Of a stretch of DNA of 64,000 nt, positions 1 through 64,000 are shown in pieces. The stretch lies in contig NZ_CP029639.1 in assembly GCF_003268635.1 (NCBI RefSeq), positions 5,157,501 to 5,221,500 on the forward strand, in the 5' to 3' direction. Source of the stretch: Paenibacillus sp. DCT19. GTDB lineage: Bacteria > Bacillota > Bacilli > Paenibacillales > Paenibacillaceae. Within the stretch, counting starts at the first letter, position 1. Each line of letters begins with the position of its first letter. Below the pieces are notes generated by a model. That model was not told where the DNA came from. It worked only from the letters and a program-made list of their open reading frames with translations, and made no database searches. A program made the position numbers and the translations under genes.

Positions 1-563
1 TGGTCAGCTTCTATGTTCGTCACAATACCAAGCCAAGGATGATATTGCAAAAATGAACCATCACTCTCGTCGGCTTCAGCAACGACCCAGTCGCCTTGAC
101 CAGCCTTCGCGTTGGTGCCCACATTCATGATCTCCCCACCAATAATATACGTTGGGTCTGTATCACATTTTTCCATAACAAGGGCAATCATGGACGAGGT
201 TGTTGTTTTACCGTGCGCCCCAGCAACAGCTACTCCCTTACGCTCGTTCAACAAACGCGCAAGCATCTGAGCTCTGTGCAAAATTGGGATATTGAGCTGC
301 TCTGCCGCAACCCGTTCCACATTGTCCGCCGGAGCTGCCGTTGAATAAACAACCAAGTCTGCTCCGTTGACGTGCTCCGCCGTATGTCCGATATATATTT
401 TCGCTCCTTTGGCTGCCAACTTCTCGGTCAACTCCTGTGAAGCGACATCCGATCCGGTAACGGTGTATCCCATCTCAAGCATAACTCTGGCGATGGCACT
501 CATACCATATCCGCCAATTCCTATAAAATGAACGTGTTCCGATGTATTTAACAAAACTTTCAC
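1..563 (-). CDS. murC: UDP-N-acetylmuramate--L-alanine ligase, 3' part cut by window edge
   Basis: N-terminal 187 residues of MurC, the cytoplasmic ligase that adds L-alanine to UDP-MurNAc in peptidoglycan synthesis; the family is about 450 residues, so the rest lies beyond position 1. Seen: the N-terminal glycine-rich nucleotide loop GIGGYGMSA (residues 15-23) and the Mur-ligase ATP loop GAHGKTTT (115-122). The start is GTG at 563, preceded by AAAGG; this GTG shares the bases GTGA with the folC stop codon, so the two are probably translationally coupled. It is the last visible gene of the valS-folC-murC unit. Identification is firm from the two loops and the Mur-ligase spacing. Confidence 0.93.
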
Positions 564-1935
564 CAACCTTTTTCAGAATCGGTTTGATGCAAAAGGGCTG
601 CTCGCACATCTGCAATTAAATACAGTGTACCAGACACTACCCCCAGATCCTCCGCTTCCGTCCGTGACTTTAATAAATCAAGTGCCTTCGCCCATTCAGG
701 CTCGACGATGATTTCCAGCTCCGGCTTCGCAATGGCAGGACGCACCCGTTCGACGATCTGCAGCAGATCGGCTGCATCCATTTTGCGGCGGAAGTCTGGT
801 TCAGTCAGGATCAGCGTATCCACTAGTGGCAGTATATGCTGCAAATACGCTTCGTGATGCTTATTCGCCAGCATACCCATCATCAAATTTAACTTGTTGT
901 GGGGATATACGTCGATAATGCTCTTGGCTAGTGATTCGGCACCTTCAGGATTATGTGCTCCGTCCAGAACAATTCGAGGTTCATCGATGACTTTCTCGAA
1001 CCGTCCTGCCCAGAAGGCATGCTCCATTCCAAGTAGAATATCTTCTTCATCCAACATAAATGCCATGTACTGGCGTAGCAATTCAAGTACCATAAGCGCA
1101 CCCGCTGCATTGTCACATTGATGGACACCTTGCATACGGATACGTACGTCAAGCTCACGGAAAGGTCCTGTAAAATGGAAAGATTGACCCTTCACGTCGC
1201 TATCCAGCCTATGATAAGTAAACTGTCTACCAGCCAAGTACATGGTTGATCGGAGTCGCTCTGCCGTCTCTTCAATCACCCTCACTGCTTCTGGTTGAGT
1301 TGCAAGAGTAACGACCGGCACACCCGGTTTAATGATCCCCGCCTTCTCGCTTGCAATCAATTCAATGGTATCGCCGAGTACATCCGTATGATCCATACCA
1401 ATGTTAGTGATAATCGATACGACGGGTGTAACGATGTTCGTTACGTCCATCCTTCCCCCAGCCCGGTTTCCCATACTACAACATCGGGGTAACACTCTTC
1501 AGCGTAATAAAGGAGGGCAAGTGCCGTCGACACCTCAAACATCGTAGGTGAACCAAGCTCGGTAGCTGCCATATCATGTACCAAAGGATGTAATCGATTA
1601 GACAATTTCAACAACGTCTCTTCAGGAATATCTTCCCCGTTATACTGGAAACGGTTCGTAAACTTCGTAATATACGGAGATGTAAATGTGCCAACATCAT
1701 ATCCCGCCTGAAGAAGAACTGACGTCAAAAAAGCGCAAGTCGAACCTTTGCCGTTCGTTCCCGCGACATGAATAAATTTAAGACGTTGATGTGGATTACC
1801 GAGCCGGGACATCAATTCTATGATTCGTTCCAGTCCGGGTCTGATCCCAAAAGGAATAAGGCCATTAATCCAGTCCACAGCCTCATTATACGTTCGTAAA
1901 GGCGTATTCACACCTGTCTCATTAAGTTCAGTCAT
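560..1935 (-). CDS. folC: folylpolyglutamate synthase/dihydrofolate synthase, split by a one-base deletion
   Basis: FolC adds glutamate to folates (and usually to dihydropteroate). Two overlapping frames together give a full-length protein of about 458 residues: the first carries the P-loop GTNGKGST and ends in [10 protein letters not shown], the second resumes as [10 protein letters not shown]. Adding one G in the run of C at 1455-1459 (plus strand) restores [13 protein letters not shown], the expected family sequence, after which the ligase domain with LDGAHNPEG follows. The ATG at 1935 is chosen because AAGGTG sits six bases upstream. It lies 79 bp after valS and overlaps murC by four bases. 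Most likely an intact gene with a sequencing error; a true frameshift mutation is the alternative. Confidence 0.9.
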
Positions 1936-2014
1936 CTGCTTCACCTTCGGTCATGAGTTTGATTGAAAAAAGCGGCCGGATGGCGTCATTCATCTCCACC
2001 CGACCCAGTTATTC

Positions 2015-4681
2015 TTAACCTTTCAGTTCCTTGATCCGGGCAATGACTTTATCCCGTTTATCCGAATAATCCGCTTGTTTGGCACGTTCTTCTTCAATAA
2101 CTTTGGCCGGAGCCTTAGCAACAAAGCCTTCGTTTGCCAGCTTTTTCTCTACACGGAGTACTTCGCCTTCAAGGTTCTGTAACTCTTTCTCCAGGCGAGC
2201 CACTTCCTGCTCAATATCAATAAGTCCTGCCAGTGGCAAATACAGCTCAGCCCCTGTAATGACAGCAGTCATTGCTTTATCGGGTGAATTGAGATCAAGC
2301 CCGCTGTCGAACTCAGACGTATTACAGAATCGTTGGATGTAATGGCTATTGCGCTCAATGATGCTATACGCCTCTGGGCTGTTCGCTTTCACCATCAACT
2401 CAATCTTCTTACTCATTGGCACGTTCACTTCAGCGCGAATGTTACGAACGGCACGAATTGTGTCCATCAACAGATTCATCTCTGCAACGGCTTCCGGGTT
2501 CTCCAATGCTGGATCATATACCGGCCAAGCAGCCAGTGTAATGGTCTCGCCTTCATGCGGTAGATGCTGCCAAATTTCCTCGGAGATATATGGCATAAAC
2601 GGATGAATCAAGCGCATGGTCTGGTCGAGCACATAAGCCAGTACGGACTGTATCTTTTTCTTCGCCACAGGATCTTCGCCGTAGAATGACAGTTTGGCAA
2701 ACTCAATATACCAGTCACAGAGATCATCCCAGATGAAGTTATACAGCAAACGGCCTGTTTCCCCAAATTCGTATGCTTCGATTAGACGCGTAATATCTCG
2801 GGAAGTTTCGTTCAGACGGTGCAAAATCCAATAGTCTGCTGTTCCGAGCTCTCCAGAGATGTCGCGATCTTCGAACGTGAAGCCTTCCAGATTCATCAGA
2901 GCGAAACGAGAAGCGTTCCAGATTTTGTTCGCAAAGTTACGCGCCTGCTCTACACGTTCCCAGCGGAAACGTAAATCCTGACCCGGTGTGCTGCTCGTTG
3001 AGATCATATAACGCATCGCATCCGCGCCATATTTCTCGATAACATCAAGCGGATCTACACCGTTGCCCAGTGATTTGGACATTTTGCGTCCATCTGCATC
3101 ACGAACAAGACCGTGCATCAGAACATCCTTAAACGGAATTTCATCCGTGAATTCCAATGCCGTAAAGATCATACGGGATACCCAGAAGTAAATAATGTCA
3201 TACCCCGTTACAAGTACACTTGTTGGGTAATAACGTTGCAGATCTTCTGTGTCTTCCGGCCATCCGAGTGTGGAGAACGGCCATAGAGCAGAACTGAACC
3301 ATGTATCCAATACATCCTCATCTTGTCTAAGTTTACGTCCCGCGTTTTCAGGCAAGATTGTTGGATCTTCTGCGGATACGATGATTTCACCTGTCTCTTC
3401 GTCATACCATGCAGGGATACGATGTCCCCACCACAACTGACGGGAAATACACCAATCGCGAACATTTTCGATCCAGTTCAGATATGTTTTCTCAAAACGG
3501 TCTGGGACGAAGTTTACGCCATCTCCACCTTTTTGCTTCTGAATGGCTCTTTCTGCAAGAGGTTTCATCTCTACGAACCATTGTGTGGACAGATATGGCT
3601 CAACTACAGCTCCAGTCCGTTCACTGTGTCCAACTTGGTGTGTATGATCCTCAATGTTAATCAGTACACCGAGTCCCTTCAGATCGGCTACGATCTGCTT
3701 ACGGCAGTCACTGCGATCAAGTCCTTGATATTTGCCAGCCTCTTCATTCATCGTACCGGTCTCATCCATCACCGTGATCTGAGGCAGATTATGACGCTGA
3801 CCTACTTCAAAGTCATTCGGATCATGTGCAGGCGTAATTTTAACCGCGCCACTTCCGAACTCTTTATCCACATAATCATCGGCAACAATCGGAATTTCGC
3901 GTCCGATAATAGGCAACACGAGCATTTTGCCAACCATATCTGCATAGCGCTCATCCTTCGGATGGACAGCAACCGCTGTATCGCCAAGCATCGTTTCAGG
4001 ACGTGTTGTTGCTACAGTAACGTAACCACTTCCGTCTTTGAGTGGATAACGCAGATGATACAAGTGACCCTGTACTTCTTTGTATTCAACTTCAATATCG
4101 GACAAGGCCGTCCGGTTTACTGGATCCCAGTTAATAATACGTTTGCCTCTGTAGATGAGACCTTTCTCATACAATTGAACAAAGACTTTACGTACAGCTT
4201 GAGACAACCCTTCATCCAGCGTAAAACGCTCACGGGAATAATCGAGAGAAAGCCCCATTTTACCCCATTGCTGACGAATGGTTGTTGCATACTGATCTTT
4301 CCAGTCCCATACTTTATCCAAAAACTTCTCGCGTCCAAGGTCATAACGAGTTAGACCTTCTTCACGTAGTTTCTGCTCAACCTTGGTTTGTGTAGCGATA
4401 CCGGCATGGTCTGAACCTGGCAACCATAGCGCATCATATCCTTGCATCCGTTTCGTACGAATCAGAATATCCTGTAGTGTAAAATCAAGTGCGTGCCCAA
4501 TATGCAGCATTCCTGTTACGTTAGGTGGCGGGATTACAATTGTGAAAGGCTCAGCGTCCTTACGTTGTCCTGCCTTGAAATATCCACGCTCTGTCCAAAA
4601 GGAGTACCATTTCTGCTCGGCAGCTTTTGGATCATAGGTTGTTGGCATTTCAGGTGTAGCTGATTTTTTTTGTTCAGACAT
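2015..4681 (-). CDS. valS: valyl-tRNA synthetase
   Basis: Class I aminoacyl-tRNA synthetase of 888 residues that charges tRNA-Val in the cytoplasm. Seen: HIGH at residues 60-63 within [16 protein letters not shown], the editing domain in the middle, KMSKS near residue 532, and a C-terminal coiled-coil arm rich in Glu and Lys (about residues 820-888) typical of ValS. The start ATG at 4681 follows GGAGG with good spacing. It is preceded by a T-box leader with a GUC specifier, so expression should rise when uncharged tRNA-Val accumulates. folC and murC follow in the same direction with short gaps, so they may be partly under the same control. Confidence 0.98.
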
Positions 4682-4720
4682 GTGTCATTCCTCCGTTACT
4701 TCATCATCATCGCCAAAAAA

Positions 4721-5012
4721 CAAAAAAACCTTTCATCCATCAAAGGACGAAAGGTTAGCTTTCGCGGTACCACCTTTGTTTCACGCAGACCAATAGATAC
4801 AGATCTCCCTTACGGGTACACGTGACACTTCAAGCAGATAACGGCTGCTACCGGCCTATCCTACCTCACAATGAAATCATCCGTCAGATCATTTCGTGAA
4901 TTCAAATAGGCAACTCCCGGGCGACTTCGAACAGTTGGTTCCTGCGGAATTTCTCAGCGATACAATCCCACTCTCTGAAAGGTCATCCTGTCTACTACTC
5001 CCGATCCAAGTT
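4721..5012 (-). promoter_or_regulatory. T-box riboswitch leader of valS (valine specifier)
   Basis: On the minus strand the conserved T-box core AAAGGTGGTACCGCG lies at 4763-4777, followed by a strong intrinsic terminator (stem AACCTTTC/GAAAGGTT, U-rich tail) at 4721-4756. Further upstream, at 4923-4925, the specifier loop context GAAGTCGCC reads GTC, a valine codon, which matches valS downstream. By known T-box mechanism, uncharged tRNA-Val pairs with the specifier and the T-box bulge and prevents termination. The upstream boundary is approximate. Confidence 0.95.
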
Positions 5013-5035
5013 ATTCTTCAAAAAAACCTAAACAC

Positions 5036-5064
5036 ATCATACCCTGACCATGCGCGATAGTCAA
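5036..5064 (-). promoter_or_regulatory. sigma-A type promoter of the valS T-box leader
   Basis: Minus strand -35 TTGACT (5064-5059), a 17-base spacer and -10 TATGAT (5041-5036), ending about 25 bases before the T-box leader. The match and spacing are near ideal for a housekeeping promoter. The remaining intergenic stretch 5065-5355 holds no gene or motif I recognise. Confidence 0.8.
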
Positions 5065-5355
5065 CCTGGCAACAGCGGAATAAGGCAAGCCCGCTCACAC
5101 TTAGCACTTAAGACGTCATCAAGAAAGCCTGCTTGAGATTATAAACGATGAATACACAGCACACCAGGTGAAATAACCGACGTCCAATATAGGAGTTCAG
5201 CTATAATACGAAGGGATTGGGAGAATTGTTCCACTGCCACCTGGGAGCATTACATGGCTCATATTCTTAACTTCTTTAGTTCATTTCTAGATTTGCAGCA
5301 TATCCTTACGAACAACCAGATTGGTTGGAGCACACGTTTCGTTTCAAAAAAAGTA

Positions 5356-5388
5356 GCAAAAACCCGTCATCCCTAGGGATAACGGGTT
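5356..5388 (-). terminator. intrinsic terminator after spoVID
   Basis: Inverted repeat AACCCGT/ACGGGTT with a CCCTAGGG centre, followed on the minus strand by TTTTTGC, about 20 bases past the spoVID stop codon. Confidence 0.85.
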
Positions 5389-5409
5389 AAGTTAACTTAC
5401 TAGTTACAA

Positions 5410-6939
5410 CTACGGTATATATAAGATCTGTCCTTCTTCAACAACCTGTTCAGATAAACGATTGTAGAGCTGAAGCTCCCGTGTGCTTAACTGATACCGA
5501 TCCGCAATCGTATCCAGTGTCTCTTCTCGCTGAACAATGCATAATTTCACTTTACGGAATGGAGTCTGTTCCACGATCGTACCAAGGAATAGATTTTTCC
5601 ATTGTCCATCGTCAGACGAGTAAGCCTCGACAGGTACTGCATCTGTGGCTGCTTCATCTTCTCGATCTGTATCTGCCTCACGTACGGCTCTGCCAGAGGA
5701 TAACAAGGAGGAGATGCCCACCCCATTTTCCTCTCTTAGAGAAGATTCCTTTTTGCTACCAAAAGCCACTTTAAGCTCCGGCTTGTCTTCCGTCTCAGCT
5801 ACAGGTTCAGGGATCACTGCACTTGCTTCAGCGAACCCTTCCTCATCCGAAGCCTCCTGTAAAGGTCGGTCTGCTCCTGCCGTTTCTAATTCAGAAGGGG
5901 CAAACACTTCCTGCCAATTCTCCTGAGCCTCGGCAACTTGGGAATTATCCTGTTCAGGAGCCGATCGAGCAGATTCAAAATGCCACACATTAGGTGTCTC
6001 TTCTTGCACTGTCGGCTGATCTAATCCAGCATTCGTATGTAAGGTCTCCACAGAAGGCTCGGACCAAACAGACGATGGTTCTTCAGCCAGCGGCACTAAG
6101 GGTTCTGACTCAGGATAAGAGGCTAGACGATCCGCAGTTTCAGCCATAAAGGAAGATACCGGTGATGGTGTATCAGCGACATCATTCTGAGCCGGTTCCT
6201 CTCCTTGAAAAATGAAGGAAGTATACGCCTCGTCCACAGCATTTGGTCTGTATGCTTCTTCCTCGGCTTCCGGTTGCTCCGCATAGGTAGGTTCCGTGAA
6301 TGACTGGGATACAAGCTCTGGGTGCTCTGCGTCTTCGCCGCGAATAGACTCATCCGTCGCTTGCTGTGAATTATCCTCGAACTGACCGGCCAACGCGGCA
6401 TTGCCTGACTCGATCAATCCTTCCTCTTCACTACGTTGCAGCAGGTATTCTTGTGCGAAGGTATTCAGATTATTTTCCTGTTCTAACTCTGACTCTGTGG
6501 AACGCTGACCCTGCTGTGGGTCTGGTGAATGTACAACCGTAAACTCATCAGCTGTCCACACTTGTGGTTCTTCCACCGGGAAACCCTCAATACCTCGAAG
6601 GGATAGAACTCCAGTAATGTTCAGACTGCGATTCGTTAACAAGTCGACATCAAAATTTTCGATTTCGATAGAAATGTCCTCAATGGATCTTACTCGATTC
6701 AAGGGTACCGTGATTTCAACAGGAATAAAATGTTTCAGCTCCTCTGCCACTGTATCCTCACCGCGGTACGTACCTGTGAGTAGAAGATGGCCTCGCAATG
6801 TGGCATGATCGTCCTGACCGATGACTTGAATACGCGGGTATAACTCAATTTCCTCTAACTCTTCAATTGCAGGGACTCCCTCAGACAAATGAACGCGCTC
6901 ATAAATATCGAACCGTAAACCATAGGGTTGATTCAACAA
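5410..6939 (-). CDS. spoVID: stage VI sporulation protein D, spore coat morphogenesis (LysM)
   Basis: 509-residue SpoVID, which in Bacillus directs encasement of the forespore by coat proteins. Seen: a conserved N-terminal domain of about 150 residues beginning LRFDIYERVHLSEG, a long low-complexity acidic middle (about 150-390, rich in Glu, Ser, Pro, Ala) and a C-terminal LysM domain (about 460-509) starting near VQREETLDTIADRY. LysM could bind peptidoglycan or, in SpoVID, a coat precursor. The start is TTG at 6939, nine bases after GGAGG; no ATG fits better. It lies downstream of the hem operon and ends at a terminator. Divergence in the middle is normal for the family. Confidence 0.9.
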   Translation of the reverse strand: MLNQPYGLRFDIYERVHLSEGVPAIEELEEIELYPRIQVIGQDDHATLRGHLLLTGTYRGEDTVAEELKHFIPVEITVPLNRVRSIEDISIEIENFDVDLLTNRSLNITGVLSLRGIEGFPVEEPQVWTADEFTVVHSPDPQQGQRSTESELEQENNLNTFAQEYLLQRSEEEGLIESGNAALAGQFEDNSQQATDESIRGEDAEHPELVSQSFTEPTYAEQPEAEEEAYRPNAVDEAYTSFIFQGEEPAQNDVADTPSPVSSFMAETADRLASYPESEPLVPLAEEPSSVWSEPSVETLHTNAGLDQPTVQEETPNVWHFESARSAPEQDNSQVAEAQENWQEVFAPSELETAGADRPLQEASDEEGFAEASAVIPEPVAETEDKPELKVAFGSKKESSLREENGVGISSLLSSGRAVREADTDREDEAATDAVPVEAYSSDDGQWKNLFLGTIVEQTPFRKVKLCIVQREETLDTIADRYQLSTRELQLYNRLSEQVVEEGQILYIP

Positions 6940-7086
6940 AGGTGGCGTCCTCCTTTCGGCATATGTTCACCATGATCCTTCTCATGGGACTGATCCATGG
7001 TCTAAATCCTTCGTTACCCAATCTATATGCCATGGATGAGATGAGCATGCCACCTTTGTTCAAACCTTCTATATTTATTAGTTGTT

Positions 7087-7262
7087 AGAGGTTGTTCAAA
7101 AAGTCCGCTTTTGATTACGAGGGATGCCTGACGGCATCTCAGCATCGAAGATGGAATTCAGCCGAAATGTCCGTTGCTCACGTAGCTCAATCTACGCTCC
7201 GCTACTCCATTTCTAACTTCATTCCATCTTCTCGGTACTGAAAACCGACCTTTTTGAACACG
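7087..7262 (+). repeat. palindromic interspersed repeat, full copy 1
   Basis: A 176-bp element starting AGAGGTTGTTCAAAAAGTCC and ending GACCTTTTTGAACACG, with terminal inverted repeats TGTTCAAAAAG/CTTTTTGAACA and internal inverted segments (GAAGATGGAAT with ATTCCATCTTC). A second copy of about 85-90 percent identity lies at 55024-55200. This copy ends five bases from the stop codon of the pseudouridine synthase gene and could act as its terminator. The 150 bp from 6940 to 7086 hold nothing else I recognise. Confidence 0.9.
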
Positions 7263-7267
7263 AACTA

Positions 7268-8167
7268 TTACTTTTCACGATCAATCAGTTGTTTAAAATC
7301 ATCGGGCCAAGGATCTGCAACCTCAATTGTTGCTCCGGTAAGAGGGTGCTTGAACACCAATAGCTCTCCATGGAGAGCTTGACGTCCAATGTGGTCCGGC
7401 TTCCCTCCATACAGTTCATCTCCAATTAGAGCATGTCCCGCATAACTCAGATGAACCCGGATCTGATGTGTTCGCCCGGTATCCAGCGTAAGTCGAACTA
7501 AGGTCGCTTTCGGAAAGACTTCTACAATCTGAACGTGAGTGATCGCCTCCTGTCCATTCGGAGAGACACGTCTACGTTGCTTATGATGTCTATCCTTGCC
7601 AATTGACGCATTAATCAGCTGTAGCGTCTTGGGTACCTGTCCCCCAGCAATCGCCACGTAATGGCGTCCGATCTCTTTACTACGCATCGCTTCATCCAGT
7701 TTGGCGAGGGCAAAAGCATTTTTGGCATATAACACAGGGCCAGTTGTATCCTCATCTAATCGGTGCACATGACGTACGCTCGCCTCAATACCGTTCATCT
7801 CATAATACGAAGCAACCGCATGATCCAGCGTAATTGCAGTGTCTGCTCGGCTCCCATCGGGATGCAACTTCATTCCAGCAGGTTTGTGCACAACCAGGCA
7901 GAAGTCATCCTCATATAACACATCAATCTCTGCCCACAGTGGTTCAACATCAAGTGGGCGAGATGCAAAAAGGGCCAGCCGAAGCCGGTCCCCTGCAAGT
8001 TGTATACCCTGATTCGCTTGTAGCTGACGTAGCATCTTCTCGGGGAGCTGGAGTTCAGATTGCAGCCATTGCTCCACAGCCATCTGCTTATCTGAACTAC
8101 CTGTCACCACTTTGCCAGGCATCAGTTCAAGCCAATCGCCTCGGCGTTTCCAACTTTTGATGCTCAT
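7268..8167 (-). CDS. RluA-family RNA pseudouridine synthase
   Basis: 299-residue RluA/RluD-type enzyme that isomerises uridine in rRNA or tRNA. Seen: the catalytic-aspartate motif HRLDEDTTG at about residues 134-142, the family signature [10 protein letters not shown] near residue 228, and GDELYGG shortly after. An N-terminal region of about 80 residues could be an S4-like RNA-binding part but is weakly conserved. The ATG at 8167 overlaps the hemL stop codon as ATGA, so it is co-translated with the hem operon. The substrate RNA cannot be told from sequence. A palindromic repeat follows immediately after the stop. Confidence 0.92.
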
Positions 8168-9468
8168 AAGGACAAGAGAGCTTTACGATTAGCTTCGATG
8201 GTATCATCGATGTCTTGCTCTGTGTGCACACCAGAGACGAACATTCCTTCATATTGAGAAGGAGCAACACTCACACCCTGATCAACCATTGCAGCAAAGT
8301 AACGACGGAATTGATCCAGATTGCTTTCTTTTGCGATATCATAATTTGTTACTGGAACGCTACTGAAGAATGGGCATACCATCGAACCCACCCGGTTAAT
8401 CGTTATCGCCACACCTGCTTCTGCTGCATTCTTCTCAAATCCAGCCTGCAAACGAGCCGATAATGTCTCCAAACGATCATAAACCTCAGGTGTCAGTAGC
8501 TTGAGGGTTGTGTAACCTGCTGCCATTGCGAGCGGATTGCCACTGAGTGTACCTGCCTGATAGATCGGTCCAGATGGTGCCATTTGCTCCATTAGATCAC
8601 GTCGGCCGCCATATGCACCTACAGGTAGTCCACCACCAATGACTTTACCAAGACATGTTAGATCTGGTGTCACACCATAACGCCCCTGTGCACAGTTCAG
8701 ACCCACACGGAATCCCGTCATCACTTCATCAAAAATAAGCAAGCTGCCATACTTCGTTGTTAAGCTGCGCAGCCCTTCAAGAAAACCTGGAGCCGGAGGA
8801 ACAACACCCATATTACCTGCAACTGGCTCCACAATTACAGCTGCCAGCTCTTCACCAAAGCGTTCAAAAGCAAGACTCACAGACTCCAAATCGTTGTAAG
8901 GTACTGTAATCGTATTTGTAGCCACACCTTCAGGTACACCCGGACTATCTGGAAGACCCAGTGTTGCAACACCTGAGCCTGCTTTGATGAGCAAGCTGTC
9001 CGCATGTCCATGATAAGAGCCTTCAAATTTCAAAATTTTGCTGCGTCCGGTTACACCACGAGCCAATCGAATTGCACTCATCGTTGCTTCCGTACCCGAA
9101 TTCACCATCCGCACAATATCAATCGATGGTACACGTTCACATACAAGCTTAGCCATCTCGGTTTCAAGCAACGTTGGTGCACCAAAACTTGTTCCTTTGA
9201 GCGCTGTTTCCCGGAGGGCTTCTACAACATCAGGATGTGCGTGTCCCATAATGAGCGGACCCCATGAACCTACATAATCAATAAAGACATTGCCATCAAT
9301 ATCGTAAATCTTAGAGCCTTCGCCACGTTCTGCATAAATAGGCGTTAGCCCTACCGATTTGAACGCCCGAACCGGGCTATTCACCCCTCCCGGTATGTAC
9401 TGCTTCGCTTCTTCAAATGCGCTGCGTGAGCGCTCATCATTTCGACGATTTCCTTGTTGTGCAGTCAT
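8164..9468 (-). CDS. hemL: glutamate-1-semialdehyde 2,1-aminomutase
   Basis: 434-residue PLP enzyme converting glutamate-1-semialdehyde to 5-aminolevulinate, the second step of the C5 haem pathway. Seen: [10 protein letters not shown] near the N terminus, [16 protein letters not shown] (PLP phosphate site), the aspartate motif [11 protein letters not shown], and the PLP lysine in [17 protein letters not shown] near residue 272. Length is typical. The start ATG follows AAGGAGG. It is downstream of hemB (39-bp gap) and overlaps the next gene by four bases. There are two hemL-like paralogues in some Firmicutes (hemL, gsaB); position in the hem operon favours hemL. Confidence 0.97.
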
Positions 9469-9507
9469 GAATATCCTCCTTAATATCCTGTAATCAAACG
9501 CAAACTA

Positions 9508-10509
9508 TTACTTCTCTGCCAACCAGCGTGAAGCATCTTTTCCGTAGTAGGTAATAATCATATCTGCGCCTGCACGCTTCATACTAAGCAGGATCTCCAT
9601 CGCAACCTTTTTCTCATCAATCCACCCTTGGAGGGCTGCTGCTTTAACCATCGCGTACTCACCACTTACGTTATAGGCTACGAGAGGCAGATCGAACTGA
9701 TCTCTAATCGTACGCAACACGTCCAAATAGGAAAGTGATGGTTTTACCATAAGCATGTCTGCACCTTCAAGCACATCGGTTTCGGCTTCACGTAGAGCTT
9801 CACGTGCGTTGGCGGGATCCATTTGATATGATTTGCGGTCTCCAAACTGCGGTGTAGAGTCGGCAGCTTCACGGAATGGGCCATAGAATGCCGAGGCGTA
9901 TTTTACCGAGTATGACATGATTGGAATATGACTGAATCCATTCTCATCGAGTCCCGCTCGAATGGCTTGTACAAATCCATCCATCATGTTGGAAGGAGCA
10001 ATAATGTCCGCCCCTGCTTTAGCTTGGGATACTGCTGTCTTCACCAATAGCTCCAATGACTCATCATTTAGAACATCCCCGCAAGTATGACCATCTACCT
10101 CAAAAGTGTGCACCATACCGCAATGTCCGTGATCTGTGAATTCGCACAGACAGGTATCTGCGATAACGAGCAGCTCTGGATACCAGGATTTGATCAATCT
10201 CGTAGCTTCCTGCACAATACCATCTTCGGCAAAACCCGATGAACCAACACTATCCTTCGTCTCTGGAATACCAAACAGCAGCACAGCCGGAATACCTAGT
10301 TCCGCAATCTCGGTCACTTCTTCTTGAAGACGATCTAACGAGAAACGGAATACACCTGGCATCGATTTTATTTCGGATTTTACATTCTCTCCATACGTCA
10401 CATAAATGGGCTGAATAAAATCATCCACACTTAGCTGATTCTCTCTGACCATGTTACGGATACCTACAGATTGACGCAAACGACGATGTCGTACAATTGG
10501 AAAACTCAT
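9508..10509 (-). CDS. hemB: delta-aminolevulinic acid dehydratase (porphobilinogen synthase)
   Basis: 333-residue HemB, which condenses two aminolevulinates to porphobilinogen. Seen: the zinc-binding cysteines in [14 protein letters not shown], the two active-site lysines in [13 protein letters not shown] and [12 protein letters not shown]. The three-cysteine site means the zinc-dependent type. The ATG at 10509 is chosen because AAGGAGG lies eight bases upstream and the protein then starts [12 protein letters not shown] as in relatives; an ATG-like start 18 bases further upstream has no support. A 146-bp gap separates it from cobA/hemD. Confidence 0.97.
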
Positions 10510-10655
10510 CGTTAAAACCTCCTTCAAAAGTTATATAGAGCAAAAAGGGAAGCGCGCTGGTTCTTAACGAATTCAGCACGCTTCAGCCATCCGGATCTAT
10601 GCAAACGCTACGTGAAATCGCAATGCATATCAACTTGCGATTCTGAAGTATTTAA

Positions 10656-12218
10656 TCAATGTGAGGAAGATTCAACCGTCGTCGGTGTCCGCTTCCAATC
10701 ACACAATACGGAGATCATACTCTCGATTGTTGCCTGTTCTGCCATCAAGGTCACCTTCAACCCAGCAGTTTCTGCCGTCTTGGCCGTGACTGGTCCGATG
10801 CAAGCAATCTCCACATTTTCTAATAAAGGTAGTGGATCTTGAATCCCCATACGCTTCAGAATGTTCATAAAGTTCGTAACTGTAGATGAGCTTGTAAATG
10901 TTACGGCATGAATACCGCCCTCTTCTAACAGTTTCAGTAATTCATCGTCATCCTCACCAGCAAGAATTGTATCGTAGATGATCGCTTCAGTGACATGAAG
11001 CCCTCGTTCCTTCAGTTGCTCTGGCAACCAGGAGCGCGCAAGGTCTCCATGAGGAAGCAACACACGCTGTCCTTCCTTCAGCTCGCTTTCGAATGCTTCA
11101 AGCATGCCTTCCGCCTGGAAAGGCCCTTTTACCATTTCGGCTGCAATGCCATGTTTGCGCAAAGCTTCTGCTGTAGAAGGACCTACGGCTGCAATTCGAG
11201 CACGATGGATGGAGCGAATATCTTGGCCTTCTTGTTCCAGATGACGGAAGAAAAATTCAACGCCATTCACACTCGTGAAAAATACCCAGTCAAATGTATT
11301 TAACGCATCAAAGGCTTGTTTGACACTTTGCTTGGAAGACTCGCTTGTTGGCATAATCGTCTCAATGACTGGGAACTCGTAAGGTTCGCCGCCAAGCTCC
11401 TCAATCCGATCTACTAATTCGCTGGCCTGACTACGAGCCCTCGTCACCAAAATCCGTTTACCAAACAACGGAAGCGCCTCTGCCCACTTCAATTGTTCCC
11501 GTTGATTCACCACATCACCGACAACAATGACAGCAGGAGGCTGAAAATTAGCAGCCAGCACTTTAGCTTCTATATTTTCAAGCGTACCCGTAATTGTATC
11601 CTGCTCCGCTCTCGTGCCCCAGCGTACTAATGCCACTGGCGTCTGAGCTGGTCGACCATGGCGAATCAATTGTTCGCTAATATAACCAATTTTGGCGACA
11701 CCCATCATAAATACAAGTGTACCCGTTGCATTCGTTACTTTATCCCAATGGATGCTGCGATCCAGCTTGTCCGGGCTCTCATGTCCTGTAATAATAGAAA
11801 TCGACGAAGCATAGTCGCGGTGGGTCACTGGAATTCCGGCATAAGCAGGCACACTAATCGCTGCTGTTACACCAGGCACGATCTCAAAAGGAACGCCGTT
11901 TTTACGTAACAAATCCGCTTCTTCGCCAACGCGTCCAAATATGGTTGGATCCCCGCCCTTGAGTCTCACAACCACTTTTCCTTCTAGCGCAAGATCCACC
12001 AACAACTGATTGATCTCTTCCTGTTTCATTGTATGTCGGTCAGGTCGCTTGCCCACGTAAATCTTGACAGCTCCTGGCTTCATTTGTTTCAACAGCCTTG
12101 GACTAGCCAAGCGATCATATACCACCGCGTCTGCCTTGCCAATTGACTCCCATCCTTTTACGGTAATCAGCTTAGCATCTCCCGGGCCTGCTCCTACCAA
12201 AAAGACCTTTCCCACCAT
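10656..12218 (-). CDS. cobA/hemD: fused uroporphyrinogen-III C-methyltransferase and uroporphyrinogen-III synthase
   Basis: 520-residue fusion. Residues 1 to about 245 are SUMT/CobA (SAM-dependent C-2,C-7 methylation of uroporphyrinogen III, first siroheme/B12 step) with VGAGPGDAKLITVKG, YVGKRPDRHTMKQ and RLKGGDPTIFGR. Residues about 265-510 are HemD (closes hydroxymethylbilane to uroporphyrinogen III) with KRILVTRARSQ and FTSSSTV. The chosen ATG at 12218 follows AGGGG and lies four bases past the hemC stop; an upstream frame extension to 12266 overlaps hemC and is unlikely. The fusion puts the branch enzyme that commits carbon to siroheme/B12 in the same polypeptide as the synthase that makes its substrate. 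Confidence 0.95.
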   Translation of the reverse strand: MVGKVFLVGAGPGDAKLITVKGWESIGKADAVVYDRLASPRLLKQMKPGAVKIYVGKRPDRHTMKQEEINQLLVDLALEGKVVVRLKGGDPTIFGRVGEEADLLRKNGVPFEIVPGVTAAISVPAYAGIPVTHRDYASSISIITGHESPDKLDRSIHWDKVTNATGTLVFMMGVAKIGYISEQLIRHGRPAQTPVALVRWGTRAEQDTITGTLENIEAKVLAANFQPPAVIVVGDVVNQREQLKWAEALPLFGKRILVTRARSQASELVDRIEELGGEPYEFPVIETIMPTSESSKQSVKQAFDALNTFDWVFFTSVNGVEFFFRHLEQEGQDIRSIHRARIAAVGPSTAEALRKHGIAAEMVKGPFQAEGMLEAFESELKEGQRVLLPHGDLARSWLPEQLKERGLHVTEAIIYDTILAGEDDDELLKLLEEGGIHAVTFTSSSTVTNFMNILKRMGIQDPLPLLENVEIACIGPVTAKTAETAGLKVTLMAEQATIESMISVLCDWKRTPTTVESSSH

Positions 12219-12222
12219 GTCT

Positions 12223-13179
12223 TCATCCCCTAACTTCTGCCAGTATCTGCTCTGCTCCCCGTTCAATTAGCCTCCACGCGACTTCTTCTCCTAGACGAAC
12301 CGGATCTTTACCGGTCAGAGCTTCTTTCAGTATCAGTCCGCCATCAGGCGTACCAACCATACCTGTTAATTGTAACTTGTTTTGTCCATTCGGGGAATCT
12401 GTATCTTCCTGTGGCACCCAGACGGCATACGCCCCAATCGGAACCTGACAACCGCCATTCAACACGCTCAGGAAACGACGCTCCGCCAGTACAGGCCCGG
12501 CGGTCTCTGGATCATTGTACAACTGCAATAAATGCAACAATTCTGCATCATCTTCACGGCATTCGATACCCAATGCACCTTGACCTACAGCAGGTAGGCA
12601 AGCTGTCTCAGACAGATATTCTGTAATGCGATCCTCCCAGCCCATACGGTACAGCCCAGCAGCAGCCAATATAATCGCATCCAAACCTTCTGTCTCCAGC
12701 TTGCGTAGACGAGAATCAATGTTGCCACGCAGTGACTCCAGTTGAAGGTCGGGACGATAAGCTTTCAACTGGCTGGAACGACGCAAGCTACTTGTTCCGA
12801 CTCTAGCACCCTCTGGCAATTGATCCAGTGTGAGACCTCCATTCGAGATCAAGGCATCGCGGGGATCGGCACGACGAGGCACTGCACCATTAATCAAGCC
12901 CTCGGGTAATTCGGACGGCATATCCTTCATGCTGTGTACAGCCATATCAATTTTGTGATCTAACATGGCTTGCTCAATTTCTTTTACAAACAGCCCTTTG
13001 CCTCCCACTTTGGACAGTGTCACATCGAGAATCAGATCTCCCTTAGTCACGATCTTATGTACTTCAAAATCAAATGCTAATCCTTCTCGCTCACAAATCT
13101 GGCGCAAATCGTTAATAACATGACCTGTCTGGGTTAAAGCAAGAGCGCTCTGTCTACTTCCAACTTTAATTGTACGCAT
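12223..13179 (-). CDS. hemC: porphobilinogen deaminase (hydroxymethylbilane synthase)
   Basis: 318-residue HemC, which polymerises four porphobilinogens. Seen: start [18 protein letters not shown], the arginine-rich [11 protein letters not shown] motif, and the dipyrromethane-cofactor cysteine in [16 protein letters not shown] at 13179 follows CAGGAGG with eight-base spacing; the frame is open further upstream but that part overlaps the previous gene. Two bases separate it from the precorrin-2 dehydrogenase stop, so the genes are surely co-transcribed. Confidence 0.97.
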
Positions 13180-13181
13180 GT

Positions 13182-13832
13182 CTATATTTCCTCCTGATTG
13201 CGGGATATCCATTCCCCGATTTGTTCTTCTGTCCACCATTGAAATCGTCCGCTGCGAATATCTTCAAGTACGTTCATTTCCGTCAATTGACGAAGTAAAA
13301 AGCTGCGCTGACGCGAGGACGAGACACGCGCCTTCACTTCGCCCCTCATCTGATGCAAAAATTCAATATACGTCTCGTATTCATCTCCGAATTGTTCCTC
13401 CAGTACGGCACGGATCTCAGCCGCAGCCGCTGGCCCTGCTCCAGCTGTTGAGATAGCTATGCTCAATCTTCCTCGCCTCACGACACTGGGCGTAATAAAT
13501 GAACTGTTGTAAGAGGAACTGGCGTCATTCACCAGTATGCCCTCTTTCATCGCCTCTTGGACTACAGCCGTGTTAACTTCAACATGGTTGGTCGCCGCAT
13601 ATACGAGAAAGGCCCCCCGCAAATCACCTTTGCGGTAGGACCGGTCTATCCACTCCAATCGGGAATCTTGATGCAGTTGTTTCAGCTCAGCTGTGATGTC
13701 CGGACTTATCACTTTGATATGTGCGTCCGCATGGAGCAGACCTTTAATTTTACGTTCAGCGACACGGCCGCCGCCAATGATACAACACATTTTGCCTGAA
13801 GTATTCACATATATCGGGGTGTACCGATCCAT
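13182..13832 (-). CDS. precorrin-2 dehydrogenase / siroheme synthase N-terminal type
   Basis: 216-residue NAD-dependent precorrin-2 dehydrogenase (CysG N-terminal/Met8p type), which oxidises precorrin-2 to sirohydrochlorin and may also insert iron. Seen: Rossmann loop [16 protein letters not shown] at about residues 19-34, AATNHVEVN, and the [20 protein letters not shown] segment with [14 protein letters not shown] at 13832 is preceded by GGGAGAG and overlaps the end of hemX by a few bases (stop at 13838 precedes it by 5). Together with the SUMT half of the next-but-one gene this supplies two steps of siroheme synthesis inside the haem operon. Confidence 0.93.
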
Positions 13833-13837
13833 AGGAT

Positions 13838-14674
13838 TCACTCTCCCGTCCAACGATGAAACGCTGAATACGCATTGGATAAAAAACTGATAATGACTAA
13901 GGCATAACCAATCAATGTCCATCTCGCCATAATGATCATGGAAAATTGTTTGCGTTGCTTCGCAACAAAGTATCCTACATATATCGCTATCGCAAGAAAT
14001 GTCGCAATCACTTTAAGATCCAAAAGTAAACTCCAACGTGTCTCCGCAACAATTGATAATACCGCCAACATCACCGAAACACCTAACAGTGGGGTTCCGA
14101 TTAACGTTGCTCCGTCCATATATTTGCCGATCACTTCAAGGCTAGGCATACGCCGTACGGTATCATTCCATTTCTTGTTCTTCAGTTTACGATGCAAAAA
14201 CAGATATAACAGAGCAAATACCGTTCCTACCGTCAAAGCGGCAAAGCCTAGATTCGCTAGTGTAATATGCATGATCAGCAACCCGTGTACGGTCTGCCAA
14301 TTATGCAAAGAAATTTCTCCGGCTGTAAACCATAACCGGTTCAGCACGGTAACCGAGAACCCAACAACATTCAGTAGCAAAATGGCGAACTCAGAACGCT
14401 GTACACGCGTCATCACTAATGACATCAGTACAATGCTGAATGAAAATAAAAATAAAAAGTCAAACGTTGTATAGATCGGAAAATGTCCTTCATCCCACAT
14501 TCGCATAATTACATGCGCAATCTGCAGCAGAAGTACAACTACAAGAAACCCTGTGCCCGTTCGCTTCGCCCCCGCATTGCGTCGAATGCAGTCCGAGAAA
14601 TAGAACAGAAGGCTCAGGGCATACAAGTAAATTAGAGCTTCGTAAATTTGTTCAGCGAGGGTCAAGCTGCCCAC
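13838..14674 (-). CDS. hemX: HemX/CcsA-like cytochrome c assembly membrane protein
   Basis: 278-residue integral membrane protein with about eight hydrophobic segments. In Bacillus HemX keeps the level of glutamyl-tRNA reductase low; the domain is shared with CcsA/ResC cytochrome c assembly factors, and a histidine-rich loop with HNWQTVHGLLIMHI and a Trp-containing loop (RLWFTAGEISLHNW) are seen here. The first possible start is GTG at 14674, six bases after hemA; TTG at 14665 with GGTGGG upstream is an alternative. Position directly after hemA supports the HemX reading. Confidence 0.88.
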   Translation of the reverse strand: MGSLTLAEQIYEALIYLYALSLLFYFSDCIRRNAGAKRTGTGFLVVVLLLQIAHVIMRMWDEGHFPIYTTFDFLFLFSFSIVLMSLVMTRVQRSEFAILLLNVVGFSVTVLNRLWFTAGEISLHNWQTVHGLLIMHITLANLGFAALTVGTVFALLYLFLHRKLKNKKWNDTVRRMPSLEVIGKYMDGATLIGTPLLGVSVMLAVLSIVAETRWSLLLDLKVIATFLAIAIYVGYFVAKQRKQFSMIIMARWTLIGYALVIISFLSNAYSAFHRWTGE

Positions 14675-14679
14675 CCGCC

Positions 14680-16068
14680 TTATACGCCTGCCGGGACATA
14701 AGCCGGCATAGCATCTTGCCGGTTGTCGTTAAGATGAACAGCGGCTGGTTTGCGTAAAGCTGAGGCGTCGCTTTGATTTACTTTCTCCGCGGCCGTCTCC
14801 ACTGCATCCTCCAAGGCAAAAATTTGAGTGAACATGTTCAAAGCTTCATCACCATGCTTCGTACCAGCCATTTCCTTGATTCGATTAATCGGATCTGTCG
14901 TCATTTGGTTGACGATGCTCTTGGTCAAACGACGGATCACTTTGCGTTGATGTTCATCAAGCTCTGGCAATTTGTTGAACAGACTCTCCATTGTCTCTTC
15001 ATGAATCGAGGCACCCTTCTCCTGCAAAGCACGAATGACAGGGCGAACACCTAATGTTTTGAGCCAGTGATAATAATCTTCCATCTCCAGTTCAATCATC
15101 TTCTCAATCTTGGCCGCTTCGACCTTGCGCATCTCCAGGTTGCTCTCCACGATTCCCTCCAGATCATCAATATCATAGAGGAAGACATTAGAGATCTCAC
15201 CAATCGCCGGATCAATGTCACGAGGAACAGCAATATCAATCAAGAACAATGGGCGAGACTGCCGACGCTTCATGCTATCGCGAACAACGGATGCGTCCAA
15301 TACATAGCGATCAGCCCCAGTGGAACTAATAACAATATCCACTTCATTCAGTCTCTCTAGTGCTCTTTCCATCGTGCAAGGCGTTCCTCGAAACTTCGCT
15401 GCAAGCTCCTCTGCCCGTGCAAGTGTACGGTTGGCAACGATCACCTCGGAAGCACCGTTGGCGTACAGATGTTTGACGGTCAATTCACTCATCTTACCAG
15501 CTCCCAGAATGAGAACCTTCTTATCCGTGAACATCCCAAAGATCCGCTTGCCTAGCTCCACTGCTGCATAACTGACAGATACCGCACTCTCGCCAATCGA
15601 CGTCTCAGAATGCGCTCGTTTACCTAAGGTAACCGCCTGCTTGAACAGCATATTAAACCATGTTCCCGTCGCTTTCTCTTGCTGTGCAGTGAGAAAAGCC
15701 TGTTTCACCTGTCCGAGAATCTGCGTTTCTCCAATGACCATTGAATCCAATCCGCAAATGACCCGGAACAAATGACGGATCGCTGTATCATCTTCATATA
15801 TATATAAGTGTTGCGTAAATTCTTCCCGCGGAACATTAAACCATTGTTCCATAAACGTACGAATGAAATAACCACACATGTGCAGACGGTCTACCACAAC
15901 ATACAATTCTGTACGGTTGCATGTGGCCACGATTACACCTTCCAATACACTCTTGGTCAGCTTGAGCTGCTGCAGCGCTTCGGATAAATCCTTTTCTGCA
16001 AATGTGAATCGTTCCCTAATCTCTACAGGCGCCGTGCGATAATTCAAACCAACAACAACGATGTGCAT
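14680..16068 (-). CDS. hemA: glutamyl-tRNA reductase
   Basis: 462-residue HemA, the first committed enzyme of tetrapyrrole synthesis, reducing Glu-tRNA to glutamate-1-semialdehyde. Seen: the catalytic cysteine in VATCNRTELYVV near residue 50, the NADPH loop LGAGKMSELTVKHL near residue 190, and a C-terminal dimerisation region (about 320-410). Length is slightly above the family mean because of an unconserved tail of about 40 residues after position 425. ATG at 16068 follows AGGTG. It is first in the hem operon; the 296-bp region upstream contains a good -10 (TATAAT near 16150, minus strand) but I see no clear -35 or PerR box. Confidence 0.96.
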   Translation of the reverse strand: MHIVVVGLNYRTAPVEIRERFTFAEKDLSEALQQLKLTKSVLEGVIVATCNRTELYVVVDRLHMCGYFIRTFMEQWFNVPREEFTQHLYIYEDDTAIRHLFRVICGLDSMVIGETQILGQVKQAFLTAQQEKATGTWFNMLFKQAVTLGKRAHSETSIGESAVSVSYAAVELGKRIFGMFTDKKVLILGAGKMSELTVKHLYANGASEVIVANRTLARAEELAAKFRGTPCTMERALERLNEVDIVISSTGADRYVLDASVVRDSMKRRQSRPLFLIDIAVPRDIDPAIGEISNVFLYDIDDLEGIVESNLEMRKVEAAKIEKMIELEMEDYYHWLKTLGVRPVIRALQEKGASIHEETMESLFNKLPELDEHQRKVIRRLTKSIVNQMTTDPINRIKEMAGTKHGDEALNMFTQIFALEDAVETAAEKVNQSDASALRKPAAVHLNDNRQDAMPAYVPAGV

Positions 16069-16310
16069 TGCAAGTTCACCTGCCTAATAAATTTCCAATC
16101 AAAGTGTTTTCTACATATATACATCCATCTATAACGGACATGGTTAATTATATCACACATCATGTCCCCCACCGGGGATTTTTATGAAATGTTTATGAAA
16201 TTCACATGTAAATCATCTTATGCATTGTCATTTATTGTAGTGTCTCACCAATCTTCGCCGTTATGCGTTACGATTCTATTTCGTAGATTTCCATATTATA
16301 ATTCGATACT

Positions 16311-16344
16311 AAAACAAATAGCCATGGAATGTTTCCATGACTAT
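16311..16344 (-). terminator. probable intrinsic terminator after engB
   Basis: Minus-strand hairpin ATAG.CATGGAA/TTCCATG.CTAT with a three-base loop, followed by TTGTTTT, about 20 bases downstream of the engB stop. Confidence 0.7.
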
Positions 16345-16364
16345 AGTATGATCGTCCGTTCCCA

Positions 16365-17009
16365 TTAAGCTTCGTTGTTTTCTTCGAGTTCAGAAGCTTC
16401 GAGAGCCTCAGGTGCATACTTGCCTACAGCCGCATGACGAGAGATGATCTCCCATAACTCCTCTTTGCCTATTCCTTCTTCTGATGAAAATGCTACAAAC
16501 AGATCTCCCGAACGAAGACCTAGTCCTTCTTTGATGATCTTGATATGTTTTGGTCGACGAGTTTTGGGGATCTTATCCAGCTTGGTCGCTACAACAACAA
16601 GAGGAAGCCCGTGATGGCGCAGCCACTCATTCATCATCTTGTCATCTTTGGATGGCTCATGCCGAATATCTACCATCTGCATAACAAGCTTCAATTCTTT
16701 GCGCTGTAGCAGATATTTCTCCATCATTTTTCCCCAAGCAAAACGTTGCTCCTTGGATACCTTCGCGTAACCATACCCCGGGAAATCGACGAAATAGAGA
16801 TCCTGATTAATTTTATAGTAGTTGAGTTGCTGCGTCTTACCCGGCGTAGAGCTTGTCCGTGCCAAATTTTTACGACTGATCAAACGGTTGATGAGGGATG
16901 ACTTTCCCACATTGGAACGTCCCGCCAGAGCAATCTCTGGCAACCCGTCATCTGGGTATTGTTCAGGCCGAACGGCGCTGATTATAAATTCGGATTGGTT
17001 TACTTTCAT
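16365..17009 (-). CDS. yihA/ysxC: ribosome biogenesis GTP-binding protein YsxC/EngB
   Basis: 214-residue TRAFAC-class GTPase needed for large-subunit ribosome assembly. Seen: G1 loop [10 protein letters not shown] near residue 31, G3 DFPGYGYAK near 75, G4 ATKLDKIP near 140 and G5 AFSSEEG near 170. ATG at 17009 follows AGAGGAC. The lonA-ysxC adjacency is standard in Bacillales. A hairpin lies between them, so lonA readthrough may be partial. Minor extra C-terminal acidic tail of about 20 residues. Confidence 0.96.
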
Positions 17010-17084
17010 GATATATCTGTCCTCTCTTGATCTCCTGTAAAACGTACTGAAGGTATTATGCCATGGTTTGTTGTTCTATCATAC

Positions 17085-17130
17085 CAAAAAAACCGTTCTT
17101 GCGGACGCCGAAGCCTCCGCAAAACGGTTT
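17085..17130 (-). terminator. intrinsic terminator between lonA and engB
   Basis: Minus-strand stem AAACCGTTttGCGGA / TCCGCaagAACGGTTT with a run of seven T after it, 30 bases past the lonA stop. Confidence 0.85.
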
Positions 17131-17161
17131 ATTCTTCATACGCTCCCTTAGATGTTATGGA

Positions 17162-19500
17162 TTACAGGTGAATTCCTGCCTGCTCTACAAGTGCGTGCTC
17201 TAACACCTGATCCATATGGGCAACCGGGACAAATTCCACATCTTCCTTGATGCTGTCTGGAATATCCCGTAAGTCCCGTTCATTATCTTTGGGCAATAAT
17301 ATTTTTTTGTAGCCTGCACGGTGAGCTGCGAGTGATTTTTCCTTCAGTCCACCAATTGGCAATACACGACCACGAAGTGTGATTTCTCCAGTCATGGCAA
17401 TGTCTTTGGATACATGCTTGTTCGTGAGTGCAGAGATCAATGCCGTTGCCATTGTGATCCCCGCAGACGGGCCATCCTTCGGAATAGCACCTTCCGGTAC
17501 ATGGATGTGGATATCATTTTTCTCATGGAAGTCAGATGCAATCCCTAGTTGAGCCGCTTTGGAGCGAGTATAACTGAAAGCGGCCTGAGCCGATTCCTTC
17601 ATGACATCTCCCAATTTACCGGTCAGCGTAAGTTTGCCTGATCCAGGCACAACGGTGACTTCAATAACAAGAGTATCTCCGCCCACCTCAGTCCACGCGA
17701 GTCCAGTTACGGTACCAATCTGATCTTCCAGTTCAGCCATTCCATAACGGAACTTGCCTGGGCCAAGGTAATCCTTCACTTCATCAGCTGAAATATTAAT
17801 CTGGCCTTCTACGCCAGATACAATATTCTTAGCTGCCTTACGGCATAAAGACGCCATCTGTTGCTCCAGATTCCGCACACCGGATTCACGTGTGTATTCA
17901 CGAATGACTCGAAGTAAGCTATCGTCTCCTACATTCAGCTGATCCTCTTGCAGACCATGATCTTGCTTCTGCTTCGGCAACAGATAGTTTTTGGCGATCT
18001 GCAGCTTCTCCAGTTCAGTGTATCCAGGAATATTCAGCATTTCCATCCGATCCAGAAGTGGACGCGGAATACTGTGCACGGTATTCGCCGTTGTAATAAA
18101 CATGACGTTGGATAAGTCAAACGGCAATTCTACAAAATGATCACTAAACGTATTGTTCTGTTCCGGGTCAAGCACTTCTAGCAACGCTGCCGAAGGATCA
18201 CCACGGAAGTCTGAAGCCATTTTGTCAATCTCATCCAGCAGGAACACAGGATTAAGCGAGCCCGCTGTCTTCATTCCTTGAATAATACGTCCCGGCATTG
18301 CCCCAACATACGTCCGTCGGTGACCGCGGATCTCTGCTTCGTCCCGTACCCCACCAAGTGAGATACGAACGAATTCTCGTCCCAGCGATCTGGCAATCGA
18401 GCGAGCAAGTGATGTTTTACCTACGCCTGGAGGGCCTACAAGACATAGAATCGGTCCTTTGAGCTTTTTCACGAGCTTTTGCACAGCCAAGTATTCAAGT
18501 ACACGTTCTTTAGGTTTTTCCAAACCATAATGATCGGCATTCAGGACATCCTCGGCCTTCTGAATATCGAGGTCATCCTCCGTCATCTGACTCCATGGAA
18601 GAGCAAGCAGCCAATCCACGTAGTTGCGGATCACTCCGCCCTCAGCAGAGCTTGCAGGCATTTTCTCTAAGCGATCAATTTCTTTTTCTACCTTTTCCTT
18701 CACCTTCTCTGGCAGATCAAGAGCTTCCATCTGATTGCGAAGTTCCTCGACTTCACCAGCACGACCTTCTTTTTCACCCAGTTCTTTCTGGATCGCCTTC
18801 ATTTGCTCACGCAAATAATATTCCTTCTGGGTTTTCTCCATCTGCTTTTTCACACGTTGACTGATTTTGCGTTCAAGCTCCAGCACTTCACGTTCATTGT
18901 TAAGAATATCGAGAAGTTTCTCCAAGCGTTCACGCACGTCCACCGTCTCTAAAATCTCCTGCTTATCCTTAATCTTCAGAGACAAGTGACTTGTAATCAC
19001 ATCAGCTAACCGACCAGGCTCTTCAATATCAGACACGGCTGCCAATGTCTCGGGGTCACTTTTTTGGACAGATTAATATAATTTTCAAACTGGTTGAGAA
19101 CAGTCCGCATCAGAGCATCCGTCTCTGGATGGTTATTCTCCTCCTCAGGCAACTCCTGCGCCAGTACCTCGTAATATTCCTCGTTGTCCATATATTCAAT
19201 GATTTCAGCCCGTTCCAAGCCTTCTACGAGTACACGAATCGTACCGTTAGGAAGCTTCAGCATCTGTCTGACCTTGGCTACGGTTCCGATTCTGAAAATA
19301 TCTTCTTGTGTTGGTTCCTCAATATTTACTTCGGCTTGAGAACATAGGAGAATCAAATGTTCCTCTACCATCGCTTTTTCTAAAGCCTTGACCGATTTCT
19401 CCCGGCCCACATCGAGATGCAGTACCATACTCGGGTAGACGAGAAGTCCTCTTAAAGGCAGTAAAGGAAAACGACGACCTTTCGCTTTGCTCGGTCCCAT
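17162..19500 (-). CDS. lonA: ATP-dependent protease LonA, split by a one-base deletion
   Basis: Lon protease degrades misfolded and regulatory proteins in the cytosol. A first frame (19500 to about 19050) carries the N-terminal LON substrate domain starting [15 protein letters not shown] and ends wrongly in TPRHWQPCL; a second frame resumes as [16 protein letters not shown] and runs to the end. Restoring one C in the run at 19052-19055 (GGGG on plus) gives [15 protein letters not shown] and a 779-residue protein, the usual length. Seen in the second part: Walker [16 protein letters not shown], and the Ser-Lys dyad in [12 protein letters not shown] and the later lysine of [17 protein letters not shown] at 19500 is chosen for its GGAGGTG. 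Probably intact in the organism. Confidence 0.93.
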
Positions 19501-19586
19501 CGCTTTCGCACCTCCAATGGCTCTCAGGTTGTAGTCATTCATTATTCTATCAAATGTTCACATAAAAAACCAATGAAGGGAAGCGC

Positions 19587-21344
19587 TTAGCAGCTTCCCG
19601 AATCCGTAACTCGCCCTGAACGAGGCACATCCGCACGCAATAATGATGCTGAAGCTGGTGGGAAGATCTCGGTTGCTGGAACTGGAGATTCTTCAACAAG
19701 CTGTGCCTGCTCCGATGATTGTATATCTGGAACCCACGCGAAAACTTCACGAAATACATCTTCAACCGTATCTACTGCAACGACACGTAAGCCCTCCAAA
19801 TTTTCAAAAATGGATTGCCAGTTCTCCGCGGGAATGATCACGGTCTTCGCTCCTGCCTGGAAAGCCGCCTCCACTTTAGCCAGTACACCGCCAATAGGCT
19901 TCACGCGTCCATGAATACTAACTTCACCCGTCATCGCCGTCTCATGATCAACAGGACGTCCCTGAATCGCTGAGGTAATCGCAGTTGCCATCGCAATCCC
20001 TGCAGACGGCCCATCAATCGGCGTGCCTCCCGGGAAGTTGATATGCAAGTCATAATCCGTTGGACGAAGACCCATCGCTTTTAGAACAGTTATGACGTTT
20101 TCAACAGAACCTCTGGCCATACTTTTTCGCCGGAGCGTGCGTGAACCGCCTCCAATCTCTTCCTCATCCACAACTCCTGTAATATTAATTACACCTTGAT
20201 CCTTATGCACAGGCACAGCGGACACTTCAATTTCGAGGAGTGTGCCCATATTCGGTCCATACACAGCCAGCCCATTCACAAAACCAACTTGTGGTCGCGA
20301 GGGCACTTTACGATCTGGCCGTGGTTGAATCTGACTACTACCTGCCACCCACTCCACATCAGAAGCTTGAAGCGTTTCACGCTTTTCAGTTAATGCCAGT
20401 CCCGCAGCTAACTGTATGATATTAACCGCCTCACGACCATTCGTTGCATACCGCTTAACTACCTCCACGGCTTCCGGACAAGGGCTAAAGCCAATTTTCT
20501 GTACCGCATCCTTGGCAATTTCTCCGATCTCTTCTGGCAATAACGAGCGGAAATACACTTCCATACAACGCGAACGCAAAGCTGGTGGTAACTCATGAGG
20601 TGAACGGGTTGTCGCTCCAACCAGACGAAAATCGGCCGGTAAACCATTTTGGAAAATATCGTGGATATAAGCAGGAGTATGCGTGTCTTCCGAGTTATAG
20701 TACGCACTCTCCAAAAAGACCTTGCGGTCTTCAAGCACTTTCAACAGTTTATTCATCTGAATAGAATGCAATTCACCGATTTCATCAATAAAAAGCATTC
20801 CTCCATGCGCCTTCGTTACAGCTCCAGGCTTAGGCTGAGGAATACCGGCCACTCCCATTGCACCTGCACCCTGATAGATCGGATCATGCACCGAGCCAAT
20901 CAACGGGTCAGCAATACCCCGTTCATCAAAACGGGCTGTTGTCGCATCCAGCTCCGTGAATTTTGCATCTGGTTTAAACGGAGAAGTTGGATTTTTCTTC
21001 GCTTCCTCTAAAACCACCCTCGCTGCTGCCGTTTTCCCCACTCCGGGAGGACCGTAAATAATAACATGCTGTGGATTAGCACTGCATAACGCCGCTTTCA
21101 GTGCACGTAGTCCATCTTTTTGCCCGACAATATCGTTAATTGTGGTTGGACGTGTCTTCTCCGCAAGCGGCTTGGTTAAGGAGATGGAGCGCAGCTTGCG
21201 CAATTTCTCCAGCTCTTTGCGTGACTCACGCTCGACCGCACTGCGGTTCGTTTTCTGTCCCCTTAACAGGTTCCAGAAATATAGACCTATCACCACACCA
21301 AAAAATAACTGAATCAACATGAAGACCATTCCAAAATCACCCAT
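19587..21344 (-). CDS. lonB: sporulation-type ATP-dependent protease LonB
   Basis: 585-residue LonB. An N-terminal membrane segment (about residues 5-25) is followed by an AAA+ domain with Walker [13 protein letters not shown] and FIDEIGEL, and a Lon protease domain with serine in DGPSAGIAMATA and lysine in GGVLAKVEAAFQAG. It lacks the LonA N domain, as expected. In B. subtilis LonB is made in the forespore; the same is inferred here. The tail of about 40 residues after DVFREVFAWVP is longer than in Bacillus. ATG at 21344 follows AGGAGG. It sits directly upstream of lonA. Confidence 0.94.
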   Translation of the reverse strand: MGDFGMVFMLIQLFFGVVIGLYFWNLLRGQKTNRSAVERESRKELEKLRKLRSISLTKPLAEKTRPTTINDIVGQKDGLRALKAALCSANPQHVIIYGPPGVGKTAAARVVLEEAKKNPTSPFKPDAKFTELDATTARFDERGIADPLIGSVHDPIYQGAGAMGVAGIPQPKPGAVTKAHGGMLFIDEIGELHSIQMNKLLKVLEDRKVFLESAYYNSEDTHTPAYIHDIFQNGLPADFRLVGATTRSPHELPPALRSRCMEVYFRSLLPEEIGEIAKDAVQKIGFSPCPEAVEVVKRYATNGREAVNIIQLAAGLALTEKRETLQASDVEWVAGSSQIQPRPDRKVPSRPQVGFVNGLAVYGPNMGTLLEIEVSAVPVHKDQGVINITGVVDEEEIGGGSRTLRRKSMARGSVENVITVLKAMGLRPTDYDLHINFPGGTPIDGPSAGIAMATAITSAIQGRPVDHETAMTGEVSIHGRVKPIGGVLAKVEAAFQAGAKTVIIPAENWQSIFENLEGLRVVAVDTVEDVFREVFAWVPDIQSSEQAQLVEESPVPATEIFPPASASLLRADVPRSGRVTDSGSC

Positions 21345-21460
21345 GTCTCAACATCCTCCTATTCTGTCTCCTATTCATATGTGATCATGCTAATACTTGG
21401 TAGTATGACCTTTTCGCGGAGACGTAAACGGGAAATTCAGAATTTCTGTTGGGAAACACA

Positions 21461-21489
21461 CAAAAAGCCCGTCATGGCTGACGGGCTTT
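21461..21489 (-). terminator. intrinsic terminator after ispG
   Basis: Perfect stem AAAGCCCGTCA/TGACGGGCTTT with a four-base loop, then TTTTTG on the minus strand, 70 bases past the ispG stop. Confidence 0.88.
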
Positions 21490-21558
21490 CTCCGTAATAT
21501 ATTAAGGTAAGTTCACAAATCGAGAAGCGATTCTCGAAACAACCTTTGTATAAATTAA

Positions 21559-22656
21559 TTAGTGCGAGCGACCAGGAATGACTCCTGTAGCTTCATAGGA
21601 TTCCACAATTTTATCGATTTCTTTTTTCAATTCTTCGACCATCGTTTCTTCCGGCACTTTACGAATCATCTTACCATGCCGGAACAACAGACCCTCGCCT
21701 CTAGCACCTGCTATGCCGATATCGGCTTCCTTCGCTTCACCTGGACCGTTAACTGCACAACCGAGCACGGATACCTTGATTGGCACCTTAAGCTTGGAGA
21801 TGTACTCTTCGACTTCGTTAGCGATGGAGAACAAATCGATATCCAAACGACCACAAGTCGGGCAGGAAATCAATGTCGCTGCATTCGAAATCAGTCCAAA
21901 GGTTTTGAGCAAATCACGTGCTACTTTAATCTCTTCTACCGGGTCTGCACTCAGAGAGATTCTCATTGTTGAACCAATCCCCATGGATAACAGAGCCCCC
22001 ATACCTGCGGAGCTTTTGATTGTACCCGAGAACAGTGTACCCGCCTCAGTGATCCCCAGATGCAACGGGTATTGAATAACCTGAGCGGCTTTCGTGTAAG
22101 CTTCAATGGCCATTGGCACATCCGATGCCTTGAGGGAAACGATAATATCATGGAAATCAAGCTCTTCCAAAATACCAATGTGATACAATGCACTTTCTAC
22201 CATAGCATCAGCCGTAGGATAACCGTACTTATCTAGCAAATGGTTCTCTAACGAGCCCGCATTTACACCAATTCGAATAGGAATTCCACGTGCTTTACAT
22301 GCTTTTACAACTTCTTCGACTTTTGCACGTTTACCGATATTACCCGGATTAATCCGTACTTTATCAATACCGTTCTCAATCGCCAGAAGAGCGAGCTTAT
22401 AGTTAAAATGAATATCTGCTACCAGCGGAATGTTAATGCGTTTCTTGATCTCTTTGATCGCCGCCGCAGCTTCTTCATTATTTACTGTTACACGAACCAC
22501 CTGACAGCCTGCTTCCTCAAGTCGCAAAATCTCTGCCACGGTTGCCTCAACGTCTGCCGTTTTCGTTGTACACATACTCTGGATTATGACATCATTATTG
22601 CCACCAATCGTTAAGTTCCCAACTTTGACTGGACGTGTATCTTGTCTTAAATACAT
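21559..22656 (-). CDS. ispG: 4-hydroxy-3-methylbut-2-enyl-diphosphate synthase (flavodoxin)
   Basis: 365-residue IspG/GcpE, a 4Fe-4S enzyme of the MEP isoprenoid pathway that reduces MEcPP to HMBPP. Seen: [13 protein letters not shown] and [18 protein letters not shown], giving the three cluster cysteines plus the conserved glutamate, and an N-terminal TIM barrel starting [14 protein letters not shown] at 22656 is preceded by GGGGAGAG; a longer frame adds nine residues without an RBS. It is flanked by clpX and lonB, an arrangement unlike B. subtilis where ispG is elsewhere. Confidence 0.96.
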
Positions 22657-22778
22657 GAGTGATTTCTCTCCCCACAACGTCAAATCTCCACCCTGACAGA
22701 GACATCAAATTCGTCTTCTGCCAAAGTGGAGGACTGACAAGTCTATATTTCAGAGCTTAATGGAATAGGCCACCTAAA

Positions 22779-24032
22779 TTAGGCGCTTTCTTCCTGCTTA
22801 TCGTCCTTAGATTGGCCGAGTTCAGGCACAACTCTTTTCTCAACGACTTCTTCTGTGATCACACAGTTGGTAACATCTTCACGTGAAGGCACTTCATACA
22901 TGATTTCAAGCATGATACCCTCAATGATTGCACGCAATCCACGCGCGCCTGTGTTACGTTTGATTGCTTCTTTTGCAATGGCAAGCAATGCACCCGGTTC
23001 GAATACCAAGTTAACATTGTCCAGCTCAAGCAATTTTTGATATTGCTTCGTAAGTGCGTTTTTTGGTTCGGACAGAATCCGTACCAATGTATCTTCATCC
23101 AGCGGCTCCAATGTGGAGATTACTGGCAGACGACCTACGAACTCTGGAATCAGACCGAATTTCAGCAAATCTTCCGGCAATACCATGCCAAGATATTCGC
23201 CTGGTTTCAGATCTTTTTGCTCTGCGACTGTATTGAAGCCAATGACTTTTTTGCCGATCCGGCGTTTAATCATTTGCTCCAAGCCATCAAATGCACCACC
23301 GCAGATGAATAGAATATTCGTAGTATCGATCTGGATGAATTCTTGATGTGGATGCTTACGTCCACCTTGTGGTGGTACTGAAGCAACCGTTCCTTCCAAA
23401 ATTTTCAGCAATGCTTGCTGAACACCTTCACCGGAAACATCACGTGTGATAGAAGGATTCTCGGATTTACGAGCAACTTTATCAATCTCATCGATATAAA
23501 TAATGCCGCGCTCTGCTTTTTCAACATCATAGTCAGCAGCTTGGATCAGCTTGAGAAGGATATTCTCGACGTCCTCACCAACATAACCTGCTTCTGTCAA
23601 GGAAGTTGCATCTGCAATCGCAAACGGAACATTAAGAATTTTCGCCATCGTTTGCGCAAGTAATGTTTTACCGGAACCCGTAGGTCCTAACAGCAAAATG
23701 TTACTCTTCGACAACTCAACATCTTCAATTTTGCTTTGGGTGTTGATCCGTTTGTAGTGGTTATACACCGCAACAGACAACGACTTCTTCGCTTGTTCTT
23801 GGCCAATAACATATTGATCCAGAATTCCACGAATTTCTTTTGGTTTCGGAATATCTTTCAGGTCGAGTTCTTCATCATGACCCAATTCTTCCTCAACGAT
23901 CTCGGTGCACAATTCGATACATTCATCACAAATGTAGACGCCTGGTCCTGCAACCAGTTTACGCACCTGTTCCTGAGATTTACCGCAAAAAGAGCATTTC
24001 AGTTGCCCTTTCTCATCGTTAAATTTAAACAT
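22779..24032 (-). CDS. clpX: ATP-dependent Clp protease ATP-binding subunit ClpX
   Basis: 417-residue AAA+ unfoldase that feeds substrates to ClpP. Seen: an N-terminal C4 zinc finger (CSFC at about 15-18 and CDEC about 34-37), Walker [13 protein letters not shown] near residue 117, Walker [13 protein letters not shown], the pore loop region, and the IGF loop equivalent ([11 protein letters not shown]) that docks ClpP. Length matches the family. ATG follows AAAGGGGTGG. It is 12 bases downstream of clpP and must be co-transcribed. Confidence 0.98.
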
Positions 24033-24044
24033 GAAACCACCCCT

Positions 24045-24635
24045 TTAGGAATTGATCGGTCTACTGAGCACCTGGTCAATAATGCCGTACGTCTTGGCTT
24101 CTTCAGCACTCATGAAAAAGTCACGGTCTGTATCCCGCTCAATTTTCTCAAGGGACTGACCTGTACGATCGACGTATATTTGATTCAGTTTCTGACGTGT
24201 TTTAATAATCCATTCTGCGTGTATCTTGATATCCGCAGCCTGTCCTTGAATGCCGCCGAGCGGCTGGTGAATCATTACTTCACTGTTCGTCAGCGCATAT
24301 CTCTTGCCAGGTGCGCCGGCTGTCAGCAATAACGAACCCATACTTGCTGCCATTCCTACGCAGATGGTAGATACATCCGGCTTGATATATTGCATCGTAT
24401 CGTATATACCCATCCCCGCAGTAACAGAACCACCAGGTGAGTTAATGTACAAGCTGATGTCCTTTTCAGGATCGTCCGCTGCCAAAAACAAAAGCTGAGC
24501 TATGACAAGATTGGCTACATCGTCATCAATCGCACTGGTTAGGAAAATAATGCGATCCTTCAGCAAACGGGAATATATATCGTAAGACCGCTCGCCTCGA
24601 TTGGTTTGTTCTACAACCATTGGCACCAGACTCAT
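24045..24635 (-). CDS. clpP: ATP-dependent Clp protease proteolytic subunit ClpP
   Basis: 196-residue serine protease that forms the ClpP tetradecamer. Seen: [21 protein letters not shown] terminus, oxyanion loop [10 protein letters not shown], catalytic serine in [11 protein letters not shown] near residue 97, histidine in MIHQPLGG near 122 and the aspartate in [11 protein letters not shown] near 171. ATG follows AAAGAGG. A sigma-A-like promoter lies about 65 bases upstream; no CtsR tandem heptads (GGTCAAA) were found near it. Confidence 0.98.
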
Positions 24636-24697
24636 GAGACCAACCTCTTTTCTACATGTAATTAGACATAGGCTATCTGTAAAGCAAACCCAAATTC

Positions 24698-24726
24698 ATT
24701 TTATCACGTTCCTGTGCCAATGTCAT
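24698..24726 (-). promoter_or_regulatory. probable clpP promoter
   Basis: Minus strand -35 ATGACA (24726-24721), 17-base spacer, -10 TAAAAT (24703-24698). One mismatch in each hexamer from consensus. The rest of 24636-24945 holds only the inverted repeat listed separately. Confidence 0.6.
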
Positions 24727-24895
24727 TTCTCACAGGTCGTGTACAGCATAGGTGAGTTTACTTTATAGCCTGATCATATTTAACCATGTTTTCTATGTAT
24801 GTGCAAATCGAAGCATTCCTATGCCGTTTAACCATTTTTTATTTGCATTAAGCACATAGGTAAGTATGCCATAAAAACATTATGAATATGTTAAC

Positions 24896-24932
24896 CATCC
24901 ATTTTATTAATCTTTTTCCTATAAAATGGATG
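24896..24932. repeat. perfect 12-bp inverted repeat between tig and clpP
   Basis: Arms CATCCATTTTAT and ATAAAATGGATG match perfectly around a 13-base T-rich loop. It lies 14 bases past the tig terminator and about 170 bases upstream of the clpP promoter. It could be a second terminator or an operator; no T-run follows directly on the minus strand. Confidence 0.7.
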
Positions 24933-24941
24933 TCATAATTT

Positions 24942-24975
24942 AAAAATAAGGCACGCAATGACTCACGTGCCTTAT
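24942..24975 (-). terminator. intrinsic terminator after tig
   Basis: Stem ATAAGGCACG/CGTGCCTTAT followed on the minus strand by ATTTTTA, 35 bases past the tig stop codon. Confidence 0.8.
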
Positions 24976-25009
24976 CGTTTATTCAACTGTTCATCAATAA
25001 CAGCTTGTC

Positions 25010-26350
25010 TTATTTTTCAGCAGATTCTGCAGCAGCTTCTTCAGCTGGAGCTTCAACTGGCTCAACCACTGTGCTGTTCTCAACGAGAACATCAATCGTT
25101 TTGCGCAGTTTCACTTCATCACGAAGGCTGTCAAGGGAACCATTACCTTCGAGAATGCCACGAATCTCTTCAACAGGACGTTTGTAAGATTCAGCCATTT
25201 TCTCGAGCTCTTGATTCACTTCTTCGTCAGATACTTCGATGTTTTCCGCTTTACCTACAGCTTCGAGAACCAGGTTGTTGCGAACACGTTTAGAAGCATC
25301 TTCTTGCATTTGTGCTCTCAGGTCAGCTTGAGTTTGACCGGAGAAGCTCAGGAACATTTCAAGGTTCATACCTTGGTTGCGAAGACGATTGTCGAAATCG
25401 CGCATCATGTTCTGTACTTCGCTGTCAACCATTGCAGAAGGGATGTCCACTTCAGCGTTTTCAGCCACTTTTTCTACAACTGCGTTTTCTTGTGCACCTT
25501 TGAACTCATCCGCTTTGCGGGATTCCAATTGTGTTTTAAGATCAGCTTTGTATTCTTCAAGTGTTTCGAATTCGCTCACATCTTTTGCAAACTCATCATC
25601 CAATTCTGGAAGCTGTTTGCGTTTGATTTCGTGTACTTTCACTTTGAATACCGCTTGTTTGCCAGCCAGTTCAGCTGCATGGTAGCTCTCTGGGAAAGTT
25701 ACTTCAACGTCTTTGAAGTCGCCTGTGGACAGACCCACAACTTGCTCTTCAAATCCTGGAATGAATGTGTTGGAACCCAGTTCCAAGGAATAACGCTCTG
25801 CTTGTCCACCTTCGAAAGGTACACCATCAACAGAACCGTCGAAGTCGATTACAGCAACATCGCCGTTTTGAGCAGCACCTTCGTCAACTACAGTAAGTTC
25901 TGCATGACGTTGTTGGAGACGCTCAAGCTCTTCTGTTACTTCTTGTTCTGAAACTTCACCTTTAGCTACAGCAACTTCAATACCTTTGTAGTCGCCCAGT
26001 GTAACTTCTGGTTTAACTGTTACTTTCGCTTTGAACTTGAATGCTTGTCCTTTAGCGAATTGCTCGATATCTACATCAGGACGATCAACTGGGAAGATAT
26101 CCGTTTGATCGATAGCTTCTGTGTATGCCTCAGGAAGCAAGATGTCAATCGCTTCTTGATACAAGCTTTCCACACCAAAACGAGCTTCAAAGATTGGACG
26201 TGGTACTTTACCTTTACGGAATCCAGGTACATTCGCTTGTTTAACTACTTTATTAAAAGCTTTGTCGAGTGCTTCAGTTACACGATCTGCACCCACTTCA
26301 ACTTCAAGAACCCCAAGGTTCTTCTCTATCTTTTCCCAAGTTGCTTTCAT
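25010..26350 (-). CDS. tig: trigger factor (ribosome-associated chaperone/peptidyl-prolyl isomerase)
   Basis: 446-residue trigger factor that binds nascent chains at the ribosome exit. Seen: the ribosome-binding loop in VPGFRKGKVPRPIFEARFG (about residues 40-58), the PPIase domain with DGDVAVIDFDGSVDG-like core near residue 165 (here QNGDVAVIDFDG), and a long helical C-terminal substrate domain (about 250-420). It ends in an acidic alanine-rich tail. ATG at 26350. Standard order tig-clpP-clpX-lonB-lonA of Bacillales. Confidence 0.97.
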   Translation of the reverse strand: MKATWEKIEKNLGVLEVEVGADRVTEALDKAFNKVVKQANVPGFRKGKVPRPIFEARFGVESLYQEAIDILLPEAYTEAIDQTDIFPVDRPDVDIEQFAKGQAFKFKAKVTVKPEVTLGDYKGIEVAVAKGEVSEQEVTEELERLQQRHAELTVVDEGAAQNGDVAVIDFDGSVDGVPFEGGQAERYSLELGSNTFIPGFEEQVVGLSTGDFKDVEVTFPESYHAAELAGKQAVFKVKVHEIKRKQLPELDDEFAKDVSEFETLEEYKADLKTQLESRKADEFKGAQENAVVEKVAENAEVDIPSAMVDSEVQNMMRDFDNRLRNQGMNLEMFLSFSGQTQADLRAQMQEDASKRVRNNLVLEAVGKAENIEVSDEEVNQELEKMAESYKRPVEEIRGILEGNGSLDSLRDEVKLRKTIDVLVENSTVVEPVEAPAEEAAAESAEK

Positions 26351-26488
26351 TGTATACTTTCCCCTCCAAAATTCACATGTTCACGTAGGCGATCACGTAC
26401 AAAATAACCATTTTAGTATAAACAAGATTACATTCTTTTTCAAGGGGAATCCCTTGATGCTGTTTGAGGAAAACGTTTCCCGCCGTAT

Positions 26489-27495
26489 TTAGCCGTCCAA
26501 ACCGGCAGAAACAAACTGTTTCATTGAACGATATGCTTGCTCCAAACGGAACCTCATAGATCCCGTCACAGCATACATAGAGCGCGTATCTTCTTCATTA
26601 TGTGAGCCGCTTAAACTATCCGCAACAGTCATATGTAGTGCTGCAGCCCAAATGTCCGTCATGGAATCATTTTCCTCAAGCATGGAGGCATAATCGCGGG
26701 TACCATACACCGCCATGACAAACTGGATCCACAGTTCTTGGGCAAAATAAAAGAGCGTAGGTTCATGAACCTCCGTCTGATCCGCCACCCTTTCCAAAAT
26801 ACGAATAATCTGCAGCGGAAATTCTTCTGGCCTGAGAGGTACTGTGTCAATCTCGACTTCTACCTGCTCCTCATTTCTGCTAAATATCACTTCACCATGA
26901 GCACCGCGACGTCTCAAAGTCTGCAATACACGGAACTGTAGCAATGGATGAAGCGCCTTATCCTGAAGCCAACTCGTCAATGCATCGTCAATCTCTGGAA
27001 GATCAAGATAGGCAAGTTGTTCTAACGCTAACATGGTTTGTTCAGAGAGCGGCTCCTCCATAACTGTCCGAAGCAGCTTATCTGCATAACCATCATCCTG
27101 TTCCAGCTTGGATTTCGCATGATGACGAGCCATATCCTCTTCGCTGATTTCCTCTTCTTCCCGCACCTCACGAATGACCGGTGATTCTTCCCCATAATGA
27201 GGGAATGCAGCCTGAAGCCATTCAAGCAAAGCTCGCCATTCATCGTAATGCCGTTCTTCCTGTCCTTGACATTGCAACAAAAAACGAAGCAACGCGATCG
27301 CTTCACCGTATCGTTCGTTTTCCAGCATCACTGTCAATTGAATCTGGTAATAATCCAACGTTTTGGGAAACAGTACAATGTTGTTGCTGTTCTCGGTTTC
27401 CGGGGTTGTGGATTCTTTAATAAGAGCACCTCCTCTATATCCTGAATTTTTAATTGGAAACGATGATAAATAGATGTATCCACGTTTTGCATCAT
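26489..27495 (-). CDS. helical-repeat (TPR-like) protein, N terminus out of frame by a one-base deletion
   Basis: Unknown function. The downstream frame (from about 27401) reads LFPKTLDYYQIQLTVMLENE, then alternating helices with EAIALLRFLLQ, acidic linkers and repeats of 30-35 residues; this looks like a TPR or similar helical scaffold. In that frame no normal start exists. A second frame has ATGATG at 27495/27492 with AGAGG eight bases upstream and reads MMQNVDTSIYHRFQLKIQDI...LLLKNPQP. Adding one C to the run at 27402-27405 (GGGG on plus) joins them as KNPQPPETENSNNIVLFPK, giving about 335 residues. It lies just upstream of tig in the same direction. Cytoplasmic, no signal peptide. Role unknown; position suggests expression with tig. 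Confidence 0.75.
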
Positions 27496-27729
27496 TCGAT
27501 CGTCCTCTTATCGAGTTCACGGGATTATGCTGTAGATGATTGGGATCACCTTGAACTACACCGTGTTATCGAAAAAATGCTTAGCATGTATTGCAAAAGG
27601 CTCGTATATTAAGCAAAAAGCGATCTATTTTCTGAGTTCTCCTGATATTCTAACATAACCTGAATTATAATGAAAAAAACACATTGGACGCCAAATATCA
27701 TATACGAAAATAATACGTAAATAAAATGT

Positions 27730-27758
27730 TTGATATTCATCATTATTTATGATAAAAT
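27730..27758 (+). promoter_or_regulatory. promoter of tRNA-Arg (left copy)
   Basis: -35 TTGATA (27730-27735), 17-base spacer, -10 TAAAAT (27753-27758), about 24 bases before the tRNA 5' end. The rest of 27496-27729 is AT-rich with no gene seen. Confidence 0.7.
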
Positions 27759-27781
27759 CATTTTTGCTTGAAAAATTTCAT

Positions 27782-27840
<59 letters not shown>

Positions 27841-27855
<15 letters not shown>

Positions 27856-28025
27856 TATTAGAAAAACTTCCTTTGGGAAGTTTTTTTGCGTTCTAGGGAT
27901 GAGAACCCCAACGGTTCGTCGGAGCATACACTTCGATAGCACCGCTTCGCAGTCTCGACTGTAAGGAGAGTATCCCTCCTGGGACGTATTAAGAAAAACT
28001 CCCTTTGGGAAGTTTTTTGCGTTCT
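27841..28025 (+). repeat. tandem duplication of tRNA-Arg 3' end plus terminator (left locus)
   Basis: The 54 bases at 27841-27894 (last 15 bases of the tRNA, terminator hairpin, GCGTTCT) are repeated at 27972-28025 with three differences; a second hairpin (27995-28017) follows the extra tRNA tail. The 77-base spacer contains CGGTTCGTCGGAGCATA. The same arrangement occurs inverted at 34849-35062. Confidence 0.9.
27863..27887 (+). terminator. intrinsic terminator of the left tRNA-Arg
   Basis: Stem AAACTTCC/GGAAGTTT, loop TTTG, followed by TTTTT, starting eight bases after the tRNA. Confidence 0.88.
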
Positions 28026-28144
28026 GGGGGTTTTCTTCCAAATTCATTGCCCTGGATTGACACAGAGTGTTATGCTTAAGGAATGGATATGTAACAATCC
28101 ATACATATTAATTATCATTCTTTGGAGAAACAGGAGATCTAATT

Positions 28145-29374
28145 ATGTCACCTTCAACACAACAATCCTCGTCAGTACATGACGAAACCACCCATACTTC
28201 CGCTACCAAAAGATATGGCTTATTGTTAGCAGGCATCATTGTCATAGCCGCGACTATGCGTTCACCTATTACAGCAACAGGCCCCGTCGTGGAAATGATC
28301 CGTGCAGATACGGGAATCGGGCATACGTTGGCTGGTCTTCTGACCTCACTTCCCTTGCTAGCTTTTGCGGCTGTATCACCGTTTGCACCACGTTTGGCTA
28401 AACGACTAGGAATAGAATCTGCACTGTTAATGGCTGTGCTCATTGTAACGATGGGTGTGCTTTTGCGTCTGTTGCCCTCGGTTGTTTCTCTGTATATTGG
28501 AACTGGTATTTTGGGGTGTGGCATCGCGTTGAGCAACGTATTGTTGCCGAGTTTAATCAAACGTGACTTTCCACTTCGGGTAGGCATTGTGACCGGGTTA
28601 TACTCCGTGTCCATGAACATATTTGGTGCAATCTCCTCAGGTGTCAGTGTACCCATCGCCGGAGCAACCTCTATGAGCTGGCGTGCTTCGTTAGGCATAT
28701 GGGCAGTGTTATCCTTGCTAGCGCTCCTCCTGTGGATACCTCAAGCTACCGCGGGACGTCAACGCCGTCTATACGTTACTTCTTCGAGTGAAAGCACACC
28801 TGTGCGTCTACGAACCTCTTCGCTCGCCTGGTTTATTACGTTGTTTATGGGACTACAGTCTTTAATCTTTTATACAACGATTACTTGGCTGCCAGAGATT
28901 CTCACCGAGCAAGGTTTCAGTGCGACATCAGCAGGTTGGATACTTTCGCTTATGCAGATGGTGAGCGTACCCGCAACCTTTATCGTTCCAATCCTCGCCG
29001 GGCGAACTCAAGATCAACGTATACTGACAACAGTAACGTGTTCGTCGTTAATTATTGGTTACGCCTTATTGTTAACTGGAGTCTCTTTCCTTGTGACTAT
29101 AGGTGTTATCTTGGCAGGAATAGGCGCTGGAGCTTCGTTTGGATTGGTGACCATGTTCTTCGTCCTTCGTACAAAGGATGCGAGACAAGCCGCCAATCTG
29201 TCTGGTATGGCTCAATCCTTCGGATATATGCTCGCAGCTGTTGGCCCATTGCTGTTAGGTATGCTTCATGACTGGACAAAAGGGTGGACTCTGCCTTTAT
29301 TAGTTCAAGTAGTCCTTGCCGTCGGATTGTTAATCGTAGGCATTCAAGCTAGCAAGAATCGAATGATCGGTTAG
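28145..29374 (+). CDS. MFS transporter, CynX/NimT (YycB-like) family
   Basis: 409-residue major facilitator with about twelve hydrophobic helices. The N terminus has a 20-residue Ser/Thr/Gln-rich leader, then LLLAGIIVIAATMRSPITATGP, the CynX-family opening, and an arginine-rich cytoplasmic loop (PRLAKRLGIESALLM) in place of the classic MFS loop. Family members take up cyanate, export nitroimidazoles or sugars; substrate unknown here. ATG at 28145 has AGGAG upstream. It is alone on the plus strand between the left tRNA locus and the convergent protease, sharing a bidirectional terminator with it. Confidence 0.88.
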   Translation: MSPSTQQSSSVHDETTHTSATKRYGLLLAGIIVIAATMRSPITATGPVVEMIRADTGIGHTLAGLLTSLPLLAFAAVSPFAPRLAKRLGIESALLMAVLIVTMGVLLRLLPSVVSLYIGTGILGCGIALSNVLLPSLIKRDFPLRVGIVTGLYSVSMNIFGAISSGVSVPIAGATSMSWRASLGIWAVLSLLALLLWIPQATAGRQRRLYVTSSSESTPVRLRTSSLAWFITLFMGLQSLIFYTTITWLPEILTEQGFSATSAGWILSLMQMVSVPATFIVPILAGRTQDQRILTTVTCSSLIIGYALLLTGVSFLVTIGVILAGIGAGASFGLVTMFFVLRTKDARQAANLSGMAQSFGYMLAAVGPLLLGMLHDWTKGWTLPLLVQVVLAVGLLIVGIQASKNRMIG

Positions 29375-29420
29375 TTCCACAAAATTGTATTGTCTGTTCT
29401 GTTTAAATAGAACGATAAAT

Positions 29421-29460
29421 AAAACGGCCTCCATCCCGTAAATCCGGAATGGGGGCCGTT
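29421..29460. terminator. bidirectional terminator between MFS gene and protease gene
   Basis: Stem AACGGCC.CCATTCC-like (AACGGCCTCCATCCC with GGAATGGGGGCCGTT), AT-rich on both sides; it serves the convergent ends at 29374 and 29515. Confidence 0.8.
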
Positions 29461-29514
29461 ATGTTCTCACACTTTCCTTCATTAATACATTCTCAAGAGC
29501 AATAAAACTTTACC

Positions 29515-32500
29515 TTACTTTACTTTAACCGTAATCGTATCCGTGCTGGTCACTCCCGCCGCGTTGATCAGCTCTGCTCGATACGTGTATGTGCCTGATG
29601 CCTTACCAGACAATACGCTGACAGCAGTCTGAGCTTGAGGCGTTGCCGCTTTGAGCTCTTGTGTATCGATCAATTGTTCATTTTCATATAGGCGGTATTC
29701 CGTGGCATTGGTTCCCCACCACAAGTTCATCGTTACTTTGTAGTTCCCATCCCCATCCCAGTTGTCTTGGGAAAGAATAGCTTTTCCTGGCGATGCATTG
29801 GCAACCCGCACAGTCAGTGTCTGACTACGCGTTGTTCCCTTGTCATTCGTTAGCTCAGCTACATACGTATATGTGCCATTGGATTTGCCCGTAATTTTCG
29901 TCTGAGCAAATTGTGCCGCAGGAGCATTGTACGTCAGTTTTTGCGTGTCAATTAAAACTCCATCTTCATATAACTTGTAGCCCGTTGCGTTCTCGCCCCA
30001 CCACAAGTTCATGCTAACTGTGTACGAACCTTCCAGCAGGCCATTGCCACCACCGTTATTGTGAGACAATACAGGTGTTGCCGGCGCTCCTTTTGCAGGA
30101 GTTTCCGGTTCAGTCACCGTCGATTGAATGGTCAGCGTAGTGATCGCTGTTCCGGAAAGTCCCTGTTGGTCTTTAACCGTCAATTCAACAGTATATTTAC
30201 CTGCCGCGCTATCCTCCAACGAAAGATTAAAGCTACCATCAGGTTGTATTTCGAATGAACCCTCTTTATCAATCGAACCATCTTCCTTTTTCACCACATA
30301 CGAAGCATCCAAGGAAGCCGCTGGATCAAAATCAATGTTCCAGCCATTCGCGAGTGCATCTGCAACCCGGAAATACAAGTCTTCTACACTACCATTAATG
30401 ACAACAGACTCATCTTGTTTAAATTCCAACGTTTCTGGTGCAGTCACAATAGGAGCTGTTTTCTTCACCAAAAATGGAGGTGTATCTTCTTTGTACGTCT
30501 TACCATCAGCACCAAGTGTAGTGATATCCACCGTGTATAAACCATCCGGAATTTCAGTCACTTCGTCGGTAATATAATCGGAATAGTTACCACTCCATGC
30601 TAGATTATATCTAGCATTGGCATTGAAGTTGAAATAGTTACCAAAGATAGATCCGATGTATCCATCTTCATAATATCCACCCTCTGGATCAAGACCATCA
30701 TAGATTTCAATCAGTGCAAACGTCATTGGATTATAAAATTCCATGGCTACATTAAGCGTGTCTAATGTTCCATCAGCCTTCAATGGATAATGGAATGGAT
30801 TTTTCACATTACCTGTAACTGTTTCAATGTACTTAACCCCACTCAACGTAACGTTGAAATGAGCAACATATGGCACTGTAAAAGTATTCGTTCCATTCGA
30901 TAATTCAATATATCCTTGCGCCTCTGTTACAGCAGTAACTCCTTGAGGAACGGTAATTGTAACCGCCAGCTCTTCCTCACCATTCAGTGTGAAAGAAGTC
31001 TTATCTACAGCAACGGATACTCCTGGAACTGTACGAGTTGGATTAACATTGACTGTGTAATCACCACCACTACCGTTCAGTGCTTCAACTTTAATCGTTT
31101 TGGTAACTGTCTTTTCATCTGTTCTCAAAAAGTTACCATAGTTAATACTTCCGGTGATGTTCTCTTTTTCGACAAGCGAGCCACTCTCTGTATATTGTGT
31201 TACATCTAGCACTTTAACAAGTGCTACAGGATCAATCGTATTTACAGCCTGGATACGACCTGCACCTTGATCAAACACATCAAATTTGTTCGTATCAAGC
31301 ACCTTACCATTGTTCATAAGTGCAACTTTGATATCAAACGGTGTCCAATCTGGATGTTTCTCAATCAGCAATGCAATAAGACCTGCTACATGCGGTGTAG
31401 CCATACTTGTACCTGTTTTACGATCATAAGCTTGCGTGTAGTCTGCATCAGGCTCGTCTTTGCCGTAAGCCGGAATTGTAGACAGGATACTTGTACCCGG
31501 AGCAACGATATCTGGTTTGATATCCAGAGTTACCTTCGCTGGACCACGGGAACTGGATGAATTCATTTCATCGCCTGGTGTTTGATTACGTTCGAAATCA
31601 CTAAAGCTTACTTCAACAGGTTGTCCCGCATCGAGTGCTGCCTTGATGACCTCTCCATCTTCCTTCGTCATACTCAGTGTTGGAATAAGCTCAAAATTAT
31701 CTCCCAGACTTACCCCGATTGGCCCTGGAATATTGTTATATACAATAACAGCTACGGCTCCAGCCGATTTAGCATTAGCGATCTTCTCAACAAATGCCAG
31801 TTCACCACGCTCTATCAATGCTACTTTTCCTGTAAAATCCTTACCTTCAAACTCAGCCGGTTTACCAAGTCCAGCGAATTCCAACTCATATTCGTCTGTC
31901 AAAACCGATTCAGGATCCGCTGACAAACTCCAGCCCATCAGATCGAGTCGATACACTGACTCTGTAACAGCCAGCGGAGCTATTTCCGTTGCAGTCGGAG
32001 CAACAACCGATTCCTCTTCTACTGTAACAGCAGCTTCAGTAGAAGCTTCTTCTATGGCAGAAGGCGAAGCTGGTTGAGCATTATCTTGTGTGGCAACCTC
32101 TTCTTCATTTAACTCCTCAACATTAGCAGTTGCTTCTGCTGCACTTCCATCTGTCTCTGAATTGGTAGAAACAGCTTCATCTGAAGTCAATGACTCCTCA
32201 CTTGCTGTACTTTCTTCAGGGGTAGTCACTGCCACTTCTTCCTCAGGTGTGGATAGCTCTGTGCCTTGATCCTGAACAACAGGTACTTCTGTTTCAGGTG
32301 CTGTTCCAAGTTCCGGAGACTGCTCTAACTCAGGTTGTTGCTCTGGTAACGTTCCATCGCCCACTTCACCAATTGCAAAATGAGTATTAGCTGTAATCAG
32401 CTGGCTAGGCCCAGTCGAGTTACCCACCGTAATAGCCATAGCTGACGCACCAGGAGAACCTAGTGTGTACCGGTTAGGTCCACTGTTACCACTCGCTACT

Positions 32501-33561
32501 ACCGCTGTAACACCAGACAGCATCGCATTGTTAAGGGCTACCGATGTAACATAACTTGGGTCATTCGCTGCATTTCCCAAAGAGAGGTTAATGACATCCA
32601 TACCATCTTCGACGGAACGGTCTATTCCCCCAAGTACCCAAGAGGTTTGACCACTGCCGTAAGGCCCAAGAACACGATAAGCATAAACATCAGCTTCAGG
32701 AGCAACGCCCACAATACCATAATCTCCTGCTTCACGAGCTGCAATTGTACCCGCTACGTGCGTACCATGAGAGGTATAATAAGCACTTCCATTAGCATTA
32801 AACTCAGGTTGACCAGAAACTTTCCATTCTTGATAGGTCGCTTCATAAGGATCATTGTCGTTGTCTACAAAATCCCATCCACCCTTGTAAGCTTCCTGCA
32901 AGTTCGGGTGCTCGTAATCAATTCCTGTATCAATCACGCCGACTTTGATGCCATTTCCTTTGTAACCCAGATCCCATACTTCAGGCGCACCAATAAAAGG
33001 AGCTGTGTCTTTCATATACGGATTGACTTCATCCGTTTCAGGGCCCAGTGTAACTTCCAGATCCGGATAAATACTGACTACACCAGGTATGCGAAGCAAT
33101 TGTCCCAATTGGTTTCCCTTCACTTCAATGGCTACACCATTCAGGGCATATGCGTAATTTTCCAATACTTCATGTTTGATTTTTTTCTGAGTGAGGCTAT
33201 GTACAAATGACTGTTGTTGCTGCTCGACTTGAGTCACAGCCTTTGTTTCCATAGAGGAGGTAAAAGATTTTCCTTCGAGGGTTGATTCACCTTGCGCTAC
33301 AGCGACGGGTTTATCGGAAAGCTCAACGATGACTCGTGTATTCTCTCCGCCTAGACCTTCCAAGCTTTCATCCAAAAATGGATCTGCTGCAAGCCTAGCC
33401 TCTCGCCCTGCAAGAATATCCCTCCACTGTTTCGCTTCGGCCTTGCTTGGCATATTCTCAAGCAGAACAACTGAATCTGCGGGAGCGGCTCCAGCCGCTG
33501 GTAGAATAATAGAAAACATCATAAGAACACTTAATAACATGGATATCAATCGTTTACTCAA
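29515..33561 (-). CDS. secreted subtilisin-like S8 serine protease with PA and C-terminal Fn3-like domains
   Basis: 1348 residues. Signal peptide (about 1-26, AAGAAPA end), an I9-type propeptide (about 75-170), and an S8 catalytic domain with Asp211 (VIDTGID), His265 (SHGTHVAG), oxyanion Asn359 (ASGNSGP) and Ser719 (GTSMATPH). Between Asn359 and Ser719 are two insertions: an acidic Glu/Thr/Ser/Ala-rich stretch at about 403-525 and a PA domain at about 560-655. After the protease come a Fn3-like C5a-peptidase-type region (about 770-1000), further beta domains, and two similar repeats of about 95 residues (1159-1256, 1257-1348) each containing MNLWWG.NAT.Y.LYE, as in carbohydrate-binding modules of Paenibacillus enzymes. 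Exported, probably nutritional. No LPXTG anchor seen. Confidence 0.95.
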   Translation of the reverse strand: MSKRLISMLLSVLMMFSIILPAAGAAPADSVVLLENMPSKAEAKQWRDILAGREARLAADPFLDESLEGLGGENTRVIVELSDKPVAVAQGESTLEGKSFTSSMETKAVTQVEQQQQSFVHSLTQKKIKHEVLENYAYALNGVAIEVKGNQLGQLLRIPGVVSIYPDLEVTLGPETDEVNPYMKDTAPFIGAPEVWDLGYKGNGIKVGVIDTGIDYEHPNLQEAYKGGWDFVDNDNDPYEATYQEWKVSGQPEFNANGSAYYTSHGTHVAGTIAAREAGDYGIVGVAPEADVYAYRVLGPYGSGQTSWVLGGIDRSVEDGMDVINLSLGNAANDPSYVTSVALNNAMLSGVTAVVASGNSGPNRYTLGSPGASAMAITVGNSTGPSQLITANTHFAIGEVGDGTLPEQQPELEQSPELGTAPETEVPVVQDQGTELSTPEEEVAVTTPEESTASEESLTSDEAVSTNSETDGSAAEATANVEELNEEEVATQDNAQPASPSAIEEASTEAAVTVEEESVVAPTATEIAPLAVTESVYRLDLMGWSLSADPESVLTDEYELEFAGLGKPAEFEGKDFTGKVALIERGELAFVEKIANAKSAGAVAVIVYNNIPGPIGVSLGDNFELIPTLSMTKEDGEVIKAALDAGQPVEVSFSDFERNQTPGDEMNSSSSRGPAKVTLDIKPDIVAPGTSILSTIPAYGKDEPDADYTQAYDRKTGTSMATPHVAGLIALLIEKHPDWTPFDIKVALMNNGKVLDTNKFDVFDQGAGRIQAVNTIDPVALVKVLDVTQYTESGSLVEKENITGSINYGNFLRTDEKTVTKTIKVEALNGSGGDYTVNVNPTRTVPGVSVAVDKTSFTLNGEEELAVTITVPQGVTAVTEAQGYIELSNGTNTFTVPYVAHFNVTLSGVKYIETVTGNVKNPFHYPLKADGTLDTLNVAMEFYNPMTFALIEIYDGLDPEGGYYEDGYIGSIFGNYFNFNANARYNLAWSGNYSDYITDEVTEIPDGLYTVDITTLGADGKTYKEDTPPFLVKKTAPIVTAPETLEFKQDESVVINGSVEDLYFRVADALANGWNIDFDPAASLDASYVVKKEDGSIDKEGSFEIQPDGSFNLSLEDSAAGKYTVELTVKDQQGLSGTAITTLTIQSTVTEPETPAKGAPATPVLSHNNGGGNGLLEGSYTVSMNLWWGENATGYKLYEDGVLIDTQKLTYNAPAAQFAQTKITGKSNGTYTYVAELTNDKGTTRSQTLTVRVANASPGKAILSQDNWDGDGNYKVTMNLWWGTNATEYRLYENEQLIDTQELKAATPQAQTAVSVLSGKASGTYTYRAELINAAGVTSTDTITVKVK

Positions 33562-33835
33562 GGCTATGCCCCTCCTTTATAATGTGAATACCTCACCAAA
33601 TGATGGGTTCCTGCGCTAACAAGCACTGCAATACCTGCGACAATTTCACCTTCCAATCTGCAAGAGGATTGACCCTTGGTAAATTATTCTACCAAAATAC
33701 CACATTTTCCTTCTAAATAATAACAAAAATGATATAGAAATTACTTATATGGTTCTTATGTACCTAAAAAACATTAAAATTGCATTTTTTGTCGATATCA
33801 TTCCATGCCGAGTAGGACCAATCAAATAAAGGATC

Positions 33836-33855
33836 AAAAACCTCTATGAAAGAGG
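33836..33855 (-). terminator. possible intrinsic terminator after the methyltransferase
   Basis: Minus strand CCTCT/AGAGG hairpin followed by TTTTTG, nested in GGATCA/TGATCC. The stem is short, so this is tentative. The remaining bases of 33562-33962 hold no gene I can support. Confidence 0.5.
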
Positions 33856-33962
33856 ATTCTGATCCCTGGTCATTGTAATGCACAATCCACACAAAGGTTT
33901 GACTTGCTAAGGTTGTCCCTAATTCATTTTAATTCACATAACAACTTAATTGCCTTTGTTAT

Positions 33963-34745
33963 CTAAATAACAGGTTTCACCGCTTCCACCCGTAAACGTT
34001 TATAATCAGCATAGATCGCATCTTCTTTCCAGAGCTGCGGCACAACGCGTTTGCTTGTTTCGAGACATATCTCCTGGATCTGCTTTGTATCTAGCCCTTG
34101 AAAATAATCGCCCCCAAATTGGGACAACCAACCCTCGATTCCCTGTTCTCCATCGGATAGCTTAGTAGGTCGGTCATAATGATAGGCCTGTCGCACCATA
34201 AATCCCTGCTTCTCCAAAAGAGAGCTATATTCTCCGATCGTTGGAAAATACCACGGATTTCTAGCAGATGCATCCATACCTGTGCTACGCTCCATCACTT
34301 CTTCCAGTGCATGAACAATAATATCAACGTTACCTTTCCCGCCAAACTCAGCCACAAAACGACCTCCAGGCTTCAAAGCATTCCATATGCTGCTGACCAC
34401 AAGCTCGGGATCACGCATCCAATGTAGAGCGGCATTAGAGAAGATGGCATCAAAAAGCCGGTTTGTCTCAAAATAATGACCGTCCCCTGCCTTAAATTCC
34501 AGATGGGGATATTTATCACGCGCACGCCGAATCATATCTGAGGACGCATCAATACCAACTATCTCAACCTCGCACAAAGATATCTCATGTGTTAGATCTC
34601 CTGTTCCACAGCCCAAGTCTAATATATATTCCCCCTTCTTAGGCTGTAGCCACGAAATGAGATTTTTGCCGTACCCCGAAACAAAAGCCAGTTTATTGTC
34701 GTATTCATCTGCCTTCCATTGATTCAATGACTGCATCTGTACCAC
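33963..34745 (-). CDS. class I SAM-dependent methyltransferase (Tam-like)
   Basis: 260-residue soluble methyltransferase. Motif I is LDLGCGTGDLTHEI near residue 43, followed by an acidic end of strand 2 (IVGIDASSDM), motif II-like FDAIFSNAALHWM near 105 and LKPGGRFVAEFGG near 126. This order and the NAALHW sequence resemble trans-aconitate 2-methyltransferase and related small-molecule enzymes; the acceptor cannot be inferred. ATG start at 34745. It lies between the protease gene and the right tRNA repeat, alone on its transcript. Confidence 0.88.
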   Translation of the reverse strand: MVQMQSLNQWKADEYDNKLAFVSGYGKNLISWLQPKKGEYILDLGCGTGDLTHEISLCEVEIVGIDASSDMIRRARDKYPHLEFKAGDGHYFETNRLFDAIFSNAALHWMRDPELVVSSIWNALKPGGRFVAEFGGKGNVDIIVHALEEVMERSTGMDASARNPWYFPTIGEYSSLLEKQGFMVRQAYHYDRPTKLSDGEQGIEGWLSQFGGDYFQGLDTKQIQEICLETSKRVVPQLWKEDAIYADYKRLRVEAVKPVI

Positions 34746-34848
34746 CTACGCTTTCATCGTTGATACATGTATTGTGGCACAAAACATCTTATTAATAAAA
34801 TATATAAATATTATATATATGATAGGTAATAACTATAACAAAATCCTA

Positions 34849-35062
34849 ACGAAGCCTATGCTCCGACGAACCATTGGGGTTCTCATCCCTTGGACGCAAA
34901 AAACTTCCCGAAGGAAGTCTTTTTTTCTTACGTCCCAGGAGGGATACTCTCCTTTTAGTCGAGACTGCGAAGTAATCCTAACGATGCCCATGCTCCGACG
35001 AACCGCCGGGGTTCTCATCCCTTGAACGCAAAAAAAACTCCCCGAAGGAAGTCTTTTGCTTA
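34849..35062 (-). repeat. tandem duplication of tRNA-Arg 3' end, terminator and spacer (right locus)
   Basis: Minus-strand counterpart of the left locus. Downstream of the tRNA come a terminator (35028-35057), a spacer with CGGTTCGTCGGAGCATG, an extra 15-base tRNA tail (34931-34945), another terminator (34898-34920) and a second, partial spacer copy (34849-34892). It is inverted relative to 27841-28025, about 7 kb apart. Confidence 0.9.
35028..35057 (-). terminator. intrinsic terminator of the right tRNA-Arg
   Basis: Minus-strand ACTTCC.TCGG.GGAGT hairpin followed by eight T, six bases after the tRNA 3' end. Confidence 0.85.
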
Positions 35063-35136
<74 letters not shown>

Positions 35137-35168
35137 AAATATGTATTAAAAAATACCGCGTGATCTCT

Positions 35169-35196
35169 ATTATACGCTCATTTCAATATTTTTCAA
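35169..35196 (-). promoter_or_regulatory. promoter of tRNA-Arg (right copy)
   Basis: Minus strand -35 TTGAAA (35196-35191), 16-base spacer, perfect -10 TATAAT (35174-35169), about 33 bases before the tRNA. The stretch 35200-35446 holds nothing else I recognise apart from the RBS of the next gene. Confidence 0.75.
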
Positions 35197-35446
35197 TACT
35201 TTTATGAAAAAATTAATAATTTTCATCATTAATGCTTCAAACAACTCGTTTAACACACTCCACTTTGTCTTCACAATAAATAACACATGTGCAATTAAAC
35301 TAGCGAATATGATGGCAAAAAGCGGGCACTATGGATATCAAGCCCCACATCTAATGAAATAACCGTAAGATCGGTTTGTGACCTGACCTAATGGGTAATC
35401 TTTTGCATACATACTTATGATGAAACGAATAAAGGAGAGATCCGAT

Positions 35447-35740
35447 ATGAGACAGTTACTATCCGCATTATCCTACTTTAGCATCTTCTTTGCCCCTTTC
35501 CTGTTCCCAATCATTGTGTGGATTGTTGCACGGGATCGTTATATTGAGGGGCACGCCAAGCGAGCTTTATTTTCACACATATTCCCCTTCATAGCGGCAA
35601 TTCCTTTGATTTACTTTTTCGTGACTGCCCAGAGCGTCGCTTCGGCTTTTGGATTTGTCATTCTATTCTTTATTATTTACGGCCTGAGCTTTGTGTACAA
35701 TGTGTTCAAGGGAATTCAAGTACTGCGTGAATATGCCTGA
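35447..35740 (+). CDS. small DUF4870-like membrane protein
   Basis: 97 residues with three hydrophobic segments (about 6-26, 42-62, 66-86) and the pattern SYFSIFFAPFLFPIIVW followed by H.K.A near residue 41, which matches the DUF4870/Tic20-like small membrane proteins of Firmicutes. Function unknown. ATG at 35447 is chosen for GGAGAG seven bases upstream; the frame is open to 35417 without an RBS. A terminator follows 33 bases after the stop. Confidence 0.75.
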   Translation: MRQLLSALSYFSIFFAPFLFPIIVWIVARDRYIEGHAKRALFSHIFPFIAAIPLIYFFVTAQSVASAFGFVILFFIIYGLSFVYNVFKGIQVLREYA

Positions 35741-35773
35741 ACTACCTATGCCATATGGCTCGTAGATAGCACG

Positions 35774-35801
35774 AAAACCCGCTAAACTCAGCGGGTTTTT
35801 T
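35774..35801. terminator. bidirectional terminator
   Basis: Stem AAAACCCGCT/AGCGGGTTTT with a six-base loop and T-runs on both strands, between convergent genes ending at 35740 and 35819. Confidence 0.88.
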
Positions 35802-35818
35802 GCTGTATTCCATCCAGA

Positions 35819-36175
35819 TTAAGCTTGACCAACTAAATACCTTTGTAACGTGGGACCGAGCAAGCCAAATGCAAACAATTCACTTTGAAATTTGGCTTTG
35901 TCTTCTAACGCAGTCCTCCCTTCACTATTTTCAAATGCCGTTTCAGTAGCATCTTCAAAGGCAGTATGCATATTATTATTGTACCAATCCAGAACAGCAT
36001 CTGAGTGGTTACGGACAACTCGTACAATCTCCAATGTGTTCGTTGGAGCAGTTGCAGCTACATATACAAGTAAAGAAGGATCTCCTGCGTTTCCAGGTTG
36101 CACCTCCACTTCAGCACAAGCCAATCCATCTACTTCGGTTAATCTACGTATTTTAGCATCCTGAATTGCATACAT
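35819..36175 (-). CDS. hypothetical protein
   Basis: 118 residues, not recognised. Soluble, no signal peptide or membrane segment; a predicted beta-rich first half (KIRRLTEVDGLACAEVEVQ, LLVYVAATAPTN) and a helical acidic second half. The ATG at 36175 has AAGGAG upstream. It follows the next gene by 24 bases, so the two form a small operon divergent from asnB. Codon use looks like its neighbours. Could be a helper of its partner gene, but nothing shows how. Confidence 0.65.
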   Translation of the reverse strand: MYAIQDAKIRRLTEVDGLACAEVEVQPGNAGDPSLLVYVAATAPTNTLEIVRVVRNHSDAVLDWYNNNMHTAFEDATETAFENSEGRTALEDKAKFQSELFAFGLLGPTLQRYLVGQA

Positions 36176-36199
36176 TCCTTATCGCGCTCCTTTGTTCAT

Positions 36200-36499
36200 T
36201 CATGTACTTTGTTCAATGACAGAACGGGTTTCCGGTGTTCCTAACTGATAAATTTCCCGATACACTCGCTGTAATACTTCTTCGTAGGCACGGTTCACAG
36301 ACTCCTCAGGAGTATCAGGCCAAGGGAACACCATTCCCGGAAAGGCCTCTTCTTCTTTTTCCTGCATCAGTTGAAGAAGCCCTCTTAAATGCTCAGCCTC
36401 CTGAGGTGTCGCCTGAATGACCCACTCATAGGTTGAAGTGTGCTGATCAGGCAACACGGAACGCCCAACCACGGATACATAATAGGTGGTACCTTCCAT
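36200..36499 (-). CDS. hypothetical protein
   Basis: 99 residues, not recognised. Begins MEGTTYYVSVVGRSVLPDQ, two beta strands followed by helices with EAEHLRGLLQLMQEKEEEAF; soluble and acidic. The start at 36499 is chosen because AAGGAGAG lies nine bases upstream (a GTG one codon earlier is also possible); the same frame extends to 36652 but has no RBS there. First gene of a two-gene unit with the 118-residue protein. Confidence 0.65.
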   Translation of the reverse strand: MEGTTYYVSVVGRSVLPDQHTSTYEWVIQATPQEAEHLRGLLQLMQEKEEEAFPGMVFPWPDTPEESVNRAYEEVLQRVYREIYQLGTPETRSVIEQST

Positions 36500-36626
36500 C
36501 ACAATTCTCTCCTTCACAGCATGCTTGAGGCTGTTATCCCTAGAGGTAGTTTCCGAAGAGGACAGACATTTTATGCCTACTTTCGGCATATATTTGTTAC
36601 GAACTCTGACGGAAACGAACATATTG

Positions 36627-36643
36627 GCAGAGCTTAGCTCTGC
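36627..36643. promoter_or_regulatory. palindrome upstream of asnB
   Basis: GCAGAGC TTA GCTCTGC, a perfect 7-bp inverted repeat with a 3-base centre, 46 bases before the asnB start and 127 bases upstream of the divergent unknown gene. It may be an operator or a leader hairpin; no known consensus fits. Confidence 0.45.
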
Positions 36644-36689
36644 AAACACCACTCAGATCAACGACTCGACTAAGAAAGGATGAACAACC

Positions 36690-38534
36690 ATGTGCGGTAT
36701 AACCGGCTTCATACAGTGGAATCGGGATTTGACCCAGGAATCGGAGCTGCTGGTCCGAATGACGGACAGTTTGTCGAACCGAGGACCTGACGCTTCAGGT
36801 ACATGGATTTCCAATCCTTGTGCTTTTGGACATCGGCGACTCAGCGTAATGGATCCAGAGAACGGAGCTCAGCCGATGCATGCGTTACAAGGAGACACCT
36901 CCTATACCGTTGTGTATAACGGAGAACTATACAATGCTCCCGAACTTAAAAAGGAACTGCTTCAGCGTGGGCATCACTTCCGCACGCAATGTGATACAGA
37001 AGTATTGCTCGCCTCTTACATCGAATGGGGACCGGCTTGTGTTGACCGGTTTAACGGCATATTTGCTTTTGCTATCTGGGACGGCGGACGCGAGCAGGTA
37101 TTTATGGCGAGAGACCGGCTTGGCGTCAAACCTCTTTTTTACAGCAATGAAAAAGATGCTCTCGTGTTCGGCTCTGAGCCCAAATCACTATTGCATCATC
37201 CAGATGTAGAAGCTGCTGTAGGGCCGGAAGGGCTGGCAGAAGTATTTATTGTTGGCCCTGCGCGGACACCGGGACACGGCGTGTACTCTTCTCTTCACGA
37301 ACTGAAACCTGCTCATGCACTTATCTTCAACAGGAACGGAATCCGAACCTACCCTTATTGGAAGCTGGAAAGCGTACCCCATGAGCATGATCTAGACGCA
37401 ACAGCGGCCGAAGTACGTCGTTTGTTACAAGATACCTTGGAGCGCCAACTCGCCTCTGATGTTCCGGTATGTTCTCTCTTATCCGGAGGTCTCGATTCCA
37501 GTGCTCTGTCAGCACTCGCAGTAGACTATTACAATCGGACCGGTCAAGGCCAAGTGAGCACATATTCGGTTGATTATGTCGATAACGCGAAGCACTTTCA
37601 GGCTCATTCCTTCCAGCCCGGTGCTGACGGCCCTTGGATACAACGTATGGTAGACGAACTGAAAACAGATCATCACTGGATTGAGATTGAGAACGGTGAG
37701 CTCGTAAAGGCTCTGACTCAAGCAATGCTTGTACGTGATTTACCAGGTATGGCGGATGTGGATTCCTCGCTCTATTTGTTCTGTAAAGAAATCAAGAAAG
37801 GAGCCACCGTAGCTATCTCAGGAGAAGCTGCAGATGAAGTTTTTGGAGGATATCCATGGTTCCATCGGGATGAAATGCTTAATTCAGGTACGTTCCCTTG
37901 GTCCGTTGCTCCAGATATGCGAGCGGGATTGCTATCCCCAGATGTACGCGAATGGATTCGGCCACTGGACTATCTTGCGGACCGCTATTCCGACGCTGTA
38001 GCTGAAGTACCTTTACTCGCTGGTGAAACAGGTAAAGCTGCTCAGATGCGGGTGATGTCCTATCTTAATATCACGCGATTCATGCCTACACTGCTTGATC
38101 GTAAAGATCGAATGAGTATGGGCGCAGGACTGGAAGTGCGTGTACCTTACTGCGATCATCGCCTGATTCAATACGTATTTAACATTCCCTGGGAAATGAA
38201 AATAACTGGTGGTAGAGAAAAGGGAATCCTCCGTAAAGCACTCGAAGGCGTACTGCCAGACGATGTTTTATACCGTAAAAAGAGTCCTTATCCCAAAACA
38301 CATAATCCTGAATATTTGGCTGCAGTCAAACAACAAGTGCTTGAGATTCTGGACGATGCCAGCTCTCCAATATTGCCTTTAATCGACAAAGCGCAAATTC
38401 GCAAACTCGCCTCTTCACCAGATGCAGCTTCGAACCTGCCATGGTTCGGGCAATTAATGTCCGGCCCACAATTGTTTGCTTATCTAACTCAGATCAACTC
38501 TTGGCTACGGACGTATAACGTGGCGATTCGTTAA
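36690..38534 (+). CDS. asnB: asparagine synthase (glutamine-hydrolysing), AsnO-like
   Basis: 614-residue enzyme making asparagine from aspartate, ATP and glutamine. N-terminal class II glutaminase with nucleophile Cys2 (MCGITGF) and RGPD, then the synthetase domain with PP-loop LLSGGLDSSALSAL near residue 257 and GEAADEVFGGYPWF. Overall it most resembles B. subtilis AsnO (sporulation-associated) rather than AsnB, including the ending YRKKSPYPKTHNPEY and identical length as I recall it. ATG at 36690 follows AAAGGATG. Monocistronic with its own terminator. Some asparagine synthase paralogues act on other substrates, but all key residues are present here. Confidence 0.92.
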   Translation: MCGITGFIQWNRDLTQESELLVRMTDSLSNRGPDASGTWISNPCAFGHRRLSVMDPENGAQPMHALQGDTSYTVVYNGELYNAPELKKELLQRGHHFRTQCDTEVLLASYIEWGPACVDRFNGIFAFAIWDGGREQVFMARDRLGVKPLFYSNEKDALVFGSEPKSLLHHPDVEAAVGPEGLAEVFIVGPARTPGHGVYSSLHELKPAHALIFNRNGIRTYPYWKLESVPHEHDLDATAAEVRRLLQDTLERQLASDVPVCSLLSGGLDSSALSALAVDYYNRTGQGQVSTYSVDYVDNAKHFQAHSFQPGADGPWIQRMVDELKTDHHWIEIENGELVKALTQAMLVRDLPGMADVDSSLYLFCKEIKKGATVAISGEAADEVFGGYPWFHRDEMLNSGTFPWSVAPDMRAGLLSPDVREWIRPLDYLADRYSDAVAEVPLLAGETGKAAQMRVMSYLNITRFMPTLLDRKDRMSMGAGLEVRVPYCDHRLIQYVFNIPWEMKITGGREKGILRKALEGVLPDDVLYRKKSPYPKTHNPEYLAAVKQQVLEILDDASSPILPLIDKAQIRKLASSPDAASNLPWFGQLMSGPQLFAYLTQINSWLRTYNVAIR

Positions 38535-38557
38535 AGCTTCAAGGATTGCTCATGCGT

Positions 38558-38609
38558 AAAAAAGGTGCCTGGTGAAACAACAGAATCGTTGTTTACCAGA
38601 CACCCTTTT
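38558..38609 (+). terminator. intrinsic terminator after asnB
   Basis: Long stem AAAAGGTG.CTGGT.AAACAAC paired with GTTGTTT.CCAG.CACCCTTTT, starting 24 bases after the asnB stop. Confidence 0.85.
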
Positions 38610-38711
38610 ACTGTTTTAGAGCTTACTGCTGCAAACGAATGAAGCCAATGAACCTAATCTCGAACGCAAAACGTAGTATCCATTTTCTTTTATAATATCT
38701 CATCCATCCCA

Positions 38712-40406
38712 TCACACTTTGAAACGATTAATAGACTGCTGCAATTCTTCCGCCATAGACGATAGGTCATTCGCCGCCGAAGCAATCTCCTGCATCGCGG
38801 ATAATTGTTCCTCCGAGGTCGCGCTAACCTCTTCCGTTCCTGCAGCCGCATTCTCCGTCACTTCCATAATGGTTTGCATGGACACATTAATCTGCTCCAC
38901 GCCCGCAGCCATTTGCTCAATAGATGCAGACACCTCCTGAGTTTGACCCGCAACATTGCTCACCGCTTCGCGAATCTCCTCAAAGGTACCGCCTGCTTTA
39001 TGAACAAGCTCTATCCCTTCTTGAACCTCGGTATTCACATTGTCCATAGACTGCGCTGCGTTATCCATCCCCGTACGGATCGCAGCAACAAGTACGCTAA
39101 TCTGTTCAGCAGATTTTGCCGATTGATCCGATAGCTTCCGTACCTCGCTAGCAACGACCTCGAACCCACGACCATGCTCACCAGCTCTTGCCGCTTCAAT
39201 CGCCGCATTGAGAGATAGCAGATTTGTTTGCGCTGAGATTTCGGATATACTCTCCACCATGGTTCCAATCTCCTGAGAATGTTTACCCAACTCTTCAATG
39301 ACTGTAGAAAGTGTTCGCACAGTCTCATGTATCGAGTTCATTTGCCCAACAGCAGATTGAACGGCCTCATTACCATGCACTGTTCTGGCTGATGCACGAG
39401 TTGCTTCATCCGACATATTCTGTGTGTTCACAGTCATCTGTTGAAAACCCTTCGACAATTCAGTGATCGTCTGGAATCCATCTCCAACCATGTTCACCTG
39501 CGTATCCATTCCTGTTGCAATTTCCTCCATCGTTACAGCAACCTGCTCCGTCGCTGAGGCGGTCTGCTCTGTACTAGCTGTTAGCTCTTCGGATGATGCA
39601 GCCACCCGATCCGCATTGTTACCTACTTGATGAATTAGAAGACGTAGGTTATCCACCATCTTGTTGAAGGATTGAGCCATATCTCCTATTTCATCCCGGT
39701 TACGAACAACAATGGCTTCACCTGTCAGATCTCCATCGGCAATCCGGCTTGCCGCATGGGCTACTTTGGCAACGGGTTTGGAAATCATTCGCCCCATCAC
39801 CAATGCAACAACTGTCCCCAGTACAATAGAGGCGATCCCGATAATAACGATCAACCGGAGAGTTTGTTGAATGAGTGCATTGGCATTGACAATACCTGTG
39901 TTGAGCGAATTCTGCTGATGCGCTTCCATAGCGGTGACGATTTCCTCAAATCCAGCAACGAGTGAAGGCCCCTTTTCCAACATTAAGCTTGTCATCTCGC
40001 TAGTTCTACCTTGCTTCTTGGACTCAATCACATCTTGACCAAATGCATAATATTCCTCTGCAGTGCGATCCGAGCGATCCAACAGGTCGATCATCGTTTG
40101 AGTTGTGCTATTTGCTCGTAACTCTTCACTTAATTTATGATAATCCTCATAGTATGATGTAAACGCTTGCTCGCTCTGATCATTTTCTTGTGTTATGAAG
40201 TTTCTTAATTCCACCTGCTGGGACTTCACATCAATGACCATGTTTTTGACCGTTAACAGTTTGGATGTTCGCTCGTTAATTAAATCCGTAAACGTTCGCT
40301 CAACGGAGATAAATTGCATATACGAAATTACAACCACGGCAGCCAATAATGTAAGCACTGTCAAAAAACTCAACAAAAGTTTCACGCTAATGGATATTCT
40401 CTTCAT
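38712..40406 (-). CDS. methyl-accepting chemotaxis protein
   Basis: 564-residue transmembrane chemoreceptor. TM1 about 9-30, a helical ligand-binding region of about 150 residues (four-helix-bundle type), TM2 about 182-205, HAMP about 206-258, then the coiled-coil signalling domain ending at 560. The CheA/CheW contact tip is seen as [20 protein letters not shown]. No C-terminal tether for CheR. ATG at 40406. Monocistronic, with a terminator not evident on the 3' side. The ligand is unknown. The 327-bp gap 40407-40734 holds only the terminator of the next operon. Confidence 0.93.
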
Positions 40407-40665
40407 GTCTTTTCCCCCGCCTGCTTAAAATGCCTTGCTAGTCTCCATATGTATTAAGCCTGACTAAATCACCTCTATCCTCCTTTCAGTGCAGAACTGG
40501 ATAAATAAATTGCGATAATTTAATTTTGTTAGCATACTCACACACAACAATTAGGTCTTTAGTATCAATCTATACTATATTTCATATTTATTGAGACGAA
40601 TTCGACATTATACTACACAACTTATATCCAAATTTTAAAACTTTGAAACTTTAGACCTAAATAAA

Positions 40666-40705
40666 AAAGACTTTACTCAGCTTGCCCGGCTGAAATAAAG
40701 TCTTT
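40666..40705 (-). terminator. intrinsic terminator of the STM4011-4015-like operon
   Basis: Stem AAAGACTTTA..CAGC / GCTG..TAAAGTCTTT followed on the minus strand by TTTTTTATTT, 30 bases past the last gene of the operon. Confidence 0.88.
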
Positions 40706-40734
40706 AGTCTTATAAATGAGTGCCAATCATGATC

Positions 40735-41598
40735 TTAACGGTGGATCAACTCTGGATTTCGCTCAAGAAGTCCGGTGCCGAAAATGTCTCTAAACGGTGA
40801 ATCTTCCATATGAATGTAGCCAATATAACAACCACATTTCTTCATGCTACAAGGACGGTCTGCCGCCAAAGCTTCTAAACCATCGCGATACAAATGTCCA
40901 ATGATCCGGCGATCTTTGTAACATCTCTTTACATGTCCTGACCCTTGCACATAAAACACATTAGAACCAGCCGCACAACGCTTGCCCAAGCTGTCATAAT
41001 CCTGCAGATTACCTTCAAAAAGCGGGTCAATCTGCCGCAAAAACTGAATTTCCTCTGGGGTGTAATACTTGGGGCGATCCTTGAAGGCATTGACCCACAT
41101 ATACACATCGCTCGGTAGATGCTCCCTCATCGATTGAATAGCAGGGAAGGCGCTACGTAATCCCACCGTGCCTACACTGAATCCAATGCTCATTTCTCGC
41201 AAAGTCATACACTGTTTCACAAAGGAAGACTCTTTCGTTTCACGCGGATGATATGTTGCCCAGAATGCCGCTTTGTGCTTGTTAAGTTCTCGAGCCCAAT
41301 CCAGTTTGACAGATAGATTGGTCTGCACAGCAATTTTATCTACATGAGGCATATGGGATAGCTCTACCATCGCTTCACGGTACCAACGCCGAACCAATGC
41401 TTCTCCATACGGATTAAAGAAAATGGAAAATTGGTCTCCTGTACCCTCCTGTTCTCTCACCCAGTTTACAAATTGACGTAGTTGCTGTTCGTCCAGCGCC
41501 AGCGTCTCTTTGGAATCTACCGTTTTACTGAACGGACAATAGGGGCAGTCGTAGTTACAAGATGACAGCTTGCCGCGATAATATAAGGTGGCTCTCAT
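40735..41598 (-). CDS. STM4011-family radical SAM protein
   Basis: 287 residues. Radical SAM cluster motif C14-x3-C18-x2-C21 (CNYDCPYC), preceded by LYYRGKLSSC. The C-terminal part has RCAAGSN...GSGHVKRCY and PCSMKKCGC, i.e. a G-x4-C followed by grouped cysteines, like a shortened SPASM/twitch domain that would hold an auxiliary cluster. I recognise it as the STM4011 type, always found with STM4012-STM4015 relatives. ATG overlaps the stop codon of the upstream gene as ATGA, so it is translationally coupled and last in the operon. No pathway is known to me; SPASM-type enzymes usually modify peptides or proteins. Confidence 0.85.
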   Translation of the reverse strand: MRATLYYRGKLSSCNYDCPYCPFSKTVDSKETLALDEQQLRQFVNWVREQEGTGDQFSIFFNPYGEALVRRWYREAMVELSHMPHVDKIAVQTNLSVKLDWARELNKHKAAFWATYHPRETKESSFVKQCMTLREMSIGFSVGTVGLRSAFPAIQSMREHLPSDVYMWVNAFKDRPKYYTPEEIQFLRQIDPLFEGNLQDYDSLGKRCAAGSNVFYVQGSGHVKRCYKDRRIIGHLYRDGLEALAADRPCSMKKCGCYIGYIHMEDSPFRDIFGTGLLERNPELIHR

Positions 41599-42992
41599 GA
41601 GAATACAAACCCTTCCATTTGTTCACGGATTTCGGATGATATTAACCAATCTCCAATGGCATCCGAGTACCCTAGCCCTTCTTCTGTCAAACGTAAGAAT
41701 TCCACACCCATTTCCGTCTTAAGCTCCGCCATTCCTTCGGTCAGCAATTCACCAAGCCAGCTGTAATCGGACATCACATTTGTTCCAAATCGCTGATCAT
41801 AATCCTGTAACGCTAAGCCCTCTCGGTGAAGAAGCGCTTTGAGAATGAATCTCCGCTTCTGCTCCTCATGACTCAGCACAATCCCATAGTCAGCCACATC
41901 ATATCGCTCCGTAGCCACATAATCTGCTATGATGCTCTGCGTCGCTTTATAACTAACCCCGTACTTCGAAGCATAGTGCACTTCGCTTGTATATGAGCGA
42001 GCCCCGCAACCAAGTCCAACCATGCCTTCCTCCTGACAGCTATAAGGTAAAAGTACCTTCGCTCCCGTAGAGGATTGCTCCTTGGCAAATCTGCGCATGG
42101 AATACTGCACATATCCGCGATTCTTCAAGGTCTCCCGTGCCGCTCTGTATAGCTCCATCCGAATGTCCGGCCCCTGGCGCTCTATATCATCCGGTTTCAC
42201 AATCGTATTCTCTCGCGTATAAAGTGGATATATGAAAATCTCACCCGGTTCATATGCAAGGACACGTTCCAGCGAATACAGCCATGATTCAACGGTCTGT
42301 CCAGGTAGACCATAGATTAGATCCAGATTCAATAGTGGAAAATCATATTTTGTTAGCTTTTCGAGAGCTCGCTCCACTTCCTGCGGTTTCTGCGGGCGAT
42401 AGATCGCTGAAGCCTCTGCTTCAATGAAGCTCTGGATACCCATACTCACACGATCGACACTTCGCCCCTTCATAATGGCAAGCTTGGCATCTGTTACCGT
42501 ATCGGGAGATGTCTCTACTGAGATGGAGGCTTGTTGTGGGTTAAGACCCATCACATTTTCCGCAATATCAAACAGTCGATTTAACTGTACTTCGTTTAAT
42601 AACGTAGGTGTTCCTCCACCGATAGCAAAACGCGAATAGGGTCTACGCGAAGTGATTGGTGCCCATTGTTTCGCTTGACGCTCCAAGGCATCCACATAGC
42701 GCTCATGCGTATCATCTCTCCGATCTGGTAATGTAAACAGGTTGCAGAATCCACAACGTGCTGCACAAAACGGGATGTGCATATACAAAAAATAAGTATC
42801 TGTATTCTCACGTTCCCATAACGGTGCGAGTGGCATAGGTGGATCTAGCTCACGATAGGCTGTCTTATGAGGATAAGAGTACAAATACGAACGATACGGC
42901 GATGTAAGGACTTCTCTAAGACTTGTAGCTGTATTGGACGACCCGGACTTTACGGAATGACCTGTTGTCATTGTGTAATCTTGACGATTCAT
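41595..42992 (-). CDS. STM4012-family radical SAM protein (HemN/HemW-like)
   Basis: 465 residues. HemN-type cluster motif C76-x3-C80-x2-C83 within YMHIPFCAARCGFCNLF, the GGGTPT SAM-binding segment near 125, ETSPDTV, GIQSF and NLDLIYGLPGQT, all shared with HemN/HemW. It carries a C-terminal helical domain like HemN but the N-terminal 60 residues (SLREVLTSPYRSYLYSYPHKTAYR) are specific to the STM4012 group. So it is a HemN-fold enzyme on an unknown substrate, not coproporphyrinogen oxidase. ATG follows AGGAGG. It is 73 bases after the hydrolase gene, with a strong hairpin in the gap. Confidence 0.87.
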   Translation of the reverse strand: MNRQDYTMTTGHSVKSGSSNTATSLREVLTSPYRSYLYSYPHKTAYRELDPPMPLAPLWERENTDTYFLYMHIPFCAARCGFCNLFTLPDRRDDTHERYVDALERQAKQWAPITSRRPYSRFAIGGGTPTLLNEVQLNRLFDIAENVMGLNPQQASISVETSPDTVTDAKLAIMKGRSVDRVSMGIQSFIEAEASAIYRPQKPQEVERALEKLTKYDFPLLNLDLIYGLPGQTVESWLYSLERVLAYEPGEIFIYPLYTRENTIVKPDDIERQGPDIRMELYRAARETLKNRGYVQYSMRRFAKEQSSTGAKVLLPYSCQEEGMVGLGCGARSYTSEVHYASKYGVSYKATQSIIADYVATERYDVADYGIVLSHEEQKRRFILKALLHREGLALQDYDQRFGTNVMSDYSWLGELLTEGMAELKTEMGVEFLRLTEEGLGYSDAIGDWLISSEIREQMEGFVFS

Positions 42993-43019
42993 CGGTTTCC
43001 TCCTATCTCCGGTTAATTT

Positions 43020-43047
43020 AAAGTACGACTACTGAAAGTCGTACTTT
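43020..43047. other. strong hairpin between STM4013-like and STM4012-like genes
   Basis: Perfect 11-bp stem AAAGTACGACT/AGTCGTACTTT with a six-base loop, inside the 73-base gap of the operon. On the minus strand it is followed by TTTAAATT, too weak for full termination. It could attenuate, or protect or process the mRNA so the radical SAM genes are made at a different level. Confidence 0.7.
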
Positions 43048-43065
43048 ATTGAATATTCACTATAT

Positions 43066-43851
43066 CTATAACACAAATTCACGATACGGCACGTTCCAGA
43101 CGACGTCATGTGCCAAGCGATGTCCTTGATAGCCATCCTCACCATATGCGGTTCCATGATCGGAAAACGCGAGGCAAAATGTCGGCCTAGAACGTTCTCT
43201 CATCGCTTCAAATAACGGTCCGAGCGCTTGATCGACATAACGTAGCGCAGCTCGCTGCGTCTCAATGGAGTCTTCTCTGGCTCCCTCTACAAAATACCGA
43301 TTCGGACCATGAATAGCCGAGACATTCAGGAATAGAAACAGCTTCTCCTCCGGAGGAATTTGCTTGAGCAGTTTCAATGCATGCTGCACCTGATTCTCGG
43401 TTGAACGGGGGTTCGTCACTCCAAAGTTCATACGCCAATAGCTCTGCTGGAAATAACCTGGAAGCACTTTGGCAAGCGGGTTTTTCTTTGTAAAAAAAAT
43501 AACACCGCCAATGCATACTGTGCGATATCCCTCAGCCGCAAGCCCAGACACGATATCGGGCGTGTCGAATAGCCACGTATGAGGATGAGTCTTCAATCCC
43601 GTATTCCGGGAATGAAACAACCGCACATGAGAAGCTTTGTCCGTATTGGCAGGCGTTGGCATAAAGCCACCAAAAAAAGCATGGTGTGCCGCATAAGTGA
43701 AGCTGCCGGGCGTATGCCGTTTCTCCCATGAACCTGTGCCGCACAAGTTGGGACAATTCGATTCTTCCAATTTGGCCACGTCATACCTCAACGTATCGAG
43801 CGTAATCATTAATAGATCATGAGAGCCCACGATGGTGTTCATATCAGGCAT
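43066..43851 (-). CDS. STM4013/SEN3800-family hydrolase (alkaline phosphatase superfamily)
   Basis: 261 residues. N-terminal metal-site sequence LLMITLDTLRYD (Asp19, Asp24), TPGSFTYAAHHAFFGGF where the nucleophile would lie, and a C-terminal FSDHGTAYGEDGYQGHR with further metal ligands; this is the sulfatase/phosphatase superfamily in a short version. ATG at 43851 has AAAGGAG ten bases upstream; its first bases overlap the end of the ATP-grasp gene by eight. Family members remove or transfer phosphate or sulfate groups; the substrate is unknown. Confidence 0.85.
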   Translation of the reverse strand: MPDMNTIVGSHDLLMITLDTLRYDVAKLEESNCPNLCGTGSWEKRHTPGSFTYAAHHAFFGGFMPTPANTDKASHVRLFHSRNTGLKTHPHTWLFDTPDIVSGLAAEGYRTVCIGGVIFFTKKNPLAKVLPGYFQQSYWRMNFGVTNPRSTENQVQHALKLLKQIPPEEKLFLFLNVSAIHGPNRYFVEGAREDSIETQRAALRYVDQALGPLFEAMRERSRPTFCLAFSDHGTAYGEDGYQGHRLAHDVVWNVPYREFVL

Positions 43852-45082
43852 AGTAGTCGGGCTCCTTTCGTAAAAGTTCCATTTGCCAATCATATGTACC
43901 CAGCCCATGATGCTGTACCCGATATAAGAGATCCCCAAACGGGTTAACATCCAGAACGTAAGCACGTGGTTCAGTTCCACTGAGCATGACATCGATTCCC
44001 GCAGACCATGAGTTCGGAAATGCAGACAGTGCCGCTTGGGCAGCGTTCTGAATTAATAACATCTGTTCATCCTTCAATCCTGCCTCTGTAGGCAGCAGAC
44101 GATCATTCCTTAAATGAAGGTTCGTGATCGGTGTCTTGCTTAGACGAACGATTGCGTGACCCACCTGTCCACCAGCGACAAGCTGACGAACATCAAATAC
44201 ACGTGAGCCAATGGTTGATTTCGCCATCCAGCGTTCAATCTGTGCTCCTTCCGCACATAACCAGTCCAAAAGAATTCTAATCTCTTCCGTACGGGTATAT
44301 CTGCGCATGCTACCTTCATTATAAAAAATCACTTCTGCCCCATTCCGCTCCATTCCCACAGTTGTTATAGCAATCTCAGCACCCGTTCGTGGATTGAACT
44401 GATATGCTACTACACCGGAAGCGCCTGAGCCACAAGCGAGTTTAACAAATATACGGTGCATCCCTTCAGACTTCATAGCCGTACGTAACTCGCCATAACT
44501 CCGAATCGGAACATCAGCTTGAAGCGAAGGCGGTACGGTTATACCGTTAGCAGACAACTGCTGCTGGCAGCGCCTTTTATCAAACATGGTTATGATGTCT
44601 GTAGGATGATTTAGAAAGCGAGCAGATGGGAAGAATTGCTGAACTTCCTTGTCTATTCGTTCCAAACACGCCTTCCAGCCGTCAAACCATTGAGCAGGTG
44701 CGTAGATCCGCCCCCATTCCTGCTCTAGCAACAACGCCTGTTCCTGCGGAACCATCATACGGTGATCTTCCTGATGAAGCGCCGAGTATACGCTCGCACC
44801 CAGAGACAAGAGTTCACGTTCCACATTCCAGTTCTCGCCCGGTGCATCCATTCGTATGAAGAATGAATAATCGTCAGCATCTTCTTGGCCTACACCTTGT
44901 GAGATCACTTCTGAGACTGCATCCCTGAGTGTCCGTCCTTGCCTCCACGTATGTAGCAAATCAATATAGGACAATACCATTGCAGGTTTCAACCCTTGCC
45001 TCAATCTCGCTTGCTGCAAAGCAAATGTACGCCGATTATCCGGATTCCCAATAAGCAGAAAAGGTCGTTCTTGATCGCTCAC
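43844..45082 (-). CDS. STM4014-family ATP-grasp protein
   Basis: 412 residues. The C-terminal half has ATP-grasp features: IFVKLACGSGASGVVAY (about 232-248, ATP-binding lysine and glycine loop) and the Mg-binding end GIDVML...YVLDVNPFGDLL (about 372-396) with Asp and Asn. The N-terminal half is unique to the family. ATP-grasp enzymes make acyl-phosphate intermediates and join them to amines or thiols, so a ligase step is likely. Starts 2 bases after the LRR gene stop and overlaps the hydrolase gene by eight bases. No recognised product. Confidence 0.84.
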   Translation of the reverse strand: MSDQERPFLLIGNPDNRRTFALQQARLRQGLKPAMVLSYIDLLHTWRQGRTLRDAVSEVISQGVGQEDADDYSFFIRMDAPGENWNVERELLSLGASVYSALHQEDHRMMVPQEQALLLEQEWGRIYAPAQWFDGWKACLERIDKEVQQFFPSARFLNHPTDIITMFDKRRCQQQLSANGITVPPSLQADVPIRSYGELRTAMKSEGMHRIFVKLACGSGASGVVAYQFNPRTGAEIAITTVGMERNGAEVIFYNEGSMRRYTRTEEIRILLDWLCAEGAQIERWMAKSTIGSRVFDVRQLVAGGQVGHAIVRLSKTPITNLHLRNDRLLPTEAGLKDEQMLLIQNAAQAALSAFPNSWSAGIDVMLSGTEPRAYVLDVNPFGDLLYRVQHHGLGTYDWQMELLRKEPDYYA

Positions 45083-45084
45083 CT

Positions 45085-45927
45085 TTATTCCGTCAAGGAC
45101 GGATACCGCCAGTCATCCTCATCACTTTGCTGCTGATCACTCACATCGACAGAGATCCCCGAACGTTTCCATTGAATGAGCATTTCGTCGGTCATGTAGT
45201 GATAGCTCAGATCCAGATGCTTTAATTTTTTGATCTTGTCGCTAGCTAGAAGAGCCTCAGCCCCTGCATCAGATAAAGTGCCCTGGGAGAGATCCAACAC
45301 TTCAAGTTGATCCAGAATAGGAGCCTCAGCAATTGCCTGTGCGATCTCATCCTGAATTTCACTATCTTTCAGACCCAGATACACGAGTTTCGGGAATCTT
45401 CCCTGTTCAAACAGCGGGCTTACATCCTCTAATGAACCATCGAAGCCATAATCTTCGACACCTAAATATAACTCCAGCTTCCGTAGCTCAGGTAAATTGG
45501 CATGAGTAACGGAGGATATTACTTTTTTCGGTAAGCCCCCACAAATAATCACCAGTTCTTCTAGGTTTGCATGCTCCAACGGTTCCAGACTAAGGTCATT
45601 ACTTCCTTTAATCCAGAACGATTTTAATTGAGGAAACGTTCTTAATAATGGCGTTAGATCTGTTTGGATAATCCAAGATACTTCACACTCTTCGAAACCC
45701 ATATCCCCGATAAACAATTTCTTCAGCGACGGAAAATTCGGAGCCAGCTCAACAAGCTTAGCTATGAAACCATCAGGTGAAGTCTCGTAGGCTTGTCCCC
45801 AATCTCCAATGACCAAACTTTCGAGTGTGCGACTTTCCGGTTTAGCGGCAAGTTCTTCAAGTAAATTCTCAATTCGAATTCCATTCTCATAGTCATCATA
45901 AGATACTGTAAGCTTCACTTCCTGCAT
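45085..45927 (-). CDS. STM4015-family leucine-rich repeat protein
   Basis: 280 residues built of about eight leucine-rich repeats (LESLVIGDWG, LKKLFIGDMGF, LEELVIICGG, LVYLGLKDSEIQD, LEVLDLSQGTLSDAG, LKHLDLSYHYMTDE and others). No signal peptide or membrane segment, so it is cytoplasmic and likely a protein-binding scaffold. The ATG at 45927 follows GGAGGGG; the frame is open upstream to about 46080 but without an RBS and with sequence unlike the family. First gene of the operon; its start is close to a small unassigned frame. It is the family member that could bind a peptide or protein substrate for the radical SAM enzymes. Confidence 0.83.
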   Translation of the reverse strand: MQEVKLTVSYDDYENGIRIENLLEELAAKPESRTLESLVIGDWGQAYETSPDGFIAKLVELAPNFPSLKKLFIGDMGFEECEVSWIIQTDLTPLLRTFPQLKSFWIKGSNDLSLEPLEHANLEELVIICGGLPKKVISSVTHANLPELRKLELYLGVEDYGFDGSLEDVSPLFEQGRFPKLVYLGLKDSEIQDEIAQAIAEAPILDQLEVLDLSQGTLSDAGAEALLASDKIKKLKHLDLSYHYMTDEMLIQWKRSGISVDVSDQQQSDEDDWRYPSLTE

Positions 45928-45950
45928 AAGCCAATCCCCTCCGTTTGAGT

Positions 45951-46064
45951 TCAATAATTGGTCGTTATCTTGAATGTTACCCCATCCCGTATGAAGCTTG
46001 CAACTTCTTCCAACTCTAGTCCCAACTCGATTCTCAAACGTGCAAAACTCCAATTGGTGATCAT
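45951..46064 (-). other. small open frame (37 codons) in front of the STM4015-like gene
   Basis: ATG at 46064 to TGA at 45951, reading MITNWSFARLRIELGLELEE then VASFIRDGVTFKITTNY. No clear ribosome binding site (only a weak GAG upstream). The composition looks protein-like but a chance frame cannot be excluded. Listed because it sits in the leader of the operon. Confidence 0.25.
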
Positions 46065-46096
46065 AGGTATAAGAACTCACGTTCTCATCAAAAGCA

Positions 46097-46158
46097 CAAA
46101 AAAAGCACGAATAGCAGAATGGTCATTGCATAAAATGACGTGTCCTACTATTCATGCG
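46097..46158 (-). terminator. intrinsic terminator after rdgB
   Basis: Minus-strand long imperfect stem (GCATGAATAG with CTATTCGTGC, inner GTCATT/AATGAC) ending in seven T, directly after the rdgB stop. Confidence 0.75.
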
Positions 46159-46164
46159 ATTTCT

Positions 46165-46787
46165 TTAATTCGCCAGTCTGGAAACGAGTGCTCTAAGTGC
46201 ATGGCCGCGGTGACTGATGGCTTGTTTCTGTTCAAGTGTCAATTCAGCCATAGTCATCTCGTACTCAGGCACATAGAAAAGTGGATCATATCCAAAGCCA
46301 CCAGCACCTGCTGCTTCAGCCATAATCCAGCCTTCCGCAGTGCCTTCCGCCTCAAACTTATCTCCGGTTGCTGGATCATACAACACCAACGCACAGACAA
46401 AGCGTGCCGGACTAAGCAACGGTTGCTCTGTATCTTCCCAGATTTCAACGTTTCAAGCGCATCCAGCAATTTAGCATTGTTCTGCTCATCCGTTGCCCCT
46501 TCACCTGCATATCTTGCTGAATATACTCCTGGATCTCCGTCTAATAGATCAACGCATAACCCGGAATCGTCAGCGAGTACCGGAAGACCAAGCGCATCAC
46601 CTACGGTTTTGGCTTTCTTCCACGCGTTCTCCGCAAACGTTACGCCATCCTCAACGACATCTGGTAGTTCAGGATAATCAAACATACTCTTGACCTCTTT
46701 GCCAAGGGGAGCAAAGGCATGAGCGAACTCCCTTACTTTCCCTTGATTACGAGTAGCAACAATGATAATGGAACTATCCAAGCTCAT
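46165..46787 (-). CDS. rdgB: XTP/dITP diphosphatase RdgB (HAM1), split by a one-base deletion
   Basis: Hydrolyses non-canonical purine triphosphates (dITP, XTP). The first frame holds IIVATRNQGKVREF (N terminus), ADDSGLCVDLLDGDPGVYSARYAGEGATD and ends wrongly as KSGKIQSNRC. The second frame resumes DTEQPLLSPARFVCALVLYD and runs through GFGYDPLFYVPEY and SHRGHALRAL. One extra G at the CCC run (46437-46439, plus strand) gives SGEDTEQPLL and a 207-residue protein, the family length. ATG at 46787 lies two bases past the rph stop. Probably intact in the organism. Confidence 0.9.
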
Positions 46788-46789
46788 GC

Positions 46790-47548
46790 TTAAGCTTCCC
46801 CTAAGCCGCGTGCACCAATTTTGAGTGCGATCGGTCCAAGCACTTCTTTTTGCCGCTCAATCATTTCCAGGATCCCTTGCTCACCTAGTTCCAGCATCGT
46901 ATTCAATTCACGACGGTCGAACGGAGCTTCTTCACCTGTTCCCTGTAATTCTACGTACTTCCCGCTACCTGTCATGACCAAGTTCATATCAACTTTAGCT
47001 TTGGAGTCCTCATCATAATTCAGATCCAGCACAGGCTGTTCACCTACAACACCCACACTTACCGCTGCAATGAAGTCTGTGATTGGGAATACTTGCAGTT
47101 TGTGCTGTTGTGCAATTTTGTTTACAGCGAGCGCCAAAGCAACAAACGAACCGGTGATGGACGTTGTACGCGTGCCTCCATCTGCTTGGATCACATCACA
47201 ATCCAGCGTAATCGTGCGCTCACCAAGCGCCTGCAAATTAACAACCGAACGCAGTGCCCGGCCAATCAGACGCTGGATTTCCATCGTGCGTCCAGTCAAT
47301 TTACCGCGGTTAGCTTCACGTTGATTCCGAGTGTGTGTTGCACGTGGCAGCATGGAATATTCTGCTGTTACCCAGCCTTTTCCTTGCCCTTTCATAAAGG
47401 GAGGAACACGTTCCTCCACTGTAGCTGTACATATCACTTTGGTATCTCCGACTTCTATCAGTACAGAACCTTCGGCGTATTTATTCGTGTTAATTGTTAA
47501 ATTCATCGGCCGCAGCTGTTCGCTGTTTCGTCCGTTAGATCTCATCAT
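46790..47548 (-). CDS. rph: ribonuclease PH
   Basis: 252-residue phosphorolytic 3'-5' exoribonuclease of tRNA 3' ends. Seen: [18 protein letters not shown], the RNase PH signature [12 protein letters not shown] near residue 67, [18 protein letters not shown] with the phosphate site, and EVQGTGE-like [17 protein letters not shown] start at 47548 (or 47545) follows AGGAGG. Gene order gerM-rph-rdgB matches B. subtilis gerM-rph-ysnA. Length and motifs are standard. Confidence 0.97.
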
Positions 47549-47721
47549 TTCTGCCTCCTACGACTTAAGCATCCTGTAATGTCGAGCTGTATCACACTTT
47601 CACTAATCTCTTTTATTTTACCAAAGAGTTCTTGCAAAAGCACCTATATCCGTTGAATGTTACTTCAACGTGTGCCGCTTCAAGGTTAAAAGGATTGTAA
47701 ATATGCTCATCCCTAGATTGC

Positions 47722-48777
47722 TTAAATCGGAATTTCATTGATATGCTCTGGCTTAGATACAGGCGCACTATAATCCTGATTATCATCACTCATGACGGTT
47801 TTTTGCCCATTCCATTCAATCTGCACTTTGGTATCTTTGCTTACCGTATTTTCTGCCGTAGTGAGCACCACGGATTGCAATAATTCACTTGGCACGATAT
47901 CACCCTCGGTAAACATATCATCCTTAAGTGCAACGGTTACTGTCCCATCTTCTGATGTTTTGACCGATTGCAGTTCCGTACCGCCCGTCATGACCTCTTC
48001 CAGCTCGCCGCCTTTTGCTGGGCCTTTGATCAGTTCGTTCAGTGCAGCTTGTACCCGGTCTCCCTCTGGAGTCACGAGACGTGTCACTGGAACGTAATAC
48101 TGAATTCCTGCTGGTGATGCGGCTGAGAAATAAACGGTGACCGGACTGCTGTTCGTAGTAAAGCTATCGCCCAGGTCGAGATTAATACCTACAGCCCGGT
48201 TCAACGGCTCTGGCAATGGCGTGCTGTTTACCGGCATTTGTGATAGCTTTTTGCCATCTACCCAGATCTGCACGTTCTCCACATCCGGTGTACCTGTCAA
48301 CGTCCATGTTACAGCCTCCAGCAATTTGCGCTCATCCTTGGCATCATACTTGGCAAAATTGCCAGAGAACTCAACCACCGCGAGCTTATCCTCTGCATGA
48401 ATAGTGACATTCTGCACGACAGTTCCCTGAGGAAGCACACCTTGGAACCCTTCAGGAAGCATCCCCGCATATGGGCCACCTGTGACTAATGTATCGAGTG
48501 CCGTTTTGGGACTACCTATATCCGTACCGGATGGAAGCGTCAGTGACACTGGAGCGAGTAATCCCTGCTGATTTTGCAAATAAACAGTAGTGAGCGGGAG
48601 TGTAGCCAATACACCATTTCCCTCAGCGGCTTGAATCATGGCAGCTTCTTGGATCGGCGGCGGTGGATCTACTGCTTCGGAAGACTGTGCATTAAACATA
48701 CTACAGCCAGACAACACCATTGGTATGCTCAGTAGTGCAGCTGCTGATGCTTTACGGAAATTACGGATCTTACTCAT
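47722..48777 (-). CDS. gerM: spore germination/sporulation lipoprotein GerM
   Basis: 351 residues. Lipoprotein signal with lipobox LSGC at about residues 22-25, so it is anchored outside the membrane. Two tandem GerMN domains (about 80-190 and 220-330), each with a VTV.YF or TLPLTTVYLQN start and ALNELIKGPAKG-type helix (ALDTLVTGGP in the first). In B. subtilis GerM is needed for spore germination and forespore engulfment complex function. ATG at 48777. A small hairpin (47651-47670) lies between it and rph but is not a clear terminator. Confidence 0.92.
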   Translation of the reverse strand: MSKIRNFRKASAAALLSIPMVLSGCSMFNAQSSEAVDPPPPIQEAAMIQAAEGNGVLATLPLTTVYLQNQQGLLAPVSLTLPSGTDIGSPKTALDTLVTGGPYAGMLPEGFQGVLPQGTVVQNVTIHAEDKLAVVEFSGNFAKYDAKDERKLLEAVTWTLTGTPDVENVQIWVDGKKLSQMPVNSTPLPEPLNRAVGINLDLGDSFTTNSSPVTVYFSAASPAGIQYYVPVTRLVTPEGDRVQAALNELIKGPAKGGELEEVMTGGTELQSVKTSEDGTVTVALKDDMFTEGDIVPSELLQSVVLTTAENTVSKDTKVQIEWNGQKTVMSDDNQDYSAPVSKPEHINEIPI

Positions 48778-48934
48778 GATCTCGTTCCCCTCATCATTTT
48801 TACAGTTTGTACTACCATGTATACGAGCCTTCGTTCAAAAAATAACTAAAAAATAATAAAGAAACCTGAAACGGTTAATAACGTATTAGGAGACAAGAAT
48901 AGTGGCATTGCTAACATCAGAGGAGGAATCGCCC

Positions 48935-49501
48935 ATGGAACATTCTGAGCAAGAAAAAATCCCTTATAGCCTCAATAGCCGCAAAGTCGCGGAGGCAACC
49001 CGGGAATGGCTACATAAACGGGGCGTTACGATCCTTGAGATCGCGGAACTCGTCATGTTTCTTCAGAAGAAATATTACCCAGACCTTACCATGGAAGAAT
49101 GTATTGAAAATGTGGAGATGGTGCTGAAGAAGCGTGAGGTTCAGAACGCTGTCCTGACAGGAATTCAACTCGACTTGCTGGCAGAGCAAGGTCAACTCCT
49201 TGCGCCTTTGCAAGATATGATCGAAAATGATGAGGGGCTGTATGGCGTCGATGAGATTCTCGCCTTTTCCATCGTGAATGTATACGGGAGCATTGGCTTT
49301 ACCAATTACGGGTATGTGGACAAGCTGAAGCCAGGGGTGCTTGAACGTCTAAACGATAAGAGCCAGGGCCCTGTGCACACGTTCCTTGACGACATTGTAG
49401 GTGCAATTGCATCCGCAGCAAGTAGCCGTATTGCCCATCGCAAACAATCCGAGCGCGAAGAAGAGCTTGGTGAGAAGCCCGTAAGCGATGATGCCATTTA
49501 A
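48935..49501 (+). CDS. phosphatidylglycerophosphatase A-like protein (YutG family)
   Basis: 188 residues. Matches the cytoplasmic PgpA/YutG family: RGVTILEIAELVMFLQKKYYPDLTMEECIENVEMVL, NDEGLYGVDEILAFSIVNVYG and VHTFLDDIVGAIASAASSRIAHR, the last with the conserved aspartate pair. PgpA removes phosphate from phosphatidylglycerophosphate; the soluble YutG type is less well assigned. ATG at 48935 with AGGAGG is preferred because relatives begin near YSLNSRKVAEAT; a GTG at 48902 with AGGAGA is a possible alternative adding eleven residues. A deleted repeat copy follows the stop. Confidence 0.88.
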   Translation: MEHSEQEKIPYSLNSRKVAEATREWLHKRGVTILEIAELVMFLQKKYYPDLTMEECIENVEMVLKKREVQNAVLTGIQLDLLAEQGQLLAPLQDMIENDEGLYGVDEILAFSIVNVYGSIGFTNYGYVDKLKPGVLERLNDKSQGPVHTFLDDIVGAIASAASSRIAHRKQSEREEELGEKPVSDDAI

Positions 49502-49572
49502 AAGGTTGTCATAAAAACGCTTTTGATTACTATTGATGCCTGAAGGCATCTCAGCGTCCCTTTTTGAACACA
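49502..49572 (+). repeat. palindromic interspersed repeat, internally deleted copy
   Basis: 71 bases retaining both ends (AAAGGTTGTCATAAAAACGC and CCTTTTTGAACACACC) and the GATGCCTGAAGGCATCTCAG part but missing about 105 central bases. It starts right after the stop codon of the PgpA-like gene. 49573-49770 holds no other feature. Confidence 0.85.
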
Positions 49573-49774
49573 CCATTTAAGTCATAAACACATATTTCCC
49601 GCTCAAGCTAATCTATCCTTTCTCTTCGAGTAACTAGAGACAGGATGATTAGCTTGTTTGTCATTTTTAAGGAGAAAGACTGATACGTTGTGGGTGCAAA
49701 AGATGGGTGCAGAAGGTGCACTTGCCACGCGAAGATGATAGAAGCTCTTTCAAACTACGCACAAAACAACAAAA

Positions 49775-49799
49775 AAATTGGCTCCGTAGAGCCAATTTT
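49775..49799. terminator. bidirectional terminator
   Basis: AAAATTGGCTC/GAGCCAATTTT with a four-base loop, T-runs on both sides, 10 bases from the stop codon of the minus-strand gene. Confidence 0.9.
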
Positions 49800-49809
49800 G
49801 TCCACAAAA

Positions 49810-50469
49810 CTATTTCAAGTGCTCCTGTCTGCCTACGCCGACTTTTGCCAACTGATATAGCTCATTCCAGTTCCGTTCAACGGTGGATTCAGGCTGTACG
49901 GGTTTGCGACCGATCGTAATCTCAGGACCCTTACGCTCCCGCATCAAACCACGCAACACGGTCATTCCGATAATACTTAACCCGGTGAATACATACATCA
50001 AACGAATCAATACGTTGCTAGAATCCGAGCCTGTCACAAATCCATGAATGAGTAAACCGATGAACACCGGATAGGACAACATATGGAAGATAAACCACCA
50101 TTTGCGGCCAAGCTTGTTACGAAGATCACTAGAGAGTAGAACAATGACCAGTCCATAAAAGGATAACGTTCCTAGTCCACTTCCAATCGGATGCACCGAG
50201 GCTGTAAAAGGAATTAACAATTCACTCCAGCTAAACGGACTGTAATGATCAATATACAGGATTAACGCATGGGCAATCCCCAGCCCAAAAGCTAGCCATG
50301 TGGTTCTCGTATGCCATTTATACATCGCCGCTTTTGGCTTTCCCTTTGCTGCCGGCATGCCTTGAGCAATGCCTAGAAACACTCCTGCAAAGAGCAACAG
50401 ATAAGCGGCTATACCACTAATTCGAATTAAACTCCAGGTTGGTAGATAATCTACAATCCATTGTGCCAT
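49810..50469 (-). CDS. ferric reductase-like transmembrane protein
   Basis: 219 residues with five to six hydrophobic segments and histidines spaced for haem binding (KWHTRTTWLAFGLGIAHALILY, and WFIFHMLSYPVFIGLLIHGF), the ferric-reductase/YedZ-type domain. No FAD or NAD domain follows, so electrons must come from or go to another protein. Start ATG at 50469 with GGGGGAG upstream. It is the last gene of a unit with apbE and a small exported protein, which suggests transmembrane electron transfer using flavinylated partners. Confidence 0.85.
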   Translation of the reverse strand: MAQWIVDYLPTWSLIRISGIAAYLLLFAGVFLGIAQGMPAAKGKPKAAMYKWHTRTTWLAFGLGIAHALILYIDHYSPFSWSELLIPFTASVHPIGSGLGTLSFYGLVIVLLSSDLRNKLGRKWWFIFHMLSYPVFIGLLIHGFVTGSDSSNVLIRLMYVFTGLSIIGMTVLRGLMRERKGPEITIGRKPVQPESTVERNWNELYQLAKVGVGRQEHLK

Positions 50470-50518
50470 AAGCGGCTCCCCCACATCCGATAGAATTGTT
50501 TTTTAAACTGCGAGCTCA

Positions 50519-50541
50519 AGCGACTTTTTGAGCAACCTCTT
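50519..50541 (-). repeat. palindromic interspersed repeat, terminal fragment
   Basis: AGAGGTTGCTCAAAAAGTCGCTT in the minus direction, overlapping the apbE stop codon (TAAGAGG...). It matches the first 23 bases of the full copies; GCTCAA/TTGAGC forms a short hairpin with the flanking sequence. Confidence 0.75.
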
Positions 50542-51589
50542 AAATCAGGCTAAAACGGTGATCGGGATCAATGCCAGGCCAGCGCTCAGCTAGTTTATCT
50601 GTATTTCCTCTGAACCACATACTGCCGTCCCGTGTTACCCATAACACGTCATGACGGTCATAATGCCGATTCAACCAACGAATCGCTTCTTCACTTCCCA
50701 GGATGCAAACGGTCTTCGCTATAATCTCGCATTGGGAGGTGTGTTGTCCCAGAACAGTACACTGTACGATATCCGTATTCGCGGACTGCAGCGTTCGAGG
50801 GTCGATTAAATGATGAGCCATTTGACCATTACCACTAGGATGTAGCCATTGTCTCCGTACCAGACTCGACGTCGCGACTGCTCCACGATCTAGCTGAATG
50901 CTGCCTGTTAGATTGCGCTTCTCCAAGAACGGGTCAGTGATATAGACCGTCCAGCTGGAATGAGCAGGGGTGCCCCAGACCTGAATATCGCCACCAGCAT
51001 TAATCATCCCAGCAGGGATATGAAGTGAACGTTGCAGCCAATCCGCTATACGTTCTACAGCCCATCCTTTGACGATACCGCCAAGATCCAGCTCAGTCCC
51101 AGGATCCAAGTGAACCATTCGACTCCCCTCTCTGTGCATCCAACCCGGACGACAGTAATCAAATATTGCATCCGATGAGGTGGAAGACACCAACTGTGCT
51201 GTATTACTCCAATCCTGCTGCTTGGTAAGCATCCCTGATTGCAACTGCTCAAAGCTTACATCGTATCCTTGCTGACAAAGTGCCTGAGAAATGCCTGGCT
51301 GAAAGATACCTTCCGTCTGACCAATGTATCCGTAGGCGAGACTCAGCACTTCATCCATCGCAGCCGATACAGGCAACCAGCCTGTAGAGCGATTTAGTCG
51401 GTTAAGTTCACTATCTGGTACAAAGCGGCTAAAACGTTTCTCCTGTGTTTCAAACCAATTCTGTACTAGGTCTGCAGCATGCTCAGCTTCCTCCTGCCCC
51501 GTGACTAAGTGCACCTCGATCACCGTATTCATCGCGCGGAAGCGCGAAACTAGCGGAAGGACTGCCTGTTGCTGCTCAACCCGGCTCAT
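50540..51589 (-). CDS. FAD:protein FMN transferase (ApbE)
   Basis: 349-residue ApbE. It moves FMN from FAD to a Ser/Thr of a target protein, outside the membrane in most cases. Seen: the N-terminal FRAMNTVIEVHL, GGIVKGWAVERIADWL near residue 185, INAGGDIQVWG near 200 and HHLIDPRT near 265, the usual FAD and Mg-binding motifs. No signal peptide is apparent, though the family often is a lipoprotein. ATG overlaps the upstream stop (ATGA). Gene order (exported small protein, apbE, ferric reductase domain) suggests its substrate is encoded next to it. Confidence 0.92.
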   Translation of the reverse strand: MSRVEQQQAVLPLVSRFRAMNTVIEVHLVTGQEEAEHAADLVQNWFETQEKRFSRFVPDSELNRLNRSTGWLPVSAAMDEVLSLAYGYIGQTEGIFQPGISQALCQQGYDVSFEQLQSGMLTKQQDWSNTAQLVSSTSSDAIFDYCRPGWMHREGSRMVHLDPGTELDLGGIVKGWAVERIADWLQRSLHIPAGMINAGGDIQVWGTPAHSSWTVYITDPFLEKRNLTGSIQLDRGAVATSSLVRRQWLHPSGNGQMAHHLIDPRTLQSANTDIVQCTVLGQHTSQCEIIAKTVCILGSEEAIRWLNRHYDRHDVLWVTRDGSMWFRGNTDKLAERWPGIDPDHRFSLI

Positions 51590-51912
51590 GATGCACCTGT
51601 GCGTGACTGATAACTGCCACTATAGGATCTGGAATCGTTTTGCTGATTTTGTTGGTTGTTTCCGTAATCCTGGTTGTACCGAAGACCAGGATCAGAGCTG
51701 TCCGTTCGACTGTTGTTCCATTCATCCATTACGTCATCTCGCGTAGCCACCTCACTGTTGGGGGTGTTACTTGTAACTATTCCATTAGCAGATGCATAAG
51801 CGACGTCAAAAGCATCCGAAGATCTTACATATTGAAAGAGTGCAGCCACCGCTAATGTTGCTGCGGCCGAGGCTTGCCATTTTCTCCATTGGTTACGTTT
51901 TTTCTTCATCAT
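51586..51912 (-). CDS. small membrane-anchored exported protein, candidate ApbE substrate
   Basis: 108 residues: positive N terminus (MMKKKRNQWRKW), one hydrophobic segment (about 14-28), then an exported tail rich in Asn, Gln, Ser, Tyr and Asp. No FMN_bind domain is recognisable, but the last residues are SRTGAS, close to the (S/T)GA(S/T) core of flavinylation sites; the usual preceding aspartate is absent. The last codons overlap the apbE start and also supply its AGGTG ribosome site, so the ending could be constrained by that. ATG follows AGGGAAG. Function not known. Confidence 0.7.
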   Translation of the reverse strand: MMKKKRNQWRKWQASAAATLAVAALFQYVRSSDAFDVAYASANGIVTSNTPNSEVATRDDVMDEWNNSRTDSSDPGLRYNQDYGNNQQNQQNDSRSYSGSYQSRTGAS

Positions 51913-52065
51913 CGATCTTCCCTACCTTCTATGGTGAAGTTCATGTTCCTATCATAGGCAGGCTGGCTTAAAAGTAGATGAATGAACCGTTAAGAAAGGC
52001 TAAAGCTTTACAGTTAGATCAAGGAATTTACATTACAGGTTCCGCCACAAAAAGTTCAACACAAA

Positions 52066-52104
52066 AAGGCTCTGGTCAGAGATCCTCTCTGGTACCAGAA
52101 CCTT
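52066..52104 (-). terminator. intrinsic terminator after the MBL-fold gene
   Basis: AAGG.TCTGGT.. GAGA / TCTC..ACCAGA.CCTT nested stem, followed by TTTTTG on the minus strand, 45 bases past the stop. The rest of 51913-52148 holds no gene. Confidence 0.85.
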
Positions 52105-52148
52105 ATGGTTAAGCGCCACGCTAGCAAAATGTAAACATCATAATGCAT

Positions 52149-53138
52149 TCACTTCTTGATGTTAAACAAAAACGTACCGTCTCTCTGTTCCTGCTGAACA
52201 ACGATTGCTCGCCGGATCAACTCCTGTAGATGTGCTAACGTTTCGCTCATCGCAAATCGCAGCTGATGGATGCTCAAGCGGTCGCTAAACATGAATATAC
52301 AAAGGTCATAAGCACTCACAGGTGCCTCCGCTACTCGCTCAGCCATCTTCTGAAGTCGTTCCTCATGATGTGTGAGCAGGTGAACCGTTCGTTCATTGAA
52401 ATGAAGAAACGGATTACGATGCCCAGGATAAGCTCGCTCCACATCCAGAGCTCCAAGACGATGCAAACCCTCCATATAGGATAGTAAGGGCTGCGTATCA
52501 CTTCCGGGCTGAAGACTGACATTAGGTGAAATCTGTGGCAAAACGGCATCCCCGCACAGGATCTCTCTCGACTCCGGAGCATAAAAGGTTAAATGTCCTG
52601 GAGCATGTCCTCCTGTTTCCACCGCCAGCCACCGCTGGCCCCCCATCTGCAACCACTCACCATCTTCTATAGGAGTTATCTCTGGAAGAGGGGTAATCTG
52701 CGAATCAAAGCTCTCCATGTGCTCATGAATCTGTTTTGTCTTATCTGCTGGCATCCCATGCTGTCCATAATATTCAGGTAGCACGACATTAATGGTGGCG
52801 TTCTGCCCCCACATGTACTCCGCTTCTTTCATGGATCGACTAGACATGCGAACAGGAGCACCTGTCTTTTGCTGCAGCCAGCCAGACAAACCCAGATGAT
52901 CTGGATGGTGGTGCGTTAATACAATTTGGCTAATGGATTGAAAGGATAATCCTAAATTTGATAGCGCTTCCTGCCACTCTAGTTCAGTCTCGCTGCTACG
53001 CGGCCCTGGATCTACAATCGTAATCGTTCCATCGCTCTCACGTAATACATAACTGTTCACCCAACGCAAAGGAAAAGACATCGTTATCTTGACCCGGTGT
53101 ATGTATTCCGGCATGGTTATCGCTTCTGATCTCTTCAT
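52149..53138 (-). CDS. MBL-fold metallo-hydrolase
   Basis: 329 residues. Metallo-beta-lactamase fold: metal motif LTHHHPDHLG near residue 76, GGHAPGHLTFY near 177 and DAVLP near 196, with YPGHRNP near 240, all usual ligands. C-terminal helical extension as in LACTB2-like hydrolases. ATG follows GGAGAG. It lies 20 bases downstream of the methyltransferase, so they are co-transcribed. Substrate cannot be told; thioesterase or nuclease activities occur in the family. Confidence 0.88.
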   Translation of the reverse strand: MKRSEAITMPEYIHRVKITMSFPLRWVNSYVLRESDGTITIVDPGPRSSETELEWQEALSNLGLSFQSISQIVLTHHHPDHLGLSGWLQQKTGAPVRMSSRSMKEAEYMWGQNATINVVLPEYYGQHGMPADKTKQIHEHMESFDSQITPLPEITPIEDGEWLQMGGQRWLAVETGGHAPGHLTFYAPESREILCGDAVLPQISPNVSLQPGSDTQPLLSYMEGLHRLGALDVERAYPGHRNPFLHFNERTVHLLTHHEERLQKMAERVAEAPVSAYDLCIFMFSDRLSIHQLRFAMSETLAHLQELIRRAIVVQQEQRDGTFLFNIKK

Positions 53139-53158
53139 AAATGATTACTCTCCATTCC

Positions 53159-53905
53159 TTACTCTTCAGGACGATGACCCACAAAGATCATACGTGACGA
53201 TTCCTGTTCATCATATTTCTCTTCATCATATCCTCCATGAACCTGATCGACGATCAGACCTGCTTCATGTAACAAATGGTTTAATTGTTCACGGCTGTAC
53301 AACTTGACCCGTTCATGATACACACGTGCTTTCTGGTCGGGTATGGTCGTGTCGGTAATACGTATTTCCTTTTGTACAAATCCATCCTCTATCTTGCGAA
53401 ACTCTTCAATGTACTGTCCTTCGTCTTCACGGGTTGATTGGACTACCAGATGACGAGTCACGTAGGCTGTATTCATAAAATCAATGATAAAACTGCCCCC
53501 TGGCTTCAGCATTCGGCGAATAACCTGTAGTACCTTGAGCTGCTCTCCGTCTTCCTTAAAATAACCGAAGGATGTAAACAGATTGACTACAGCATCATAG
53601 CCACCTTTTAATGGTAGATCTCGCATGTCCGCATGAACCCACTCTACACGGTTGTCTGTATCCATATCTCGCGCTTCGCGCAAAAGTACATCAGATAGAT
53701 CAATACCTGTCACTTGGAAACCCGCGTCAGCAAGTGCCAATGAATGTCGCCCCATACCGCAGCACAGATCCAGCACTCTCGAATTAGGCTCAAGCCGTAA
53801 CCAGTTGATCATTTTATGTACTTCTTGAACTGCACCTTGAACATCGCGATGTTTGTACACCAGAAGATAGTCCTCGCCGAAACTCTTTTCATACCATTCC
53901 GTCAT
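53159..53905 (-). CDS. class I SAM-dependent methyltransferase
   Basis: 248 residues. Motif I VLDLCCGMGRHSLALADAG near residue 45, acidic strand-2 end GIDLSDVLL, and LKPGGSFIIDFMNT near 130. The C-terminal part is beta rich (VKLYSREQLNHLLHEAG). Family members modify small molecules; no clue to the acceptor. ATG start at 53905. Leads the pair with the MBL-fold gene. The 230-bp stretch to the DUF72 gene holds no recognised signal. Confidence 0.87.
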   Translation of the reverse strand: MTEWYEKSFGEDYLLVYKHRDVQGAVQEVHKMINWLRLEPNSRVLDLCCGMGRHSLALADAGFQVTGIDLSDVLLREARDMDTDNRVEWVHADMRDLPLKGGYDAVVNLFTSFGYFKEDGEQLKVLQVIRRMLKPGGSFIIDFMNTAYVTRHLVVQSTREDEGQYIEEFRKIEDGFVQKEIRITDTTIPDQKARVYHERVKLYSREQLNHLLHEAGLIVDQVHGGYDEEKYDEQESSRMIFVGHRPEE

Positions 53906-54147
53906 TGCTTCTCGCCCTCCATATGGTAAATAGCCTTTCTATCTGTCATATGCTGGTACACTTTCATTTTCATGATAAGCTTTTAGCCATTGTATCGTCT
54001 TTATCGTTTAAACTCAAAGCTGCCATCGCCATCCCTCATCCGCATTGAACGGCCTGAAACGTCACGATATAATGTTAAACATAGTCGAAGCGATTCGAAC
54101 CGGGTAATTATTCAGATATCCCTGCATTTACACTGGAGGTGAACATC

Positions 54148-55023
54148 ATCATTCGGATTGGACTCACCGGATGGGGAGATCAGGAAGATCTTTATGCACA
54201 TCGTACAAAAGCCAAAGACAAGCTTGCCTTATATGGGCAATTTTTCTCAACCGTTGAGGTTGATAGCACCTTCTACGCTGTGCAACCCAGGGATCGGATG
54301 GCACGCTGGGCGGCTGAGACACCAGATTCCTTTGCTTTTATCGTTAAGGCGTATCAGGGAATGACAGGGCACCTGCGGGGCAAGCCCTATTTCAACAGTA
54401 TATCTGAGATGTATAAAGCTTTCAGGGAGTCACTGGAGCCGATGATGGAGGCTGGCAAAATGCAGGCAGCCCTGTTCCAATTTCCGCCCTGGTTTGACTG
54501 CAATCGAGAGAATGTAAATGAACTGCGTGAAGTTAGGTTAAGAATGGAAGGTATTCCATGTGCCATTGAATTCCGTCACCGCAGTTGGTATGAAGATGCC
54601 ATGCGTGAACGTACGTTATCTTTCCTGAAGGAACAGGGCTGGATTCACAGTGTATGCGATGAACCCCAGGCAGGACAAGGCTCAATCCCTATTGTACCTC
54701 GGGCTACAGATCCAGAGATGACACTGGTTCGTATGCATGGTCGAAACGTATCAGGCTGGCATCAGAATGGTGCGCCTAATTGGCGCGAGACCCGTTATCT
54801 GTATCGATATAATCAGGAAGAACTACAGGAATGGAAAGGTTATCTGGAGCAATTGCAGGAGCAGAGCAAGGATGTATATGTTATTTTCAACAACAACTCT
54901 GGCGGAGACGCCGCAACAAATGCACGTATGATGATGGATCTGCTGGATATTCCATTAAAGCCATTTCCCGATAAGACGATTGTGGAAGAGGAGCCAGGGC
55001 CAGAACAACTCGAATTATTTTGA
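54148..55023 (+). CDS. DUF72 (YunF/YecE-like) protein
   Basis: About 291 residues of the DUF72 TIM-barrel family: IRIGLTGWGD at the start, FSTVEVDSTFYAVQP, FQFPPWFD, CAIEFRHRSWY and YVIFNNNSGG. Function unknown in general. Start: GGAGG lies at 54135-54139, so a GTG at 54139 is too close to it; ATC at 54148 is eight bases downstream and gives MIRIGLTGWG as in relatives. It therefore seems to use a rare AUC start, or the true start codon was miscalled. A full repeat copy begins on the base after its stop codon. Confidence 0.87.
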   Translation: MIRIGLTGWGDQEDLYAHRTKAKDKLALYGQFFSTVEVDSTFYAVQPRDRMARWAAETPDSFAFIVKAYQGMTGHLRGKPYFNSISEMYKAFRESLEPMMEAGKMQAALFQFPPWFDCNRENVNELREVRLRMEGIPCAIEFRHRSWYEDAMRERTLSFLKEQGWIHSVCDEPQAGQGSIPIVPRATDPEMTLVRMHGRNVSGWHQNGAPNWRETRYLYRYNQEELQEWKGYLEQLQEQSKDVYVIFNNNSGGDAATNARMMMDLLDIPLKPFPDKTIVEEEPGPEQLELF

Positions 55024-55200
55024 AGAGGTTGTTCAAAAAGTCCGCTTTTGATTACGAAGGATGCGCGAGCGGCATCTCAGCTTCGAATATGGGATTCAGC
55101 CGAAATGTCCGTTGCTCACGTAGTTTTGCCTACGCTCCGCTACTCCATTTCTATCTTCATCCCATTTTCTCGGTACTGAAAACCGACCTTTTTGAACACG
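55024..55200 (+). repeat. palindromic interspersed repeat, full copy 2
   Basis: 177 bp, starting AGAGGTTGTTCAAAAAGTCC and ending GACCTTTTTGAACACG, like copy 1. It begins immediately after the DUF72 stop codon. Differences from copy 1 are mostly compensatory-looking changes in the central stems. Confidence 0.9.
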
Positions 55201-55261
55201 CACTTAAACTTAAATAAGATTCCTTTTGTTCCTCATCAGGATTATCGTTGTGTTTACACGT

Positions 55262-55296
55262 AGAAAAGCGGCCAGCTCTTGAGCTAGCCGCTTTTC
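55262..55296. terminator. bidirectional terminator
   Basis: AGAAAAGCGGC.AGCTC/GAGCT.GCCGCTTTTCT, a strong stem with a TT loop, T-runs on both sides. It separates the DUF72 gene from the convergent carbohydrate locus; 55297-55376 holds nothing else. Confidence 0.9.
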
Positions 55297-55376
55297 TCAT
55301 TTCATAGCATAAATAGTCTACATGCACTCCCATTACACGATATCCTGCTTCATATCACAGGGAGCATGTATAACGT

Positions 55377-57602
55377 TTAGCGTTGACCTGCCGTAAGTGA
55401 GGTGGGCAAACCAATTTGACTCAGTTGCTGGTTCATCCTGTGAGCCTCAACCCCAGCAAGCAGCACGATACCAATGCCGTGTGTATCATTCAGATTCCAG
55501 CCCAGATCATCTCGATAATATAAAGCTGTGAAGGAGTAACCTGATCCACGACATACGCCATACACATTCCCCTGATAATCAATAGAGATACGCGTAATCC
55601 CTTTCCAGCCTTTGCGCACGGCCTCCAAATATGGTTCAAAGTCTTCTAGCCAACCCTCTCGGATACCACGAGCGTAGGCATAGATAAACATCGAAGTACA
55701 GGATGTCTCTTCATATGAATCAGGCCGATTCAATACCTGGTGCCAGAGACCATTCTCTCCCTGCAATGACAGGTAGCCTTGACACAAATCACGATAGAAC
55801 TGAAGCAGCTCCGGTCGCTTTTCATGATCATTCGGCAGAATCGTCAGCAACTCGGTTAGAGAGAAGAGCACCCAGCCGTTGCCTCGCCCCCACGGAATAC
55901 CTGTTGCCCGTCCACGCACAAAATCATACACATGAGACATGATCTGTTGCTGTGGAATATATAGATATTTGCGGAACAGCAAGAATTGATTAATAGCATC
56001 GTCCCAATATGATGTTTCTCCCGTGAGCTGACCATAACGCATTAAAAAAGGTGTACTCATATAGAGGTCATCACACCACATCGTTTCATGACGCATCTCT
56101 CCGCTACCCCGAACTCGATAGAATGCGCCATCCTCCAGCCGTTCCTGTTCATCCGTAATATAACGAGCAATCCGGTGTGCTGTATCGAGTCCGCCGCGAA
56201 TCTCACCACTTGCCATGCTCGCCAGTAACGTAGAACCGAAGGAGCCACAATCATCAAGACTGTCAATGGCAGACAGCTGATTGTTGATACCGGCTGCACC
56301 ATAATGGTCTCGATCCCATAATCCATAACGGTCAAAAGAGGTGCTCAGTTCAATATGCGCTCGTACATACTGCACGTAATCGTCTCGCTTCAACTCTTGA
56401 CCTGTCTGAAGCAAACCAAGCAGGGTTACTCCCAGTGGATAATTCCATTTGCCATAATGCGTATTCTCCAAATAAGGACGAACGCTGGTCTCGGGCAGAT
56501 CTACTTGCCAGTAAACTCCGGTACTGCCGTTATCAAACACCCTATCGGTTACAACGATCTCACCCGCAGTGGGTGCAGATTCGAGGGAAAAACTGCCCGT
56601 ATACAGCCAAACATCCGCGCATCCCGCAACCGGATGTGGAGATGATAACCTCCATCCTTTGGAGGAAGCAGTATCAGAGGTAGTACCACCTATCGTGAAG
56701 CCCCAGCTGTCCTCTACCACCAAGCATTCGCCTTTGGCAACTAAATGAACAGCTCCATACTTACGTGGAAGTTCAACCTTGAATTCACCACTTGTCTTCC
56801 CCGAATATACTTCCTGATCGTTCACAAATAAGGTGAGTCCACCTGTGTGTGTACCTTGCAAAATGACTGGGGTCGTTCCGGGTACCGTAACATCAAGTTT
56901 GGTCCATGCATACGCAGCAGCAGGCTCTTCTGTACCAAATATCCGGCCAAAGTTACCAGCGTTCAGCTCTTGCTCTGTCCATTCCCTCTGTGGAAACCAT
57001 GTAAGTCCTGTCTCCGCTTCGGTCATGCCTTCATGTGGAAGTGAGGTGAGTGGTTCATCCACAGGTTCCGAATACAGCCAACCTTCCTGACCCTGACGGT
57101 CAACGCCAGGCGTCAGAAAATGAAGAGGGAAGTTTTTGAACGATGCGGTTCCATATATGCCACCAAAGCCTACTTCGGTTTTTACAAAACATAACAGTAC
57201 ATCATTCCAGCCGTATTTTACATGGATCGGAAATTGAGTTCTACGCTCTGGATACAGCTCCTGAAGCAATTCGGATTTGAAAATCTCTTCTCCATTCACG
57301 TAGACAGTCACTGGACTATAACAGTTCAGACCTGTATTTAATGTGGCGTCCTGCTGGCTCCATAACTTCCCCCACACATATACATATTGTCCTGCATGTG
57401 CATCGCTCCATTTCTGATCCAGATTCAGATCATAACGGTAGTCTGCAAGCCTGCGGAAACCACCGCGGTGGTAAGCTCTGAATAAAAAGGAATGCTTGGG
57501 ATGATCCCCCATATAACGCTGAGCCACTGTCGTCAGTACGTCGGGTATTGAATCATGAACCTTGCCTGCAATCGCCTCGTTCTCATGAAAATAACGGATG
57601 AT
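55377..57602 (-). CDS. glycoside hydrolase family 88/105 protein with N-terminal beta domains
   Basis: About 741 residues. Two beta-sandwich regions (about 40-180 and 240-350) precede an alpha/alpha-barrel domain of the GH88/GH105 type (about 400-730) with MWCDDLYMSTPFLMRYG (catalytic aspartate) and GIPWGRGNGWVLF. Such enzymes cleave unsaturated uronic acids from pectin or glycosaminoglycan fragments made by lyases. No signal peptide: intracellular. Start: GGAG lies six bases before ATC at 57602 (giving MIRYFHENEAIAG); an in-frame ATG at 57695 exists but lies inside the deacetylase gene without an RBS. Last gene of the locus. Confidence 0.88.
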   Translation of the reverse strand: MIRYFHENEAIAGKVHDSIPDVLTTVAQRYMGDHPKHSFLFRAYHRGGFRRLADYRYDLNLDQKWSDAHAGQYVYVWGKLWSQQDATLNTGLNCYSPVTVYVNGEEIFKSELLQELYPERRTQFPIHVKYGWNDVLLCFVKTEVGFGGIYGTASFKNFPLHFLTPGVDRQGQEGWLYSEPVDEPLTSLPHEGMTEAETGLTWFPQREWTEQELNAGNFGRIFGTEEPAAAYAWTKLDVTVPGTTPVILQGTHTGGLTLFVNDQEVYSGKTSGEFKVELPRKYGAVHLVAKGECLVVEDSWGFTIGGTTSDTASSKGWRLSSPHPVAGCADVWLYTGSFSLESAPTAGEIVVTDRVFDNGSTGVYWQVDLPETSVRPYLENTHYGKWNYPLGVTLLGLLQTGQELKRDDYVQYVRAHIELSTSFDRYGLWDRDHYGAAGINNQLSAIDSLDDCGSFGSTLLASMASGEIRGGLDTAHRIARYITDEQERLEDGAFYRVRGSGEMRHETMWCDDLYMSTPFLMRYGQLTGETSYWDDAINQFLLFRKYLYIPQQQIMSHVYDFVRGRATGIPWGRGNGWVLFSLTELLTILPNDHEKRPELLQFYRDLCQGYLSLQGENGLWHQVLNRPDSYEETSCTSMFIYAYARGIREGWLEDFEPYLEAVRKGWKGITRISIDYQGNVYGVCRGSGYSFTALYYRDDLGWNLNDTHGIGIVLLAGVEAHRMNQQLSQIGLPTSLTAGQR

Positions 57603-57604
57603 TG

Positions 57605-58438
57605 TCAGCTCCTTTCCCCAAGTTGAATCAGCTCTTTTAACCGCAGCGTCTCTCCGCCTTTCACTTCCACCACTTGTTGATCTGCCGTTAGCCAAACTGA
57701 AATCGAAGACGGATTATGAATCATCGAACGATCTGCTGAGCATTCCAGCCGCTTCACTGCTTTCCAGTAGGCAATAATCTCTATATTAGTGGCATACCAA
57801 ATATCATCTCTGCCACCAATCTGCTCTCCGAACCGTTCAATAATTTCCCAATTATCATTATCATTGAATTCATAGCTGTGACCCCATACGTAGAAGAGTA
57901 GTGGTGTACCTGTCTTTGTATGCTGAATAAATCGTTCAGTTAAAGATTCCAAATCATGGTTATGGTGGCATGTCGGATGCCATTCAAGCGGTCGTTCAGG
58001 CAATGTGAATTGCCCATGGGATTCAACAGTTCGTGCATAATCCAGACCTAGCCATTCCAACTTGGTGCTGAGTGAACGATCATATCCACCATTGGGATAG
58101 GCCATTCCTCTCACAGGATAATCAACAAGCCTTTCCAATACTCTTCGATCTTCCATAATTTCTTCGGTGAGCAGTTCATCCGGAACATATGGCAACGTAG
58201 GGTGAGTGACAGTATGTACAGCCACTTCATGACCTGCATACAGCTCTGCAACCTCATCTTCACCAATTCGCCCCACTTTACCGAGCACACCAGAATTGAG
58301 ATTAAATGTTCCACGCAACCCATAACGATTGAAAATATCCACCAGTCTACGATCATGCACCACACCATCATCGTAACTGAACGTCAACGCTTTCATTACT
58401 CCACCCGGATACCGGTCGAACTGGATACGATGTCCCAT
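57605..58438 (-). CDS. polysaccharide deacetylase-like protein (NodB/CE4-type)
   Basis: 277 residues. NodB-homology fold: GVMKALTFSYDDGVVHDRRLVDIF (Asp metal site), HTVTHPTLPYVP (His metal motif) and YPNGGYDRS; the HxxxH metal pair is seen as H.VTHPTL. Family removes N- or O-acetyl groups from sugars. No signal peptide, so it works inside on imported oligosaccharide. ATG at 58438; the stop overlaps the RBS of the next gene. The locus suggests action on acetylated pectin or xylan pieces. Confidence 0.87.
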   Translation of the reverse strand: MGHRIQFDRYPGGVMKALTFSYDDGVVHDRRLVDIFNRYGLRGTFNLNSGVLGKVGRIGEDEVAELYAGHEVAVHTVTHPTLPYVPDELLTEEIMEDRRVLERLVDYPVRGMAYPNGGYDRSLSTKLEWLGLDYARTVESHGQFTLPERPLEWHPTCHHNHDLESLTERFIQHTKTGTPLLFYVWGHSYEFNDNDNWEIIERFGEQIGGRDDIWYATNIEIIAYWKAVKRLECSADRSMIHNPSSISVWLTADQQVVEVKGGETLRLKELIQLGERS

Positions 58439-58487
58439 ATGTTTCTCCTGTCTCCCTCCGAATTAGCGGACATTTCACTTATCCCGC

Positions 58488-59774
58488 TTAAAATTTCACC
58501 AAATCATCTATGCGTACAGGCAGCCCTGTACGGATCGCCTTGTTGGCTGCAATACCCGTAAGAATAGAGCGAGCTCCGTCCACATGGTCAGCAGCACGGT
58601 TGAATTTGTCTGGTACCGGATCACCAAAAATATCATTCAGCAACACTGGATCACCACCACCATGACCGCCTTCTCCCTCTTCAACCTCCACCTCGTAAGG
58701 TGCATCAAACATTGGGAATACGGTGATACTGCGACCTTTAAGCGCTCCTTCATTAGCACGGTCACCACCCGCATTAACATACGATTGCTCTACAATATTC
58801 ATTTCGATACGTCCTTTGCTGCCGTTAAAAGCGATGCGATATCCTTCCCAAGGCATGTAAGCATTCAGGGAATATGTTAGAACCGCTTTGTTCTTATAGC
58901 GAACAAGTACACCGAGTGTATCTTCAATACTGATTCCATCGCCAAACACATTCTGATCCCGTTGATAACCATCCTCATGCTCTGCATCCAGATACATTGC
59001 CTTCAGTTGCTCACTCTGATCCAAATGTAATGCAAATGGATCGTTCTCTGCCTGCGGATTGCCTGTCGCTCTCGCATAGCTATGTTGCTCTCCGCGGCGC
59101 TCAGCGTTCTCTTTGCCATAGAACAGCAGGTCTCCGTATGCAAATACACTTTCCGGCTGTGAGCCGATCCAGAAATTGACCAAGTCGAAATGGTGTGTTG
59201 ATTTGTGGACAAGCAAGCCACCACTGTTACGTTTATCCCGATGCCATCTACGGAAATAATCTGCACCGTGACGTGTATTCAGCAACCACTCAAAATGCAC
59301 GGAATGGATATCGCCAATGACTCCGTCCATTATCAACTCGCGTGCTTTTGTATGATGTGGTGCATAACGATAGTTGAACGTCACACGCACATCGCGTCCT
59401 GTACGTTGTACCGCATCCAAAATCTCCTGACATTTCTGCTCATCCACCGTCATTGGCTTCTCCGTGATTACATCACAACCAAGCTCCATAGCTCTAATGA
59501 TGTAATGATGGTGTGTGCGATCCACTGTAGTCACAATCACCGTATCCGGCTTATGCTCTGCGATCATTTCTTCAAAGCGATCTGCGGTATAGGTAGGTAG
59601 CTCGTGGTATCCGCAATCCTGCGTCAAAACCTTGTTGGCATAATCCATCCGTGTCTGGTTCGTATCACACAAGGCGAGAAGCTCTGAACGATCCTTATAT
59701 TCCTTCGCTAACGCGGTATAGAAAAACCCTGCTCTGCCACCTGTTCCTACGAGTACATATGTTTTTTTGCTCAT
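58488..59774 (-). CDS. Gfo/Idh/MocA family oxidoreductase
   Basis: 428 residues. NAD(P)-binding N terminus ([13 protein letters not shown], about 6-18), then [13 protein letters not shown] with the conserved EKP motif near residue 100, and [15 protein letters not shown] with the His of the catalytic region. Such enzymes oxidise or epimerise sugars. ATG at 59774 is preceded by GGAGAG; a longer frame to 59852 has no RBS. Middle gene of the carbohydrate locus, 49 bases upstream of the deacetylase. Confidence 0.9.
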
Positions 59775-59873
59775 TGTGTATCTCTCCTCATTAAGTTGGA
59801 TTGGTATGAATGCGACTATATTTAATCCGTATTCGCGCCTTATACTGATCAACAGAACAATGTGCGATAACGG

Positions 59874-61490
59874 TTATTCCTGAATTTCCTTCACGGCAAA
59901 ATAACGATACTTACCTTTGCCCTCACTAGGCTCAGACTTCGTATTAATAGCAAACAGTCCCATCTTCGCCCCAACCCATAGTGCAGTCGTTGCAACAAAT
60001 GTTGTGCCTATCGGTGTATAACTCACGCCATCTTCACTCCAGCTAAACTGTACATGTGCAGGTTCGATAAGGGTAAGACGTAAATGAATAGTCCAACCGG
60101 AAGCCGTTGAACCTTCTCCCTTCCAGTCTAGCCCTTCTTCCTGCCATTCGTCTGCATGCAGATCACTATTCTTTTGCTTCTCCCCACGATTCAGGGATAA
60201 TCGAATGGCTCCATCCTCAGTCTGCGTTAAGCAAAGATAGGCATAAGCATCTCCAAACAAAATGAGTCCTGCTTGATCGCCAGCCTGCTTCGGGTGAAAA
60301 GTCAATTGAGTTGTGGCTTCAAAGGCTGACGCCGGTAACTTTTGCATCAATAGCTGTGGAACACCAAATAACGATTGAATGCCATCAGGATAAGGAAGTG
60401 TGTGCAAAATAAGTCCTTGTTCTGAATTCAGATCAGCCCACTCTGGCTGGGCGTTAGCCTGCCATTGCCACTGCAGCCCTAGACGATCCGCCCTAAAATC
60501 ATCGGATACTTCAGGTACTACTACGGGGTGTGTGCTTCCCACGTTGGGCTTCTTATGCAAGATCACTGGCTCACCGGTTCCGTCGCCTTCCTGATCCAAG
60601 CCAATGATTGGCCACCCTTGTTCATCCCATTGCATGGGCTGTAGATGAACAATTCGTCCATAAGCATCACGATCTTGAAAATGGATAAACCAGGACTCCC
60701 CGGAATCCAGCTCTACATACCCACCCTGATGCGGGCCATTAATGGAGGAAGATCCCTGGTGCATGACAATTCGATCTTCATATGGGCCAAATACCTGCTT
60801 CGACCGTAACACGGTCTGCCATCCCGGTTTCACACCACCTGCGGGAGCAAAGATATAATAATCTCCATCACGCTTATAAAACTTGGGACCTTCTATCGTT
60901 GGATGGTGCTCTGTACCGTCAAATACGATCCTTCCTTCATCCAAAAGCCGGCTTCCATCCGGTGCCATACGGCACACCTGTATTTTGCTTTTGATGCCAC
61001 AGCGGCTATTGGCAAATGCATGCACCAGATATGCCTGCCCGTCGTCGTCCCATAGTGGGCAAGGATCAATCCACCCCTTAACCTCATGCACCAGATGAAG
61101 AGGTGACCATTGTCCTTCAGGGTGTGTCGCCGTTGTCACATAGATGCCTTCGTCCGGTGTACTGAAAAAGATCCAATACTTGTTGTCATGGTAGCGAATG
61201 CTTGGTGCCCATACACCTTTACCATGCAGGGGAACGTCATACCCCGGAAGATCCAACCGTTCAATGGCATAATTCACGAGCTTCCAGTTCACCAAATCTT
61301 TTGAATGCAAGATCGGTAAGCCTGGTGTATGCGAGAAGCTCGAAGCGGTCATGTAAAAGTCGTCGCCTACACGAATGACATCCGGATCCGAATAATCTGC
61401 GTGTAGAATAGGATTACGATAGGTTCCATCCCCCTGATCTGCGACCCAGATCGGTTCAAATTTTTCTAGACTGGATTGAGATGCAGCCAT
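59874..61490 (-). CDS. glycoside hydrolase family 43 protein (beta-xylosidase/arabinofuranosidase-like)
   Basis: 538 residues. Five-bladed beta-propeller GH43: N-terminal catalytic aspartate in YRNPILHADYSDPDVIRVG near residue 34, a central aspartate in WIDPCPLWDDDG and glutamate in PTIEGPKFYKRDG. After about residue 330 a concanavalin-A-like C-terminal domain follows, as in GH43 xylosidases. No signal peptide: cytoplasmic. ATG at 61490 follows AAGGAG. Acts on xylo- or arabino-oligosaccharides by family; the locus supports plant-cell-wall sugars. Confidence 0.92.
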   Translation of the reverse strand: MAASQSSLEKFEPIWVADQGDGTYRNPILHADYSDPDVIRVGDDFYMTASSFSHTPGLPILHSKDLVNWKLVNYAIERLDLPGYDVPLHGKGVWAPSIRYHDNKYWIFFSTPDEGIYVTTATHPEGQWSPLHLVHEVKGWIDPCPLWDDDGQAYLVHAFANSRCGIKSKIQVCRMAPDGSRLLDEGRIVFDGTEHHPTIEGPKFYKRDGDYYIFAPAGGVKPGWQTVLRSKQVFGPYEDRIVMHQGSSSINGPHQGGYVELDSGESWFIHFQDRDAYGRIVHLQPMQWDEQGWPIIGLDQEGDGTGEPVILHKKPNVGSTHPVVVPEVSDDFRADRLGLQWQWQANAQPEWADLNSEQGLILHTLPYPDGIQSLFGVPQLLMQKLPASAFEATTQLTFHPKQAGDQAGLILFGDAYAYLCLTQTEDGAIRLSLNRGEKQKNSDLHADEWQEEGLDWKGEGSTASGWTIHLRLTLIEPAHVQFSWSEDGVSYTPIGTTFVATTALWVGAKMGLFAINTKSEPSEGKGKYRYFAVKEIQE

Positions 61491-61593
61491 TAGATTGCTC
61501 CTTTCCTTTTGACCTCAAAGTAGTGATTACTCCAATTTATGGATCATTGTGGTGAGATTTTAAAGCGCTATCATGACAGTGTGCTTTGACCAG

Positions 61594-64000
61594 CTATCCA
61601 TCAGTCAATCCCCGACCTGCTTCACGCAGCTGATGACTTAAGGAATCAAAATACGTACCTTCAAGCAAACCGACTAATGTATTGGTCACACGTACTTCAA
61701 TCTCATTATCCCCGGCGCGAAGCCACGAAGATTGACCCTTCCAGCGATAAGGAGACCAGCAGCGAACACCCAGACTGTATCCGTTGACCAGAACTTCAGT
61801 AACATCCTGAACTCGCCAATCACTGAATTCCAGTTCGAAGAACGGAATATCTGGACTCCGTTGATCCAACCAAAAGCTTCGCTTGTAAATCATCTCTCCT
61901 GCAAAATGTGGATATAACGCTTGAGGCTCCGGTTGAATCTGCACAGCCGTGTCTGGTTCCCTAACTAAGGAAGCCATACCCTCATGATGAAACTCCACTC
62001 CAAATCGTCCTTGTAAGTACAAAGGATCAACTATTCCATCTTCATCTTTCGTGATCTGAACTGTAACCTTCAGCTCGTTAAGACCGCTGTGCAGCCATGG
62101 TGTAATGTCATAACCGATATTATCAAAATCCGTAATCTCGACTGATTCAAACGCATCCGGACGGATAGAATGATCATTAATGATTAACGTCCAGTCACCC
62201 GAAATGGCTCTTCGATCCATGAATAACAGACACTCAGATAAGGCTGTTCTTAGTTCAAACGAAGTTGCGTAATGGCACTCCAGTGGATACGCAATGGATG
62301 GCTTCTTTGGTGTGCCGAATACTTGATTAAACTGGAGCGGGAGCAAGTTATGTGCTGAACAATCTGCTGCCTGATCAATGAACGGCTTGACCTCAGAATG
62401 GCTATCCTCAAAAATTACACCGTTGTAATTTTTCGCCGTAAGGTGGAAATGCCCCATACGCAGCACGTTAGGCTGAACCGTTTCAAGTCGCCAAGGCCCC
62501 TCGGAAGGAATAATTATTGAATGAAATTCATGATGACTACGGTCTATATTTTTTATACCAAGAGCAGATTGCTTCTTCTCAGTACCCTCTGTGAACTGTT
62601 CTTCTGATGAACTGTGCTCATCATCCCAGGTTAGTCGTATAGCATGTGCATCATAAGCTGCGAATTGTAGTGAAATATACCCTTCGTCTCCACGATGATG
62701 GATGGGGAGTGCATACCGTTGTCCCTGCTCCAAATCTAATCGCTCTACCCGCAAGCCTTGATTAGGTGCGCGTTCAGCAACTGTCCATAATGCATCAACT
62801 GCGATCTTCAATTCGCCTTCTAAGCATTGATCTTCCTGATTGGTCAAAAAGACCATATATTCGCCTTCAGACAATTGTCTGGTCTGCATAAGCAGTGAAG
62901 AACTTTCGTTCTTCATCACCCAACGCACGGGTTCGGGCAGAACCTCATCCAGAAGCAAGGACATCGACTCAAGTACAGCCTGATTTATTGAATCAATACC
63001 TGCCATAGGGAGGAAATAAGCCTTTCCTTTACCACGCCGCCATAGGGACTTACCCTCATGCTGTTCCGGTTCACCATTACCCCAATACGGTATCTCTGGG
63101 TGATCGCCAGCTCCGAAAAACTTCGCCGCTTCATCCCCTGCTGGGCTTCCTTCCTGAATAGGTATATACGGAGGCAACCCGACAGAAATAACGATCCCGC
63201 CCTGTTGTACCCATTGCTTCACCTGTTTCCATGCCGCTTCTTCCAAATTCAGCATGGGTGGGAGAATCAGAACCTCATAACGAGCTGCACCTATTTCAAT
63301 CCTGCCATCAACCATCTGGGCTTCCGCCAGCAGTTCCGGATCAAGATGGTCATAATCCCGTCTGCTCTGCAATAAGTGCGTAGTGATCCTCATCCAGTCA
63401 TTCGTGAGTCGTTCCAGTCTTGCCCGTTCTGCTTCGTCTTCTCCGCTATATTCAAAACCATGTAGTGGATTACCCATTAAACTCCAGAGTGTAGTCGTTG
63501 GGTCCAGCACAGCGATACGGATATCGGCTGTCCCGGTGCTCATCAGGTAACCTAATCTTCCGGTGTAGTCACCGAGTTCCCGAAAGTGTTCCCAGTACGG
63601 GTTTTGCAGGAACTGTGATGGGGGAGCATCATGCTTCGCCAGCCCGCCAATCGTATAGAAAAAAGCATGAAAGTTGAAAAAGTTCGTGCCCATGGCCGCC
63701 ATTCGATCAATCATCCATTTGGCATCCTGCAAGGTCATTGACCAGCCTACACTGTGAAAACATTCAATCAGATTTCGTTCCCGTCCCAGTTGTCTAGCTA
63801 ATGAGCTGACCATTTTGGGATTGTCGCGCATTCTTTTTCCGTAGCGTTCAAGAATCCAGGACAACGAACGTCCGATCTTCTCGTGGGCGGAATCTCCACC
63901 TGGCATGTGGCTGTATATCTGTGTCGTCATACGCACACCAGGAACCTCTGCCGCATATTGAATTCCAGCCTGCTCGCACCAGTCGTGAACTTGCTTATGA
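61594..64000 (-). CDS. large glycosidase, GH106-like, 5' part beyond the window
   Basis: At least 802 codons, open to the right edge, so the gene continues past position 64000 (the frame reads HKQVHDWCEQAGIQYAAEVP before the first visible start). The visible part resembles large alpha-L-rhamnosidase-type proteins of family GH106: a TIM-barrel-like middle (FNFHAFFYTIGGLAKHD, GWSMTLQDAKWMIDRMAAMG), a Rossmann-like domain (YEVLILPPMLNLEEAAWKQVKQW), and C-terminal beta-sandwich domains ending in EVRVTNTLVGLLEG. Assignment to the family is by general resemblance only. It is upstream of GH43 and probably the first or an early gene of the locus. Confidence 0.65.
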   Translation of the reverse strand, partial: HKQVHDWCEQAGIQYAAEVPGVRMTTQIYSHMPGGDSAHEKIGRSLSWILERYGKRMRDNPKMVSSLARQLGRERNLIECFHSVGWSMTLQDAKWMIDRMAAMGTNFFNFHAFFYTIGGLAKHDAPPSQFLQNPYWEHFRELGDYTGRLGYLMSTGTADIRIAVLDPTTTLWSLMGNPLHGFEYSGEDEAERARLERLTNDWMRITTHLLQSRRDYDHLDPELLAEAQMVDGRIEIGAARYEVLILPPMLNLEEAAWKQVKQWVQQGGIVISVGLPPYIPIQEGSPAGDEAAKFFGAGDHPEIPYWGNGEPEQHEGKSLWRRGKGKAYFLPMAGIDSINQAVLESMSLLLDEVLPEPVRWVMKNESSSLLMQTRQLSEGEYMVFLTNQEDQCLEGELKIAVDALWTVAERAPNQGLRVERLDLEQGQRYALPIHHRGDEGYISLQFAAYDAHAIRLTWDDEHSSSEEQFTEGTEKKQSALGIKNIDRSHHEFHSIIIPSEGPWRLETVQPNVLRMGHFHLTAKNYNGVIFEDSHSEVKPFIDQAADCSAHNLLPLQFNQVFGTPKKPSIAYPLECHYATSFELRTALSECLLFMDRRAISGDWTLIINDHSIRPDAFESVEITDFDNIGYDITPWLHSGLNELKVTVQITKDEDGIVDPLYLQGRFGVEFHHEGMASLVREPDTAVQIQPEPQALYPHFAGEMIYKRSFWLDQRSPDIPFFELEFSDWRVQDVTEVLVNGYSLGVRCWSPYRWKGQSSWLRAGDNEIEVRVTNTLVGLLEGTYFDSLSHQLREAGRGLTDG

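Follow-up and report, generated by a model that had tools for sequence, protein, structure and literature searches.

A rare STM4011-STM4015 cassette from Paenibacillus as a candidate carrier-protein pathway built around a conserved C-terminal glutamate

In a 64,000-nucleotide stretch of the Paenibacillus sp. DCT19 genome (the window), we examined a rare five-gene cassette composed of the STM4015, STM4014, STM4013, STM4012, and STM4011 families, none of which has an assigned function. Sequence comparison shows the cassette to be a real unit, and its leucine-rich-repeat (LRR) protein, STM4015, ends in a conserved glutamate that follows a variable linker, a feature that is new here. This suggests that STM4015 itself may be the handle on which a product is built. 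We give slightly better than even chances to the operon being a carrier-protein or protein-substrate pathway in which STM4014 would load the terminal Glu and radical SAM modification would follow. A previous reading made from the letters of this DNA (the sequence-only reading) had named the families, the lack of a product, and the idea of ligation with radical chemistry, which we support, the last by enzyme kinship, but it had the LRR protein holding a separate substrate; our data instead point to the LRR protein itself, with its C-terminal Glu, as carrier or substrate.

The five open reading frames run from STM4015 to STM4011 on the minus strand (45927 to 40735). They encode a 280-aa STM4015-family LRR protein (45085..45927; NCBIfam NF038076, 359.9 bits against a cut-off of 275), a 412-aa STM4014-family ATP-grasp ligase with a GTG start (43844..45082; NF038074, 408.7 against 175), a 261-aa STM4013/SEN3800-family hydrolase of the alkaline-phosphatase/sulfatase fold (43066..43851; NF038075, 402.3 against 250; Pfam Sulfatase, 1.1e-10), a 465-aa STM4012-family HemN-like radical SAM protein (41595..42992; NF006067, 591.8 against 380), and a 287-aa STM4011-family radical SAM protein with twitch/SPASM-like auxiliary cysteines (40735..41598; NF038073, 402.8 against 200). 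All five curated cut-offs were thus exceeded, upholding the earlier family assignment, and by profile comparison the scores are far beyond chance. A longer GTG-initiated frame from 46080 also covers STM4015; the NF038076 match begins at its residue 54, two residues past the ATG at 45927. STM4015 and STM4014 are separated by 2 bases, STM4014 and STM4013 overlap by 8 bases, STM4013 and STM4012 are 73 bases apart, and STM4012 and STM4011 overlap by 4 bases; the shared direction, both overlaps, and the longer gap had been described before and were borne out by these coordinates. Just downstream of the last gene (40655..40712, minus strand) lies a terminator-like hairpin with a U run, for which folding gave -16.9 kcal/mol (z -2.90) and 0 of 200 shuffles was equally stable. 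The hairpin was not among the sites returned by a separate consensus scan for promoters and terminators, whose totals were both below the shuffled means (5 promoter-like sites against 10.8; 4 terminator-like sites against 4.7).

The comparison of gene neighbourhoods that the sequence-only reading had called for yielded a conserved core: the five-gene cassette was intact in 94 of 103 loci, a count that is no prevalence figure because the loci were gathered through the cassette's own proteins. Genes flanking the cassette in the window were common to 14 to 24 of these loci. Homologues scattered separately over many genomes, which would have counted against a shared pathway, were not what we found: in a sample of 299 genomes from the window's phylum, all five families exceeded their cut-offs in the same six genomes, and this co-occurrence is one reason for the carrier reading. 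Matches at E 0.001, including those below the cut-offs, were found for STM4015 in 7 of the 299 genomes, STM4014 in 66, STM4011 in 26, STM4013 in 12, and STM4012 in 288. In one genome (G232), STM4015 lies on contig C176, STM4014 on C77, and STM4013, STM4012, and STM4011 on C14, so that the link between the families is not solely physical. Lone STM4015 copies were found at six loci (L014, L095, L115, L117, L120, L123), the last four of which have a cassette on the same replicon. The organisms concerned include Paenibacillus, Deinococcus, Streptomyces-type actinomycetes, Methylobacterium, and Salmonella; at megablast sensitivity, the Salmonella cassette was not found in the E. coli genomes of the collection. 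From the genome contig scan, the best 80 of at least 577 confirmed stretches were used, and since the closest were kept, the set is mostly Paenibacillus. Phyla beyond Bacillota and Pseudomonadota are represented through plasmid records and locus L098. Gene starts across the loci were called by script from tblastn matches and some may be off; the C-termini do not depend on them.

The window STM4015 ends in the tail W-R-Y-P-S-L-T-E followed by a stop codon (45085..45111, minus strand), with Glu280 as its last residue. Its AlphaFold2 model has a pLDDT of 91.9, falling to 67 in the last 10-residue block, with neither helix nor strand in the last residues. Across the family, a variable and mostly acidic linker precedes the short tail at the end of the protein, mean pairwise identity being 0.50 in the linker, 0.61 in the LRR body, and 0.74 in the last 8 residues. 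Glu was the last residue in 107 of 108 copies of at least 230 aa, the window copy included; most of these copies are from Paenibacillus, so they represent far fewer independent events. All 27 copies from 22 chosen non-Paenibacillus loci, a list from which L087, L091, and the exceptional locus L095 were absent, also keep the terminal Glu. Among 18 diverse representatives, 17 have it, and there the position carries 4.01 bits against 3.05 for the next best tail position. Last residues of the other families carry 1.29 (STM4014), 1.48 (STM4013), 2.00 (STM4012), and 1.84 bits (STM4011), with 10-11 sequences each; the representatives were chosen on a plain similarity ratio, and some are paralogues from a single genome. 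Well-kept positions also occur near the end of STM4012 (2.97 bits at -4 and -7, 10 sequences), which tempers the argument. Among 107 fetched STM4015 copies, the terminal codon was GAA in 61, GAG in 45, and GTA in 1; as both Glu codons and all three stop codons are used, the constraint acts on the residue.

The sole non-Glu copy, ending in ...TV (L095), is an orphan in a possibly incomplete metagenome-assembled genome, or MAG (G698), in which we found no STM4014 or STM4011 match and no STM4012 above the cut-off. A near-invariant Glu behind a variable linker, with its one exception in a genome without STM4014 and STM4011 matches, argues for the carrier reading, weakened in that the exception is a single MAG and that a lone Calothrix STM4015 retains its Glu on a plasmid without STM4014 (only the plasmid was searched). 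On an Embleya replicon, STM4015 copies in trans share 47-54% identity with one another and with the operon copy, and all end in RYxxVxE, as expected if one enzyme set serves several carriers; this too favours the carrier reading. In the window's own genome, a single DNA pattern covering four of the six Arg codons detected no second RYPxxTE-stop tail beyond that of STM4015. A solved relative, PDB 2ra8 (Bacteroides fragilis Q64V53; profile E 1.2e-99), belongs to the STM4015 family and was deposited as uncharacterised; its match ends in YPMITE at residue 354 of 362, and we take the last 8 residues to be an expression tag. No paper naming 2RA8 was found among those searched.

STM4014 is, judging from its predicted structure (model pLDDT 91.7), an ATP-grasp fold related to RimK and LysX. 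The residues that align as invariant across the family include K214, E283, D297, R299, D364, and N380. At E 0.01, rather than at the model cut-offs, the commonest named NCBIfam matches among 22 members were rimK_fam (13), MptN (12), LysX (12), and CofF (5); the window STM4014 itself matched neither rimK_fam nor LysX at this threshold. Its best solved relatives by profile were RimK (7e-5) and LysX (1e-4), the matches consisting of two short stretches that are weak alone. Foldseek matched the model to the LysX/ArgX-LysW complex 5k2m (3.4e-11) and to RimK, yet its first match was the inositol-phosphate kinase Vip1 (1.0e-11), with D-Ala-D-Ala ligases and the graspetide ligase PsnB close behind and an rmsd of at least 5 angstrom among the matches listed; the fold alone therefore cannot pick the reaction. 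In Pfam, the 22 members most often matched ATPgrasp_ST (11), ATP-grasp_3 (10), YheCD (6), and RimK in only 2. The kinship to enzymes acting on protein C-termini favours the carrier reading, whereas the non-selective fold, the short and weak profile matches, the few Pfam RimK matches, and the lack of a rimK_fam or LysX match in the window protein weaken it.

According to the available part of one report, LysX attaches its substrate to LysW through the gamma-carboxyl of the C-terminal Glu, and the E54A substitution in haloarchaeal ArgW causes arginine auxotrophy (PMC10433800); RimK is described, likewise in the part available, as appending Glu to the C-terminus of RpsF (PMC10092738). Our best reading is that STM4015 and STM4014 would work like LysW and LysX, yet without being a member of that system. 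Both pairs combine an ATP-grasp ligase of the RimK/LysX type with a carrier (a proposed one in the case of STM4015) bearing a C-terminal extension and a small residue at -2, the C-terminal Glu being the loading site in LysW as far as those accounts go (PMC10433800, PMC9303977). LysW, however, is a zinc-binding protein of about 54 residues ending in EDWGE, whereas STM4015 is a 280-aa LRR protein with a RYxxVxE-like end (WRYPSLTE in the window), and neither an EDWGE motif nor a zinc-binding Cys globular domain was present in the tail and LRR body that we examined. In place of the kinase, reductase, aminotransferase, and peptidase of the LysW type, the cassette has two radical SAM proteins and a phosphatase-fold protein. 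The RimK/RpsF pair would share ligation onto a protein C-terminus, and RimK is the closest solved STM4014 structure by profile; its acceptor is ribosomal, and the available portion of the source mentions no radical enzymes (PMC10092738). Pearlins (3-thiaglutamate, 3-thiahomoleucine) also grow at the C-terminal end of a carrier that the ribosome makes and are then modified, one of the pathways including a radical SAM enzyme, but as outlined there a tRNA-dependent PEARL loads the peptide carrier and a protease frees the product (PMC9303977). None of the five cassette proteins is a PEARL ligase, a scaffold peptide, or a protease.

In the proposed carrier-protein pathway, the folded LRR body of STM4015 would serve as a platform, with a flexible and mostly acidic arm at its C-terminus. 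STM4014 would activate the carboxyl of the terminal Glu and couple it to an amine, such as an amino acid. The loaded arm would then be offered to STM4011, of the twitch/SPASM type, and to the HemN-type STM4012, and these two would modify the attached unit. A phosphate group might be removed or transferred by STM4013 and, in some genomes, also by a HAD phosphatase. We infer Glu as the ligation site, this order of steps, and modification of the attached unit rather than of tail side chains. ATP-dependent ligation with radical modification, as proposed earlier, is thus suggested through enzyme kinship. No product-releasing peptidase was found in the cassette, and none recurred beside it in a rough neighbour screen; this weakens the carrier reading and makes a protein-bound cofactor a possible outcome. 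Somewhat short of an even chance, in our estimate, is the broader proposal of a new class of carrier-protein biosynthesis, in which an LRR swinging arm would be loaded at its Glu and two radical SAM enzymes would lead to a released metabolite or a protein-bound cofactor. If Glu loading is true, the amino-group-carrier principle would take in a new fold as well as radical chemistry, and families that NCBI names after Salmonella locus tags would have their first mechanism open to testing.

The terminal Glu could instead be a docking signal through which the tail, as a short linear motif, binds STM4014 or one of the radical enzymes, while STM4015 serves as scaffold for an unrelated substrate, be it a small molecule or a protein. 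Proteins are the usual partners of LRR domains, and terminal carboxylates can serve as recognition marks. Several body stretches are in fact better conserved than the tail (0.94 identity in the stretch that starts at residue 79; the tail stretch ranks 62 of 273), which also weakens the carrier reading. We nevertheless judge docking unlikely: one exact last residue among varying neighbours would be unusual for a docking motif, and the relatives of STM4014 act chemically on terminal carboxylates.

We regard as about equally improbable a RiPP-type pathway, in which the LRR domain would be a very large leader and the tail would be the core, on which the radical SAM and ATP-grasp enzymes would form cross-links or rings before it is possibly cut off. 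Its appeal lies partly in STM4011, whose best solved relatives by profile are SkfB and BtrN and whose commonest named matches among 22 members were PapB (6), SkfB (3), and ACGX (3), along with MoaA (3) and viperin (3); these peptide maturases speak for the carrier reading as well. The full SPASM signature comprises seven cysteines; STM4011 has five invariant C-terminal ones (C208, C226, C250, C255, and C257, besides C14, C18, and C21 of the CxxxCxxC motif; 22 sequences), spaced CX12GX4C ... CX4CXC in the window protein, where the CNYDCPYC and PCSMKKCGC motifs noted previously are both present. SkfB shares the radical SAM core, and its aligned stretch has matching cysteines. An aromatic residue occurs at -9 to -5 in all 27 listed non-Paenibacillus tails, and graspetide lactones and lactams are also made by ATP-grasp enzymes, PsnB being a fold neighbour of STM4014. 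Only -1 is invariant in these tails, however (-6 is Y/F/S/N/G, -7 R/Y/M/S, and -2 T/G/S/A), which leaves no fixed side-chain pair for a cross-link. No Cys-bearing precursor of the kind used by SkfB-like maturases was seen, and only 2 of 108 STM4015 copies have a Cys among their last 12 residues, contrary to a conserved thioether. Graspetide-type ligase matches were few among the 22 STM4014 members (MvdC 1, SAV_5884 2), and no protease gene recurred in the rough screen.

A small-precursor pathway of the classic sactipeptide or graspetide type was rejected on the same scarcity of graspetide-ligase matches and on the small ORFs around the cassette: no recurrent precursor of the kind that the sequence-only reading had proposed to look for was found, and clusters of small ORFs reached at most 2 of the 15 diverse loci and 3 of the 17 from Paenibacillaceae. 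This screen is rough, since it retains the longest ORFs and failed to pick up DUF6745 at three of its seven known loci.

STM4012 resembles HemN clearly by profile (1olt, E 7.9e-58; NocN, 2.1e-32), with a CxxxCxxC motif invariant in the family alignment. Synthesis or repair of a tetrapyrrole or other cofactor, with STM4012 as a variant coproporphyrinogen oxidase or HemW-like haem protein, is nonetheless very unlikely: the protein scored below the cut-offs for hemN (146.1 bits against 324.95) and HemW (155.4 against 205.4), and in the 299 genomes over-cut-off STM4012 follows exactly the other four families, which are not named for haem metabolism. Variant haem synthesis was rejected on these grounds.

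The alkaline-phosphatase-fold call made earlier for STM4013 was right. In sulfatases, the nucleophile is a Cys or Ser, the residue that maturases convert to formylglycine; at the position that we infer to be equivalent, STM4013 has an invariant Thr52, in a FTYAAH-like stretch that is the likely nucleophile region. Formylglycine formation in STM4013 by STM4011 or STM4012 is hence the least probable alternative, and a sulfatase-maturation unit was rejected: beyond the sulfatase-like fold and weak STM4011 matches to anaerobic sulfatase maturases (E 0.022; two models, 1 of 22 members each), it must contend with that Thr and leaves STM4014, STM4015, and STM4012 unexplained.

In keeping with the earlier statement that no product is assigned, the papers searched gave no published function for the five families. 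The available parts of three papers hold incidental entries: a sigma-54 binding site STM4013.S (PMC3844500), STM4015 in a selection table (PMC2784778), and a listing (PMC11964587). A word search of the available text of two papers on ATP-grasp operons found neither LRR nor leucine-rich (PMC4431377, PMC8939145), nor STM40 or radical SAM in the first.

Among neighbouring genes, the top cluster of the screen reached 4 of 15 diverse loci (DUF6745) and 4 of 17 Paenibacillaceae loci. DUF6745 was rejected as a sixth core gene, with 7 genes in 103 loci (L012, L015, L016, L017, L116, L121, L122), and the HAD phosphatase is accessory, four queries having matched only L010, L011, L015, L098, and L124. 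PADLOC defence models gave no match for four of the five proteins and a partial one for STM4012 (candidate PDC-M51A, 2.4e-11, residues 153-263), so that an anti-phage defence system was rejected; PHROGs gave one generic radical SAM match. Viral contigs yielded one locus, of putative viral origin, and the Bacteroides copy has an S41 peptidase upstream.

The sequence-only reading had described five genes in one direction, and this layout was borne out, on the minus strand, by the gene positions and by NCBIfam, in which all five proteins passed the cut-off of their own family. In order of transcription, they are STM4015 (leucine-rich repeat [LRR] protein, 45085-45927), STM4014 (ATP-grasp, 43844-45082), STM4013 (alkaline-phosphatase fold, 43066-43851), STM4012 (HemN-like radical SAM, 41595-42992), and STM4011 (twitch/SPASM-like radical SAM, 40735-41598), with successive junctions of a 2-base gap, an 8-base overlap, a 73-base gap, and a 4-base overlap. 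This spacing and a terminator-like hairpin 3′ of STM4011 fit a single transcription unit. The annotation of the cassette is ordinary, with five named families, while its biology is unexplained. Upstream of the operon, a gene that we take to be RdgB-like (dITP/XTP pyrophosphatase; 46165-46787) was apparently split across two frames, which may reflect either genuine disruption of the gene or an error in sequencing. The window comes from a 6.67 Mb genome whose nearest relatives in the genome scan belong to Paenibacillus. It also carries two opposed tRNA-Arg (TCT) genes of equal Rfam score ~7.2 kb apart (27781-27856, +; 35062-35137, −), possibly an integration-site arrangement.

Among 103 loci gathered by queries with the cassette proteins, 94 contained all five families, spanning Bacillota, Pseudomonadota (Salmonella, Methylobacterium, and Undibacterium), Actinomycetota, Deinococcota, and one viral-collection contig. 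The nine incomplete loci included one at a contig end (L072), a decayed Bacteroides cassette without STM4012 and with STM4013 reduced to a fragment (L011), lone STM4015 genes (L014, L095, L115, L117, L120, and L123), and a dispersed case (L125). The genes flanking the window's cassette, presumably asnB, MCP, rdgB, rph, and gerM, occurred in 14 to 24 of the 103 loci, each in Paenibacillus or another genome of the same family. In a sample of 299 genomes from the phylum of the window, including its source genome, over-cut-off matches to STM4015, STM4014, STM4011, STM4013, and STM4012 were found in the same six genomes and nowhere else. One of these, G232, carries STM4015 on contig C176, STM4014 on C77, and STM4013/4012/4011 together on C14, indicating that co-occurrence is not merely physical linkage; ~6 kb downstream of its STM4015 was free of other cassette genes. 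The STM4013 and STM4012 counts strengthen the case for co-occurrence and leave the odds of the functional readings unchanged. Sub-cut-off relatives (E 0.001) were detected in 288 of the 299 genomes for STM4012 and in 66 for STM4014, a breadth that would be expected of HemN-like and ATP-grasp proteins. STM4015 exceeded its cut-off in one of 398 Pseudomonadota genomes, the centre genome of that sample. Across 72,556 plasmid records, STM4015 was found in 14 and STM4011 in 13, from Deinococcus, Streptomyces, Embleya, Nonomuraea, Methylobacterium, Bacteroides, Salmonella, and Paenibacillus, together with Calothrix carrying STM4015 alone. The cassette is rare and scattered. The viral-collection contig (L098, IMG/VR) has all five families and a Bacteroides-like STM4015 tail. 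On an Embleya replicon (L118, 7983-10118), the STM4014 frame continues into STM4013 with a shared stop, possibly a fusion or a long open frame of GC-rich DNA, and this run-on was absent from the related L119.

At the C-terminus of STM4015, a short tail follows a linker that is variable and mostly acidic. Its terminal Glu280 was invariant in alignment A1 (11 sequences from seven genera, the window counted as Paenibacillus), and the last residue was Glu in 107 of the 108 copies 230 aa or longer and Val in the other; taking the best copy per locus in a smaller locus set, 88 of 89 ended in Glu. Across 18 diverse representatives, the last position held 4.01 bits versus 3.05 at the next best tail position. 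Last-residue information was 1.29, 1.48, 2.00, and 1.84 bits for STM4014, STM4013, STM4012, and STM4011, respectively (10 or 11 sequences each), and STM4012 peaked near its end (2.97 bits at −4 and −7). Terminal codons in 107 fetched copies were GAA (61), GAG (45), and GTA (1), and all three stop codons were in use. In 27 non-Paenibacillus copies, position −2 was T, G, S, or A, −3 mostly V/L, −6 mostly Y, and −7 mostly R; tail positions other than the last thus show no more than preferences. In the Paenibacillus-rich alignment A7, likeness was 0.74 for the last eight residues, 0.61 for the LRR body, and 0.50 for the linker, but the tail was only 62nd of 273 windows for conservation. The sole non-Glu copy is a single gene in a metagenome-assembled genome (L095), in which we found no STM4014 or STM4011 match and no over-cut-off STM4012. 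Lone STM4015 paralogues in three cassette-bearing actinomycete replicons retained the tail (RYTQVAE, RYVEVSE, RFVAVSE, and similar), and the lone Calothrix copy also ended in Glu, with STM4014 not found on its plasmid.

Searched against solved structures, the STM4014 profile gave RimK (7e-5 and 7.9e-5) and LysX (1e-4, and 2.4e-4 for 3vpd) as top matches, with two short aligned stretches in each of the two RimK examples and the one LysX example. Among 22 diverse members, NCBIfam (E 0.01) returned rimK_fam for 13, MptN for 12, LysX for 12, and CofF for 5, whereas Pfam favoured other models (ATPgrasp_ST 11, ATP-grasp_3 10, YheCD 6). E-values were similar for matches of the predicted structure (pLDDT 91.7) to Vip1 kinase, the LysX/ArgX-LysW complex, RimK, D-Ala-D-Ala ligases, and PsnB; the top target-normalised TM-scores among the best 50 matches were 0.74 for LysX/ArgX and 0.71 for RimK. 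MptN and CofF act on cofactors, adding Glu to acceptors that end in glutamyl-type carboxylates. LysX attaches its substrate to the γ-carboxyl of the LysW C-terminal Glu, and a GSWGR motif recognises the LysW tail, EDWGE (PMC10433800). RimK adds Glu onto the RpsF C-terminus (PMC10092738).

The most economical reading, by analogy, would be a carrier-protein system like LysW/LysX with radical enzymes acting downstream; at its core, a RimK/LysX-kin enzyme, STM4014, adjoins a protein whose C-terminal Glu is conserved. On balance, this Glu may well be the ligation site. A mere docking role for the terminal Glu seems improbable, and a RiPP-like modification of the STM4015 tail is similarly unlikely. 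STM4015 as a LysW-family member was ruled out by fold and motif. Its predicted structure shows an LRR fold modelled with confidence and an end that is less certain and lacks structure. Foldseek and HMMER each pointed to one family member with a solved structure, 2ra8 of Bacteroides fragilis, whose match likewise ends in Glu, followed by eight more residues. The top conserved body window of STM4015, beginning at residue 79 (0.94 identity), may be a patch on which the enzymes dock.

Of the radical enzymes, STM4011 combines CxxxCxxC with another five cysteines that are invariant (C208, C226, C250, C255, and C257 in the window protein), and the SkfB stretch aligned to it has matching cysteines; its named relatives include peptide maturases as well as MoaA and viperin. 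STM4012 is HemN-like, falls under both the HemN and HemW cut-offs, and is also similar to the methyltransferase NocN, which is compatible with decarboxylation, methyl transfer, or another HemN-type reaction. The invariant Asp, His, and Thr residues of STM4013, whose roles are putative, are consistent with the alkaline phosphatase superfamily. A HAD phosphatase was fused to STM4011 in L011 (11210-12775) and L124 (3345-4793) by Pfam and in L098 (5626-7161) by similarity, and in Salmonella (L010, 13837-14571) it is a separate gene directly after STM4011, suggesting that some step of the pathway involves phosphate chemistry.

In a rough screen of the flanks, neither a peptidase nor a transporter nor a small precursor recurred; clusters covered at most 4 of 15 diverse and 4 of 17 Paenibacillaceae loci, and small-ORF clusters occurred in at most two and three of these loci, respectively. 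As no release peptidase recurred in this screen, the modified STM4015 may itself be the pathway product. A DUF6745 protein and a 98-109 aa protein adjoin the cassette in seven loci from three phyla (L012, L015, L016, L017, L116, L121, and L122). The DUF6745 proteins all end in Y-x-P-x-x-[EQ]-[TA], and a GEvTGHaH-like motif was present in the four small proteins examined. Of 11 plasmid records matching a DUF6745 query, seven also carried the cassette.
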